Shown: one piece after another, positions 1 through 38,609 of the stretch | How the letters are laid out: each line of letters begins with the position of its first letter | How positions within the stretch are numbered: position 1 is the stretch's first letter | NCBI GenBank assembly: GCA_014338185.1 | Contig: QUBV01000026.1 | Span: 1-38,609 of the forward strand | DNA: 38,609 bases | Reading direction: 5' to 3' | Source of the DNA: Lysobacterales bacterium | Lineage (GTDB): Bacteria; Pseudomonadota; Gammaproteobacteria; Xanthomonadales; Rhodanobacteraceae | Program-made: the position numbers and the translations under genes | The notes under the pieces: model-generated | What the model was told of the DNA's origin: nothing | The model's database searches: none | Seen by the model: only the letters and a program-made list of their open reading frames with translations

Positions 1-336
1 CCGTCGACCGCGGCGTGTCGCTTTTCGCGCTCGACTGCGTTTCCGCCATGGGTGAGGCGCCGCGTCGGGGCAGCCGCCCAGTCGCGGGAGGGGCGCCATG
101 GTCCGGAGGTCAAGCGCATGCCGGCGGGTTGCCACTGCGGCGTCGCCCACGCGGGCGGCTGATGTCCACGCGCCGACCTGTCGTCACGTAGGCACGGACG
201 CCGGCTTCCGGCAGGCCCGCACCGCAGCCCGTGACGACGCACCCGATGGCAGGTGCGTCCTCCACCGCGCCGCCGGCAACGCGGCCGCCCGTGGTGGCGC
301 GTGCGCGGGTTGCGGGTGCGCCGAAGGGTCCGCGCG
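1..336. other. left-edge stretch without a convincing gene
   Basis: No reading frame in this stretch resembles a known protein on either strand. Several long open frames exist, but they are what about 70% GC DNA gives by chance. One weak possibility is the N-terminus of a leftward gene starting at position 49 (ATG on the minus strand), which would run off the edge after 16 codons. Its codons mostly end in G or C, as coding DNA here does, but no ribosome binding site precedes it. The right part is the leader of the membrane-protein gene that starts at 337. Confidence 0.4.
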
Positions 337-1017
337 ATGAGCGCGCGCCGCGACCGCGTGGATGCGTGGACAGCGCTCACGCCGCAGCGGCCGCGGCGCC
401 CGGCGGAGATCGCGCTCGTCCTCGTGCGCAATGCGATTCCGTGGATCGGCATCGGCTGGTTTGGCGGGTCGGTCGCGCAGTTCCTGCTGCTGAGCGTGTT
501 CGGCTTTGGCCTGACCATCGCCAACATCGGGCTGGCCGGCGTGAGCGTGATGAACCTGCGCGGCACCGGTGGCGCGGCGCCGGGCCGGATCGGCGTGGCC
601 ACGCTGCTCAATCTGCTCGCGGTCACCGCTTTCCTCGCGGTGCTGCTCACCGCGCTCGGCGGCTGGCCGATCTTCGTCATCGCGGGCGTTGACACCGCGG
701 TGCTGCGGCAACCGGCGCTGTGGTGGTCGGCGCTGGCGATGCAGGTGTCGGCGGCGCCGGGGCTGGTGGCCGAAATCCGCGCCAACGCGCAGTCGTCGTA
801 CTCGATCGGGCAACTCAAGGCGCGCGACCAGCCGCGCGTGGGCGCGGCCATGCTCGGGATCGGGGTCAGCCTCGTGCTGTCGGGTTGGGCAGCCAGGCTC
901 GGCGCGTTCGGCGGCACGTTCCTCATGCTCGCCTTCACGGCCTTCTCGCTGCTGCGCGAATTGCGTCCGGACTGGGTGCATCGGGCGATCCGGCCTGCGG
1001 ACCTGTCGGCGCATTGA
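337..1017 (+). CDS. multi-pass membrane protein, DUF6498-like
   Basis: This encodes about 226 residues with four to six hydrophobic segments (roughly residues 22-40, 45-70, 85-125, 130-150 and 175-205) separated by short Arg-rich loops, so it is an inner-membrane protein. An N-terminal stretch with RNAIPWIGIGWFGG leading into a long hydrophobic segment recalls the DUF6498 family, but the match is by eye only. I chose ATG 337 because AAGG lies about 11 nt upstream and the longer upstream extension is Arg-rich low-complexity sequence. No catalytic motif is visible and the role is unknown. It sits alone ahead of the secreted-protein genes, about 70 nt from the next start. Confidence 0.68.
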   Translation: MSARRDRVDAWTALTPQRPRRPAEIALVLVRNAIPWIGIGWFGGSVAQFLLLSVFGFGLTIANIGLAGVSVMNLRGTGGAAPGRIGVATLLNLLAVTAFLAVLLTALGGWPIFVIAGVDTAVLRQPALWWSALAMQVSAAPGLVAEIRANAQSSYSIGQLKARDQPRVGAAMLGIGVSLVLSGWAARLGAFGGTFLMLAFTAFSLLRELRPDWVHRAIRPADLSAH

Positions 1018-1089
1018 CCGCGCGTGTCGGGATTTGGCGGATCTCGCGTTTCCGAAATTGACGCTGGGTCAGTCTGCGGAACCGCCACG

Positions 1090-2643
1090 ATGCATGCATG
1101 CCGTTGTCATACCCGCTTGTGCCGCGCCGCTCTGGTGGCGGCCCTGTGCGCCGCCCACGCCGCGCACGCGACCACGTTCACGGTGACCAGCGTGGCCGAC
1201 ACCGCGGGTACCTGCCCGAGTCCGGACAGTTGCACGCTGCGCCAGGCCATCACCGATGCCAACGCGGCCGGCGGCGTCAACACGATCGGCTTCGCCATCG
1301 CGGGCAGTGGCCTGCACACCATCACGTTGGGCGGCCCGCTGCCGACCAGCACGCACGACCTCACGATCGACGGCTACACCCAGCCGGGCAGTGTGATGAA
1401 CACGCTGACGCCGGACCAGGGCGGGCTGGACACCGTGCTCGCGATCGAGATCGTCGGCACCGGCAACAGCACCGGCTTGGTAATCCAGGCCAACACCGCC
1501 CTCACCGTGCGCGGCCTGGCGCTGAACCATTTCAGCGACGCGATCATCGGCAACGGTGGCAATCCCGACAGTTCGTTCATCACCGTGCAAGGCTGTTTCA
1601 TCGGCACCAGGGCCGATGGCACCGCCTTCGCTGGCGTGGGCAACACCGGCAGCGCGATCCGCACCGGCTTCAGCGCATCGCAGATCGGCGGCACCCTGCC
1701 GTGGCAGCGCAACCTGCTCTCGGGCAACGGCGGCGCCGGCCTGCTCAGCGGCGGACCGACCACGGTCCAGGGCAACCTCATCGGCACCGACCGCAGCGGC
1801 ACGCTGGCGATCCCCAATGGCACGGCTACCAACTGGGGCGGCGTGATCATCGCCGCGCATGCCGACGTGCATCTGGGCGGCAGCGATCCGGCCGCGCGCA
1901 ACGTGATCTCGGGCAACCACGGTTGGGGCATCGGCCTGTGGCCGGCCGCGATCGCGGGACATCCGATCGGCGATTTCGAACTCAAGGGCAACTTCATCGG
2001 CACCGACTGGAGCGGAACGCGGCCGTTGCCCAACGGCTTTGCCGATCCCGCCGCGGCGAAGTATGGCGGCGGCATCCAGGTCACCCCCGGTCCGGTCGAT
2101 CTGGGCACCTATCCGATCGGCGGCTTCGGCGTGGGCGAGGCCAACCTCATCGTGGGCAACGACGGTGCCGGCATCGCTTCGAGCGGTTATCCGAACGTGT
2201 ACTTCAGCAACCTCGGCAACGTCATCCACCACAACCGCGGCGAACACCGCGTCAACGTCGATCTCGGCGGCTTCGGGCCGACGCCCAACGATGCGGACGA
2301 TGCCGACAGTGGCGCCAACAACCTGCAGAACTACCCGCAGATCCTTGCGGTCTCGCGCGCGGGCGACCAGCTCACCATCACCTATCGCGTCGACAGCGCG
2401 GTCGGCAACGCGGCCTATCCGCTGCGCATCGATTTCCATGAGAACCGCCGTGGTGGCAGCGGCGCCTGGCTCGGCGCCGACACCTGCGGCGCCGGCGACG
2501 CACAGCAGCCGCGCCAAGTGGTGCTGGACGTGCCCGCCGGCGTCCGCGCGGTTCCGTTCGTGGCCACGGTCACCGACGCCAACGGCTACAGCAGCGAGTT
2601 TTCGCCGGCCTACGACGTGATCTACGAGGACGATTTCGACTGA
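1090..2643 (+). CDS. secreted CSLREA-type parallel beta-helix protein
   Basis: About 517 residues. A Sec signal peptide spans residues 1-27 (Cys/Arg-rich n-region, Ala-rich core, cleavage after AHA). Mature protein opens with the CSLREA-type motif FTVTSVADTAG...CTLRQAITDANAAG, followed by right-handed beta-helix repeats. A unit of the form (N/C)-(L/F)-IGT-x(3)-G recurs near residues 166, 220 and 285, the pattern of beta-helix rungs. Near the C-terminus a SEFS motif precedes a short tail, DVIYEDDFD, shared in form with three other secreted proteins here. The start at 1090 gives a clean signal peptide; the upstream in-frame ATG at 1024 would bury it. Function is unknown; surface or extracellular location is likely. 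The next gene encodes a related protein and may be cotranscribed. Confidence 0.85.
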   Translation: MHACRCHTRLCRAALVAALCAAHAAHATTFTVTSVADTAGTCPSPDSCTLRQAITDANAAGGVNTIGFAIAGSGLHTITLGGPLPTSTHDLTIDGYTQPGSVMNTLTPDQGGLDTVLAIEIVGTGNSTGLVIQANTALTVRGLALNHFSDAIIGNGGNPDSSFITVQGCFIGTRADGTAFAGVGNTGSAIRTGFSASQIGGTLPWQRNLLSGNGGAGLLSGGPTTVQGNLIGTDRSGTLAIPNGTATNWGGVIIAAHADVHLGGSDPAARNVISGNHGWGIGLWPAAIAGHPIGDFELKGNFIGTDWSGTRPLPNGFADPAAAKYGGGIQVTPGPVDLGTYPIGGFGVGEANLIVGNDGAGIASSGYPNVYFSNLGNVIHHNRGEHRVNVDLGGFGPTPNDADDADSGANNLQNYPQILAVSRAGDQLTITYRVDSAVGNAAYPLRIDFHENRRGGSGAWLGADTCGAGDAQQPRQVVLDVPAGVRAVPFVATVTDANGYSSEFSPAYDVIYEDDFD

Positions 2644-2753
2644 GGGTGCAACGCAGCCACTGCCGGATGTGCGCCAGCACTCCTCGCGTGTCGCGATCGG
2701 CCGTGGTTTGCGCTTGTGTGGGTACATGGGCTGTTTGGAACGGAGCAACTGAC

Positions 2754-5186
2754 ATGAATACGCTTACGACACGATTTGTCTGGCTGGTACTGCTGGTGGC
2801 GCTGGTGATGACCGGTGTCTGCACCGACGCCGTCGCTGTGGAACTGTGCGTGCGCGACGTCGCCGACCTCAACGCGGCGCTGGTGGTGGCTGCCGGTGGA
2901 CAGTCCACGGTCATCAAGCTGGCGCAGGGCACCTACGCGGTGGCTGGCAGCACCGTCACGCAGGTGCATGCATACGGACCGGTGCAGCTGCTGGGTGGCT
3001 ATACCAGTGATTGCGCCGCGCGTACGCTGCAACCGTCCAACACCGTGTTCGACGGTGGCATGGCGGACGCGGCGACCCTGATCGCCAATGGCGACGTGCG
3101 GGTCGAGGGCGTCACCTTCCGCAACTTCCACGACGTCGCCCTGCTGGTCGAGGAGGACCAGGACGACGGCTACGTCAAGGTCGCGAACAACGTGTTCGAT
3201 GGCGTGGGTGCCGTGGTCACCCCGCACTCGGCCGGACCCTTCAGCCTCAGCTTCAACAACAACCTGGTCCACGACTACCACGGCACCCAATGGAGCACGG
3301 CGGTGTGGCTGGTCGACGACGGCCCGCTGCACGTCGACGGCAACACCATCGTCGACACCGGCGATGTCGGCTTGCAGGTGTGCGGGCACGGCGAGGTCGA
3401 ACTGGGCAACAACATCGTATGGAACAACGCCGGGCGCGACGTGCGGGTGTCCTGCGACAGCCAGCCCCAGCCACGCTCGGCGCTGTTCCAGGACAATCTC
3501 TACGGCACCATCTACGGCAGCGAGGCCACGGGTTCCTACGGCAGCCTGCACACCGATCCCTTGTTCACCAACGCGGCCGGCGGCAACTACCACCTGCAGG
3601 ACGCTTCTGCCGCGATCAACAGCGGCAATGCCGCGCTGTCGCATCCGGGCGTGGACCTGGACGGCAATCCGCGTGTGGTCGGCTCGACCATCGACCGCGG
3701 CGCGTACGAGTCGGCGGTGGATGACACCATCCCGGCCACGCTGACCGTGACCAACACCAACGATTCCGGCGCCGGGTCGTTGCGCCAGGCGATCCTCGAC
3801 GCCAACGCCAACCCTGATTTCACCTTCATCGACTTCGACATTGCCGGCGCCTGCCCGCACACCATCGCGGTGACTTCGGCCAACCTGCCCACCCTCACCA
3901 ACGGTGTGCGCATCGATGGCTATTCGCAACCGGGCAGTTCGGCCAACAGCGCGGTGCAGGGCGACAACGCCACCCGCTGCATCGTGCTCAACGGGCTGGG
4001 CCAGCGCACTACCGGACTGGCCTTCTCGGGTTCGAGCGACGAGCAGTTCTGGCTGCAGGGACTGGTCGTGGAAGGCTTCACCAGCAACGGCCTCAGCATC
4101 AGCGGCGGCACCGGTGCGCTGGTCTGGGGCAACCAGTTCGGCGGGCGCTTCCACGGTGCCACGCTGCTGCCCAACGGCAACAACATCCTGCTGGTCGGCA
4201 ATTCGCACAGCGCGCAAGTCGGAGGTGACGCACCGGCCCAGCTCAATGTGATCGACGGTGCCACCACGGCCGGTGTCCTGATCACCGGTCTTGCCCCGTA
4301 CCTGTCGACCGGCAATCGCGTGATCGGCAACCTGATCGGAACCTGGGGCGGCGAGACCGGCGTGCTGGTCGGCAATGCCGTCGGCGTGGAGCTGGACAGC
4401 AGCAACAACACCGTGCGTGACAACGTCATCGTCGGCAGCGGCAGCGACGGCGTGCGGCTGGGCGGCGCGTTCGCGAGCCACAACACCGTGCAGGGCAACC
4501 GCATCGGGCGCACCGATACCGTGTGCGTGATCCTTCCGGTCCCGTTCTGCTACAACGACGACGCTGCCAACGCCCGTCATGGCGTGCGCATCGACTCCGG
4601 CGCGCATGACAACCTCGTGCAGTCCAACACCATCTGGTACAACGCTGCCACCGGCATCTCGGTCGCGGGCAGCGGCAAGGGCAACGAGCTGTCGGCCAAT
4701 TCCATCTACCAGAACGCCGGCTACGGCATCGATCTCGAAGGCGTCGGCGCCAACGACAATGATGCCGATCCCAACGCCGCGAACCTGCCCAATCGCGGGC
4801 TCAACTACCCCGTGCCGCTGCGCGCCTACGGCGGTGCGCGCCACGGCAGCGTCGAGGGCACGCTGAGCTCCACCAACGGCAGCTACCTGATCCAGGTGTT
4901 TTCGTCGGCCACCGCCGACAACGAGCCCACCGGCGAAGGCGAGACGTTCCATCGCATCGGCATCGCGCAGATCAGCAACGCCGGCGCCAATGGCAATGGC
5001 AGCGATTCCTTCCGCATCGCCTTCAGCAGTCCCGCAGCGAGTCTGGCCGGGCGCGTGGTCACGCTGACCGCGATCGACGAGGATGGCAACACCTCGGAGT
5101 TCTCCAGCCCGGTGGCCTACGCCTGCGACGTGATCTACCGCAACGGCTTCGATGACGCCGAGGGCGACCAGTGCCCGCAGCCGTGA
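2754..5186 (+). CDS. large secreted beta-helix protein with choice-of-anchor Q and CSLREA-like segments
   Basis: About 810 residues with a Sec signal peptide (residues 1 to about 28, cleavage after AVA). The first half (about 30-325) is a beta-helix ending in LDGNPRVVGSTIDRGAYE, the hallmark of choice-of-anchor Q domains. A second module begins near residue 330 with LTVTNTNDSGAGSLRQAILDAN, the CSLREA-like start seen in the preceding gene, followed by Asn-rich beta-helix rungs (GNRVIGNLIG, NTVRDNVIVG) to about 690. A DEDGNTSEFS beta-sandwich motif and the tail DVIYRNGFD lie at the end, here followed by 11 more residues. ATG 2754 has CGGAG 8 nt upstream and leads directly into the signal peptide. 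It looks like two secreted proteins of this family joined in one chain. Role unknown; an adhesive or carbohydrate-facing surface protein is possible. Confidence 0.87.
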   Translation: MNTLTTRFVWLVLLVALVMTGVCTDAVAVELCVRDVADLNAALVVAAGGQSTVIKLAQGTYAVAGSTVTQVHAYGPVQLLGGYTSDCAARTLQPSNTVFDGGMADAATLIANGDVRVEGVTFRNFHDVALLVEEDQDDGYVKVANNVFDGVGAVVTPHSAGPFSLSFNNNLVHDYHGTQWSTAVWLVDDGPLHVDGNTIVDTGDVGLQVCGHGEVELGNNIVWNNAGRDVRVSCDSQPQPRSALFQDNLYGTIYGSEATGSYGSLHTDPLFTNAAGGNYHLQDASAAINSGNAALSHPGVDLDGNPRVVGSTIDRGAYESAVDDTIPATLTVTNTNDSGAGSLRQAILDANANPDFTFIDFDIAGACPHTIAVTSANLPTLTNGVRIDGYSQPGSSANSAVQGDNATRCIVLNGLGQRTTGLAFSGSSDEQFWLQGLVVEGFTSNGLSISGGTGALVWGNQFGGRFHGATLLPNGNNILLVGNSHSAQVGGDAPAQLNVIDGATTAGVLITGLAPYLSTGNRVIGNLIGTWGGETGVLVGNAVGVELDSSNNTVRDNVIVGSGSDGVRLGGAFASHNTVQGNRIGRTDTVCVILPVPFCYNDDAANARHGVRIDSGAHDNLVQSNTIWYNAATGISVAGSGKGNELSANSIYQNAGYGIDLEGVGANDNDADPNAANLPNRGLNYPVPLRAYGGARHGSVEGTLSSTNGSYLIQVFSSATADNEPTGEGETFHRIGIAQISNAGANGNGSDSFRIAFSSPAASLAGRVVTLTAIDEDGNTSEFSSPVAYACDVIYRNGFDDAEGDQCPQP

Positions 5187-5259
5187 GCCGGCATCGGCGT
5201 AGCGGCCGCCAGGCGCGTGCGCCGGTTGCAGGTTAGAACGCCGGCCACGGATGAGCGGA

Positions 5260-5291
5260 TGCGGACCAGGCACCCAGGTGCCTGGTCCGCA
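5260..5291. repeat. perfect 15-bp inverted repeat with 2-nt centre
   Basis: Arms 5260-5274 and 5277-5291 are perfectly complementary (TGCGGACCAGGCACC and its reverse complement) around CA. The element lies between the beta-helix gene (stop at 5186) and ppa (start at 5418). It could end upstream transcription, but no T run follows on either strand and the loop is tiny, so a protein-binding palindrome or dispersed repeat is equally possible. Confidence 0.75.
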
Positions 5292-5358
5292 CGGACGCCT
5301 GCGCGCCCGCGGCCGCTGCGCGTGGCGCGGGTGCGTGCGGCGGCACCTGCGCATGCAC

Positions 5359-5364
5359 TATGCT
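5359..5364 (+). promoter_or_regulatory. candidate -10 element for ppa
   Basis: TATGCT within the context CACTATGCTG lies 54 nt before the ppa start codon. The same ten bases recur before the STAS gene at 6911-6920. No good -35 hexamer is visible at 16-18 nt spacing, so this is tentative. Confidence 0.3.
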
Positions 5365-5417
5365 GCGCGCCCCTGCGCCGGCTGGTCGGGCGCGGGCCTG
5401 CCCGAGACGGAGTGGAC

Positions 5418-5954
5418 ATGTCGCTGGATCGAGTCAGTGCCGGTGCCAAGGTGCCGGACGAAATCAACGTCGTCATCGAAATCCCCAAGGATGCCGAGCC
5501 GGTCAAGTACGAGGTCGACAAGGCCAGCGGCGCGATCTTCGTCGATCGCGTGCTGTCCACGCCGATGCGCTATCCGTGCAACTACGGCTACGTGCCGCGC
5601 ACGCTCGGTGGCGACGGTGATCCGCTCGATGCGCTGGTGATCCTGCCGCTGCCGCTGGTGCCCGGCGCGGTGATCCGCTGCCTGCCGGTGGGCATGCTGC
5701 GCATGACCGACGAGGCCGGCGCCGACGAGAAGCTCATCGTGGTGCCGCACCACCGCACCTTCGCCGGCTATGCCCACATCAGCGACATCAGCCAGGTGTC
5801 GGGCCACTGGCTCGAACGCATCGGCCATTTCTTCGAGCACTACAAGGACCTCGAACAGGGCAAGTGGGTCAAGCTCGACGGCTGGGCCGATGCCGCGGCC
5901 GCCAAGCGCGAGATCGAGGCCGCGGTGGTGCGCTACGCGCAGGCGCGCGGCTGA
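5418..5954 (+). CDS. ppa: inorganic pyrophosphatase, family I
   Basis: The 178-residue product matches the usual size of bacterial family I pyrophosphatases, soluble cytoplasmic enzymes that hydrolyse pyrophosphate to two phosphates and pull biosynthetic reactions forward. The Mg2+-binding signature is intact: DGDPLDAL near residue 66 fits D-x-D-P-x-D. Other expected elements are IEIPKD near the N-terminus, the segment MRYPCNYGYVPRT ahead of the signature, and HFFEHYKDLEQGKWVK near the end. I placed the start at ATG 5418, with GGAG at 5409-5412, although the frame stays open for about 200 nt further upstream; homologs begin here. The gene stands alone after a 230-nt spacer containing a long palindrome. 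It is probably essential and constitutively expressed. Confidence 0.97.
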   Translation: MSLDRVSAGAKVPDEINVVIEIPKDAEPVKYEVDKASGAIFVDRVLSTPMRYPCNYGYVPRTLGGDGDPLDALVILPLPLVPGAVIRCLPVGMLRMTDEAGADEKLIVVPHHRTFAGYAHISDISQVSGHWLERIGHFFEHYKDLEQGKWVKLDGWADAAAAKREIEAAVVRYAQARG

Positions 5955-6034
5955 TGCGCCCGTCACGCGGACGGCGACGCTGAGCCGGCGCGTGGCCGCG
6001 ACCGCCCGCGCCTGAATCGACGAGGCCAGCCGCC

Positions 6035-6877
6035 ATGCTCAACCTGTTCGGCGCGGTCGCGTGCAGCGTACTGGTGTCGGTGCTGCTCAAGCTCGCGCCG
6101 CGCTGGCGCATCGCGATCGATGTCGCGATCGCCTGCAACTACGCCTGCGCGATGGTCGCCACCGCACTGCTGCTGCAGCCGTGGCGATCGGCGCCGCCGA
6201 CCGCGCAGTGGCCGTGGCCGAGCCTGCTCGCGCTCGGGCTGTTGTTGCCGACGATCTTCCTCGTGCTCGCGCGTTCGGTACGCGAGGCCGGCATCGTGCG
6301 CAGCGACGTGGCGCAGCGCCTGTCGTTGCTGCTGCCGTTGCTGGCCGCGTTCGTGCTGTTCGGCGAGCGTGCCAGTGCCACCAAGCTCGCGGGTGGCGCG
6401 CTGGGGCTGCTGGCCCTGCTGGCGCTGGTGTGGCGTGGCCGCGCGCAGCCGGCGCCGGTACGCGCCGGCGCCGCGTGGCCGCTGCTGGTGTTCGCGGGCT
6501 TCGGCGTGATCGACATCCTGTTCAAGCGCGTCGCCGCGAGCGGGCTGGCACTGGGCCTGGCGCTGCAGGTCGTGTTCGTGCTCGCGCTGGTGGTGGCCGT
6601 GCTCATCAGCGCCGCGCGCCGCAGCGCGCCGGATTGGCGCAGTTGCGGCGCGGGGCTCGTGCTCGGCCTGTTCAACTTCGGCAACATCCTGTTCTACCTG
6701 CGCGCGCACCGCGCGTTGCCCGACGCGCCCGCGCTGGTGTTCGCGGGCATGAACCTCGGTGTGGTCGTGCTCGGTGCGCTCACCGGCCTGGTGCTGTTCG
6801 GCGAGCGCCTGGGCCGCATCAATCTGGCCGGGCTCGGCCTTGCGCTGGTGGCGATCACGTTGCTTGCGCGCGGCTGA
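6035..6877 (+). CDS. EamA/DMT-superfamily-like transporter
   Basis: The 280-residue protein has about ten hydrophobic segments arranged as two similar halves. Each half ends in a segment containing the same motif: LFGERASATKLAGGALGLLALLAL near 110-135 and LFGERLGRINLAGLGLALVAITLL near 250-277. This internal duplication with (V/L)LFGER is typical of ten-helix drug/metabolite transporters, which export or import small molecules across the inner membrane. Substrate cannot be told from sequence. CGAGG lies 9 nt before ATG 6035. The gene follows ppa by 80 nt in the same direction and could share its transcript, while the next gene has its own candidate promoter. Confidence 0.8.
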   Translation: MLNLFGAVACSVLVSVLLKLAPRWRIAIDVAIACNYACAMVATALLLQPWRSAPPTAQWPWPSLLALGLLLPTIFLVLARSVREAGIVRSDVAQRLSLLLPLLAAFVLFGERASATKLAGGALGLLALLALVWRGRAQPAPVRAGAAWPLLVFAGFGVIDILFKRVAASGLALGLALQVVFVLALVVAVLISAARRSAPDWRSCGAGLVLGLFNFGNILFYLRAHRALPDAPALVFAGMNLGVVVLGALTGLVLFGERLGRINLAGLGLALVAITLLARG

Positions 6878-6913
6878 GCCGCCGCGCCGCGGACAGCCGC
6901 GCCGGCGGCGCAC

Positions 6914-6919
6914 TATGCT
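6914..6919 (+). promoter_or_regulatory. candidate promoter for the STAS-ATPase pair
   Basis: TATGCT at 6914-6919 (context CACTATGCTG) is preceded at 18 nt by CGGACA (6890-6895), which shares GACA with the -35 consensus. Transcription would start near 6926, leaving a leader of about 23 nt with GGAG at 6940-6943. Confidence 0.4.
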
Positions 6920-6948
6920 GTAGGCGACGAGGGCAACCTGGAGTGGAC

Positions 6949-7275
6949 ATGGGCGCAGCGGCATTCCGCAGCGAAGAGGATGGCGAGCGCGTCACGCTGG
7001 TGTTCAGCGGTCGCTTCGACACGGCCGGCACCCTGGGCGTGCAGGACGCGGTGCTCGGCCGCATCGCGCAGGTGGCGCCGGCGCAGTGCCTGCGCTTCGA
7101 CCTCGCCGCGGTGGAGTTCGTCGCATCGGGCTTCCTGCGCCTGTGCATCCAGGCCACGCGCACACTCGGCCGCGAGCGTTTCGAGCTCGCGCGCCCAGGC
7201 CCGCTGGTGCGCGAGGTGCTGGCCATGGCGGGGCTGGACCAGCATCTGCGCATCGTCGATTCCGGCGCGGCGTGA
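6949..7275 (+). CDS. STAS-domain anti-anti-sigma factor (SpoIIAA/RsbV-like)
   Basis: A 108-residue single-domain STAS protein. In partner-switching systems such proteins bind and occupy an RsbW-type kinase when unphosphorylated, freeing the kinase's target. The segment DLAAVEFVASGFLRL at 51-65 aligns with the family phosphosite region (x-D-S-S-G-L); Ser60 sits at the phosphorylated position, while the preceding Ser is Ala. GGAG at 6940-6943 supports ATG 6949. Its stop overlaps the GTG start of the next gene by 4 nt, pairing it with an RsbW-like kinase. A SpoIIE phosphatase that could dephosphorylate Ser60 is encoded convergently 430 nt downstream. The family is clear; which partners it uses is inferred from the neighbourhood. 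Confidence 0.88.
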   Translation: MGAAAFRSEEDGERVTLVFSGRFDTAGTLGVQDAVLGRIAQVAPAQCLRFDLAAVEFVASGFLRLCIQATRTLGRERFELARPGPLVREVLAMAGLDQHLRIVDSGAA

Positions 7276-7679
7276 ACACGCCCGGGCCCGCGCGCTGGCA
7301 CGTCACGCCCGATCGCGAGGGACTGGCGAGCCTGCAGCAGCAGGCGGCGGACTGGCTGCAGCGCAGCGGCGTCGAGGCCCGTCGCGCCCAGCACATCCTG
7401 CTCGCGCTCGACGAACTGGCCGCCAATGTGGTCGAGCACGGGCGGGCGGCGCACTGGCTGCAGCTGGACCTGGCCAGCCTGGAGGACGCGGTGGAACTGG
7501 AACTGCGTGACGATGCGGCCGCGTTCGACCCCACCCGGGTGGCGGAGGCGGCCGGTGGCGAGCCTGGCATCGGCGGCCATGGTCTGCGCCTGGTGCGACG
7601 CCTGGCCAGCGCGTTCGAATACCGGCGCGTGCACGGCCACAACCGCGTGCGCCTGCGCTTCGCGCGCACCGGCGACTGA
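7272..7679 (+). CDS. RsbW/SpoIIAB-like anti-sigma serine kinase (HATPase_c_2)
   Basis: A 135-residue GHKL-fold ATPase. The N box is ALDELAANVVEHG (Glu48, Asn52), the G1 box RDDAAAFDP at 79-87 and the G2 box GIGGHGLRLV at 99-108, so ATP binding should be intact. Such proteins phosphorylate a STAS antagonist and sequester a sigma factor or other target. The start is GTG 7272, overlapping the TGA of the STAS gene (GTGA), which indicates translational coupling. The gene converges with the SpoIIE phosphatase operon, with only 26 nt between the stops. No sigma factor of the SigB/SigF type lies in the window, so its output may be encoded elsewhere or may not be a sigma factor. Confidence 0.9.
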   Translation: MNTPGPARWHVTPDREGLASLQQQAADWLQRSGVEARRAQHILLALDELAANVVEHGRAAHWLQLDLASLEDAVELELRDDAAAFDPTRVAEAAGGEPGIGGHGLRLVRRLASAFEYRRVHGHNRVRLRFARTGD

Positions 7680-7705
7680 AGGCGGCCGGGCGCGCCTGCG
7701 GGTCT

Positions 7706-9634
7706 TCAGGCCGGCGTGCCGCGCTGCATCGCCAGCAGCGTGACATCGTCCTGCGGGACCTGGTCGCACCAGGCCAGCACCTCGGCCACGATCGCATCGG
7801 CCACGGCCTCGGGCGGCAGCCCGCGCGCGGCACCCAGTCGCGCGAGCAGGCGCGCCTGGCCGTAGAGTCCGGCATCGGCGCCGGCTTCGGTCACGCCGTC
7901 GGTGTACAGCAGCAGGGTGTCGCCGCTGGCGAGCTGCAGCTGCGTATCGGCGTAGTCGAGGGCATCGAATGCGCCCACCAGCGCGCCGTGGCCGTCGATC
8001 ACCTCGATGCGGCCGTCGGCGCGCAGCAGCAGCGGCGGCGGATGTCCGCCACAGGCCAGCGTGAGCCGGCCGTCGCGCCAGCGATAGTGGGCGAGCACGA
8101 GCGTGACGAACATGCCGTCGTGGCCGCCGGTGGCCAGCACGTGGTTGACCGCGGCCAGTGTCTGCGCGGGCGTGCGCGTGGCGCTGGCGAAATCGCGCAG
8201 GTGGGTGCGCACCATGGTCATGTACAGCGCCGCCGGCGTGCCCTTGCCGCACACGTCGGCGACCACCAGCGCGACGGTGTCGCGGTCGAGCAGCCACGCA
8301 TCGTAGAAGTCACCGCTCATGAGCGTGGCCGGCTGGCACAGGCCGTGGAAGCGGAAGCCCGGCGTGGGGCCGGCATCGCGGCTCCACTGCGGCCAGGGCG
8401 GCGGCAGCAGGCGCTGCTGGATCTCGCGCGCGGCGGCCAGCTCGCCCTCGATGCGCTGACGCTGCGCGGCCTCGCGCATGCGCTCGGCCTGGCTGTAGGC
8501 GAGCGCATCGAGCATGTCGTCGAAGGTGTGCGCGAACTGGCCCAGTTCGTCGCGGCGCGAGGTGATGCCGGTGCGCTGCGTGGCATCGCCATGCCGCACC
8601 GCGCCGGCGACGCGACGCAGGGCATCGAGCGGGCGCGTGAGGCGCCGCGTGGTCCACGCCAGCGTGAACAGCACCAGCACCAGGGCCGCCAGTGACAGCG
8701 CGAGCTGGCGAGCGAGCTGTGCCCGCGCATTGGCCAGCACGCGGTCCTCCTCCAGCAGCGCGACCATGCTCCAGCCGGTGTCGCCCACGGGTGCCCACGA
8801 CAGCCACAGCGGGCCGGCGGACACGCGGCTGGCGTCGATTTCGAGCAGGCCGCTCTCGCCCCGCTGCATGGCCTTGCCGGCCTGCTCCAGCTGCGGCAGC
8901 TCGAGCTTGCGCGCGATGTCGAAGATGCCATCGCCCGGCGCGCGGATGTCACCGGCCTGGGTCAGGTAGTGGCCATGCGCATCGACCAGCCGGCTGGCAC
9001 CGCCCCATGGGCTTTGCCAGCCGGTGTCGAACGCATCCAGCGCGATGTCCGCGGTCACCACCGCGCGTTCGCCCGCGCGGGTGTGCCAGGGCACCGAGTA
9101 GGTCACCATGCGCACGTCGCCGATGCCGGTGTCGAAGTACGGCTCGGTCCAGTACGGCGCCCCGCTGCGCAGCGGTTCCACGAACCAGTCGCGCGTGCTG
9201 TAGTGGACCTGGCTGTCGGGCTGTTGCAGCAGCGTGAGGCGGCCACCGATGCGGCCGGCGTAGTACACGGGGTGGTCGCTCGCGGACTCGAAGGCAATCG
9301 CGCTGCCGTAGATGTCGGGCGTCTGCCCGACCACGCCGCCGAGCACGTCGAGCAGGGTGGCCGGGGCGCGGTCGAGGTGGCCCGAGCCCAGAAACCAGGC
9401 CGCCGAGCGTGTCGCCTGCATCACGCCGGCCAGGCGCGCGGCCAGTGCCGCGGCGCGCTGGCGCGTGACCTCGACCAGGAACGCGCGCGCCTGGCGTTCG
9501 GCCTCCACGCGATCGTCGCGGTAGCCCACGTACATGCGCACGCCCTCGGTCACCAGCAGCAGCAGCGCGATCGCGACGATGAGGCGCGCATGCAGGCGCG
9601 AGGACAAGCGCGCGAGCCGGCGCCATGCCTTCAT
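7706..9634 (-). CDS. membrane sensor dCache-HAMP-SpoIIE/PP2C serine phosphatase
   Basis: A 642-residue RsbU-type phosphatase. Order: short cytoplasmic N-terminus, TM helix at about 17-36, periplasmic dCache-like sensor at about 40-305 (YSTRDWFVEP and YWTEPYFDTGIGDVRMVTYS are typical of Cache folds), second TM at about 308-328, HAMP at about 330-385, coiled linker AAREIQQRLLPP at 401-412, then the SpoIIE domain. Metal-binding Asp residues are visible in SGDFYD (Asp442), VADVCGKG (Asp460), YTDG (Asp579) and QDDV (629-630). It should dephosphorylate a STAS protein when the periplasmic domain senses its ligand. ATG 9634 overlaps the TGA of the gene before it by 4 nt. It is the last gene of a five-gene operon; the likely substrate, the STAS protein, is encoded convergently. 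Confidence 0.95.
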   Translation of the reverse strand: MKAWRRLARLSSRLHARLIVAIALLLLVTEGVRMYVGYRDDRVEAERQARAFLVEVTRQRAAALAARLAGVMQATRSAAWFLGSGHLDRAPATLLDVLGGVVGQTPDIYGSAIAFESASDHPVYYAGRIGGRLTLLQQPDSQVHYSTRDWFVEPLRSGAPYWTEPYFDTGIGDVRMVTYSVPWHTRAGERAVVTADIALDAFDTGWQSPWGGASRLVDAHGHYLTQAGDIRAPGDGIFDIARKLELPQLEQAGKAMQRGESGLLEIDASRVSAGPLWLSWAPVGDTGWSMVALLEEDRVLANARAQLARQLALSLAALVLVLFTLAWTTRRLTRPLDALRRVAGAVRHGDATQRTGITSRRDELGQFAHTFDDMLDALAYSQAERMREAAQRQRIEGELAAAREIQQRLLPPPWPQWSRDAGPTPGFRFHGLCQPATLMSGDFYDAWLLDRDTVALVVADVCGKGTPAALYMTMVRTHLRDFASATRTPAQTLAAVNHVLATGGHDGMFVTLVLAHYRWRDGRLTLACGGHPPPLLLRADGRIEVIDGHGALVGAFDALDYADTQLQLASGDTLLLYTDGVTEAGADAGLYGQARLLARLGAARGLPPEAVADAIVAEVLAWCDQVPQDDVTLLAMQRGTPA

Positions 9635-11127
9635 GCGCTCGCCGCGGCCTGCGCCCGCATCTGTGCGCGCAGGCGCTGGCCCAACTCGGAGTGGATGTTG
9701 GGGGCGTCGTAGTCGAAGCCGGGGTCGGCCACGTGGTTGTACACGAGCCGGTCCTGCGCGGGCGTGACGCCCGGCGAAACGCCACTGAACACGAAGCCGA
9801 GCGCCTCGATCGCGGTGGCCATGCGCGCGCTTGCCGGATCGACCAGCGGCACCTGCAGCTCGATCACGGCCATGCGTTCGCGGCGCAACTGCGCCAGCCG
9901 CGCGCGCAGCGTGGGCAGGGTGTCCTCGCCCCAGCCATCGACCCGGAGCTGGGCCAGCTCCAGCCCGCCATGCAGCGCCGCATCGACGCTGCCGTGGGCG
10001 GGCAGCGCCGGGCTCGCGGCAGGCGCGTCGAGCAGCTGCAACGGCACCTCCAGCGCCTGGTAGATCGCCTGCAGCAGCGCGCGCTGCGCAGGCGCGACCA
10101 CCGCGCTGCGCGCGGCGCGCGCGTCCGGGTCGAGGTAGCGCACCGCGAGCATGCAGCTTTCGCGCTGCGGCAGCGCCTCGGCGATGCGGCGAAAGCGCAG
10201 CGATGCCGGCGCATGGCCGGGCAGCAACGCGCAGTCGCGAAAGCCGAGCTCGTGCATGAAGCGCTGGGTCCACGGGTGGGCCGTCACCGCATGCGTGTAC
10301 AGCTGGCGCAGGCCGCGTTGCCGCGCGAGCTCGAGCAGGAAGTCGCCGAGCCGACGCGCCACGCCCTGGCCGCGGTACTGCATGCGCGTGACCACGATCG
10401 CAAGCTCGGCGCCGGCCGGATGTTGCGGATCGAGCACGAGCGCGGCGTGTCCCGCGATCGCGCCGCCCGCCGTCACCGCCAGCGCCGACACCAGCGCGCC
10501 GCTGCGGTTGAGCGCGACCACGCGCTCGGGAAAGTAGATGTGCTCGTAGGGATACGAGTAGCCGTAGGCGTCGTGGATCAGGCGCGACACCTCCAGCGCG
10601 TCGTCCTCGCGCAGCAGGCGCACCTCGGCCACGGGTTCGGCGGCAGGTTCGGCGGCAGGTTCGGCGCGCTCGCCGATCGGCGCGAGCGCGCGGTACTTGA
10701 GCAGGCGCGTCTGCTTGCCGCCGCGACCGAGGTTGCGGTATTCGACCTCGTCGAAGGCGCTGCGCATCAGGTGCATGCCCAGCGCCGACTGCAGCTGGCC
10801 CTGCGGCGCACGCGCGGGATCGTAGGCCGGGATGCGAGCGGGATCGAACGGCAGGCCCTGGTCGTCGATGAGGATTTCGAGCCCGAGCGGGTGGCGCTGC
10901 AGGGTGAGGTCGAAGCAGTGCAGCTCGGCCGCTGCGAACGCATGGCGCACGACGTTGGAGACGGCTTCCTCCACACCCAGCTCGATCTGCGCCAGTTCGC
11001 GCTCGCCGAAGCCGAGCGCGGCCGCATGGCTGCGGGTGAGCGCGCAGGCCAGCGCGATCGCCGCGACCTCGTTGGTCAGCGTGAGGCGGCAGGCGCCCGC
11101 GGGCAGGCTGGCCTCAGCGCTGCTCAT
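9631..11127 (-). CDS. RsbW-like ATPase fused to GNAT acetyltransferase
   Basis: A 498-residue protein with two recognisable parts. Residues 15-148 form a GHKL/HATPase_c_2 domain: N box ELGVEEAVSNVVRHA at 49-63, DDQG at 88-91, and a Gly-poor G2 region near 116-125. A linker with three repeats of Ala-Glu-Pro (157-168) follows. Residues 168-310 form a GNAT domain, with the acetyl-CoA pyrophosphate-binding pattern YRGQGVARRLG at 251-261 (Q/R-x-x-G-x-A). The last 180 residues have no clear assignment. The ATPase part probably acts as an anti-sigma-type kinase or binder; the GNAT part suggests acyl or acetyl transfer. The start overlaps the ligase gene by 14 nt and the stop overlaps the phosphatase start by 4 nt. 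Confidence 0.85.
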   Translation of the reverse strand: MSSAEASLPAGACRLTLTNEVAAIALACALTRSHAAALGFGERELAQIELGVEEAVSNVVRHAFAAAELHCFDLTLQRHPLGLEILIDDQGLPFDPARIPAYDPARAPQGQLQSALGMHLMRSAFDEVEYRNLGRGGKQTRLLKYRALAPIGERAEPAAEPAAEPVAEVRLLREDDALEVSRLIHDAYGYSYPYEHIYFPERVVALNRSGALVSALAVTAGGAIAGHAALVLDPQHPAGAELAIVVTRMQYRGQGVARRLGDFLLELARQRGLRQLYTHAVTAHPWTQRFMHELGFRDCALLPGHAPASLRFRRIAEALPQRESCMLAVRYLDPDARAARSAVVAPAQRALLQAIYQALEVPLQLLDAPAASPALPAHGSVDAALHGGLELAQLRVDGWGEDTLPTLRARLAQLRRERMAVIELQVPLVDPASARMATAIEALGFVFSGVSPGVTPAQDRLVYNHVADPGFDYDAPNIHSELGQRLRAQMRAQAAASA

Positions 11128-12388
11128 GGCGACGGTCGATCACGCGCTTGAGCTTGCCCGAGCGCGTGTTGATTTCGAGGCCGCCCGGTGCGACCCAGTC
11201 GATCTGCAGCGGATGGATCAGCGCCTGCGCGATGAGGTCGGGCAGCATCGGCCGCTCGGCATGCAGGCGGCGCACGATCGTGTCGGCCAGCGCCGCCCGT
11301 GCCGCTGCCGCGGCTTCGCTGGCGATGCGCACGGTGAGCCGGTCGCGCTGTTGCACGTGCTCGACCAGCAGCTGGAACTCGAACGCGCCCAGCTCCGCGC
11401 GGCATTCGCCGAGCACGCGGCGCACGTCCTCGATGTAGAGCGTGGCCGGACCCACGCGCGCGCCTTCCTCGCTGCGGCCCATGAGGCGGAACCGGCGGTC
11501 GGGCGTGCCCGCGGGTTCGCTCCAGCAGGCCATGTCGCCGGCCGGGTAGCGGATGATGGGCATGAGCAGACGCGTGAGGTTGGTCACCACCACGCGCCCG
11601 ACCTTGTCGGTTTCGCGGATCGGCGTGCCGTCGACCTCGTCGATGATTTCGATGATCGCGTAGCGGCTGAACATGCGGTGCTCGTCCGGGCCGCAGGAAT
11701 CATCGTCGTAGCCGAGCAGACCCGCATCGACGCTGGCATAGCCGACCGAGCGCGCCTGGGCGGCGGGAAACGCGCGCGCGAGCGTGTTGCGCTGCTCGGC
11801 ATACATGGATTCGCCGCCGAACAGCAGCCGGCGCACGCCGGGTGCGGTTTTGCCCGCGTTGATGTAGTGCGCCGCCAGCGTCAGCAGCGTGGTGGGCGTG
11901 CCGACCAGCGTGGTCAGGCCAAAGTCGGCGATCGCATGTTCTACCGTGTCGGGGTCGGCGCGCCCCGACAGCGGCAGCTGCAGCGTGTTGGCACGGGCGT
12001 GGTCGAGCGAGCGCATGATGAAGATGAACGACGAGTACAGGTCGCCGACGTAGAACAGGTTGGCGATGCGCTCGCCATCGTGCAGGCCGCCTGCATCGAG
12101 CCCCATGCCGAACACGCCGGTGAAGGCTTCCCATTCGACGCGGCTGTAGATCGAGAACTTGGGTTCGCCGGTGGTGCCGCCACTCTTGAACACCATGCCG
12201 TCATGGATCGGGCCGGTGAGCAGACGGTTGTCGCGCTGGGTGTTGGCGGCCCAGAACGCCTTCTGCTCGACCAGCGGCAGTTGCTCCAGCGTGGGCCGCG
12301 AGGGCAGGCCGGCGTACAGCTCGCGGTAGTAGGGCGACAGTTCGCGCGCGACTGCCACCAGGGTGTCCAGCTCGTAGTGGGTGATCAT
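11114..12388 (-). CDS. PaaK-like AMP-dependent acyl ligase
   Basis: A 424-residue member of the phenylacetate-CoA ligase (PaaK)/LuxE branch of adenylating enzymes. Motifs visible: P-loop SGGTTGEPKFSIYS at 69-82, a YASVDAGLLGY motif in mid-protein matching the adenylate-binding A5 region, IRYPAGDM with the conserved Asp, and SGKLKRVIDRR at the C-terminus with Lys412 in the position of the A10 catalytic lysine. It should activate a carboxylate to an acyl-AMP and pass it to CoA or a protein thiol. Substrate cannot be told. ATG 12388 overlaps the preceding stop by 4 nt. It resembles the C-terminal half of the upstream fusion protein, so the operon carries three adenylating domains of this branch. 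Confidence 0.88.
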   Translation of the reverse strand: MITHYELDTLVAVARELSPYYRELYAGLPSRPTLEQLPLVEQKAFWAANTQRDNRLLTGPIHDGMVFKSGGTTGEPKFSIYSRVEWEAFTGVFGMGLDAGGLHDGERIANLFYVGDLYSSFIFIMRSLDHARANTLQLPLSGRADPDTVEHAIADFGLTTLVGTPTTLLTLAAHYINAGKTAPGVRRLLFGGESMYAEQRNTLARAFPAAQARSVGYASVDAGLLGYDDDSCGPDEHRMFSRYAIIEIIDEVDGTPIRETDKVGRVVVTNLTRLLMPIIRYPAGDMACWSEPAGTPDRRFRLMGRSEEGARVGPATLYIEDVRRVLGECRAELGAFEFQLLVEHVQQRDRLTVRIASEAAAAARAALADTIVRRLHAERPMLPDLIAQALIHPLQIDWVAPGGLEINTRSGKLKRVIDRRHEQR

Positions 12389-14943
12389 GCCAGGTCTCGC
12401 AGGTCGACGATGGGTTTGAGCTTGCCGGTGACCGGCGCGGTCACGAACCCGGCGAGGGCGACGGCCTCGAGCTGCAACCCGCTCGATGCGAGCGGGCCAT
12501 CGACTTCCTCGCGCAGCACCGGGTCATGCGCGAGCAGCAGCGCGCGCAGCGCGGCGGGATCGTGGCCCGCGCCCTCGAGCACGCGCACCTTGATCGTGTA
12601 GGCACGGCCGTCGTGGTCGAGTTCGATCTGCAGCGGCCCGTCGTAGCCGGCGTGGTCGGCCAGCGTCTTGACGAAGCGGTGGTAGCTGAGGAAGTTGCCG
12701 ACGCGGAACACGTCGCCACAGCGCCCGAGCAACTGGAACCGCGGCGCGGCACGGCCGCATGGGCATGGCGCGTCGACCCAGCGACCCATGTCGCCGATCT
12801 CGTAGCGCTGCACCGGCGCGGCCGCACGGCGCAGCGAGGTGAACACCAGCCGCCCGGCCTGGCCCGGCGCGACCGCGCGGTCGGCCTCGGGGTCGAGGAT
12901 TTCCAGGTACTGCGACTGGGTCAGCACATGGTAGGTGGTGTCCTCGCAGTGCGGGCACTGGTAGCCGAGCGGACCGGCGTCGTTGCTGCCGTAGGACGCC
13001 GCGCGGACGAGTTCGACGCCGAATTCGTCGTGCAGGCGCTGGCGCAGCGCGCCGCTCATGTGCTCGCCACCGAAGAACACCTTGCGGATGCCGCGATACT
13101 CGCGCAGCAGCGGCGCCTGCTGCTCGAACAGCTGGCCCAGGTAGAACGGCATGCCCAGCAGCGTGTCGACCTTGCGCTCGACGATCGTGCGCGCGACCTC
13201 GGCCAGGTCGTCGATGCCGGCCATCGGCAGCTGCGCCGCGCCGAGGTTTTCCAGGATCGTCCAGAAGCTGATGAAGCCGCCGTACAGATGCCCGGCCATG
13301 AACAGGTTGATGCAGCGGTCGCGGGCCGGATCGAGCCCGGCCGCACGCAGGCCGTCGGCCGCAGCGCGCATCTGCGCGTGGTAGTCGTCCCAGCTGTAGG
13401 CCGAGAACTTGGGCGCGCCCGAACTGCCGCCACTGCGCACGAGCACGTGCGCCAGCGCGGGGTCGGGTTGCAGCGCGAGGAACGCGGCCTTGTCCATCAC
13501 CGGCGTGCCCGCGCGCAGCGGGTTGGCGGGCGCGGCGAGTTCCTCGAAGCTCGACACCTGCGCCAGCGCCTGGCCCAGTTCCAGGCCGACGCGCCGGCTG
13601 TAGCGCTGCAGCGCGTACACGCCATCGTGCGGTTCGCCGGCGTAGCCTCCGAGTTGTTCGCCCACGCATGTGACGCGCGTGACGCCGGCGGCGATGAGGC
13701 GCCCGGCGAGTTCCGCGATGCGGCGCACCGGCGCGGCCAGCCCGGCGGTCTGCAGCCAGCGCCGCATCGGCCGCAGCGTGTCGACGACCTGCGCGGCCTG
13801 CAGCGGCTTGATCCAGATGCTGCGGAACAGCGGCGAGGCGCGCAGCGCCGGATGGTCCTCGGCGAACACGCGCCAGCCGCGATCGGGCGCGCTGAACACG
13901 CGCGTGGTGTCGGAACAGGCCGTCTCGAGGCTGGCCAGCAACTGCGCGGTGCTGATCTCGGCCCACTCCTGCTGCTGCGGTTCGGCACCGGGCGCGCGCG
14001 GCAGCTGCGCCGACACGCGCGCCAGCACGCGCGCGAAGCGCTCGGCGAAGGCGAACAGCGCGGCGCGGTCGCCGACTTCGACGTACAGGCACTGCGGGCT
14101 GGAGCAGGCCTGCTGTTCGAGCAGGCACACGTCGCGCGCGGCCGCGGCCAGCACCGTCTCGTCGTCGAGGCACTCCGCGGCGAGATAGGCGAAGGAAATC
14201 TTGTGACCCCAGTCGATCACGCGGCAGCCGCTGGGCGCGAGCGCGCCGATCGAGGCGATGGCGGCCTCGCCGCCCCATGCCGCGATGCCGTCGGCCAGTG
14301 CGAACAGGCCATGCAGGCGCGCGATCTGGCGTGACGGCACCGCCACCACGCTGATGAACGGCGCGAGCGTGCCGCTCGCATCCAGTGCCAGCAGCGCCGC
14401 CAGCAGCTGCTGGGCGAACGGCGGCACCTGGCTGCTGGTCTTGAGCACGTTGAGGTTGCCCGCGAGCAGGCCTTCGATCACCGACAGCGGCGCCACCGTG
14501 GGCACGTTGCCCGGCGCCACGTGTACGAGCAGGCCCAGCGGCGCCCAGGCCTCGAACGCGTCGGCATCGCCGTCGATGCGGCGCGGCACCTGCGGGCGCA
14601 GGCTGCCCAGTTCGCGCTGCAGCTTGGCGCGCAGCGCCGCCGGTGCGAGCGTGTCGCGGATCGCCGCGAGCGCGGCCTGCGCCTGCGCGCGATCGGTGGC
14701 CGGGTCCTGCTCCAGCGTGTGCAGCAGCGCCGCCACCAGCGCCGCGTCGCGCCCGGCGCCATCGCCGAGCCGCTCGCACAGCGCCGCGGCCGCCTGCAGC
14801 AGCGCATCCAGCGGCGCGGCACGCGCGAGGTCGTGGTGCAGTTGCGCGGGCAGTGCCGCCAGGCGCGCGTCGAGCGCGGCATCGTCCAGCCACTGTCCCT
14901 GCCACAGATGCGGAGTGCGTGGATCAGGCAGCGATCCGTTCAT
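12385..14943 (-). CDS. LuxC-type acyl reductase fused to PaaK-like acyl ligase
   Basis: An 852-residue two-domain enzyme. Residues about 60-440 match LuxC, the NADPH-dependent acyl reductase of the bioluminescence fatty-acid reductase complex: HVAPGNVPTVAP at 141-152, and EQQACSSPQ with Cys280 in the position of the acyl-accepting catalytic cysteine. Residues about 470-852 form a PaaK-like adenylating domain: SGGSSGAPKFSAYS at 504-517, YGSNDAGPLGY at 651-661, a possible metal site from C663/C666 and C727/C729, and GKLKPIVD with Lys841 at the A10 position. Acid activation and reduction to aldehyde could therefore occur on one chain. The stop and start overlap neighbours by 4 nt. Normal LuxC is about 480 residues and lacks this second domain. 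Product likely a fatty or aryl aldehyde; no luxAB, luxD or luciferase is nearby. Confidence 0.92.
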   Translation of the reverse strand: MNGSLPDPRTPHLWQGQWLDDAALDARLAALPAQLHHDLARAAPLDALLQAAAALCERLGDGAGRDAALVAALLHTLEQDPATDRAQAQAALAAIRDTLAPAALRAKLQRELGSLRPQVPRRIDGDADAFEAWAPLGLLVHVAPGNVPTVAPLSVIEGLLAGNLNVLKTSSQVPPFAQQLLAALLALDASGTLAPFISVVAVPSRQIARLHGLFALADGIAAWGGEAAIASIGALAPSGCRVIDWGHKISFAYLAAECLDDETVLAAAARDVCLLEQQACSSPQCLYVEVGDRAALFAFAERFARVLARVSAQLPRAPGAEPQQQEWAEISTAQLLASLETACSDTTRVFSAPDRGWRVFAEDHPALRASPLFRSIWIKPLQAAQVVDTLRPMRRWLQTAGLAAPVRRIAELAGRLIAAGVTRVTCVGEQLGGYAGEPHDGVYALQRYSRRVGLELGQALAQVSSFEELAAPANPLRAGTPVMDKAAFLALQPDPALAHVLVRSGGSSGAPKFSAYSWDDYHAQMRAAADGLRAAGLDPARDRCINLFMAGHLYGGFISFWTILENLGAAQLPMAGIDDLAEVARTIVERKVDTLLGMPFYLGQLFEQQAPLLREYRGIRKVFFGGEHMSGALRQRLHDEFGVELVRAASYGSNDAGPLGYQCPHCEDTTYHVLTQSQYLEILDPEADRAVAPGQAGRLVFTSLRRAAAPVQRYEIGDMGRWVDAPCPCGRAAPRFQLLGRCGDVFRVGNFLSYHRFVKTLADHAGYDGPLQIELDHDGRAYTIKVRVLEGAGHDPAALRALLLAHDPVLREEVDGPLASSGLQLEAVALAGFVTAPVTGKLKPIVDLRDLA

Positions 14944-16121
14944 GCGGCGTTCCCCTTGAGCAGTTCGGCCGCGGCCACCGCGCAGCTGCGGTTCTTGCCC
15001 TGGCCGGCGCGCCCGAGCAGGTCAAACCACGGCGCCTCGGCGCCGCAACCGCAGTCGCTGCCTGGATACCATGCGGCAAGGTCGCCCATGAGCACGCTCT
15101 GTGTCGGCGCCGCGGTGAAGTAGGGCGCGAGGAAATGCAGGAAGCCGGGGCGGCCGGCCGGCAAGGGTTCCAGCGTGGCCACGTCACGGATCGCTACGCG
15201 CGACCACACCGGCACGTGGAAGCGGTGGCGCGGACATTCGACGTAGGGCACGGAGTGTTCGACCGAGCCGTAGCCGTCGCGGATCAAGGCGTTGGCGATG
15301 CCCAGCTGTTGTTCGATGCGCGCCTGCAGGTCGGCCTTCGGGATCGCCTTGTCGGCCTGTCCCTTCCAGCCGCCGCCGAAGAAGGTCATCGAGCCGGGCG
15401 CGAGCGCGAGCGCCGGCAGCTTGAGTGCCTGCATGCGCTCGAGCGTGGCGTTGACGAAGGCCGGAAAGCCGAAGATGCGCACCGGCAGGCCCTGCTCGGC
15501 GAATTCCTGCAGTGCGCGGATCGTGCCGAACACGTCGAACTCGTGGCCGCCCGTGCCGGTGGCGCGCAACACGTAGCGCACCTCGTGCGCCGGTGCGTAG
15601 CGGGCCAGCGCGTTGTCGGTCCACGAGGTGCCGACCTTCCAGTCGCGCAGCGGTTCGTAGCCGACCATCAGGTAGTTGACCGGCTCGGCCTGGATCCAGC
15701 CGTAGTGGCGGAAGATCCGTTCGACCATCGCCTCGCCCGCGCCGATCGACCAGGCATCGAAGAACATCTGCGACTTCTGCCCGGTGGTGCCCGACGAGGT
15801 CAGGTGCAGCACCACCTGCTCGGGCGGCACCGAGCGGATTTCGTGGGTCTTGAAGAAGTTGGCGTGGATCGGCGGCAGCGCGAGGCAGTCGTCGATGCTG
15901 TCGACGCGGCCGCTGCGCGGACCCTGCAGCTCGAGCAGGCGTCGATAGAACGGGCTGCGCCCGCGGTGCCAGTCGAGGATCTCGTTCATCGCCGCGACGA
16001 ACAGCGCATCGGCGGCCGCGCCGTGGGCATAGGGCTCGCGCAGGTCGCCCAGCGCCTGGACCTGCGCAAGGGCGCGTGGATCAGGCACGCGTGGCTGGGA
16101 GGATTGCGCGGTCGGGTCCAT
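14940..16121 (-). CDS. LuxE-type acyl-protein synthetase
   Basis: A 393-residue protein of the LuxE family, which adenylates a fatty acid and holds it as a thioester before transfer to LuxC. The adenylation loop SSGTTGQKSQ is at 109-118, and a mid-protein FFGGGWKG and DGYGSVEH segment fit the family. Cys380 in SCAVAAAELL, 13 residues from the C-terminus, is a good candidate for the acyl-accepting cysteine, which lies near the C-terminus in known LuxE. A DCGCG element lies just before. The start at 16121 is supported by GGAGG 4-5 nt upstream; longer in-frame extension is low-complexity. It is first of the operon and its stop overlaps the LuxC-PaaK start by 4 nt, as expected for partners in one complex. 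Confidence 0.9.
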   Translation of the reverse strand: MDPTAQSSQPRVPDPRALAQVQALGDLREPYAHGAAADALFVAAMNEILDWHRGRSPFYRRLLELQGPRSGRVDSIDDCLALPPIHANFFKTHEIRSVPPEQVVLHLTSSGTTGQKSQMFFDAWSIGAGEAMVERIFRHYGWIQAEPVNYLMVGYEPLRDWKVGTSWTDNALARYAPAHEVRYVLRATGTGGHEFDVFGTIRALQEFAEQGLPVRIFGFPAFVNATLERMQALKLPALALAPGSMTFFGGGWKGQADKAIPKADLQARIEQQLGIANALIRDGYGSVEHSVPYVECPRHRFHVPVWSRVAIRDVATLEPLPAGRPGFLHFLAPYFTAAPTQSVLMGDLAAWYPGSDCGCGAEAPWFDLLGRAGQGKNRSCAVAAAELLKGNAA

Positions 16122-16428
16122 CGTGCCTCCGGGTGTGGCCGCACGGGGCGGCATGCAGCAGGCGGGGCATCGGTCGTGCCGGTGCGGCCGCGCCGTAGTG
16201 GCGCGCCGCGCGCCGGGCGTACCCGGTTGCATCGCCACGCCGGTTCGGCACGCGGCCGCCCCTGTGGTGCCGCGTCGACGATGCGCCCATAGGCTAACCC
16301 CTTTGCCGCATTGGCGACCAGTCGCAGCGGCGCCGATCCATGCCATTCGGCAGGTTCGCCCCGGGCACGGGCCGTGGCATGGTGCGGGGCCGACGGCGCG
16401 ACGGCGATGCCCGATGGAGCCACCGAAC
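16122..16428. promoter_or_regulatory. divergent intergenic region between luxE-like and DUF5916 genes
   Basis: This 307-nt gap separates two divergent genes and must hold promoters for both. No gene is convincing here. TAGGCT at 16290-16295 on the plus strand, and the overlapping CCTATGGG on the minus strand, are the only AT-richer segments resembling -10 elements; both lack a good -35. GGAGG before position 16121 and GGAG at 16416-16419 are the ribosome binding sites. Confidence 0.35.
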
Positions 16429-18672
16429 ATGGAATGCCGCCTCATGCGCAGGTTCATCGTACATGCGCTGCTCGCACTCGCCGCACCCTGCGCGGCCGCG
16501 ATCACGATCGATGGCCGGATCGAACCGGGCGAGTGGGACGGCGCGCGCCACGTCACCGACTTCCGCCAGACCCAACCGCTGACCGGCGAACCGGGCAGCC
16601 TGCCCACGCAGGCGTGGATCCTCGCGGTGCCCGAAGGACTCGCGGTCGCGTTCCGCGCGACCCAGCCCGCCCCGGTCGCGCGCACGCGCCAGCGCGTGCA
16701 GCGCGACTTCGAGGCGCCGGTCGACCGTGTCAACGTGATGGTCGACTTCAACGGCGACGGCCGCACCGGCTACGACTTCACGCTCAGCTCCACCAACGGC
16801 CTGTTCGATGCCGTCATCACCAACGAGTCGCAGTTCGCCAAGGATTGGGATGGCAGCGTGCGCCATGCGGTGAGTGAGGATGCCGATGGCTGGAACGCGG
16901 AGATCCTCATTCCGTGGCACACCGCGCCGATGCACCGCGCCGAAGGCGGCGAACGCACGATCGGCATCTACCTCGACCGCGTGGTCGGCAGCACCGGCGA
17001 GCGCATGGGCTGGCCGGTGGCCAGCTTCATGCGCCCGCGCTTCGTGTCCGAGTTCGCGCGCATCCAGGTGCCGGCCTACAGCCAGTCGCTGCTCGCGATC
17101 ACGCCGTATGCCTCGGCGCTGCATGACCACGTGCGCGGTCGCGGCGAGTTCGCCGCCGGTGCCGACCTGTTCTGGAAGCCCAATGGTCAGTTCCAGCTCA
17201 CCGCCAGCGTCAATCCCGATTTCGGCCAGGTCGAGAGCGACGACCTCGTGGTCAACTTCAGTGCCACCGAGACCTTCTTCAGCGACAAGCGTCCGTTCTT
17301 CACCGAAAACCAGGGCCTGTTCAACTTCGGCCTGCTCGACGACAACAGCGCGCTGATCTACACCCGGCGCGTGGGCGGGCCGGCCGACGATGGCAGTGGC
17401 GCGGGCGACATCGACGCCGCGATCAAGCTCAACGGCAGCCTCGGCACCACCAGCTATGGCGTGCTCGCGGCCGACGAGCGCGGCGATGCCGGGCGCCTGT
17501 TCGCGGCCGCACGCGTCGCGCACGAGTTCGAGCGGCACAGCGTGGGCGCGCTGCTCACGCACGTGGAGCGGCCGTGGCTGGAGCGCCGCGCCAACGTGCT
17601 TGGCATCGACCACCAGTGGCGGCCGACGGCCGCGCTGACCGTGCGCAGCAACCTCGTGGGCAGCGACATCCGCGCGCCGGGCGCGGCCACGCGTGGCTGG
17701 GGTGCGACCTCGCTGCTGGACTACACGATGGCCGACGACTGGCGCCAGCAGTGGGCGTTCATGCATTTCGACGACGCGCTCGAGGTCAACGACTTCGGCT
17801 ATCTCGGGCGCAATGACTTCAACTACCTGCACTGGGAGCTGGGCAAGCGCGTCACCGACCTCGCCGACAGTTCCCGCTACAACTCGCACGACTGGCAGCT
17901 GAAACTGGATGCGCTGGACAGCGACCGCGCGCGCCTGCCGCTGCGCCGGCGCGTGCAGCTGAGCCGCTTCAGCGGCCTGCGCTCGGGAGGCAACGAAGGG
18001 ATCTCGCTGCAGGTGAGCAGCGCCGGCTGGGATGATCGCCTCACGCGCGGACATGGCGCGCTGCGCCTGCCGCCCTCGTTCGAACTGCGCGTGGACGGAT
18101 CCAGCCCGCGCCATGGCAACTGGGCCCACGAGTGGGAGATCGAACTGGCCAGTGGCGGCCTGGCCGGCAACCACAAGCTGGGTTACGAGATCGAGCTGTC
18201 GCCACGCTACTTCCTCAGTGACGCGCTCAGCGTGATCGTCAGCCCGCAGTACGCGGTCACGCCGGATTGGCTCGTGTGGCGCGAGGACAACCTCATCGGC
18301 AGCTACCGGCGGCGCTCGCTGGAGTTGGGCGTCGGCGTCGACTGGAACATCAGCGCGCGCCAGGAGCTGCGCTTCAAGCTGCAGGCGATCGGGTTGGATG
18401 CGCGCTTGCGCGCTGCCTGGCGCGTCGCCGCCGACGGCCGCGCCGTGCCCAGCGACGATCCGCTGACCGACTTCAGCCTGCGCAACCTCGGCCTGCAGGT
18501 CCGCTACCGCTACGAGTTCGCGCCGCTGTCGCACCTGTACCTGGTCTATGGCCGCGGCGGCTTCGCGCTGGACGAGTTCGCGCGCGAGCCACCGCGCCTG
18601 CTCGACGACGCCCTGCGCCTGCGCGACGACGAGCAGCTGCTGCTCAAGGTCAACTACCGCTTCGAGATCTGA
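16429..18672 (+). CDS. DUF5916 outer-membrane protein with CBM9-like N-terminus
   Basis: About 747 residues. After a Sec signal peptide (cleavage near AAA, residue 24), residues 25-215 form a CBM9-like beta-sandwich: ITIDGRIEPGEWDGA, then VNVMVDFNGDGRTGYDF and a NAEILIPW strand. DUF5916 follows, with the family hallmark ATETFFSDKRPFFTENQGLFNFG near residues 280-303 and then alternating beta strands to the end, terminating in LLLKVNYRFEI, an aromatic-rich last strand typical of outer-membrane barrels. Family members are suspected outer-membrane proteins near sugar- or peptide-processing genes; function is undetermined. I chose ATG 16429 because GGAG lies 9 nt upstream; ATG 16444 in the same frame would shorten the n-region by five residues. 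It is divergent from the Lux-like operon and convergent with ahcY. Confidence 0.83.
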   Translation: MECRLMRRFIVHALLALAAPCAAAITIDGRIEPGEWDGARHVTDFRQTQPLTGEPGSLPTQAWILAVPEGLAVAFRATQPAPVARTRQRVQRDFEAPVDRVNVMVDFNGDGRTGYDFTLSSTNGLFDAVITNESQFAKDWDGSVRHAVSEDADGWNAEILIPWHTAPMHRAEGGERTIGIYLDRVVGSTGERMGWPVASFMRPRFVSEFARIQVPAYSQSLLAITPYASALHDHVRGRGEFAAGADLFWKPNGQFQLTASVNPDFGQVESDDLVVNFSATETFFSDKRPFFTENQGLFNFGLLDDNSALIYTRRVGGPADDGSGAGDIDAAIKLNGSLGTTSYGVLAADERGDAGRLFAAARVAHEFERHSVGALLTHVERPWLERRANVLGIDHQWRPTAALTVRSNLVGSDIRAPGAATRGWGATSLLDYTMADDWRQQWAFMHFDDALEVNDFGYLGRNDFNYLHWELGKRVTDLADSSRYNSHDWQLKLDALDSDRARLPLRRRVQLSRFSGLRSGGNEGISLQVSSAGWDDRLTRGHGALRLPPSFELRVDGSSPRHGNWAHEWEIELASGGLAGNHKLGYEIELSPRYFLSDALSVIVSPQYAVTPDWLVWREDNLIGSYRRRSLELGVGVDWNISARQELRFKLQAIGLDARLRAAWRVAADGRAVPSDDPLTDFSLRNLGLQVRYRYEFAPLSHLYLVYGRGGFALDEFAREPPRLLDDALRLRDDEQLLLKVNYRFEI

Positions 18673-18698
18673 ACCGCGATGCCTGCGCCCATGACGCG

Positions 18699-18722
18699 CA
18701 CGGGCGCCCTGCGGCGCCCGTG
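18699..18722. terminator. bidirectional terminator candidate between DUF5916 gene and ahcY
   Basis: Perfect 10-bp arms (18699-18708 and 18713-18722, CACGGGCGCC and its complement) enclose a 4-nt loop. It sits between two convergent stop codons at 18672 and 18753, where a shared terminator is expected. No T run follows on either side, which is common in very GC-rich genomes. Confidence 0.65.
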
Positions 18723-18752
18723 GGCAGTGCGGCTCGCGCGGGGGGCGCGGGC

Positions 18753-20180
<1,428 letters not shown>

Positions 20181-20242
20181 GGGCAACTCCGGTTCGGTCA
20201 GGCTCGCGCGGCGGGCGTGCCGGTGCGATGCGTGAGGTTCAA

Positions 20243-20325
20243 CGGGCGCAGTTGCGGGGGTGGAGCTGGATGCCGGCCGAGCCTGATCCCGGAACCCATG
20301 GCCCGGACTTGCAGCGCCCCTCGGC
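20243..20325 (-). ncRNA. SAH riboswitch aptamer upstream of ahcY
   Basis: Reading the minus strand, P1 forms from GCCGAG (20325-20320) and CTCGGC (20281-20276). The conserved core GGGCGCTGCAA (20319-20309) follows P1, a small internal hairpin around CCGG...CCGG comes next, then CAGGCTCGGC closing P1. A pseudoknot pairs GGGCGC (20319-20314) with GCGCCC (20249-20244), preceded by CAACT. This order (GCGCTGCAA, AGGCTCG, then CAA-GCGC(C/T)C) is that of the SAH riboswitch class (RF01057) found before ahcY and metH genes, which raises expression on SAH binding. About 57 nt separate the aptamer from the ahcY ribosome binding site. The assignment rests on motif and pairing by hand, not a covariance search. 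Confidence 0.87.
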
Positions 20326-20338
20326 GGCGAGGGGCGCC

Positions 20339-20344
20339 AGTATA
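20339..20344 (-). promoter_or_regulatory. ahcY promoter -10 element
   Basis: TATACT on the minus strand differs from TATAAT at one base and lies just before the riboswitch. Transcription would begin near 20332. The best -35-like hexamer, TTGATC, is 20 nt upstream, longer than ideal. Confidence 0.55.
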
Positions 20345-20366
20345 TCGCTTGTTCGCGATGAAAGGA

Positions 20367-21059
20367 TCAATGGCCCGTCCCATCCTCGAAGCGGGCGATG
20401 TCCTGCAGCGTGGCGCGTGCCTGACGCAGGCTGCGCGCGCCCACGCGGCGATCCAGCCACTGCGCGAGCCGCGAACCGGGCGCGCGGCGCGAGTGCCGGT
20501 ACATCCAGGCGGTGGCGAGCAGGCCCACGGCGCCGAGCACGCTGCAGCTCCACACGAACGCGGGCGCGCTGTGCCACAGGTCGATGCCCATCATCACCTT
20601 CACCTCGAGCATGAAGATCGCCAGCCACAGCAGCCACCACGGCAGGCCCACCCACATGCCCGCCAGCACCTCGCCGCGCTGCAGGGCGCCGATGCGCTTT
20701 TGGATGTCGAGCACGGGTGCGCCGTAGTCGACCCTGCCGACCCGGCCCAGCATCACGCCGCCCAGCACCACCACCAGCACGCCGTACCCGAGCAGGAACA
20801 GGCCGCAGGCGAGCAGGTGTGGCTCGGCACGGAAGCGGATCGAGGCCATGATGCCGAAATAGATCAGCGCGTCGCCCAGCAGGATCTGCGCGATCTGACC
20901 CCAGTACAGCCAGCGCAGGTTGGAGCGCACCGTGTCGAGCTTGCGCTCGCGCAGCCACTGCCACTGCAGCGTGGACTGGCGCTGCAGCTGGCGATCGAGC
21001 GCCTGCCAGGCGGACTTGAGGTCATCCAGTTCCAGCGGTCGCGTTGCGGGCGTGTTCAT
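20367..21059 (-). CDS. membrane protein coupled to an ECF sigma factor
   Basis: A 230-residue protein with a hydrophilic N-terminal helix region (1-55: ELDDLKSAWQALDRQLQRQ), four hydrophobic segments (about 57-77, 83-108, 130-155, 165-185) and a basic cytoplasmic tail. I do not recognise the family. Its start overlaps the stop of the ECF sigma gene by 4 nt (ATGA), so the two are translationally coupled; genes in this position often encode the membrane anti-sigma factor. It lacks the ZAS-type His-x3-Cys-x2-Cys motif, so if it is an anti-sigma it is of an unusual type. The next gene downstream, ahcY, has its own promoter and riboswitch. Confidence 0.75.
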   Translation of the reverse strand: MNTPATRPLELDDLKSAWQALDRQLQRQSTLQWQWLRERKLDTVRSNLRWLYWGQIAQILLGDALIYFGIMASIRFRAEPHLLACGLFLLGYGVLVVVLGGVMLGRVGRVDYGAPVLDIQKRIGALQRGEVLAGMWVGLPWWLLWLAIFMLEVKVMMGIDLWHSAPAFVWSCSVLGAVGLLATAWMYRHSRRAPGSRLAQWLDRRVGARSLRQARATLQDIARFEDGTGH

Positions 21060-21574
21060 GGGTTCATCTCCTCGCGCAGGCGCTGCTTGAGGCGCGCGAT
21101 GCGGGTTGCGACGTTGGTTTCGGTGATGCCGAGGATTTCGGCGATGTCGCGCTGGCTGCATTCGTCCAGGTACAGCACCAGCAGCGCGCGGTTGAACGGG
21201 TCGAGCCGGTCGATGCAGCGATACAGTTCGTGCACGCGCTGGTCGGTGGCCGGATCGCCCGAGTCGATGCTCGCGTCGTGGCGCTCCTGCAGTGGTTCGT
21301 GCCACTGCTCGCGGCGCCCATGTTCGCGCAACTGCGAGATCGCCACGTTGAGCGCGATGCGATACATCCAGGTCGAGAACGGCCGCGTGCCGTCGTAGCC
21401 GGGAAACGCGCGCCACAGCTGGGCGGCGATTTCCTGCGCCAGGTCGGCACGCTCATGCGCGTCGCGGCAATAGGTATGTGCCACCTTGAGCACGATGCCG
21501 CGATGGCGTTCGAGCAGCTGCTGGAATTGCTGCTGGTGGCGCGCCTGTTCCATTGTCAGTGCCGCACAGTTCAT
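21056..21574 (-). CDS. ECF-family RNA polymerase sigma factor
   Basis: A 172-residue extracytoplasmic-function sigma factor. Region 2 spans about 15-85 and keeps the usual acidic signature before the core-binding helix (DAHERADLAQEIAAQLWRAF), followed by PFSTWMYRIALNVAISQLR. Region 4 covers about 115-170, with ALLVLYLDECSQRDIAEILGITETNVATRIARLKQRL as the helix-turn-helix for the -35 element. The start at 21574 is chosen because GGAG and GAGG precede it; ATG 21553 is a shorter alternative. It overlaps a four-helix membrane protein gene, its probable regulator. Unlike the two other ECF factors in this window, it has the normal acidic region 2.2, so it probably follows the anti-sigma model rather than kinase control. 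Confidence 0.93.
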   Translation of the reverse strand: MNCAALTMEQARHQQQFQQLLERHRGIVLKVAHTYCRDAHERADLAQEIAAQLWRAFPGYDGTRPFSTWMYRIALNVAISQLREHGRREQWHEPLQERHDASIDSGDPATDQRVHELYRCIDRLDPFNRALLVLYLDECSQRDIAEILGITETNVATRIARLKQRLREEMNP

Positions 21575-21674
21575 GAACCTCACTCCGGGGTGGCTGCCCG
21601 GGTGATTCGCGCGGGAGCGAGGAATATCACATCGCCCGATCCGGCACTGCCGCCGGCGGCGGGGCGTGGCCGGG

Positions 21675-22046
21675 TCAGCCTTGCCGCGGCACGAACGGAT
21701 CGAGGTCGAACACGCGCTCGCCACCGGGGTCGGCGCCCGCGGTCACCGTGATGCCGATGCCATCGGCGGTGGTCGCGACGTGGCCATCGAATCCGAGCCG
21801 TGCCTCGACCACGGTGCTGCTGCCCAGCGGCACGCGCACGATCTTGTGGTCCATTTCCTGGCCGTCGTCCCACACCGCGATGCGCAGCAGGTCCACTCCT
21901 TCGCCGCGGTCGACGCTGCCGCTGGCCTTGCCGCGCACGATCACCTCCACGCGGGCGCGGCCATCGGGACCGGCCGCGCGTTGTACGCCCGCGACCGCCC
22001 ATTGCGACGGTGCGGTGGCGGCGGGGACATCCTCGGTGCTGGACAT
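21675..22046 (-). CDS. hypothetical small acidic protein
   Basis: A 123-residue protein with no signal peptide or membrane segment and a high share of Val, Gly, Asp and Thr, suggesting a beta-rich fold. It contains a VEVIVRGKASG strand near 35, IAVWDDGQEMDHKIVRVPLG near 55-75 and ends in VFDLDPFVPRQG. I do not recognise a family. The start at 22046 has only a weak GAG 12 nt upstream, so the true start could differ, although the composition of the chosen frame looks protein-like and other frames do not. It lies alone between the patatin gene and the ECF sigma gene on the same strand. Confidence 0.6.
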   Translation of the reverse strand: MSSTEDVPAATAPSQWAVAGVQRAAGPDGRARVEVIVRGKASGSVDRGEGVDLLRIAVWDDGQEMDHKIVRVPLGSSTVVEARLGFDGHVATTADGIGITVTAGADPGGERVFDLDPFVPRQG

Positions 22047-22203
22047 GGGAGGACTCGCTCGATTGGGTGGGTGGACCTGCCGCGGCCGCGTTCGGACACG
22101 TGCGCCGGCGACGCTACGCCCAAAGGCCGAGGCACGCAATCGGCCGTGTGGACGACCGCCGGTACCCGCAGCGCGCGACGGCCGCGTGCGGCGCGCGGCG
22201 CGC

Positions 22204-24423
22204 TCAGCGCTCGGGCCGCAGCAGCGAACCAAAGCTCAGGTAAAACGCCTGGTGGTCGCCCTCGGCGCGGCCGTAGCCGAGGTACATCGGCCCCAGTGGC
22301 GTGCTCAGGCCGAGGAACACGCTGCCGGCCAGGCCCATGTCGCCGAAGCGGATGTCGCGCGGGTCGTCCCAGAATCCGCCGGCTTCGAGGCTGCCGCCCA
22401 GGTACACCGGCACGCTGAACAGCGCGCTCGCGTCGGTGAGGCGGTGGAAATAGACCGCGCGGGCCAGCAGCGTCTGCCGCGCGAACAGCTCGTACTCGGT
22501 GTAGCCGGACAGGTTGCCCAGGCCGCCCAGCGGGTTGTAGGCCGCGATCAGGTCGGAGCCACCATGGGCGATGTTGGCATGCACGCCCAGCAGCAGGTGG
22601 TCCGAGCGTGTCGGCGACCAGGCCCTGTCCCAGCGCAGGCGCGTGACGTTGGCGTTCTCGCCACTGCTGAGCTGGTGCGGCAGGTAGTCGTGGCTGAGGT
22701 CGAAGCGCGCGCCGCGGCTGGGGAAGCCGGTGCTGTCGAGGTTGTCGTGGGTGATGCGCAGCTGCAACCCGCCCAGGTCGTTGCGCACGCCGGGCAGGTC
22801 CTCGCCCACCTGCAGCAGGGCGCTGGAGTGCACGTACTTGAGCGTGGCCGCGAACTGCCATGTGGGCGTGGGTGCGTAGCCGAACTCCATCGCGGCCATG
22901 GTGTTGCGCAGGCGGTATTGGGCGAGATCGACGTGGCCGCCCAGGCGCAGCGGCAGGTTGAATGCCTCGTAGTCGAAGTAGGGCGTGAGGTGGTATTGGC
23001 CGGTGCGTCCGAACGGCTGGCGCCACTCGCTGTGCACTCCCGTGGTGCGGCCCAGCTCGACGCGGTTGCGCCACGCGCCGCCATACTGGTTGAGGCCGGT
23101 GAAGTTGGCCTCGGCCAGGAGCTGGTAGCTGTTGCGGCCCGCGAAATCGTCGGACAGGCGCAGCCCCGCGCGCAGGAAATTGGGTCCCCAGCCCTTGTCC
23201 ACGGGCAGCACCAGCAGGCCGGTCTCGTCGCCGCGACGCTCGAAGGTGTAGGTGATGCGCTCGTAACTGCCCTCGCCGAATGCGCGGCCGATCTCGCGCT
23301 CGGTGCGCTGTGCGTCGAAGCGCTGGCCGACCAGCGTCGACAACCGGTTCTCGACGTAACCCGCGGTGCGGCTGCGCGTGTGCGGCACCGACAGGAAGGC
23401 GATGAGCGGCGCGTCGAACTTGAGCATGCGGTGGCGCGCCTGGAACGCGGCGTAGCGCTCGGCATCGACCGCGAAGCGCCGCAGTTGCGGCAGCGCGGCC
23501 TCGGCGGCAGCCTCGCCGATCGCGACACCGCGCTGCGCCTGATCGAAGTCGGCGCTGCCCAGGTCGCCCAGGTCGGGCTTGAGCAGGACATCGCCGGCGC
23601 CGAGCGTGGCGAGCTGGGCGTCGGTCTCGCGCCGCATGAGCGCGGTGAGCATCTGGTTGGCGATCGCAAACGGCGAGTTGAGCTGGCTGTCGGGCGCCAG
23701 CACCGCGCTCACGTCCACCGCGATGACGCGCGTGGCGCCCATCTCGCGCGCGATGTCGATGGGCACGTTGTCGGCGATGCCGCCGTCCACGAGCAGGCGG
23801 CCATTGACGCGGATCGGCGCGATCGCGCTCGGTACCGACATGCTGGCGCGGATCGCCTGGGCGAGGTCACCGCTGGCGAACACCACCTTTTCGCCGCTGC
23901 CGATGTCGGTGGCGATCGCGCGAAACGGGATCGGCAGCTGGTCGAAGTCGGTGATGTCGAGCGTGGACAGCAGCAGCCGGCGCAGGATCAGCTGCAACTT
24001 CTGGCCCTGGATCATGCCGCGCGGCAGTGCGATCCGGCCGTCCTTGAGGCCGAGCTCCACCGCGGCCGGGAAGTGCAGCTCGTCCTCCTTGCGCCACATC
24101 GGCAGGTCGTCGCGCACCGGGTCGTCGCGGAAGGTGTCCTTCCAGTCGATGCCATTGAGCGTGGCGAGGATCTCGTCGGCCGTATAGCCGGCCGCATACA
24201 TGCCACCCACGATCGCGCCCATCGAGGTGCCGGTGATGCAGTCGATCGCGATGCGCTCGCGTTCGAGCACCTTGAGCACGCCGATGTGGGCGGCGCCGCG
24301 CGCACCGCCACCGCCGAGCACGAGGCAGGTGCGTGGCGCGGGGGTCGAGTCGGCTGCGATGGCGGTTGGGCCGGGAGTGGCGGCTAGACCGAGGACGAGG
24401 CAGGCAAGAGCGGCAAGACGCAT
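22204..24423 (-). CDS. patatin-like phospholipase with outer-membrane barrel (type Vd autotransporter, PlpD-like)
   Basis: A 739-residue secreted enzyme. Signal peptide at 1-24. The patatin domain (about 32-310) has all catalytic elements: oxyanion loop GGGGARG at 37-43, nucleophile motif GTSMG with Ser67, and the catalytic Asp213 in DGG. A linking region with a POTRA-like segment (about 335-410) leads to a C-terminal 16-strand-type barrel (about 410-739) with repeated aromatic strands and the end FYLSFGSLLRPER. This patatin-POTRA-barrel order is that of PlpD of Pseudomonas aeruginosa, the type V d secretion prototype, in which the lipase is carried to the surface by its own barrel. It should be a phospholipase A1/A2. 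The start is in a 200-nt gap shared with the divergent PD40 gene. Confidence 0.94.
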   Translation of the reverse strand: MRLAALACLVLGLAATPGPTAIAADSTPAPRTCLVLGGGGARGAAHIGVLKVLERERIAIDCITGTSMGAIVGGMYAAGYTADEILATLNGIDWKDTFRDDPVRDDLPMWRKEDELHFPAAVELGLKDGRIALPRGMIQGQKLQLILRRLLLSTLDITDFDQLPIPFRAIATDIGSGEKVVFASGDLAQAIRASMSVPSAIAPIRVNGRLLVDGGIADNVPIDIAREMGATRVIAVDVSAVLAPDSQLNSPFAIANQMLTALMRRETDAQLATLGAGDVLLKPDLGDLGSADFDQAQRGVAIGEAAAEAALPQLRRFAVDAERYAAFQARHRMLKFDAPLIAFLSVPHTRSRTAGYVENRLSTLVGQRFDAQRTEREIGRAFGEGSYERITYTFERRGDETGLLVLPVDKGWGPNFLRAGLRLSDDFAGRNSYQLLAEANFTGLNQYGGAWRNRVELGRTTGVHSEWRQPFGRTGQYHLTPYFDYEAFNLPLRLGGHVDLAQYRLRNTMAAMEFGYAPTPTWQFAATLKYVHSSALLQVGEDLPGVRNDLGGLQLRITHDNLDSTGFPSRGARFDLSHDYLPHQLSSGENANVTRLRWDRAWSPTRSDHLLLGVHANIAHGGSDLIAAYNPLGGLGNLSGYTEYELFARQTLLARAVYFHRLTDASALFSVPVYLGGSLEAGGFWDDPRDIRFGDMGLAGSVFLGLSTPLGPMYLGYGRAEGDHQAFYLSFGSLLRPER

Positions 24424-24624
24424 CGGATCGCAGGTCGTGGCGGTATGGGGTGCGGCATTGTGGCGCGAGTGCGGGTGCCGATGAAATGGCGCTGGCACGC
24501 ACCGGCGCGGTCGCCACCGTGGCCTGTAGCCCGCCGGTCGCTCGTCGCGCCTGCGGGCGCCCTTGTGGGAATCGGCACCGCACCGCGTAACAGTCAGGCA
24601 GATCCCCTGTCGCCGGAGAACGCC
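24424..24624. promoter_or_regulatory. divergent spacer with REP-like hairpin segment
   Basis: This gap separates the patatin gene (minus) and the PD40 gene (plus). Around 24535-24570 is a segment with a 5-bp hairpin (24547-24551 with 24556-24560) flanked by GGCCTGTAG upstream and TTGTGGGA downstream. Its style recalls REP-type intergenic repeats of xanthomonads and pseudomonads, but with one copy in view this is weak. Promoter elements are not clear. GGAG at 24615-24618 is the ribosome binding site for the + gene. Confidence 0.25.
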
Positions 24625-25974
24625 ATGTACCGCCAGTTCGCGATCCCTCCATCGTTCCATGCCGCCGCCCTGGCGGCGCTCGCCTTGCTGGCCGCACCAG
24701 CCCACGCCGACTTCCTCTACGGCCGCATCGTGCCCGGCGCCAGCGCGCAGGCCAACAACGACTCCGCGGCGGTCGATGTCTCGGCCGACGGGCGCACGGT
24801 GGTGTTTTCCTCGGCCGCCACCAACTGGGGACCGGATGACGGCTTCTACGGCACGCGCGCACTTGCGGTTGATCTCGATCTGAACGTGATCGAGACGGTG
24901 TCGAGAACGAGTGCCGGCGTGGTGTTCCGCGGCGAGACCCCGGTGGTTTCCTCCGATGGCCGCTACGTCGCCTTCCTCAGCAACAACAGCCCGTTCGGCA
25001 GTGGCTGGCAGGTCGTGCGCAAGGACCGCCACACCGGCGAGGTCAAGGTCGCCAGCTCCGATGCGGCGTGGACGCCCGCCAACAACTTCGTGCAGGACGA
25101 TGGCCTGGCGATCTCGGCCGACGGCCGCTACGTGGTGTTCGCGGCCTCATCGAGCAACCTCGGCGTGGCCACCGGAGGCCAGGACCAGGTCATCGTCAAG
25201 GACATGGTGAGCGGGCAGGTCAGGGTCGCCTCGCTCAAGAGCGATGGCAGCCCTTCGGACGGCTATTGCTACATCGTCCCGCGCATGGTGTCGGCCGATG
25301 GCCGCTACGTGGGGATGAACTGCGACGGCACTCTGGCGCCGGGCGTGATCGGTCGCCAGACCTGGGTGAGGGACCTGCAAACCAACACCACGGAGCTCGT
25401 GAGTCGCGTCGGCGCCAACGGACCGGCGAGCACCGCCTTCACCTACGGGCTGGCGCTGTCGCCGAGCGGCCGCTTCGTCACGTTCCGCAACGCCTGCTAT
25501 GGCGGCCTCGGCCAAGTGGGCGGCAGCTGCGAAGGCAACAGCGGCGTGTATCTGCGCGACCGCCAGACCCAGACCACCTATCCGGTGCCACGGCCGGCGG
25601 TGATTCCGACCAGCTACGCCAACTACTGCCAGGCCTCGTCGGTGTCGGACATCGGCACGATCGTCATGGCCTGCGCGTACAAGTCCGACGGCGTCAACCA
25701 GCGCTCACAGGTGTTCGTCTACGTGCCGAGCCCGAACGACCTGGGTCAGGGCACGCACGAGATCATCAGCGTGCGCAGCGCCGATGGACAGCCCGGCAAC
25801 AACGATTCGGGCTACTCGCTCGCGGTCAACGCCAATGGCCTGTCGATGGTGTTCGAGTCCAAGGCCAGTGATCTCGACCCGGACGACACCAACGGCCGCA
25901 GCGACATCTTCGTCCTCGCCGACGAGTCGATGTTCACCGACGTGATCTTCGCCGACGGTTTCGAGCAGCCCTGA
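24625..25974 (+). CDS. secreted PD40/TolB-like beta-propeller protein
   Basis: About 449 residues: signal peptide 1-28 (cleavage after AHA), then a beta-propeller built from WD40-like PD40 repeats. The repeated motif is SADGRxVxF: VSADGRTVVFSS near 50, SSDGRYVAFLS near 112, SADGRYVVFAAS near 163, SADGRYVGMN near 221, SPSGRFVTF near 278, ending with VNANGLSMVFES near 410, i.e. about six blades. It finishes with a SDIFVL strand and the tail TDVIFADGFEQP, the same type of tail as in three other secreted proteins here. Four Cys residues in blades 4-6 could form disulfides. GGAG 6 nt before ATG 24625 supports the start. No enzyme motif is visible; binding or structural roles are possible. Confidence 0.86.
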   Translation: MYRQFAIPPSFHAAALAALALLAAPAHADFLYGRIVPGASAQANNDSAAVDVSADGRTVVFSSAATNWGPDDGFYGTRALAVDLDLNVIETVSRTSAGVVFRGETPVVSSDGRYVAFLSNNSPFGSGWQVVRKDRHTGEVKVASSDAAWTPANNFVQDDGLAISADGRYVVFAASSSNLGVATGGQDQVIVKDMVSGQVRVASLKSDGSPSDGYCYIVPRMVSADGRYVGMNCDGTLAPGVIGRQTWVRDLQTNTTELVSRVGANGPASTAFTYGLALSPSGRFVTFRNACYGGLGQVGGSCEGNSGVYLRDRQTQTTYPVPRPAVIPTSYANYCQASSVSDIGTIVMACAYKSDGVNQRSQVFVYVPSPNDLGQGTHEIISVRSADGQPGNNDSGYSLAVNANGLSMVFESKASDLDPDDTNGRSDIFVLADESMFTDVIFADGFEQP

Positions 25975-25986
25975 GCCTGCACCCGT

Positions 25987-28845
25987 TCAGCGCTGCGTGC
26001 GCAGCAGTGGCGGCAACTGCGCGCGCAGCGCCGCGCCGCGTTCACGCAACTGCATGCGCGCATCGCGGTCACCGCGTGCGGCCCGCACCTGCAGGTCGAG
26101 CAGTTCGAGTTCGGCGGCGGCATGCGCCGCGTAGTCGACCGCATGGGCCGCGCGCAGGTCCGCGACCAGCGCGCCGGCCGCGTCCAGGTCGCCACGCAGC
26201 AGCTCGATGCGCGCGAGTACCACGCCGGCGTGGGCGCGAAACGGATGCTGTGCGGGCAGGATCGCGAGCGCGGCGGCGTGGGTGCTGCGCGCCAGCGCCC
26301 AGGCTTCGTCCAGCTTGCCGGTGCCGGCCAGCACCTGGGCCAGGCTCGATCCGAAGATGATGACTTCGGGATGGCGCTCGCCATGGCGTGCGCGGTGGTG
26401 CTCCCAGGCTTCACGCAGCAGCGGCAGTCCCGCGTCGGGGTCGCCACTCATCGCGAGCGTGTAACCGAGGCCGCGCCGCGCGATGTCGCTGGTGGGGTTG
26501 CCGGGGCCGAGTGCCGCATCGGCAATCGCCAGTGCCTCGCGGTAGCGCGCGACCGCGCCGGCGTAGTCGCCGCGCCGGAACGCGAGCCCGCCCAGTGAAA
26601 TGAGCGTGGGCACGAGTTGGCCGTTGCGCTCGCCAAGCACGCGCCGGTTGCCGGCCAGCACGCGCTCGAACAGCGCCTGCGCCTCCGCGTCGCGATTGCG
26701 CTGCGTGAGCACGGTGGCCAGTGAGTTGAGCGCGAGCAGGGTCTGCGGGTGGTCGGCGCCGAGCTGCTTCTCGTCCAGCGCGAGCGCGGCGCGATACTTG
26801 GGCTCGGCCGCGTCGAGCTGGCCCGACTGGCGCAAGGCGCCACCCCAGTTCACGAGCACGCTGGCCACTGCGGGATGTTCGGTGCCGAGCAGCCGTACAT
26901 ACAGCGCATGCGCGCTGGCGAGCGCGGCAATCGCCTCGTCATAGCGACCGGCGCCGGCCAGCGCGACGCCCAGGTCCTGCTGTGCCTGCGCCACCGCGGT
27001 GTGGGTGTCGCCGTGCAGTGCGCGCTGCGCCGCAAGCACCTGCTCGAAGCGCTGCACGGCGCCGGCGAAATCACCGCGCGCGTAGGACAGGTCGGCGAGG
27101 ATGTTGCGATCGCGCACGATCGCCGCGGCGCCGCCGCTGGCCTCATCGAGCTTGAGCGCGGCGTTGGCGTCACGCTCGGCCTGCTCGAGTTCGCCCAGCT
27201 GTGCCAGCACGCGCGCCTGCGTGGCCAGCGCCTGTGCGTGCACCGGGGGCGGGGTGCGCGCGAGTTGCGCGGCCAGGCCGGCAAGCAGTTCGCGCGCGGC
27301 CTTGGGATCGCCGTTCAGGCGCAGCGCATCGGCGAGGTCCAGCCGCACCTGCAGCAGCGCTGGCGCCGCGGCGTCACCCGCGCCCGCGAGGGCCGCTTCG
27401 GCAGCACGCAGCCGTTGCTGCGCGGTTGGATAGTCGCCGATGCGGCGCGCGAGCGTGCCGAGCGTGGCATCGATGTCGGCCGCGAGCAGCGGATCGCTGC
27501 CAGGCGCGAGTGCCGCGCGCCGCGCCGCCTCGCCGAGCAATTCGGCCGCGGTGACCTCGCGCCCACGGTTGAGGTCGGGGTCGGCGATCGAGAACATGCT
27601 CACCAGCAGGTTGCGCACCGCTTCGGCGCGCTGCGCCTGCCGGTTGGCGATGCGCGCCTGCCACAGCGCCGCGGCGGCGCCCACGAGCACCGCCGCGGCG
27701 ATCGCCAGCGCGGCGAGGCTGCCGAGGCGATGACGCTGCAGGAACTTGCGGGCGCGGTAGCCACGGCTCGTGCGGTGTGCGAGCACCGGGTGCCGGGTCA
27801 GGTGGCGCTGCAGGTCCTCGGCCAGGGTCTCGGCCGAGGCGTAGCGGTCCGCCGCGCGCGGCGCGAGCGCCTTGGCGAGGATGGCATCGAGGTCGCCGCG
27901 CAGCGCGCGGCGCCGCGCCGCGTCGACCATGCGCGAGGCCTGCGGTGGTGCCTGGGCGGGATCGCGTGGACGCTGCCCGGGCGGCCAGGGTCGTGCCTCG
28001 GTGAGCAGCTCGAACAGCACCAGGCCGAGCGCGTAGATGTCGCTGGCCACCGTGGCCGGTTCGCCGCGCAACTGTTCGGGCGCGGCATAGGCCGGTGTCA
28101 CGCCACTGGCGACGCCGGGTCCGGCCGCATCCCCGGCGTCGGCCGCGGGGTCGAGCAGTGCGGCCACGCCGAAATCGAGCAGCTTGACCGCGCCATGGGC
28201 GTCGACGAAGACGTTGGAGGGCTTGAGGTCGTGGTGCACGATCAGCCGTGCATGGGCGAACTGCACCGCGCGGCACACATCGATGAGCAGGCCGATACGC
28301 CGCGCCAGCGGCAGCCGCCGCCGCGTGGCGTGGTCGGTGATCGGCTCGCCGCTCACGTACTCCAGCGCCAGCCACGGGCTGCCGCGCGCGTCGACGCCGA
28401 CGTCGACCAGGTGGGCGATGTGGGGATGTTCCAGGCGCGCGAGGATCGCGCGCTCGCGGCGCAGGCGGTGGCGGGCGAAGGCGCTGTCCAGTTCTGGATG
28501 GATGAGTTTGAGCGCGACCTGCTGGCGCACCTCGCGATCGTCGCGCTCGGCCAGCCACACCACGCCCATGCCGCCGCGACCGAGCTCGCGCACGAGCCGG
28601 AACGGGCCCACGCGTTCGCCGGCCACGTGCATCGACGTGCCCGCGGTCAGTGGCAGCACCAGCGGCGCGTCGATGAGCGGTTGCGGCGCGGCATCGGCGG
28701 CGAGCAAGGCCGCGAGCTCGGCGGCGAGCGTGGCGTCCTCGCCGCGCAGCGCGTCGAGCAGCGCGGCGCGTGCGCTCGCATCCAGTTCCAGCGCCTCGTC
28801 CAGCAGCGCCGACAGGCGTGCGTAGCGGGCCGGGTCGAGCTTCAC
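25987..28845 (-). CDS. Ser/Thr protein kinase with TM helix and TPR C-terminus
   Basis: A 952-residue Hanks-type kinase. The kinase domain spans about 80-350 with a Gly loop GRGGMGVVWLA at 89-99, Lys113, catalytic loop IVHHDLKPSN (Asp206; the usual HRD Arg is His), DFG at 224-226 and PAYAAPEQ. One transmembrane helix (about 375-395) follows, then some 550 residues of tetratricopeptide repeats (LGADHPQTLLALNSLATVL and similar kinesin-light-chain-type units) that would lie outside or in the periplasm as a sensing or protein-binding part. The start is GTG 28845, overlapping the ECF sigma stop by 4 nt, and the last stop is 12 nt from a convergent gene. The kinase probably phosphorylates the coupled sigma factor, as PknT does for EcfP in Vibrio parahaemolyticus. 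Confidence 0.95.
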   Translation of the reverse strand: MKLDPARYARLSALLDEALELDASARAALLDALRGEDATLAAELAALLAADAAPQPLIDAPLVLPLTAGTSMHVAGERVGPFRLVRELGRGGMGVVWLAERDDREVRQQVALKLIHPELDSAFARHRLRRERAILARLEHPHIAHLVDVGVDARGSPWLALEYVSGEPITDHATRRRLPLARRIGLLIDVCRAVQFAHARLIVHHDLKPSNVFVDAHGAVKLLDFGVAALLDPAADAGDAAGPGVASGVTPAYAAPEQLRGEPATVASDIYALGLVLFELLTEARPWPPGQRPRDPAQAPPQASRMVDAARRRALRGDLDAILAKALAPRAADRYASAETLAEDLQRHLTRHPVLAHRTSRGYRARKFLQRHRLGSLAALAIAAAVLVGAAAALWQARIANRQAQRAEAVRNLLVSMFSIADPDLNRGREVTAAELLGEAARRAALAPGSDPLLAADIDATLGTLARRIGDYPTAQQRLRAAEAALAGAGDAAAPALLQVRLDLADALRLNGDPKAARELLAGLAAQLARTPPPVHAQALATQARVLAQLGELEQAERDANAALKLDEASGGAAAIVRDRNILADLSYARGDFAGAVQRFEQVLAAQRALHGDTHTAVAQAQQDLGVALAGAGRYDEAIAALASAHALYVRLLGTEHPAVASVLVNWGGALRQSGQLDAAEPKYRAALALDEKQLGADHPQTLLALNSLATVLTQRNRDAEAQALFERVLAGNRRVLGERNGQLVPTLISLGGLAFRRGDYAGAVARYREALAIADAALGPGNPTSDIARRGLGYTLAMSGDPDAGLPLLREAWEHHRARHGERHPEVIIFGSSLAQVLAGTGKLDEAWALARSTHAAALAILPAQHPFRAHAGVVLARIELLRGDLDAAGALVADLRAAHAVDYAAHAAAELELLDLQVRAARGDRDARMQLRERGAALRAQLPPLLRTQR

Positions 28846-29414
28846 GACAGCGCGCCCGGCTCGACGTCGAGCAGTTGCGCCAGCAGCGCGCGCGCCTTGC
28901 GCCAGTCGCGCTTGAGCGTGCGTTCGGTCACGCCCAGCAGCGGCACGATCTCGCTCAGTTCCAATCCGCCGAACACGCGCCATTCGACCAGGCGGCCGAG
29001 CCGCGCGTCGCACGCGCTGAGCCGGGTCAGCGCCTGGTCGAGCGCAAGCACGCGGTCGGGCGCGCCGAGGGCGTCGCCCTGCTCGTCGAGCGTGACCGCG
29101 ACGAGGCCGCCGCCGCGCCGCTGCGCCTGCCTGCGCCGCGCATGGTCGACCGCGATGCTGCGCATCGCGCTGGCGGCATAGGCGTAGAAGTGGCCGCGGT
29201 CGGCAAAGCGGGCCTGGTTGCCGAGCAGGCGCAGGAACGCCTCGTGCACGAGTGCGGTGGTGCACAGGCTGTCGTCGGCGCCGGCGCTGGCGAGGCGGCT
29301 GTGCGCGATGCGCCGCAGTTCGTCGTAGATCAGGGGGGCCAGTTGGGTCGCGGCCGTGGCATCACCGTCACGTGCCGCCGCGAGCAGCAGGGTGATGTCG
29401 TCGGCAGTGGCCAT
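28842..29414 (-). CDS. kinase-linked ECF sigma factor (ECF43/TIGR02999-type), copy 1
   Basis: A 190-residue sigma factor with region 2 (about 5-90) and region 4 (about 125-185, GVTERTLKRDWRKARALL). In region 2.2 the acidic D-A-E-D of ordinary ECF factors is replaced by CTTALVHEAFLRLL at 51-64, leaving Thr52-Thr53 where acid residues normally contact core polymerase. This is the mark of ECF factors activated by a Ser/Thr kinase: phosphorylation of such a Thr restores the charge. The gene is translationally coupled to a TPR-bearing Ser/Thr kinase. GAGG 7 nt upstream supports ATG 29414; the longer frame to 29513 would overlap the metK terminator. A possible -10, CATACT, lies at 29450-29445. Confidence 0.92.
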   Translation of the reverse strand: MATADDITLLLAAARDGDATAATQLAPLIYDELRRIAHSRLASAGADDSLCTTALVHEAFLRLLGNQARFADRGHFYAYAASAMRSIAVDHARRRQAQRRGGGLVAVTLDEQGDALGAPDRVLALDQALTRLSACDARLGRLVEWRVFGGLELSEIVPLLGVTERTLKRDWRKARALLAQLLDVEPGALS

Positions 29415-29479
29415 CGCGAAGCCTCGCGCCAGCGGTGCGCGCGCAGTATGCGCGCGCCGCGAGCGGCGCCGCAAACGCA

Positions 29480-29503
29480 CACGGGCCGCTGTTGCGGCCC
29501 GTG
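29480..29503 (-). terminator. metK: metK terminator candidate
   Basis: Perfect 10-bp arms 29480-29489 and 29494-29503 (CACGGGCCGC and its complement on the minus strand) with a 4-nt loop lie 26 nt after the metK stop. On the minus strand the stem is followed by a short GTTTG-type U-containing stretch rather than a long U run. The position before the next gene's leader supports a terminator. Confidence 0.65.
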
Positions 29504-29528
29504 GCGGTGGCAAGCCCGGCGATGCGGC

Positions 29529-30728
29529 TTACTTGAGGCCGGCGGCCTTGCGCAGCTCGGCGGCCTTGTCGGTCTTCTCCCACGAAAACGTGGTGAAGGT
29601 TTCGCCGTTGGCAAGCGTCACCTGCTGCGGCGTGCGGCCGAAATGGCCATAGCTCGCGGTGGCCTGGTACATCGGGTGCACGAGGTCGAGCATCTTGATG
29701 ATGCCGTACGGGCGCAGGTCGAAATGGTTGCGGATGAGCTTTTCGATCTTGTCGTCGCTGATCCTGCCGGTGCCGAAGGTGGTCACCGAGATCGAGGTCG
29801 GATGGGCCACGCCGATCGCGTAGGACACCTGCACCTCGCAGCGGTCGGCGATGCCCGCGGCCACGATGTTCTTGGCCACGTAACGCGCGGCATAGGCCGC
29901 CGAGCGGTCGACCTTGGACGGATCCTTGCCCGAGAACGCACCGCCGCCATGGCGGGCCCAGCCGCCGTAGGTGTCGACGATGATCTTGCGACCGGTCAGG
30001 CCGCAGTCGCCGACCGGACCGCCGATCACGAACTTGCCGGTCGGGTTGATGTGGAACTTGGTGCCCTTGTGGATCCACTTCTTGGGCAGCACCGGGTCGA
30101 TGATGTGGGCGCGCACGGCCTCGATGAGGTCCTTCTGCTTGATCGAAGGATCATGCTGGGTGGACAGCACCACCGCGTCGATCGCGACTGCCTTGCCGTT
30201 CTCGTAGCGCAGCGTGACCTGGCTCTTGGCATCCGGGCGCAGCCACGGCAGTGGCGAGTTCTTCTTCTTGCGGATCTTCGCCTGCTGCTCGACCAGGCGG
30301 TGCGAGAGGTGGATCGCGGCCGGCATGAAGGTGTCGGTCTCGCTGGTGGCGTAGCCGAACATGAGGCCCTGGTCGCCCGCGCCCTGTTCCTCGGGCTTCT
30401 TGCGGTCGACGCCCTGGTTGATGTCGGGCGACTGCTTGCCGATCAGGTTGAGCACGCCGCAGGTGGCGCCGTCGAAGCCGACCGTGGAGCTGTCGTAGCC
30501 GATGTCGAGGATGACCTTGCGCGTGAGCGCCTCGAGGTCGATCCACGCGCTGGTGGTGATTTCGCCGGCGACGATCGCCACGCCGGTCTTGACCATGGTT
30601 TCGCAGGCCACGCGCGCGCGCTTGTCCTGGGCGATGATCGCGTCGAGCACGGCATCGGAAATCTGGTCGGCAATCTTGTCCGGATGGCCTTCGGAGACCG
30701 ATTCGGAGGTAAACAGGTAGCTGCTCAT
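29529..30728 (-). CDS. metK: S-adenosylmethionine synthetase
   Basis: A 399-residue cytoplasmic enzyme making SAM from methionine and ATP. Signatures intact: [20 protein letters not shown] near the N-terminus with the ATP-binding His, [12 protein letters not shown] for the flexible loop and catalytic Asp, [19 protein letters not shown] for the phosphate loop, and [11 protein letters not shown]. Length matches the family. ATG 30728 is chosen over the in-frame ATG 30779 because the -10-like TATCAT at 30783-30778 overlaps that upstream codon and homologs begin with [15 protein letters not shown]. The best SD-like AAGGA is about 12 nt upstream, rather far. The gene follows a heme A synthase-like gene on the same strand. 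Confidence 0.98.
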
Positions 30729-30777
30729 CGCGGCGACATATCCTTCAATACGGATGGATGGATAAACAAGGTCGCGC

Positions 30778-30783
30778 ATGATA
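30778..30783 (-). promoter_or_regulatory. metK: candidate metK -10 element
   Basis: TATCAT on the minus strand, preceded by TG one base further up (extended -10 style), lies about 50 nt before the metK start and would give a short leader of about 43 nt. That leader is too short for a SAM riboswitch, and none is recognisable. The -35 is weak. Confidence 0.45.
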
Positions 30784-30823
30784 CACGCGCGCGGCGCCCG
30801 ATGCACAGCGTCGCCACCCGCGT

Positions 30824-31732
30824 TCAGGCCAGCCGCGCCAGCCAGCCCAGCAGCAGCGCGCCGGCGAGGTTGTGGGCCAGTGCCTGCGCCAGGCTGGGCG
30901 TTGCCACCGCGCTGAGCACGAGCAGCACCTGCAGCGCGAGCAGCACGGCCAGGGGCGCATGCCCGGCCCGCGCGCGCTCGCGCCACGCGGTCCAGTCCAG
31001 CCACAGCAGCAGCGCCAGCGCGAGCGCCGCTGCCGCCTGGTGCAGCAGCGGCAGCCACGCGCCACGCTGCAACGCGAGCTGGGCAGTGGCCTCGCCCCGC
31101 GCCAGCCACGGGTCGAGCACGCGCCAGTCCCAGTCGGCGCCGCGCGCGGCCTCGATGCAGTCGCGCCAGCCGGCGCAGGTGGGCGGCAACGCACCGGCGC
31201 TGTACAGGCCGCCCACGACCACGCTGGCCAGCACCGCGGGCAGCGCCCAGCCGGCCGCGCGCCGCAGCCGCGGTGACGCCACGCGTCCGGCGGCCACCGC
31301 GGCCAGGCGCAGGCACAGCGCGAGCATGAGGAAGCCGCCGACGAGGTTGCCCAGCACCACCGCGGGCAGCGTCGAGCCGCGCGCGGCGATGCCCAGTCCG
31401 GCCAGCCACAGCGTGCACAACACGATGCCCAGCGCCAGGCCCGCCTCGCGCCGCAGCAGCGGACGCGGCAATGCGGCCGCCAGCAGCGTGAGCGCGAGCA
31501 CGAGCAGCACGCTCGCGATCACGCGATGGAGGGCGCGCGCGAGCACGATCGCAGCCTCCGGCGCGGTCGCATCGGCAGCGCCCAGCGGGCCGTGCGCGAG
31601 GCGGATGAACGCGCTCAGGCCGATCACGCCGAGCATGAGCGCGGCCGCGAGCATGGCCAGTGAACGCAACAGGCGCTGCCGCCGCAGCACGCGTGCGGCC
31701 GGGATGGAATCAGCGGGGGACGTGGGTGACAT
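30824..31732 (-). CDS. COX15/CtaA-family heme A synthase-like membrane protein
   Basis: A 302-residue integral membrane protein with about eight hydrophobic helices in two four-helix halves. Conserved His residues of the family are placed as expected: [11 protein letters not shown] in the second helix, [15 protein letters not shown] in the second half and [12 protein letters not shown] at the end; [10 protein letters not shown] near the first loop fits the ARL-x-x-G-L pattern. CtaA oxidises the heme O methyl group to formyl in making heme A for cytochrome aa3 oxidases. The start at 31732 lacks a clear ribosome binding site; the frame extends upstream into a region of low-complexity sequence. 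No cytochrome oxidase genes are in view. Confidence 0.75.
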
Positions 31733-31847
31733 GCGGCTGGACCGGGATGCGGGCGCGATCGGCAACGATGCGGCAGCCGCCGCGCCAGGGCAAGTGCGCG
31801 CCCCCGTCGGCGCGTCGTGCCGCGCGCCGGCACCGCGCCCGTGCGGA

Positions 31848-33311
31848 TCAGTGCAGCAGCATCGGCTCGAAATCGTCGGCGAACAGGGAAGCCTCGTGCT
31901 GCAGCTCATGGGCACCGATGTCGCAGCGCGCGTTGCCGTCGGCGTCCGCATCGGCCGGGCGGTCCTGGTCGAGCGCATCGCCTGCGGTGCAGGCGCCGCT
32001 GGTGGGGTCGCCGGGTGGGGTGGGGTCGCCCGCATCCAGCGCCGGGGAACCCGCGAACAGGTCGATCACCGGCAGCGAGGCCGCGGCGGCACCGACCACG
32101 CGCAAGCCGCGGATGCGCAGGTCGCCGGTGTCGACCACGCTGCCCGCGTCGAGTCCGGCGCAGCTGGCGTCGGCGAACAGGTTGTGGCCGCTGCCCACCA
32201 GTTCCGCCACCGCGTTGAACGAACACAGGGCGCCGCCGTCGGCGCTCGCGGCCAGCAGGTTGTTGGCGAAGGCGTCGATCACGGTGTTGACCCCACGCAG
32301 TTCCAGGTGTGCGCCCGCGGCGGCAGCGCCCTGGTTGCGCCAGAAGCTGTTGTTGCGCGCGTTGATGCGGGCCTCGGCCAGCACCAGCGCCGGCCCGCCC
32401 TGGTTGCCCGCGAAGGTGCAGTTGCCCAGCGTCACCTGCATCGCGGTGTTGGCCGATGTGGCCATGGCGAGGACCGCGGCACCATCGCCGGCAACATTGC
32501 CTGCGAACAGGGATTGGCGCACCGTGGCGGTGGCGTCGTTGCGCGCGTAGATCGCGCCACCGCTGCTCGCGATCAGGCTGGCGGCGTGCTCGGCGCGGTT
32601 GTCGATGAAGCGGCTGCGCAGCACGGTGAGCGGCGTGCCGCCAGCCAGCGCGCCGCCGGAGCTGATTGCGCCGGCGCTGCCGATCGCGCGATTGGACTGG
32701 AAGTGCGAGTTCTCGATCCACAACTGGTTTTGGACGTAGACCGCACCACCCAGCGCCACGCCGCTGTCGGATTCGACGCGGTTGTCGACGAAGGTCGAGT
32801 CGTGGATGAAGAGCTTGCCGTGGGAGCGGATCGCACCGCCTCGCGCAGGTGCGCCGTTCGACACCGCCGTGCAGCCACGTACTTGCACCTGCTGCAGCAC
32901 GATCGGTGAATTGCCGAACTCGGTGTGGATGCAGCCGCCCGCGGCAGCAGCGAAGCCGTCGCGCAGGGTCATGTTGCGCAACGTCAGTGCGCTGGCGCTG
33001 CCGAGCGAGAACAGCCGGTGCAGACCCTGGCCATCGATGACCAGCCCGCTGCTGGCGCTCGCGTCCAGCACCAGTGCGCGGCCGCTGCCCGCGGGCAGCG
33101 TGGAGTCGAGCTGGATCACGCTGTCGGCCGGCAGGGCAAATTCGATGGTGTGCGACGAGCCCGCGGTCGCGTAGGCGGCGGCCATGGCCGCACGCAGCGA
33201 GCCCGCACCGGCATCGGCGCTGCTGGTCACGGTGAAGGTGGCGGCGTGAGCCGCGGCCGACAGCATGGCCAGCGCGGTGAGGCAGGAGGAGGCAAGGCGT
33301 GATACCGGCAT
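31848..33311 (-). CDS. secreted beta-helix protein with choice-of-anchor Q domain
   Basis: About 487 residues: signal peptide 1-23 (cleavage after AHA), then a CSLREA-like opening, FTVTSSADAGAGSLRAAMAAA, and beta-helix rungs rich in Asn, Gly and Ala (GGAIRSHGKLFIHDSTFVDN, GGAVYVQNQLWIENSHFQSN and GGAIYARNDATATVRQSLFAGN), a GGA(I/V)-x-x-x-x repeat like those of polymorphic outer-membrane proteins. The choice-of-anchor Q end has SPALDAGD near 425 and ARCDIGAHELQ near 470. The tail ASLFADDFEPMLLH carries the shared LFxDxFE motif. CGGAG 8 nt before ATG 33311 supports the start. It is divergent from a VWA-PAN gene across a spacer with a strong palindrome. Confidence 0.87.
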   Translation of the reverse strand: MPVSRLASSCLTALAMLSAAAHAATFTVTSSADAGAGSLRAAMAAAYATAGSSHTIEFALPADSVIQLDSTLPAGSGRALVLDASASSGLVIDGQGLHRLFSLGSASALTLRNMTLRDGFAAAAGGCIHTEFGNSPIVLQQVQVRGCTAVSNGAPARGGAIRSHGKLFIHDSTFVDNRVESDSGVALGGAVYVQNQLWIENSHFQSNRAIGSAGAISSGGALAGGTPLTVLRSRFIDNRAEHAASLIASSGGAIYARNDATATVRQSLFAGNVAGDGAAVLAMATSANTAMQVTLGNCTFAGNQGGPALVLAEARINARNNSFWRNQGAAAAGAHLELRGVNTVIDAFANNLLAASADGGALCSFNAVAELVGSGHNLFADASCAGLDAGSVVDTGDLRIRGLRVVGAAAASLPVIDLFAGSPALDAGDPTPPGDPTSGACTAGDALDQDRPADADADGNARCDIGAHELQHEASLFADDFEPMLLH

Positions 33312-33356
33312 GGGAACGGCTCCGTGGTGGGAGCCGGCCCAAACGGCAAACCGCGG

Positions 33357-33391
33357 CCGAAGCGGACATCGCATCGCGATGTCCGCTTCGG
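33357..33391. repeat. perfect 16-bp inverted repeat in a divergent promoter region
   Basis: Arms 33357-33372 and 33376-33391 are perfectly complementary (CCGAAGCGGACATCGC and its complement) with a 3-nt ATC centre. Outside it, AAACGG (33341-33346) and CCGTTT (33395-33400) form a second, imperfectly nested pair. Because the flanking genes are divergent (starts at 33311 and 33456), this cannot be the terminator of either. It may be an operator for a dimeric regulator or a dispersed palindromic repeat. Confidence 0.8.
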
Positions 33392-33455
33392 GCACCGTTT
33401 CCCGTTGAGGTCGGTCCAGGCGGCAGCCCAGCCGTCGCTGCACGGAATCCCGACC

Positions 33456-34487
33456 ATGAAGCCGATCCTTTGCCTGCTCGCCATCGCCCTGCTGTGGTCG
33501 TGGCCGGCCCACGCCGCCGACACCACCCGACCCGCCAGCCTGCTGGTGCTCGACGCATCGGGGTCGATGTGGGGCCAGGTCGATGGTCGCGCCAAGATCG
33601 AGATCGCGCGCGAGGCGATCGACGGTCTGCTTGCCGACTGGGACGCCGCCACCGACCTGGGCCTGATGGCCTACGGCCACCGACGCAAGGGCGACTGCGC
33701 CGACATCGAACTGCTGCAACCGGTGGCGCGGTTCGATGCGACCGCGATCCGTGGCCAGGTGGCCGCGCTGCAGCCCAAGGGCATGACGCCGATCGCCGAC
33801 TCGGTGCGCGCCGCGGCCGTGGCCCTGCGCCATGCCGAGCGCAAGGCCACCGTGATTCTGGTCAGTGACGGCGATGAGACCTGCCATGCCGATCCGTGCG
33901 CGGTGGGCGCCGAGCTGGAGGCCGCCGGTGTGGACTTCACCGCCCACGTGATCGGCTTCGACCTGGGCAGCAATGCACGCGCGCGCGAGCAGCTGCAGTG
34001 CCTGGCGCGTACGACCGGCGGGCGCTACCTCGATGCCCGCGATGCGCGCGAGCTGCGCGGGGCGATGAAGTCGGTGGCCGCGACCCCGCCCGCCCCCGCC
34101 GAGCCGCACGAGTGTGGCCGTTTCGTCACTGCGGAACCGTATCTCGACGGCATGGCGACCTGGCCGACCGGTGGCACCGCGACCGACCTGGCCATGGACC
34201 GGCGCGAGGATTTCCCGCCAGTGGAACTGGCGCCCGCGGCGCAGCCGCAGGAATGTCGTGCCCTGTGCGAGGCCGATGCGCAGTGCACTGCATGGTGGTT
34301 CGAGTCGGTCGGCAGCAATTTCCGTGAACAGCCTGCCTGCTTCCGCTGGGATGCGAGCGTGGCCTTGTCACCGCCCCAGCCGGGACACCCGGGCAGCGCG
34401 ATGGGCGTCAAGCCTGGCGTGCGCCAGATCGTGCTCAAGGCGGGCCAGGATTGCGCGGACGCCGAACCGGAGCAGGGCGGCGGCTGA
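33456..34487 (+). CDS. secreted VWA-PAN domain protein
   Basis: About 343 residues: signal peptide 1-20 (cleavage after AHA), a von Willebrand factor A domain (about 25-200) with an intact MIDAS metal site (DASGS at 33-37, plus Thr in GMTPIADS and SDGDET), then a Cys-rich PAN/Apple-like domain (about 205-335; ECRALCEADAQCTAWW with CF/WxW style Cys pairs). VWA domains bind protein partners through metal; PAN domains bind proteins or carbohydrates. A periplasmic or surface adhesion role is likely, partner unknown. The start has a weak CGGA upstream. It is divergent from a secreted beta-helix protein, separated by a spacer with a 16-bp palindrome, and converges on a kinase gene. Confidence 0.87.
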   Translation: MKPILCLLAIALLWSWPAHAADTTRPASLLVLDASGSMWGQVDGRAKIEIAREAIDGLLADWDAATDLGLMAYGHRRKGDCADIELLQPVARFDATAIRGQVAALQPKGMTPIADSVRAAAVALRHAERKATVILVSDGDETCHADPCAVGAELEAAGVDFTAHVIGFDLGSNARAREQLQCLARTTGGRYLDARDARELRGAMKSVAATPPAPAEPHECGRFVTAEPYLDGMATWPTGGTATDLAMDRREDFPPVELAPAAQPQECRALCEADAQCTAWWFESVGSNFREQPACFRWDASVALSPPQPGHPGSAMGVKPGVRQIVLKAGQDCADAEPEQGGG

Positions 34488-34496
34488 CGTCGCACA

Positions 34497-34523
34497 AGCC
34501 GGCCGTGTCGCCAGCGGCCGGCT
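34497..34523. terminator. bidirectional terminator candidate
   Basis: Arms AGCCGGCCG (34497-34505) and CGGCCGGCT (34515-34523) pair perfectly around a 9-nt loop. They sit between the convergent stops of the VWA-PAN gene (34487) and the kinase (34523), overlapping the latter's stop codon by one base. No U run follows. Confidence 0.55.
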
Positions 34524-36898
34524 CACTGCGCCAGTCGTGCGCGCAGCGCCTCCAACCGCGGGCGGGACAGCTCGGCCTCCCCACCGGCCGTGGCCAGCAG
34601 CGACTGCGCCTGGTCCAGATGGCCGCGCGCGGCGGCCAGCGCGCCACGCCGTTGTTCGTAGTCGGCCCGGGCCAGCGCCGCGCGCAGGCGCAGCGGCACG
34701 GGCAGCGCGGCGGGATCACCGCGTGAATAGGCTTCAAGCACGGCACCGGCGTCCGCTGCCCGCTCCAGTTGCAGCAGCAACTCGGCATGGGTCACGCGCG
34801 CGGCCTGCGTGAGCGGACTGCCGGCGCCGGCGTGCGCGTGCGCCATGGCCTCGGCCTCGGCCGCGTAGCGCACCGCCTGCGCGGCATCGCCGAGATGCTG
34901 CAGCGCGCGGGCGTAGTTGCCGAGCAGTGCCGCCGTCGCGGCCGAGGGGCCATGCGCGGTGCGGCGCAACGCCAGCGCCTGCCGGAATGATTGCTCGGCG
35001 GCCGCATGGTCGCGGCGGCGGAACTGCATCGCGCCGAGGTTGTTGAGCGTGTTGAGCGCGTCGTTGCCGCTGTCGAGGTCGAGCGCGTGCCACAGCGCCA
35101 GCGCTTCGCGCGAGGCCGCGATGCCGTCGTCGAGCCGGTTGGCCTGACCGTAGGCGGCGCCCAGGTTGGTGTACAGCGCGGCCGTCTCGAAGTGCAGGCG
35201 CCCGGATCGTTGCAGGCGCTGTTGCAGCGCCGCTTCGAGTGTGGCCAGGGCGCCGCTGGCGTCACCGTCCTCGCGCTGCAGGCGCGCCTGCAGCGCGCGG
35301 CTGCTGAGCAGCACGTCGGCATGGCGTGCGGGCTGGCGCTCCCAGAACGCCTGGGCCGCCGCGAGCAGGGCCTTGGCGTCCTCGCGCCGGCCCATGCGAT
35401 GCACGGTTTCGGCGAGAGTGAAGCGCACGTCGGCGGCGGCGGCCGCGTCGTCGATCTCGTGCTCGCGTTCGAGCCAGCGCCGCAGCAGCGGTTCGGCACC
35501 GGTGTAGTCGTCGATGTGGAAATGCAGCTCGCCCAGGGCCTTGAGGACTTCGGCATTGAGCCGCGGGGCGTCGGCAAAGCTGGCGTCGATGCGTGCGGCC
35601 GCGCGATCGAGCACCTGCTTGGCGGTCAACGGCGACTGGCCGTGGCTGGCCTGGCTGGCGTCACGGAACATCAGCGCGAGGTAGTCGCGCACCGCCCGGT
35701 TGCGCGCGGCCTCGGCCTGGGCGATGTCGCGTTCGCGCAGCGCTTCGAGCCGGGCCAGCGAGATGGCCGCGAGTGCGCCGATCAGGCCGGCGAACACCAG
35801 CGCTGCGCTGGCGGCGGCCAGCCAGTGGCGCCGCAACAGGCGGGCCAGGCGATAGGCCGGCGCGCGGCCGCGTGCCTGCACCGGCCGGTGCGCCCGATAC
35901 CGGCGCAGGTCGTCGGCCAGCGCTTCGACCGAGGCGTAGCGCGCCGCCGGCTCGACCTGCAACGCCTTGCCGACGATCGCGTCGAGGTCGCCACACAGGA
36001 TGTGTGCCGGCGTCGACGAACCCGCCTGTGTGCTCCGCGCCGGCGCGATCCGCGCCGCGTGCCGATCCACGCCCGAGGCGCCCCAGGGCGACCGGCCGGT
36101 GAGCAGCTCATGCAGCAGCAGGCCCAATGCGTACACGTCGACCGCGGTGGTCGGTGCCGCCCCGCTGAACTGCTCGGGAGCGGCATAGCGCGGCGTGAGA
36201 CCCGGCATGCGCGGTGCATCGCGGCCCGCATCGAGCAGCTGCGCGATGCCGAAATCGAGCAGGGCGACGCGACCGTCGCTGCGCACGAGGATGTTGTCGG
36301 GCTTGAGGTCGCGGTGCACGATCAGGTGGCGATGGGCGCAGGCCACCGCCTCGCATACCTGCAGGAACAGGCCGAGCCGCGCGTCCAGGCCCAAGGCGCT
36401 GCCATGCTGCAGCAAGGGCACGCCGTCGACGTACTCCATCACCATGTACGGCGAGCCGTCGCCGAGGTCGCCGGCATCGATGATCTGGGCGATGCCCGGA
36501 TGCCGCAGCCGCGCGAGCAGGCGCTGCTCGTGCTGGAAGCGCGCGGCATCGCCGCGGTGCCGGCGCAACAGCTTGATCGCGACCTGCTGCTCGAAACGAC
36601 CGTCGTCGCGCTGGCCCAGCCAGACCTCGCCCATGCCGCCGCGTCCGACGCGGCGCGTGAGCCGCCATGGGCCGATGCGTGGCGGTGCGGCGATCGCGGG
36701 TTCGAGTCCGATCTCCATGAACGCATCCGAGGCATCCACCGCGTGCAGCAGTGCCTCGACTTCGGCGCGCAGCGTGGCATCGTCGGTCGCGGTGGCCAGC
36801 CACGCCGCACGCGCGTCCGGTGCCAGCTCCAGCGCGGCATCGAGCAGCGCCTCGACGCGCGCGAAGCGCTCGGCCGCGGGGTTCGCGTGCCCGTTCAT
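34523..36898 (-). CDS. Ser/Thr protein kinase with TM helix and TPR-like C-terminus, copy 2
   Basis: A 791-residue kinase paralogous in layout to the one at 26-29 kb. Kinase domain about 75-345: GRGGMGEVWLG loop at 85-95, Lys109, IVHRDLKPDN with Asp197, DFG at 215-217, PRYAAPEQ. TM helix about 359-381, then about 400 residues of TPR-type helical repeats (LNTLNNLGAMQFRRRDHAAAEQSFRQAL and related). The N-terminal 60 residues resemble the same short helix pair found before the kinase domain of copy 1. ATG 36898 overlaps the ECF sigma stop by 4 nt. It keeps a canonical HRD, unlike copy 1 (HHD). It probably phosphorylates its coupled sigma factor in response to something sensed by the TPR part. 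Confidence 0.95.
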   Translation of the reverse strand: MNGHANPAAERFARVEALLDAALELAPDARAAWLATATDDATLRAEVEALLHAVDASDAFMEIGLEPAIAAPPRIGPWRLTRRVGRGGMGEVWLGQRDDGRFEQQVAIKLLRRHRGDAARFQHEQRLLARLRHPGIAQIIDAGDLGDGSPYMVMEYVDGVPLLQHGSALGLDARLGLFLQVCEAVACAHRHLIVHRDLKPDNILVRSDGRVALLDFGIAQLLDAGRDAPRMPGLTPRYAAPEQFSGAAPTTAVDVYALGLLLHELLTGRSPWGASGVDRHAARIAPARSTQAGSSTPAHILCGDLDAIVGKALQVEPAARYASVEALADDLRRYRAHRPVQARGRAPAYRLARLLRRHWLAAASAALVFAGLIGALAAISLARLEALRERDIAQAEAARNRAVRDYLALMFRDASQASHGQSPLTAKQVLDRAAARIDASFADAPRLNAEVLKALGELHFHIDDYTGAEPLLRRWLEREHEIDDAAAAADVRFTLAETVHRMGRREDAKALLAAAQAFWERQPARHADVLLSSRALQARLQREDGDASGALATLEAALQQRLQRSGRLHFETAALYTNLGAAYGQANRLDDGIAASREALALWHALDLDSGNDALNTLNNLGAMQFRRRDHAAAEQSFRQALALRRTAHGPSAATAALLGNYARALQHLGDAAQAVRYAAEAEAMAHAHAGAGSPLTQAARVTHAELLLQLERAADAGAVLEAYSRGDPAALPVPLRLRAALARADYEQRRGALAAARGHLDQAQSLLATAGGEAELSRPRLEALRARLAQ

Positions 36899-37482
36899 GC
36901 GTGGTCGGCTCCGGCGACCGCGGCCGCGGCGCCGTCCAGTTCCCGATACAGCCAGGCGCGTGCCTTGATCCAGTCGCGGCGCACGGTACGCGTGGTGACG
37001 CCCAGCACCGTGGCCGTCTCGGCGTCCGAGTAGCCGGCGAAGAAGCGGCATTCGACCACCCGGGCCAGGCGCGGGCTGAGCGCGGCCAGGCGCTGCAGCG
37101 CCTCGTCCAGCGCCACGAGCTGCTCGTCGCTGACCCAGAAGGGCTCGTGCGCGGCCTGCGCCGGTGTGTCGTGCCCACCATGCCCGCGCTTGGCGGTCTG
37201 TTGCGCGCGCGCGTGGTCGACCAGGGCCTGGCGCATCGCCAGCGCGGCCACGCGCAGGAAATGCCGTTCGTCGTTCCAGCGCGGGTTGCGCTGCAGGCGC
37301 AGCCATGCCTCGTGCACCAGCGCGGTGGTGCACAGCGTCTCGCCCGCGCGCACGCGCAGTCGCGCAAAGTGGGCGTGCGTGCGCAGGGCCGCGAGCAGTT
37401 GCGGCGCGAGCCAGCGCGCTGCGTCGAGATCGGCGGAATCGAGGCCGGGATCGAGGCCGGCGTCGCAGGTGGATCGTGTCAC
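36895..37482 (-). CDS. kinase-linked ECF sigma factor (ECF43/TIGR02999-type), copy 2
   Basis: A 195-residue sigma factor. Region 2 carries CTTALVHEAWLRLQ at 51-64, again with Thr52-Thr53 in place of the acidic residues of region 2.2; region 4 has GVTTRTVRRDWIKARAWL. Position and sequence match copy 1 closely, indicating two members of one family. It is translationally coupled to kinase copy 2. The start is GTG 37482 with no visible ribosome binding site, so the start is the least certain of the three ECF genes. It lies 64 nt from the stop of the E2-like gene. Confidence 0.9.
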   Translation of the reverse strand: MTRSTCDAGLDPGLDSADLDAARWLAPQLLAALRTHAHFARLRVRAGETLCTTALVHEAWLRLQRNPRWNDERHFLRVAALAMRQALVDHARAQQTAKRGHGGHDTPAQAAHEPFWVSDEQLVALDEALQRLAALSPRLARVVECRFFAGYSDAETATVLGVTTRTVRRDWIKARAWLYRELDGAAAAVAGADHA

Positions 37483-37546
37483 GGGCGGTGCCGGGGTCGC
37501 CGCGGCCGGGCGCGGCGTGGTGCGCCGCCCGGCCGCGCTTGCAGCG

Positions 37547-38609
37547 TTACTGCGGCCGCGCGAGGTCGTCGAGAACCGCCTTGAGGAAGCGCGCGGCCTC
37601 GCCGCCGGTGCAGGCGCGATGGTCGAAGGTGAGCGACAGCGGCAGGCGACGATGCACTTCGATGCCGCCCATCACCGCGACCACGTCGTGGCTGAGCTTG
37701 CCCACGCCGACGATGGCCACGCACGGCGGCACCACCACCACGGTGCCGTAGCGGCCCGCGAACATGCCGAAGTTGGACAGGCTGATGGTGTAGCCGGTGA
37801 GTTCGGACGGCGCGATCGAGCGGTCCTCGACCTGCGCGCGCAGGCGGTTGATGCCCTCGCGCAGGCCGCGCGCATCGAGCAGGTGCGCGTTGCGCAGCGC
37901 GGGCACGAACAGGCCATCGGGCGTGTCCACCGCGATGCCGAGGTCGACATGCGGGTGGCGCGTGAGGCTGAGGTTCTGGTCGTCGAACCAGGCATTGAGC
38001 GCGGGTTCGGTGCGGCAGCCGGCGACGATCGCGCGGATCACGCGCGAGGTGATGTCCTGCTTGCCGAGCCAGGCGTGCAAGTCGGCATCGTCGACGATCG
38101 TGGTCTGCACCACGCGGTCGCGCGCATCGGCCATCACCCGCGCCATGTTGCGGCGCACGCCCTTGACGGCCACGCCGCGCTGCTCCAGCCAGACGCGCAC
38201 GCCGTCGGGCGTGGCGGGGAAGCGCTCGATCTGATCAGGCGGCGACGCCGGCGGAGAAGGCTTGCCGGACTCGACGAGTGCCTGCAGCGCCTCGACGGAC
38301 ACGCCGCACACCTCGCCGGGCACGCTCATCAGTTTGGAGCGGCGGTGTGGGCGCGCGGTGATGCCCTCGCTGGCCGCCAGGTCGTCGCCCTTGCGCGCCA
38401 TCGTGCCGATGACCTTCGTGATGCGGGCGGGGTTGTGGACCGAGCGGTCGATCTTGACGCGCTCATCATCGAAGTAATCGGCCGCGGCCGCGAGCACACG
38501 CCGCACGAGTTCGGCGTCGTCCACGGGCAGGTCGATGCGGTACAGGAGGTGATACCCGTTGCCTGACATCGCAACGATCGGCTCGGGCCAGCCGAGCGTG
38601 GACAGGAAC
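37547..38609 (-). CDS. 2-oxoacid dehydrogenase E2-type acyltransferase domain joined to primase-like segment (5' end outside window)
   Basis: The frame is open to the right edge, so the start lies outside; the first visible Met (38569) is internal. Counting from it, residues 1-100 look like the N-terminal primase-type domain of mobile-element primase/helicases: GWPEPIVAMSGNGYHLLYR, then VHNPARITKVIGTMARKGDD and RPHRRSKLMSVP. From about residue 137 the sequence switches to the E2 catalytic core of pyruvate/branched-chain dehydrogenase complexes: GVRRNMARVMADAR, RAIVAGCRTEPALNAWFDD, HPHVDLGIAVDTPDGLFVPAL, TISLSNFGMFAGRYG and TFDHRACTGGEAARFL with the catalytic His (the usual Asp is Thr). No lipoyl or E3-binding domain is present. 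The join near 38160 is probably an assembly or recombination junction; a real fusion is possible. Confidence 0.75.
   Translation of the reverse strand, partial: FLSTLGWPEPIVAMSGNGYHLLYRIDLPVDDAELVRRVLAAAADYFDDERVKIDRSVHNPARITKVIGTMARKGDDLAASEGITARPHRRSKLMSVPGEVCGVSVEALQALVESGKPSPPASPPDQIERFPATPDGVRVWLEQRGVAVKGVRRNMARVMADARDRVVQTTIVDDADLHAWLGKQDITSRVIRAIVAGCRTEPALNAWFDDQNLSLTRHPHVDLGIAVDTPDGLFVPALRNAHLLDARGLREGINRLRAQVEDRSIAPSELTGYTISLSNFGMFAGRYGTVVVVPPCVAIVGVGKLSHDVVAVMGGIEVHRRLPLSLTFDHRACTGGEAARFLKAVLDDLARPQ

Follow-up and report, generated by a model that had tools for sequence, protein, structure and literature searches.

Partner switches of the RsbU/RsbV/RsbW type are known mainly as regulators of sigma factors, their canonical output, and of a few other targets. 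In Pseudomonas aeruginosa, the SiaABCD system combines a PP2C-like phosphatase, a kinase and a phosphorylated partner in a switch that is co-transcribed with an enzyme, SiaD (PMC7647112). Type III GNAT protein acetyltransferases carry a small N-terminal regulatory domain (cAMP or ACT), and AcuA acetylates and inactivates the acetyl-CoA synthetase encoded alongside it (PMC8556138). Finally, the presence of LuxC and LuxE without luciferase is not unusual in itself, as both are reported from flagellin glycosylation islands (PMC4875605, PMC7874193).

The Dokdonella locus described here can be compared with each of these systems. It resembles the Lux fatty acid reductase (LuxC/LuxE, structure 7xc6) in having adjoining LuxC and LuxE homologues with aligned cysteines, but here LuxC forms a fusion with a PaaK module, and Pfam identifies neither a LuxD-type protein nor a luxAB luciferase among the seven genes. 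As in RsbU/RsbV/RsbW and SpoIIE/SpoIIAA/SpoIIAB, there is a SpoIIE-type phosphatase, a STAS protein with a serine at the phosphoacceptor position and an RsbW-like kinase with intact motifs; unlike these systems, a second RsbW-like domain is found on a GNAT, and no sigma-factor domain is detected by Pfam in the seven genes or in the EamA-family neighbor. SiaABCD provides a precedent for the proposal made below, being a partner switch that acts on an enzyme (PMC7647112). That enzyme, however, is a diguanylate cyclase, whereas Pfam finds no GGDEF domain in the seven Dokdonella proteins and the proposed target bears an RsbW-like domain of its own. The architecture of the fusion fits that of type III GNATs, with a small, putatively regulatory domain preceding the GNAT; the domain is an RsbW-like ATPase, a type that the relevant passages of the review do not list (PMC8556138). 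A full-text literature search, judged by title, returned no paper describing the LuxE/LuxC-PaaK/PaaK/GNAT pathway or its combination with a partner switch.

Organization of the locus

Positions 6949-16121 of the window (the whole 38,609-nucleotide stretch of DNA analysed) contain seven intact genes, each an open reading frame whose Pfam matches bear out the family named in the initial annotation. Five form a minus-strand operon that encodes, in transcription order, a LuxE-type acyl-protein synthetase (14940..16121), a LuxC-PaaK fusion (12385..14943), a stand-alone PaaK-type adenylate-forming ligase (11114..12388), an ATPase-GNAT fusion (9631..11127) and a dCache-HAMP-SpoIIE phosphatase of the PP2C type (7706..9634). 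The 4-nt overlaps originally reported for this operon are present at three junctions (14940-14943, 12385-12388 and 9631-9634), but the ligase and ATPase-GNAT genes overlap by 14 nt (11114-11127). The genes for the STAS antagonist-like protein (6949..7275) and for the RsbW-like kinase (7272..7679) lie on the plus strand, convergent with the operon, and overlap by 4 nt (7272-7275), the kinase start codon being GTG. All seven genes gave dN/dS values of 0.09-0.46 in two species pairs which, together with the identical gene order in six genomes, argues against a chance association.

Terminator-like sites number 6, versus 2.5 expected, with none in the 26-base gap separating the RsbW and phosphatase genes. 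The promoter scan yielded 0 sites, a result of little informative value since the expectation was just 0.4. A viral origin was rejected: scanning viral contigs with the LuxC-PaaK alignment gave no relative, and GC content is 72% in the operon versus 71% in the window. The idea of a defence system was likewise discarded, as PADLOC matched 0/7 proteins at E <= 0.01.

Directly upstream of the STAS gene, on the plus strand, 6035..6877 encodes an EamA-family transporter-like protein (EamA 33.4 bits, cut-off 28.2), by association a possible exporter. Among 16 Dokdonella genomes, homologues (E <= 1e-30) are limited to the six that carry the locus (0/10 others); in two of these six carriers, the gene lies on a different contig from the operon.

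Enzymes of the pathway

The LuxE-type protein, product of the first operon gene, matches Pfam LuxE with 77.8 bits, and its profile matches LuxE 7xc6_E (E 4.5e-29) with Cys380 placed opposite the C-terminal cysteine of that chain. In the fusion protein, a LuxC reductase domain (residues 75-450; 295.8 bits) precedes a PaaK-type AMP-binding domain (approximately 480-850; 45.5 bits), and Cys280 aligns with the QQAC cysteine of LuxC 7xc6_A. Both residues are invariant in 9/9 aligned sequences. The corresponding 7xc6 cysteines are the active ones, the C-terminal cysteine of LuxE being the acyl acceptor. The stand-alone ligase falls under the Pfam AMP-binding cut-off (23.1 versus 29.9 bits). Its lysine K412, within the RSGKL/RTGKL motif, is invariant in 9/9 aligned sequences. 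NCBIfam DVU1553_fam_AMP (E 3.6e-22 with the stand-alone ligase) and PaaK models match both ligase modules, and LuxC, LuxE, RsbW and SpoIIE models match as well, all NCBIfam matches of the seven proteins being under the curated cut-offs. For LuxC and LuxE the equivalog cut-offs are far from reached (85.4 versus 750 bits and 60 versus 550 bits, respectively). Altogether, the pathway contains three adenylate-forming modules and one acyltransferase. The luciferase family PF00296 has no match in this genome at E <= 0.001, in agreement with the absence of luciferase noted at the outset; 10 of 14 control genomes matched.

Components of the switch

The STAS protein (Pfam STAS_2 34.6 bits, cut-off 29.2) has Ser60 at the phosphoacceptor position. 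This residue is invariant in 5/5 aligned sequences and falls opposite the first serine of DSSG in SpoIIAA (1th8_B), the motif that holds the SpoIIAA phosphosite. The Dokdonella motif reads V/I-A-S-x-F-L, as opposed to D-S-S-G-L in RsbV/SpoIIAA-type switches. In the RsbW-like kinase (Pfam HATPase_c_2 73.5 bits), the DELxAN and GGxGL motifs are invariant in 6/6 sequences, and a profile comparison pairs the protein with RsbW of B. subtilis (6m36, E 2.5e-06); its gene is the least conserved of the set (44-61% identity; dN/dS 0.46 in one pair). The phosphatase, encoded by the final operon gene (SpoIIE 180.8 bits, plus HAMP and dCache_1/MCP-like_PDC_1), is predicted to be a membrane protein. Its acidic residues D442, D460, D579 and D629/D630, in the metal-binding aspartate motifs of such phosphatases, are invariant in 6/6 sequences. 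The dCache domain pointed to no particular ligand; where the window sequence has the arginine of YSTRDWF, 4 of the 6 aligned sequences have glutamine. The same genome encodes a further SpoIIE-HATPase protein, which has a canonical STAS of its own, making crosstalk between switches possible. The presence of two kinase-like domains for a single STAS protein renders the wiring ambiguous.

The ATPase-GNAT fusion

In this protein, an RsbW-like HATPase_c_2 domain (residues ~18-143) is joined to a GNAT domain (~165-300) and a C-terminal domain; the Pfam matches span 18-143 (HATPase_c_2) and 207-296 (Acetyltransf_1). The profile matches RsbW over positions 34-133 (E 5.9e-10), and the E/N and LGMHL motifs are kept in 6/6 sequences. 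An AlphaFold2 model (mean pLDDT 74.5) submitted to Foldseek gave matches that include numerous GNATs along with RsbW 6m36 and SpoIIAB. Among 398 sampled genomes of the phylum, no other genome has a match to the whole protein and three have matches to the GNAT part only. The fusion is perhaps not unique, since L051, a distant GNAT-like protein of similar length that aligns along the GNAT, has an N-terminal region the size of the ATPase domain. In Pfam, L051 shows no HATPase match and a sub-threshold GNAT match. Within the genomes examined, the fusion is thus limited to Dokdonella, L051 being a possible exception.

A portable core outside Dokdonella

The LuxE, LuxC-PaaK, PaaK and GNAT genes are also found together in the gammaproteobacterial genus g351, on two Salmonella plasmids and on Streptomyces-type plasmids. 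The first three proteins are 40-57% identical to their Dokdonella counterparts in the four relatives aligned. None of these four GNATs has the ATPase domain. Near the core, six of six non-Dokdonella loci searched at E <= 1e-4 gave no STAS, RsbW or SpoIIE match, and none is annotated in a seventh. These comparisons newly define the four genes as a portable core pathway. As the core exists elsewhere without the ATPase domain or nearby switch genes, a partner-switch domain was probably added to one enzyme of the core in Dokdonella, where the phosphatase, STAS and kinase genes lie next to it. The ATPase-GNAT protein would then be the probable joint between switch and pathway, a role overlooked in the initial annotation.

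Both Streptomyces-type loci looked at have an MFS gene inside the cluster. A small hidden gene in the gaps of 231 and 397 nt between the LuxC-PaaK and PaaK genes of two relatives, L035 and L036, was rejected, since their translations, compared by eye, show no common reading frame. The LuxE/LuxC-PaaK DNA of the Salmonella plasmids has no match in E. coli genomes. On a Chloroflexota plasmid, LuxE adjoins an unfused LuxC.

Distribution within Dokdonella

Of the 16 Dokdonella genomes searched, six have the set in the same gene order; STAS is seen in five, the contig of the sixth ending at that point. LuxC-PaaK has no match in the other ten, four of which are just 77-86% complete. Full-length phosphatase homologues are likewise confined to the six carriers (0/10 others). 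The overlap between the phosphatase start and the preceding ATPase-GNAT gene recurs in every carrier, with a length of 4 nt in five genomes and 1 nt in one. Conservation of the neighborhood, the check proposed in the initial annotation, is thus borne out at the sequence level. These same observations (synteny in six genomes, phosphatase overlap in 6/6, phosphatase homologues limited to carriers) lend good support, in terms of co-inheritance, to the suggested link of periplasmic sensing with biosynthesis. The terms "fatty" and "aldehyde" in that suggestion fit at the level of protein family and are best read as predictions.

Co-occurrence inside one genus could reflect shared descent. An AhcY tree was built from 14 genomes of the 16, omitting G007, with no AhcY match, and G010, with a partial match only. 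In it the carriers cluster and two changes are needed, but 7 of 11 inner branches have low support. The carriers may stem from one origin, a single gain; several losses are the other possibility on this mostly unresolved tree.

A model for the switch and its alternatives

The best explanation, to which we assign a probability of roughly 45%, is that a periplasmic signal, relayed via phosphatase, STAS protein and ATPase domain, gates the GNAT within a pathway that activates and reduces carboxylic acids. From the gene content, the conserved overlaps and catalytic residues, and a fusion that no examined genome outside Dokdonella shows, we infer phosphorylation, binding partners, switch direction, substrates, product and signal as follows. 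The four enzymes (LuxE, LuxC-PaaK, PaaK and GNAT) would activate carboxylic acids, with cysteine thioesters of the LuxE/LuxC type as intermediates in the reduction of at least one of them to an aldehyde, and the GNAT would transfer an acyl group. The RsbW-like kinase would phosphorylate Ser60 of STAS, and the SpoIIE phosphatase, sensing a signal with its periplasmic dCache domain, would remove the phosphate. Once dephosphorylated, STAS would bind the RsbW-like ATPase part of the GNAT fusion and gate the acyltransferase, so that the switch would act on an enzyme instead of a sigma factor. The synteny, the co-occurrence and overlap of the phosphatase gene, the unregulated core elsewhere, the invariant motifs and the RsbW-profile match all favor this explanation; it is weakened by the STAS and kinase genes being convergent and outside the enzyme operon, by the ambiguous wiring and possible crosstalk, by the possibility of shared descent, by the low conservation of the kinase gene and by L051 as a possible second fusion.

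Rather unlikely, in our judgment, is a scheme of control by protein acetylation, in which the GNAT acts as a lysine acetyltransferase with a regulatory role and modifies the adenylate-forming enzymes encoded with it in the operon (for instance, at the C-terminal lysine of their TGK/RSGK motifs), with STAS setting the N-terminal ATPase domain. Two C-terminal ligase lysines are indeed conserved in this pathway, and type III GNATs with an N-terminal regulatory domain, as well as AcuA, offer precedents (PMC8556138). The best Foldseek E-value of the ATPase-GNAT model is to E. coli PatZ, yet with a TM-score of 0.23 over the query, and single-domain GNATs of other substrate types reach similar E-values. 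Moreover, Pfam detects no deacetylase domain in the seven genes, and lineages lacking the regulatory domain have nonetheless retained the GNAT of the core, which fits a biosynthetic step better.

Phosphatase, STAS and kinase might instead be a separate signalling unit, a mere neighbor of the pathway, with its output elsewhere (a sigma factor or another enzyme). The opposite strand of the STAS and kinase genes, the other partner-switch set in the genome and the usual sigma-factor output of such circuits speak for this arrangement. We consider it unlikely, because in 6/6 genomes the phosphatase gene shares an overlap with the enzyme operon and one of the operon's enzymes carries a fused RsbW-like domain. 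An acyl pathway for flagellin or polysaccharide modification, with incidental regulation, is improbable: glycosylation islands do contain LuxC and LuxE, but the relevant passages of PMC4875605 and PMC7874193 list luxC and luxE as individual genes, distinct from those for acyl carriers and reductases, with no mention of a LuxC-PaaK fusion, and the seven genes encode no glycosyltransferase, nonulosonate or acyl-carrier domain detectable by Pfam.

Significance

Tentatively, the gated GNAT may represent a new class of regulated GNAT, in which a fused RsbW-like ATPase serves as docking site for STAS and a periplasmic sensor is tied to a LuxE/LuxC-PaaK pathway making an undescribed, exported small molecule; taken as a whole, this wider proposal is somewhat doubtful. 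The fusion singles out the candidate protein contact, and the comparison defines a small portable pathway in distant bacteria. Six Dokdonella genomes encode relatives of the enzymes that supply luminous bacteria with their aldehyde fuel, linked to a sensing switch, and these bacteria may turn on a small-molecule product by direct protein contact. If the model is true, a kinase-like domain built into a biosynthetic enzyme would couple an outer signal to metabolism directly, at the post-translational level.

Gene organization and conservation in Dokdonella

All seven genes proposed in the initial annotation are intact, as judged from reading frames and profiles. The plus strand carries the STAS gene (6949-7275) and the RsbW-like kinase gene (7272-7679), which overlap by 4 nt. 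Converging on them, the minus strand encodes LuxE (14940-16121), the LuxC-PaaK fusion (12385-14943), a PaaK-type ligase (11114-12388), the ATPase-GNAT fusion (9631-11127) and the dCache-HAMP-SpoIIE phosphatase (7706-9634). The stops of the RsbW and phosphatase genes face one another with 26 bases between. The 4-nt overlaps claimed for the operon hold at three junctions; the fourth, between the ligase and ATPase-GNAT, measures 14 nt (4, 4, 14, 4). The source genome (G000) comprises 3.17 Mb in 118 contigs, the window being one entire contig (G000:C81). Elsewhere in the window, at 2646-5186, lies the gene of a large protein that looks secreted and has repeats suggestive, by eye, of a beta-helix; its C-terminal CDVIYRNGFDD is a possible sorting motif.

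When 61 genomes were searched at the protein level, only 6 of the 16 Dokdonella genomes (G000 included) had full-length LuxC-PaaK; matches beyond the genus were partial. The ten genomes lacking it are 77-86% complete in four cases and 99-100% in six. The co-occurrence that the initial annotation proposed to check holds: the other genes adjoin LuxC-PaaK in all six carriers, with STAS visible in five (in the sixth, G014, the contig stops about 40 bases past the likely RsbW start). Overlaps of 4 nt between LuxE and LuxC-PaaK and of 14 nt between PaaK and ATPase-GNAT occur in 6/6 carriers, and that of STAS and RsbW (4 nt) in 5/5 where visible; ATPase-GNAT and phosphatase overlap by 4 nt in five carriers and by 1 nt in one. 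LuxC-PaaK and PaaK overlap by 4 nt in four carriers and are separated by gaps in G014 (231 nt) and G008 (397 nt). These gaps (L035 11270-11500 and L036 11668-12064) hold no evident gene and have in common a short stretch ending in GGGGATTCCAGAGC. The phosphatase is full-length in the same six genomes; among the ten non-carriers, eight give weaker, partial matches (no more than 38% identity) and two give none. Three named relatives are metagenome-assembled, according to their record titles; a chimera is unlikely because six assemblies share one arrangement.

In two species pairs, Nei-Gojobori dN/dS lies between 0.09 and 0.29 in the five operon genes and between 0.14 and 0.20 in STAS; RsbW gave 0.19 and 0.46, and the neighbour AhcY, for comparison, 0.10-0.12. 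By this sequence measure all seven genes look constrained, RsbW least. In an AhcY tree of 14 genomes, most branches of which are unsupported, the six carriers cluster and two changes are required. A partial second copy of the AhcY C-terminus, 90% identical, lies downstream of the full gene at L034 5085-5615 (G004:C13:24732-25265); locus L082 has a weaker partial copy.

Residues of the enzymes and the switch

The nine aligned LuxC-PaaK sequences include two of Streptomyces type, one from a Salmonella plasmid and one from G700, a genome of genus g351. LuxC Cys280, aligned with the QQAC cysteine of 7xc6 LuxC, and LuxE Cys380, aligned with the C-terminal cysteine of 7xc6 LuxE, are invariant (9/9), as is the C-terminal lysine of each PaaK module (K841 in LuxC-PaaK, K412 in the stand-alone ligase). 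All six carriers preserve the PP2C acidic residues of the phosphatase, DELxAN and GGxGL of the RsbW-like kinase, and E53/E54, N58, DQGLPFDP and LGMHL of the ATPase domain fused to GNAT. The STAS motif reads V/I-A-S-x-F-L instead of the usual D-S-S-G-L. In a profile alignment, ungapped over this stretch, the invariant Ser60 falls on the first serine of SpoIIAA DSSG (1th8_B), which we take to be the SpoIIAA phosphosite; the other motif residues are likewise assigned the roles general to their families.

The same genome contains another partner-switch set at L101 (G000:C71:11500-20500, about 3440-5838), where a gene for a SpoIIE and HATPase protein overlaps a small STAS gene with canonical DSSG and adjoins, by eye, an MlaE-type permease. 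HATPase_c_2 matched 15 places in G000, 6 over the cut-off; the two of the present locus rank second and third.

A portable core outside Dokdonella

The LuxE/LuxC-PaaK/PaaK/GNAT core is portable. At least 80% of LuxC-PaaK is covered (tblastn) in 6 of 72,556 plasmid records: two from one Streptantibioticus cattleyicolor strain, taken to be one plasmid, two Streptomyces plasmids and two Salmonella plasmids. With at most two candidates scored per genome, LuxC-PaaK was found in 2/398 genomes of the phylum sample at E <= 1e-60 (G000, G700), in 1/348 of the order sample (G000) and in 9/369 of the class sample at E <= 1e-20, full-length in G000 only. The other five carriers gave no match in the order sample and are therefore presumed absent from it. 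Of 60 genomes from the family to which G700 belongs, two have LuxC-PaaK, both members of genus g351; G700 is listed only as being of the same class, and we guess from its gene content that it belongs to Enterobacterales.

The order LuxE, LuxC-PaaK, PaaK, GNAT is common to G700, G811 and Salmonella plasmid CP054717; NBC_00158 has PaaK, MFS, GNAT, LuxE, LuxC-PaaK, and pSCAT is alike. GNAT was not found in core locus L057 at E <= 1e-4, and its match in CP053580 is split into two pieces. On both Salmonella plasmids (CP054717, locus L059, and CP053580, locus L060; IncFIB/IncFII-typed) transposase and recombinase genes flank the LuxE/LuxC-PaaK/PaaK core, and just one has GNAT annotated. LuxE and a LuxC without fusion partner are neighbours on a Chloroflexota plasmid (L061 6631-9032), with the gene of a RecD-like helicase alongside.

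The four aligned core GNATs from outside Dokdonella (L053, L056, L058, L059) all begin at the GNAT domain, the L056 start having been chosen by hand; tblastn gave no ATPase-domain match at L056. With whole ATPase-GNAT as the query, three others of the 398 phylum genomes matched, each from residue 153 or later and so in the GNAT part. Within stretches of 10-27 kb, STAS, RsbW and SpoIIE gave no match at E <= 1e-4 in L053, L056, L057, L059, L060 and L102, and none is annotated at L058. In the same phylum, L051 9039-10469 encodes a 476-aa GNAT-like protein with an N-terminal region the size of the ATPase domain, possibly a degenerate relative of ATPase-GNAT, near genes resembling, by eye, exopolysaccharide genes.

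Proposed coupling of the switch to the GNAT

The Dokdonella version of the core has an RsbW-like domain fused to GNAT; its operon also takes in the phosphatase gene, and the STAS and kinase genes lie adjacent. Since such domain fusion is a common hint of physical coupling, we propose that the switch would act on ATPase-GNAT itself. A structure model of this protein (mean pLDDT 74.5, six-sequence alignment) matched RsbW 6m36 (target TM 0.87), SpoIIAB and many GNATs in Foldseek; the best E-value went to E. coli PatZ (TM 0.23 over the query), at most a lead. The additional partner-switch set at L101 and the other HATPase_c_2 places in G000 count against the proposal, as does the AhcY tree.

As to substrate, we favour acylation of a small molecule, because GNAT persists elsewhere without the ATPase domain and transporter genes accompany the core; the same two observations make acylation of the pathway enzymes' own lysines the less favoured reading. 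An MFS gene is present in both Streptomyces-type core loci examined. Among the 16 Dokdonella genomes an EamA protein (E <= 1e-30) occurs in exactly the six carriers, on a separate contig in two, a pattern that shared descent may explain.

Earlier papers place LuxC/LuxE outside bioluminescence (PMC4875605, PMC7874193), present SiaABCD as a partner switch acting on an enzyme (PMC7647112, PMC8457831) and describe GNATs with N-terminal regulatory domains (PMC8556138). The combination was new to the initial annotation, and no title in the literature searched, whose coverage leaves out most subscription journals, describes it. The component parts are of known kinds; their arrangement is real, conserved and unusual.
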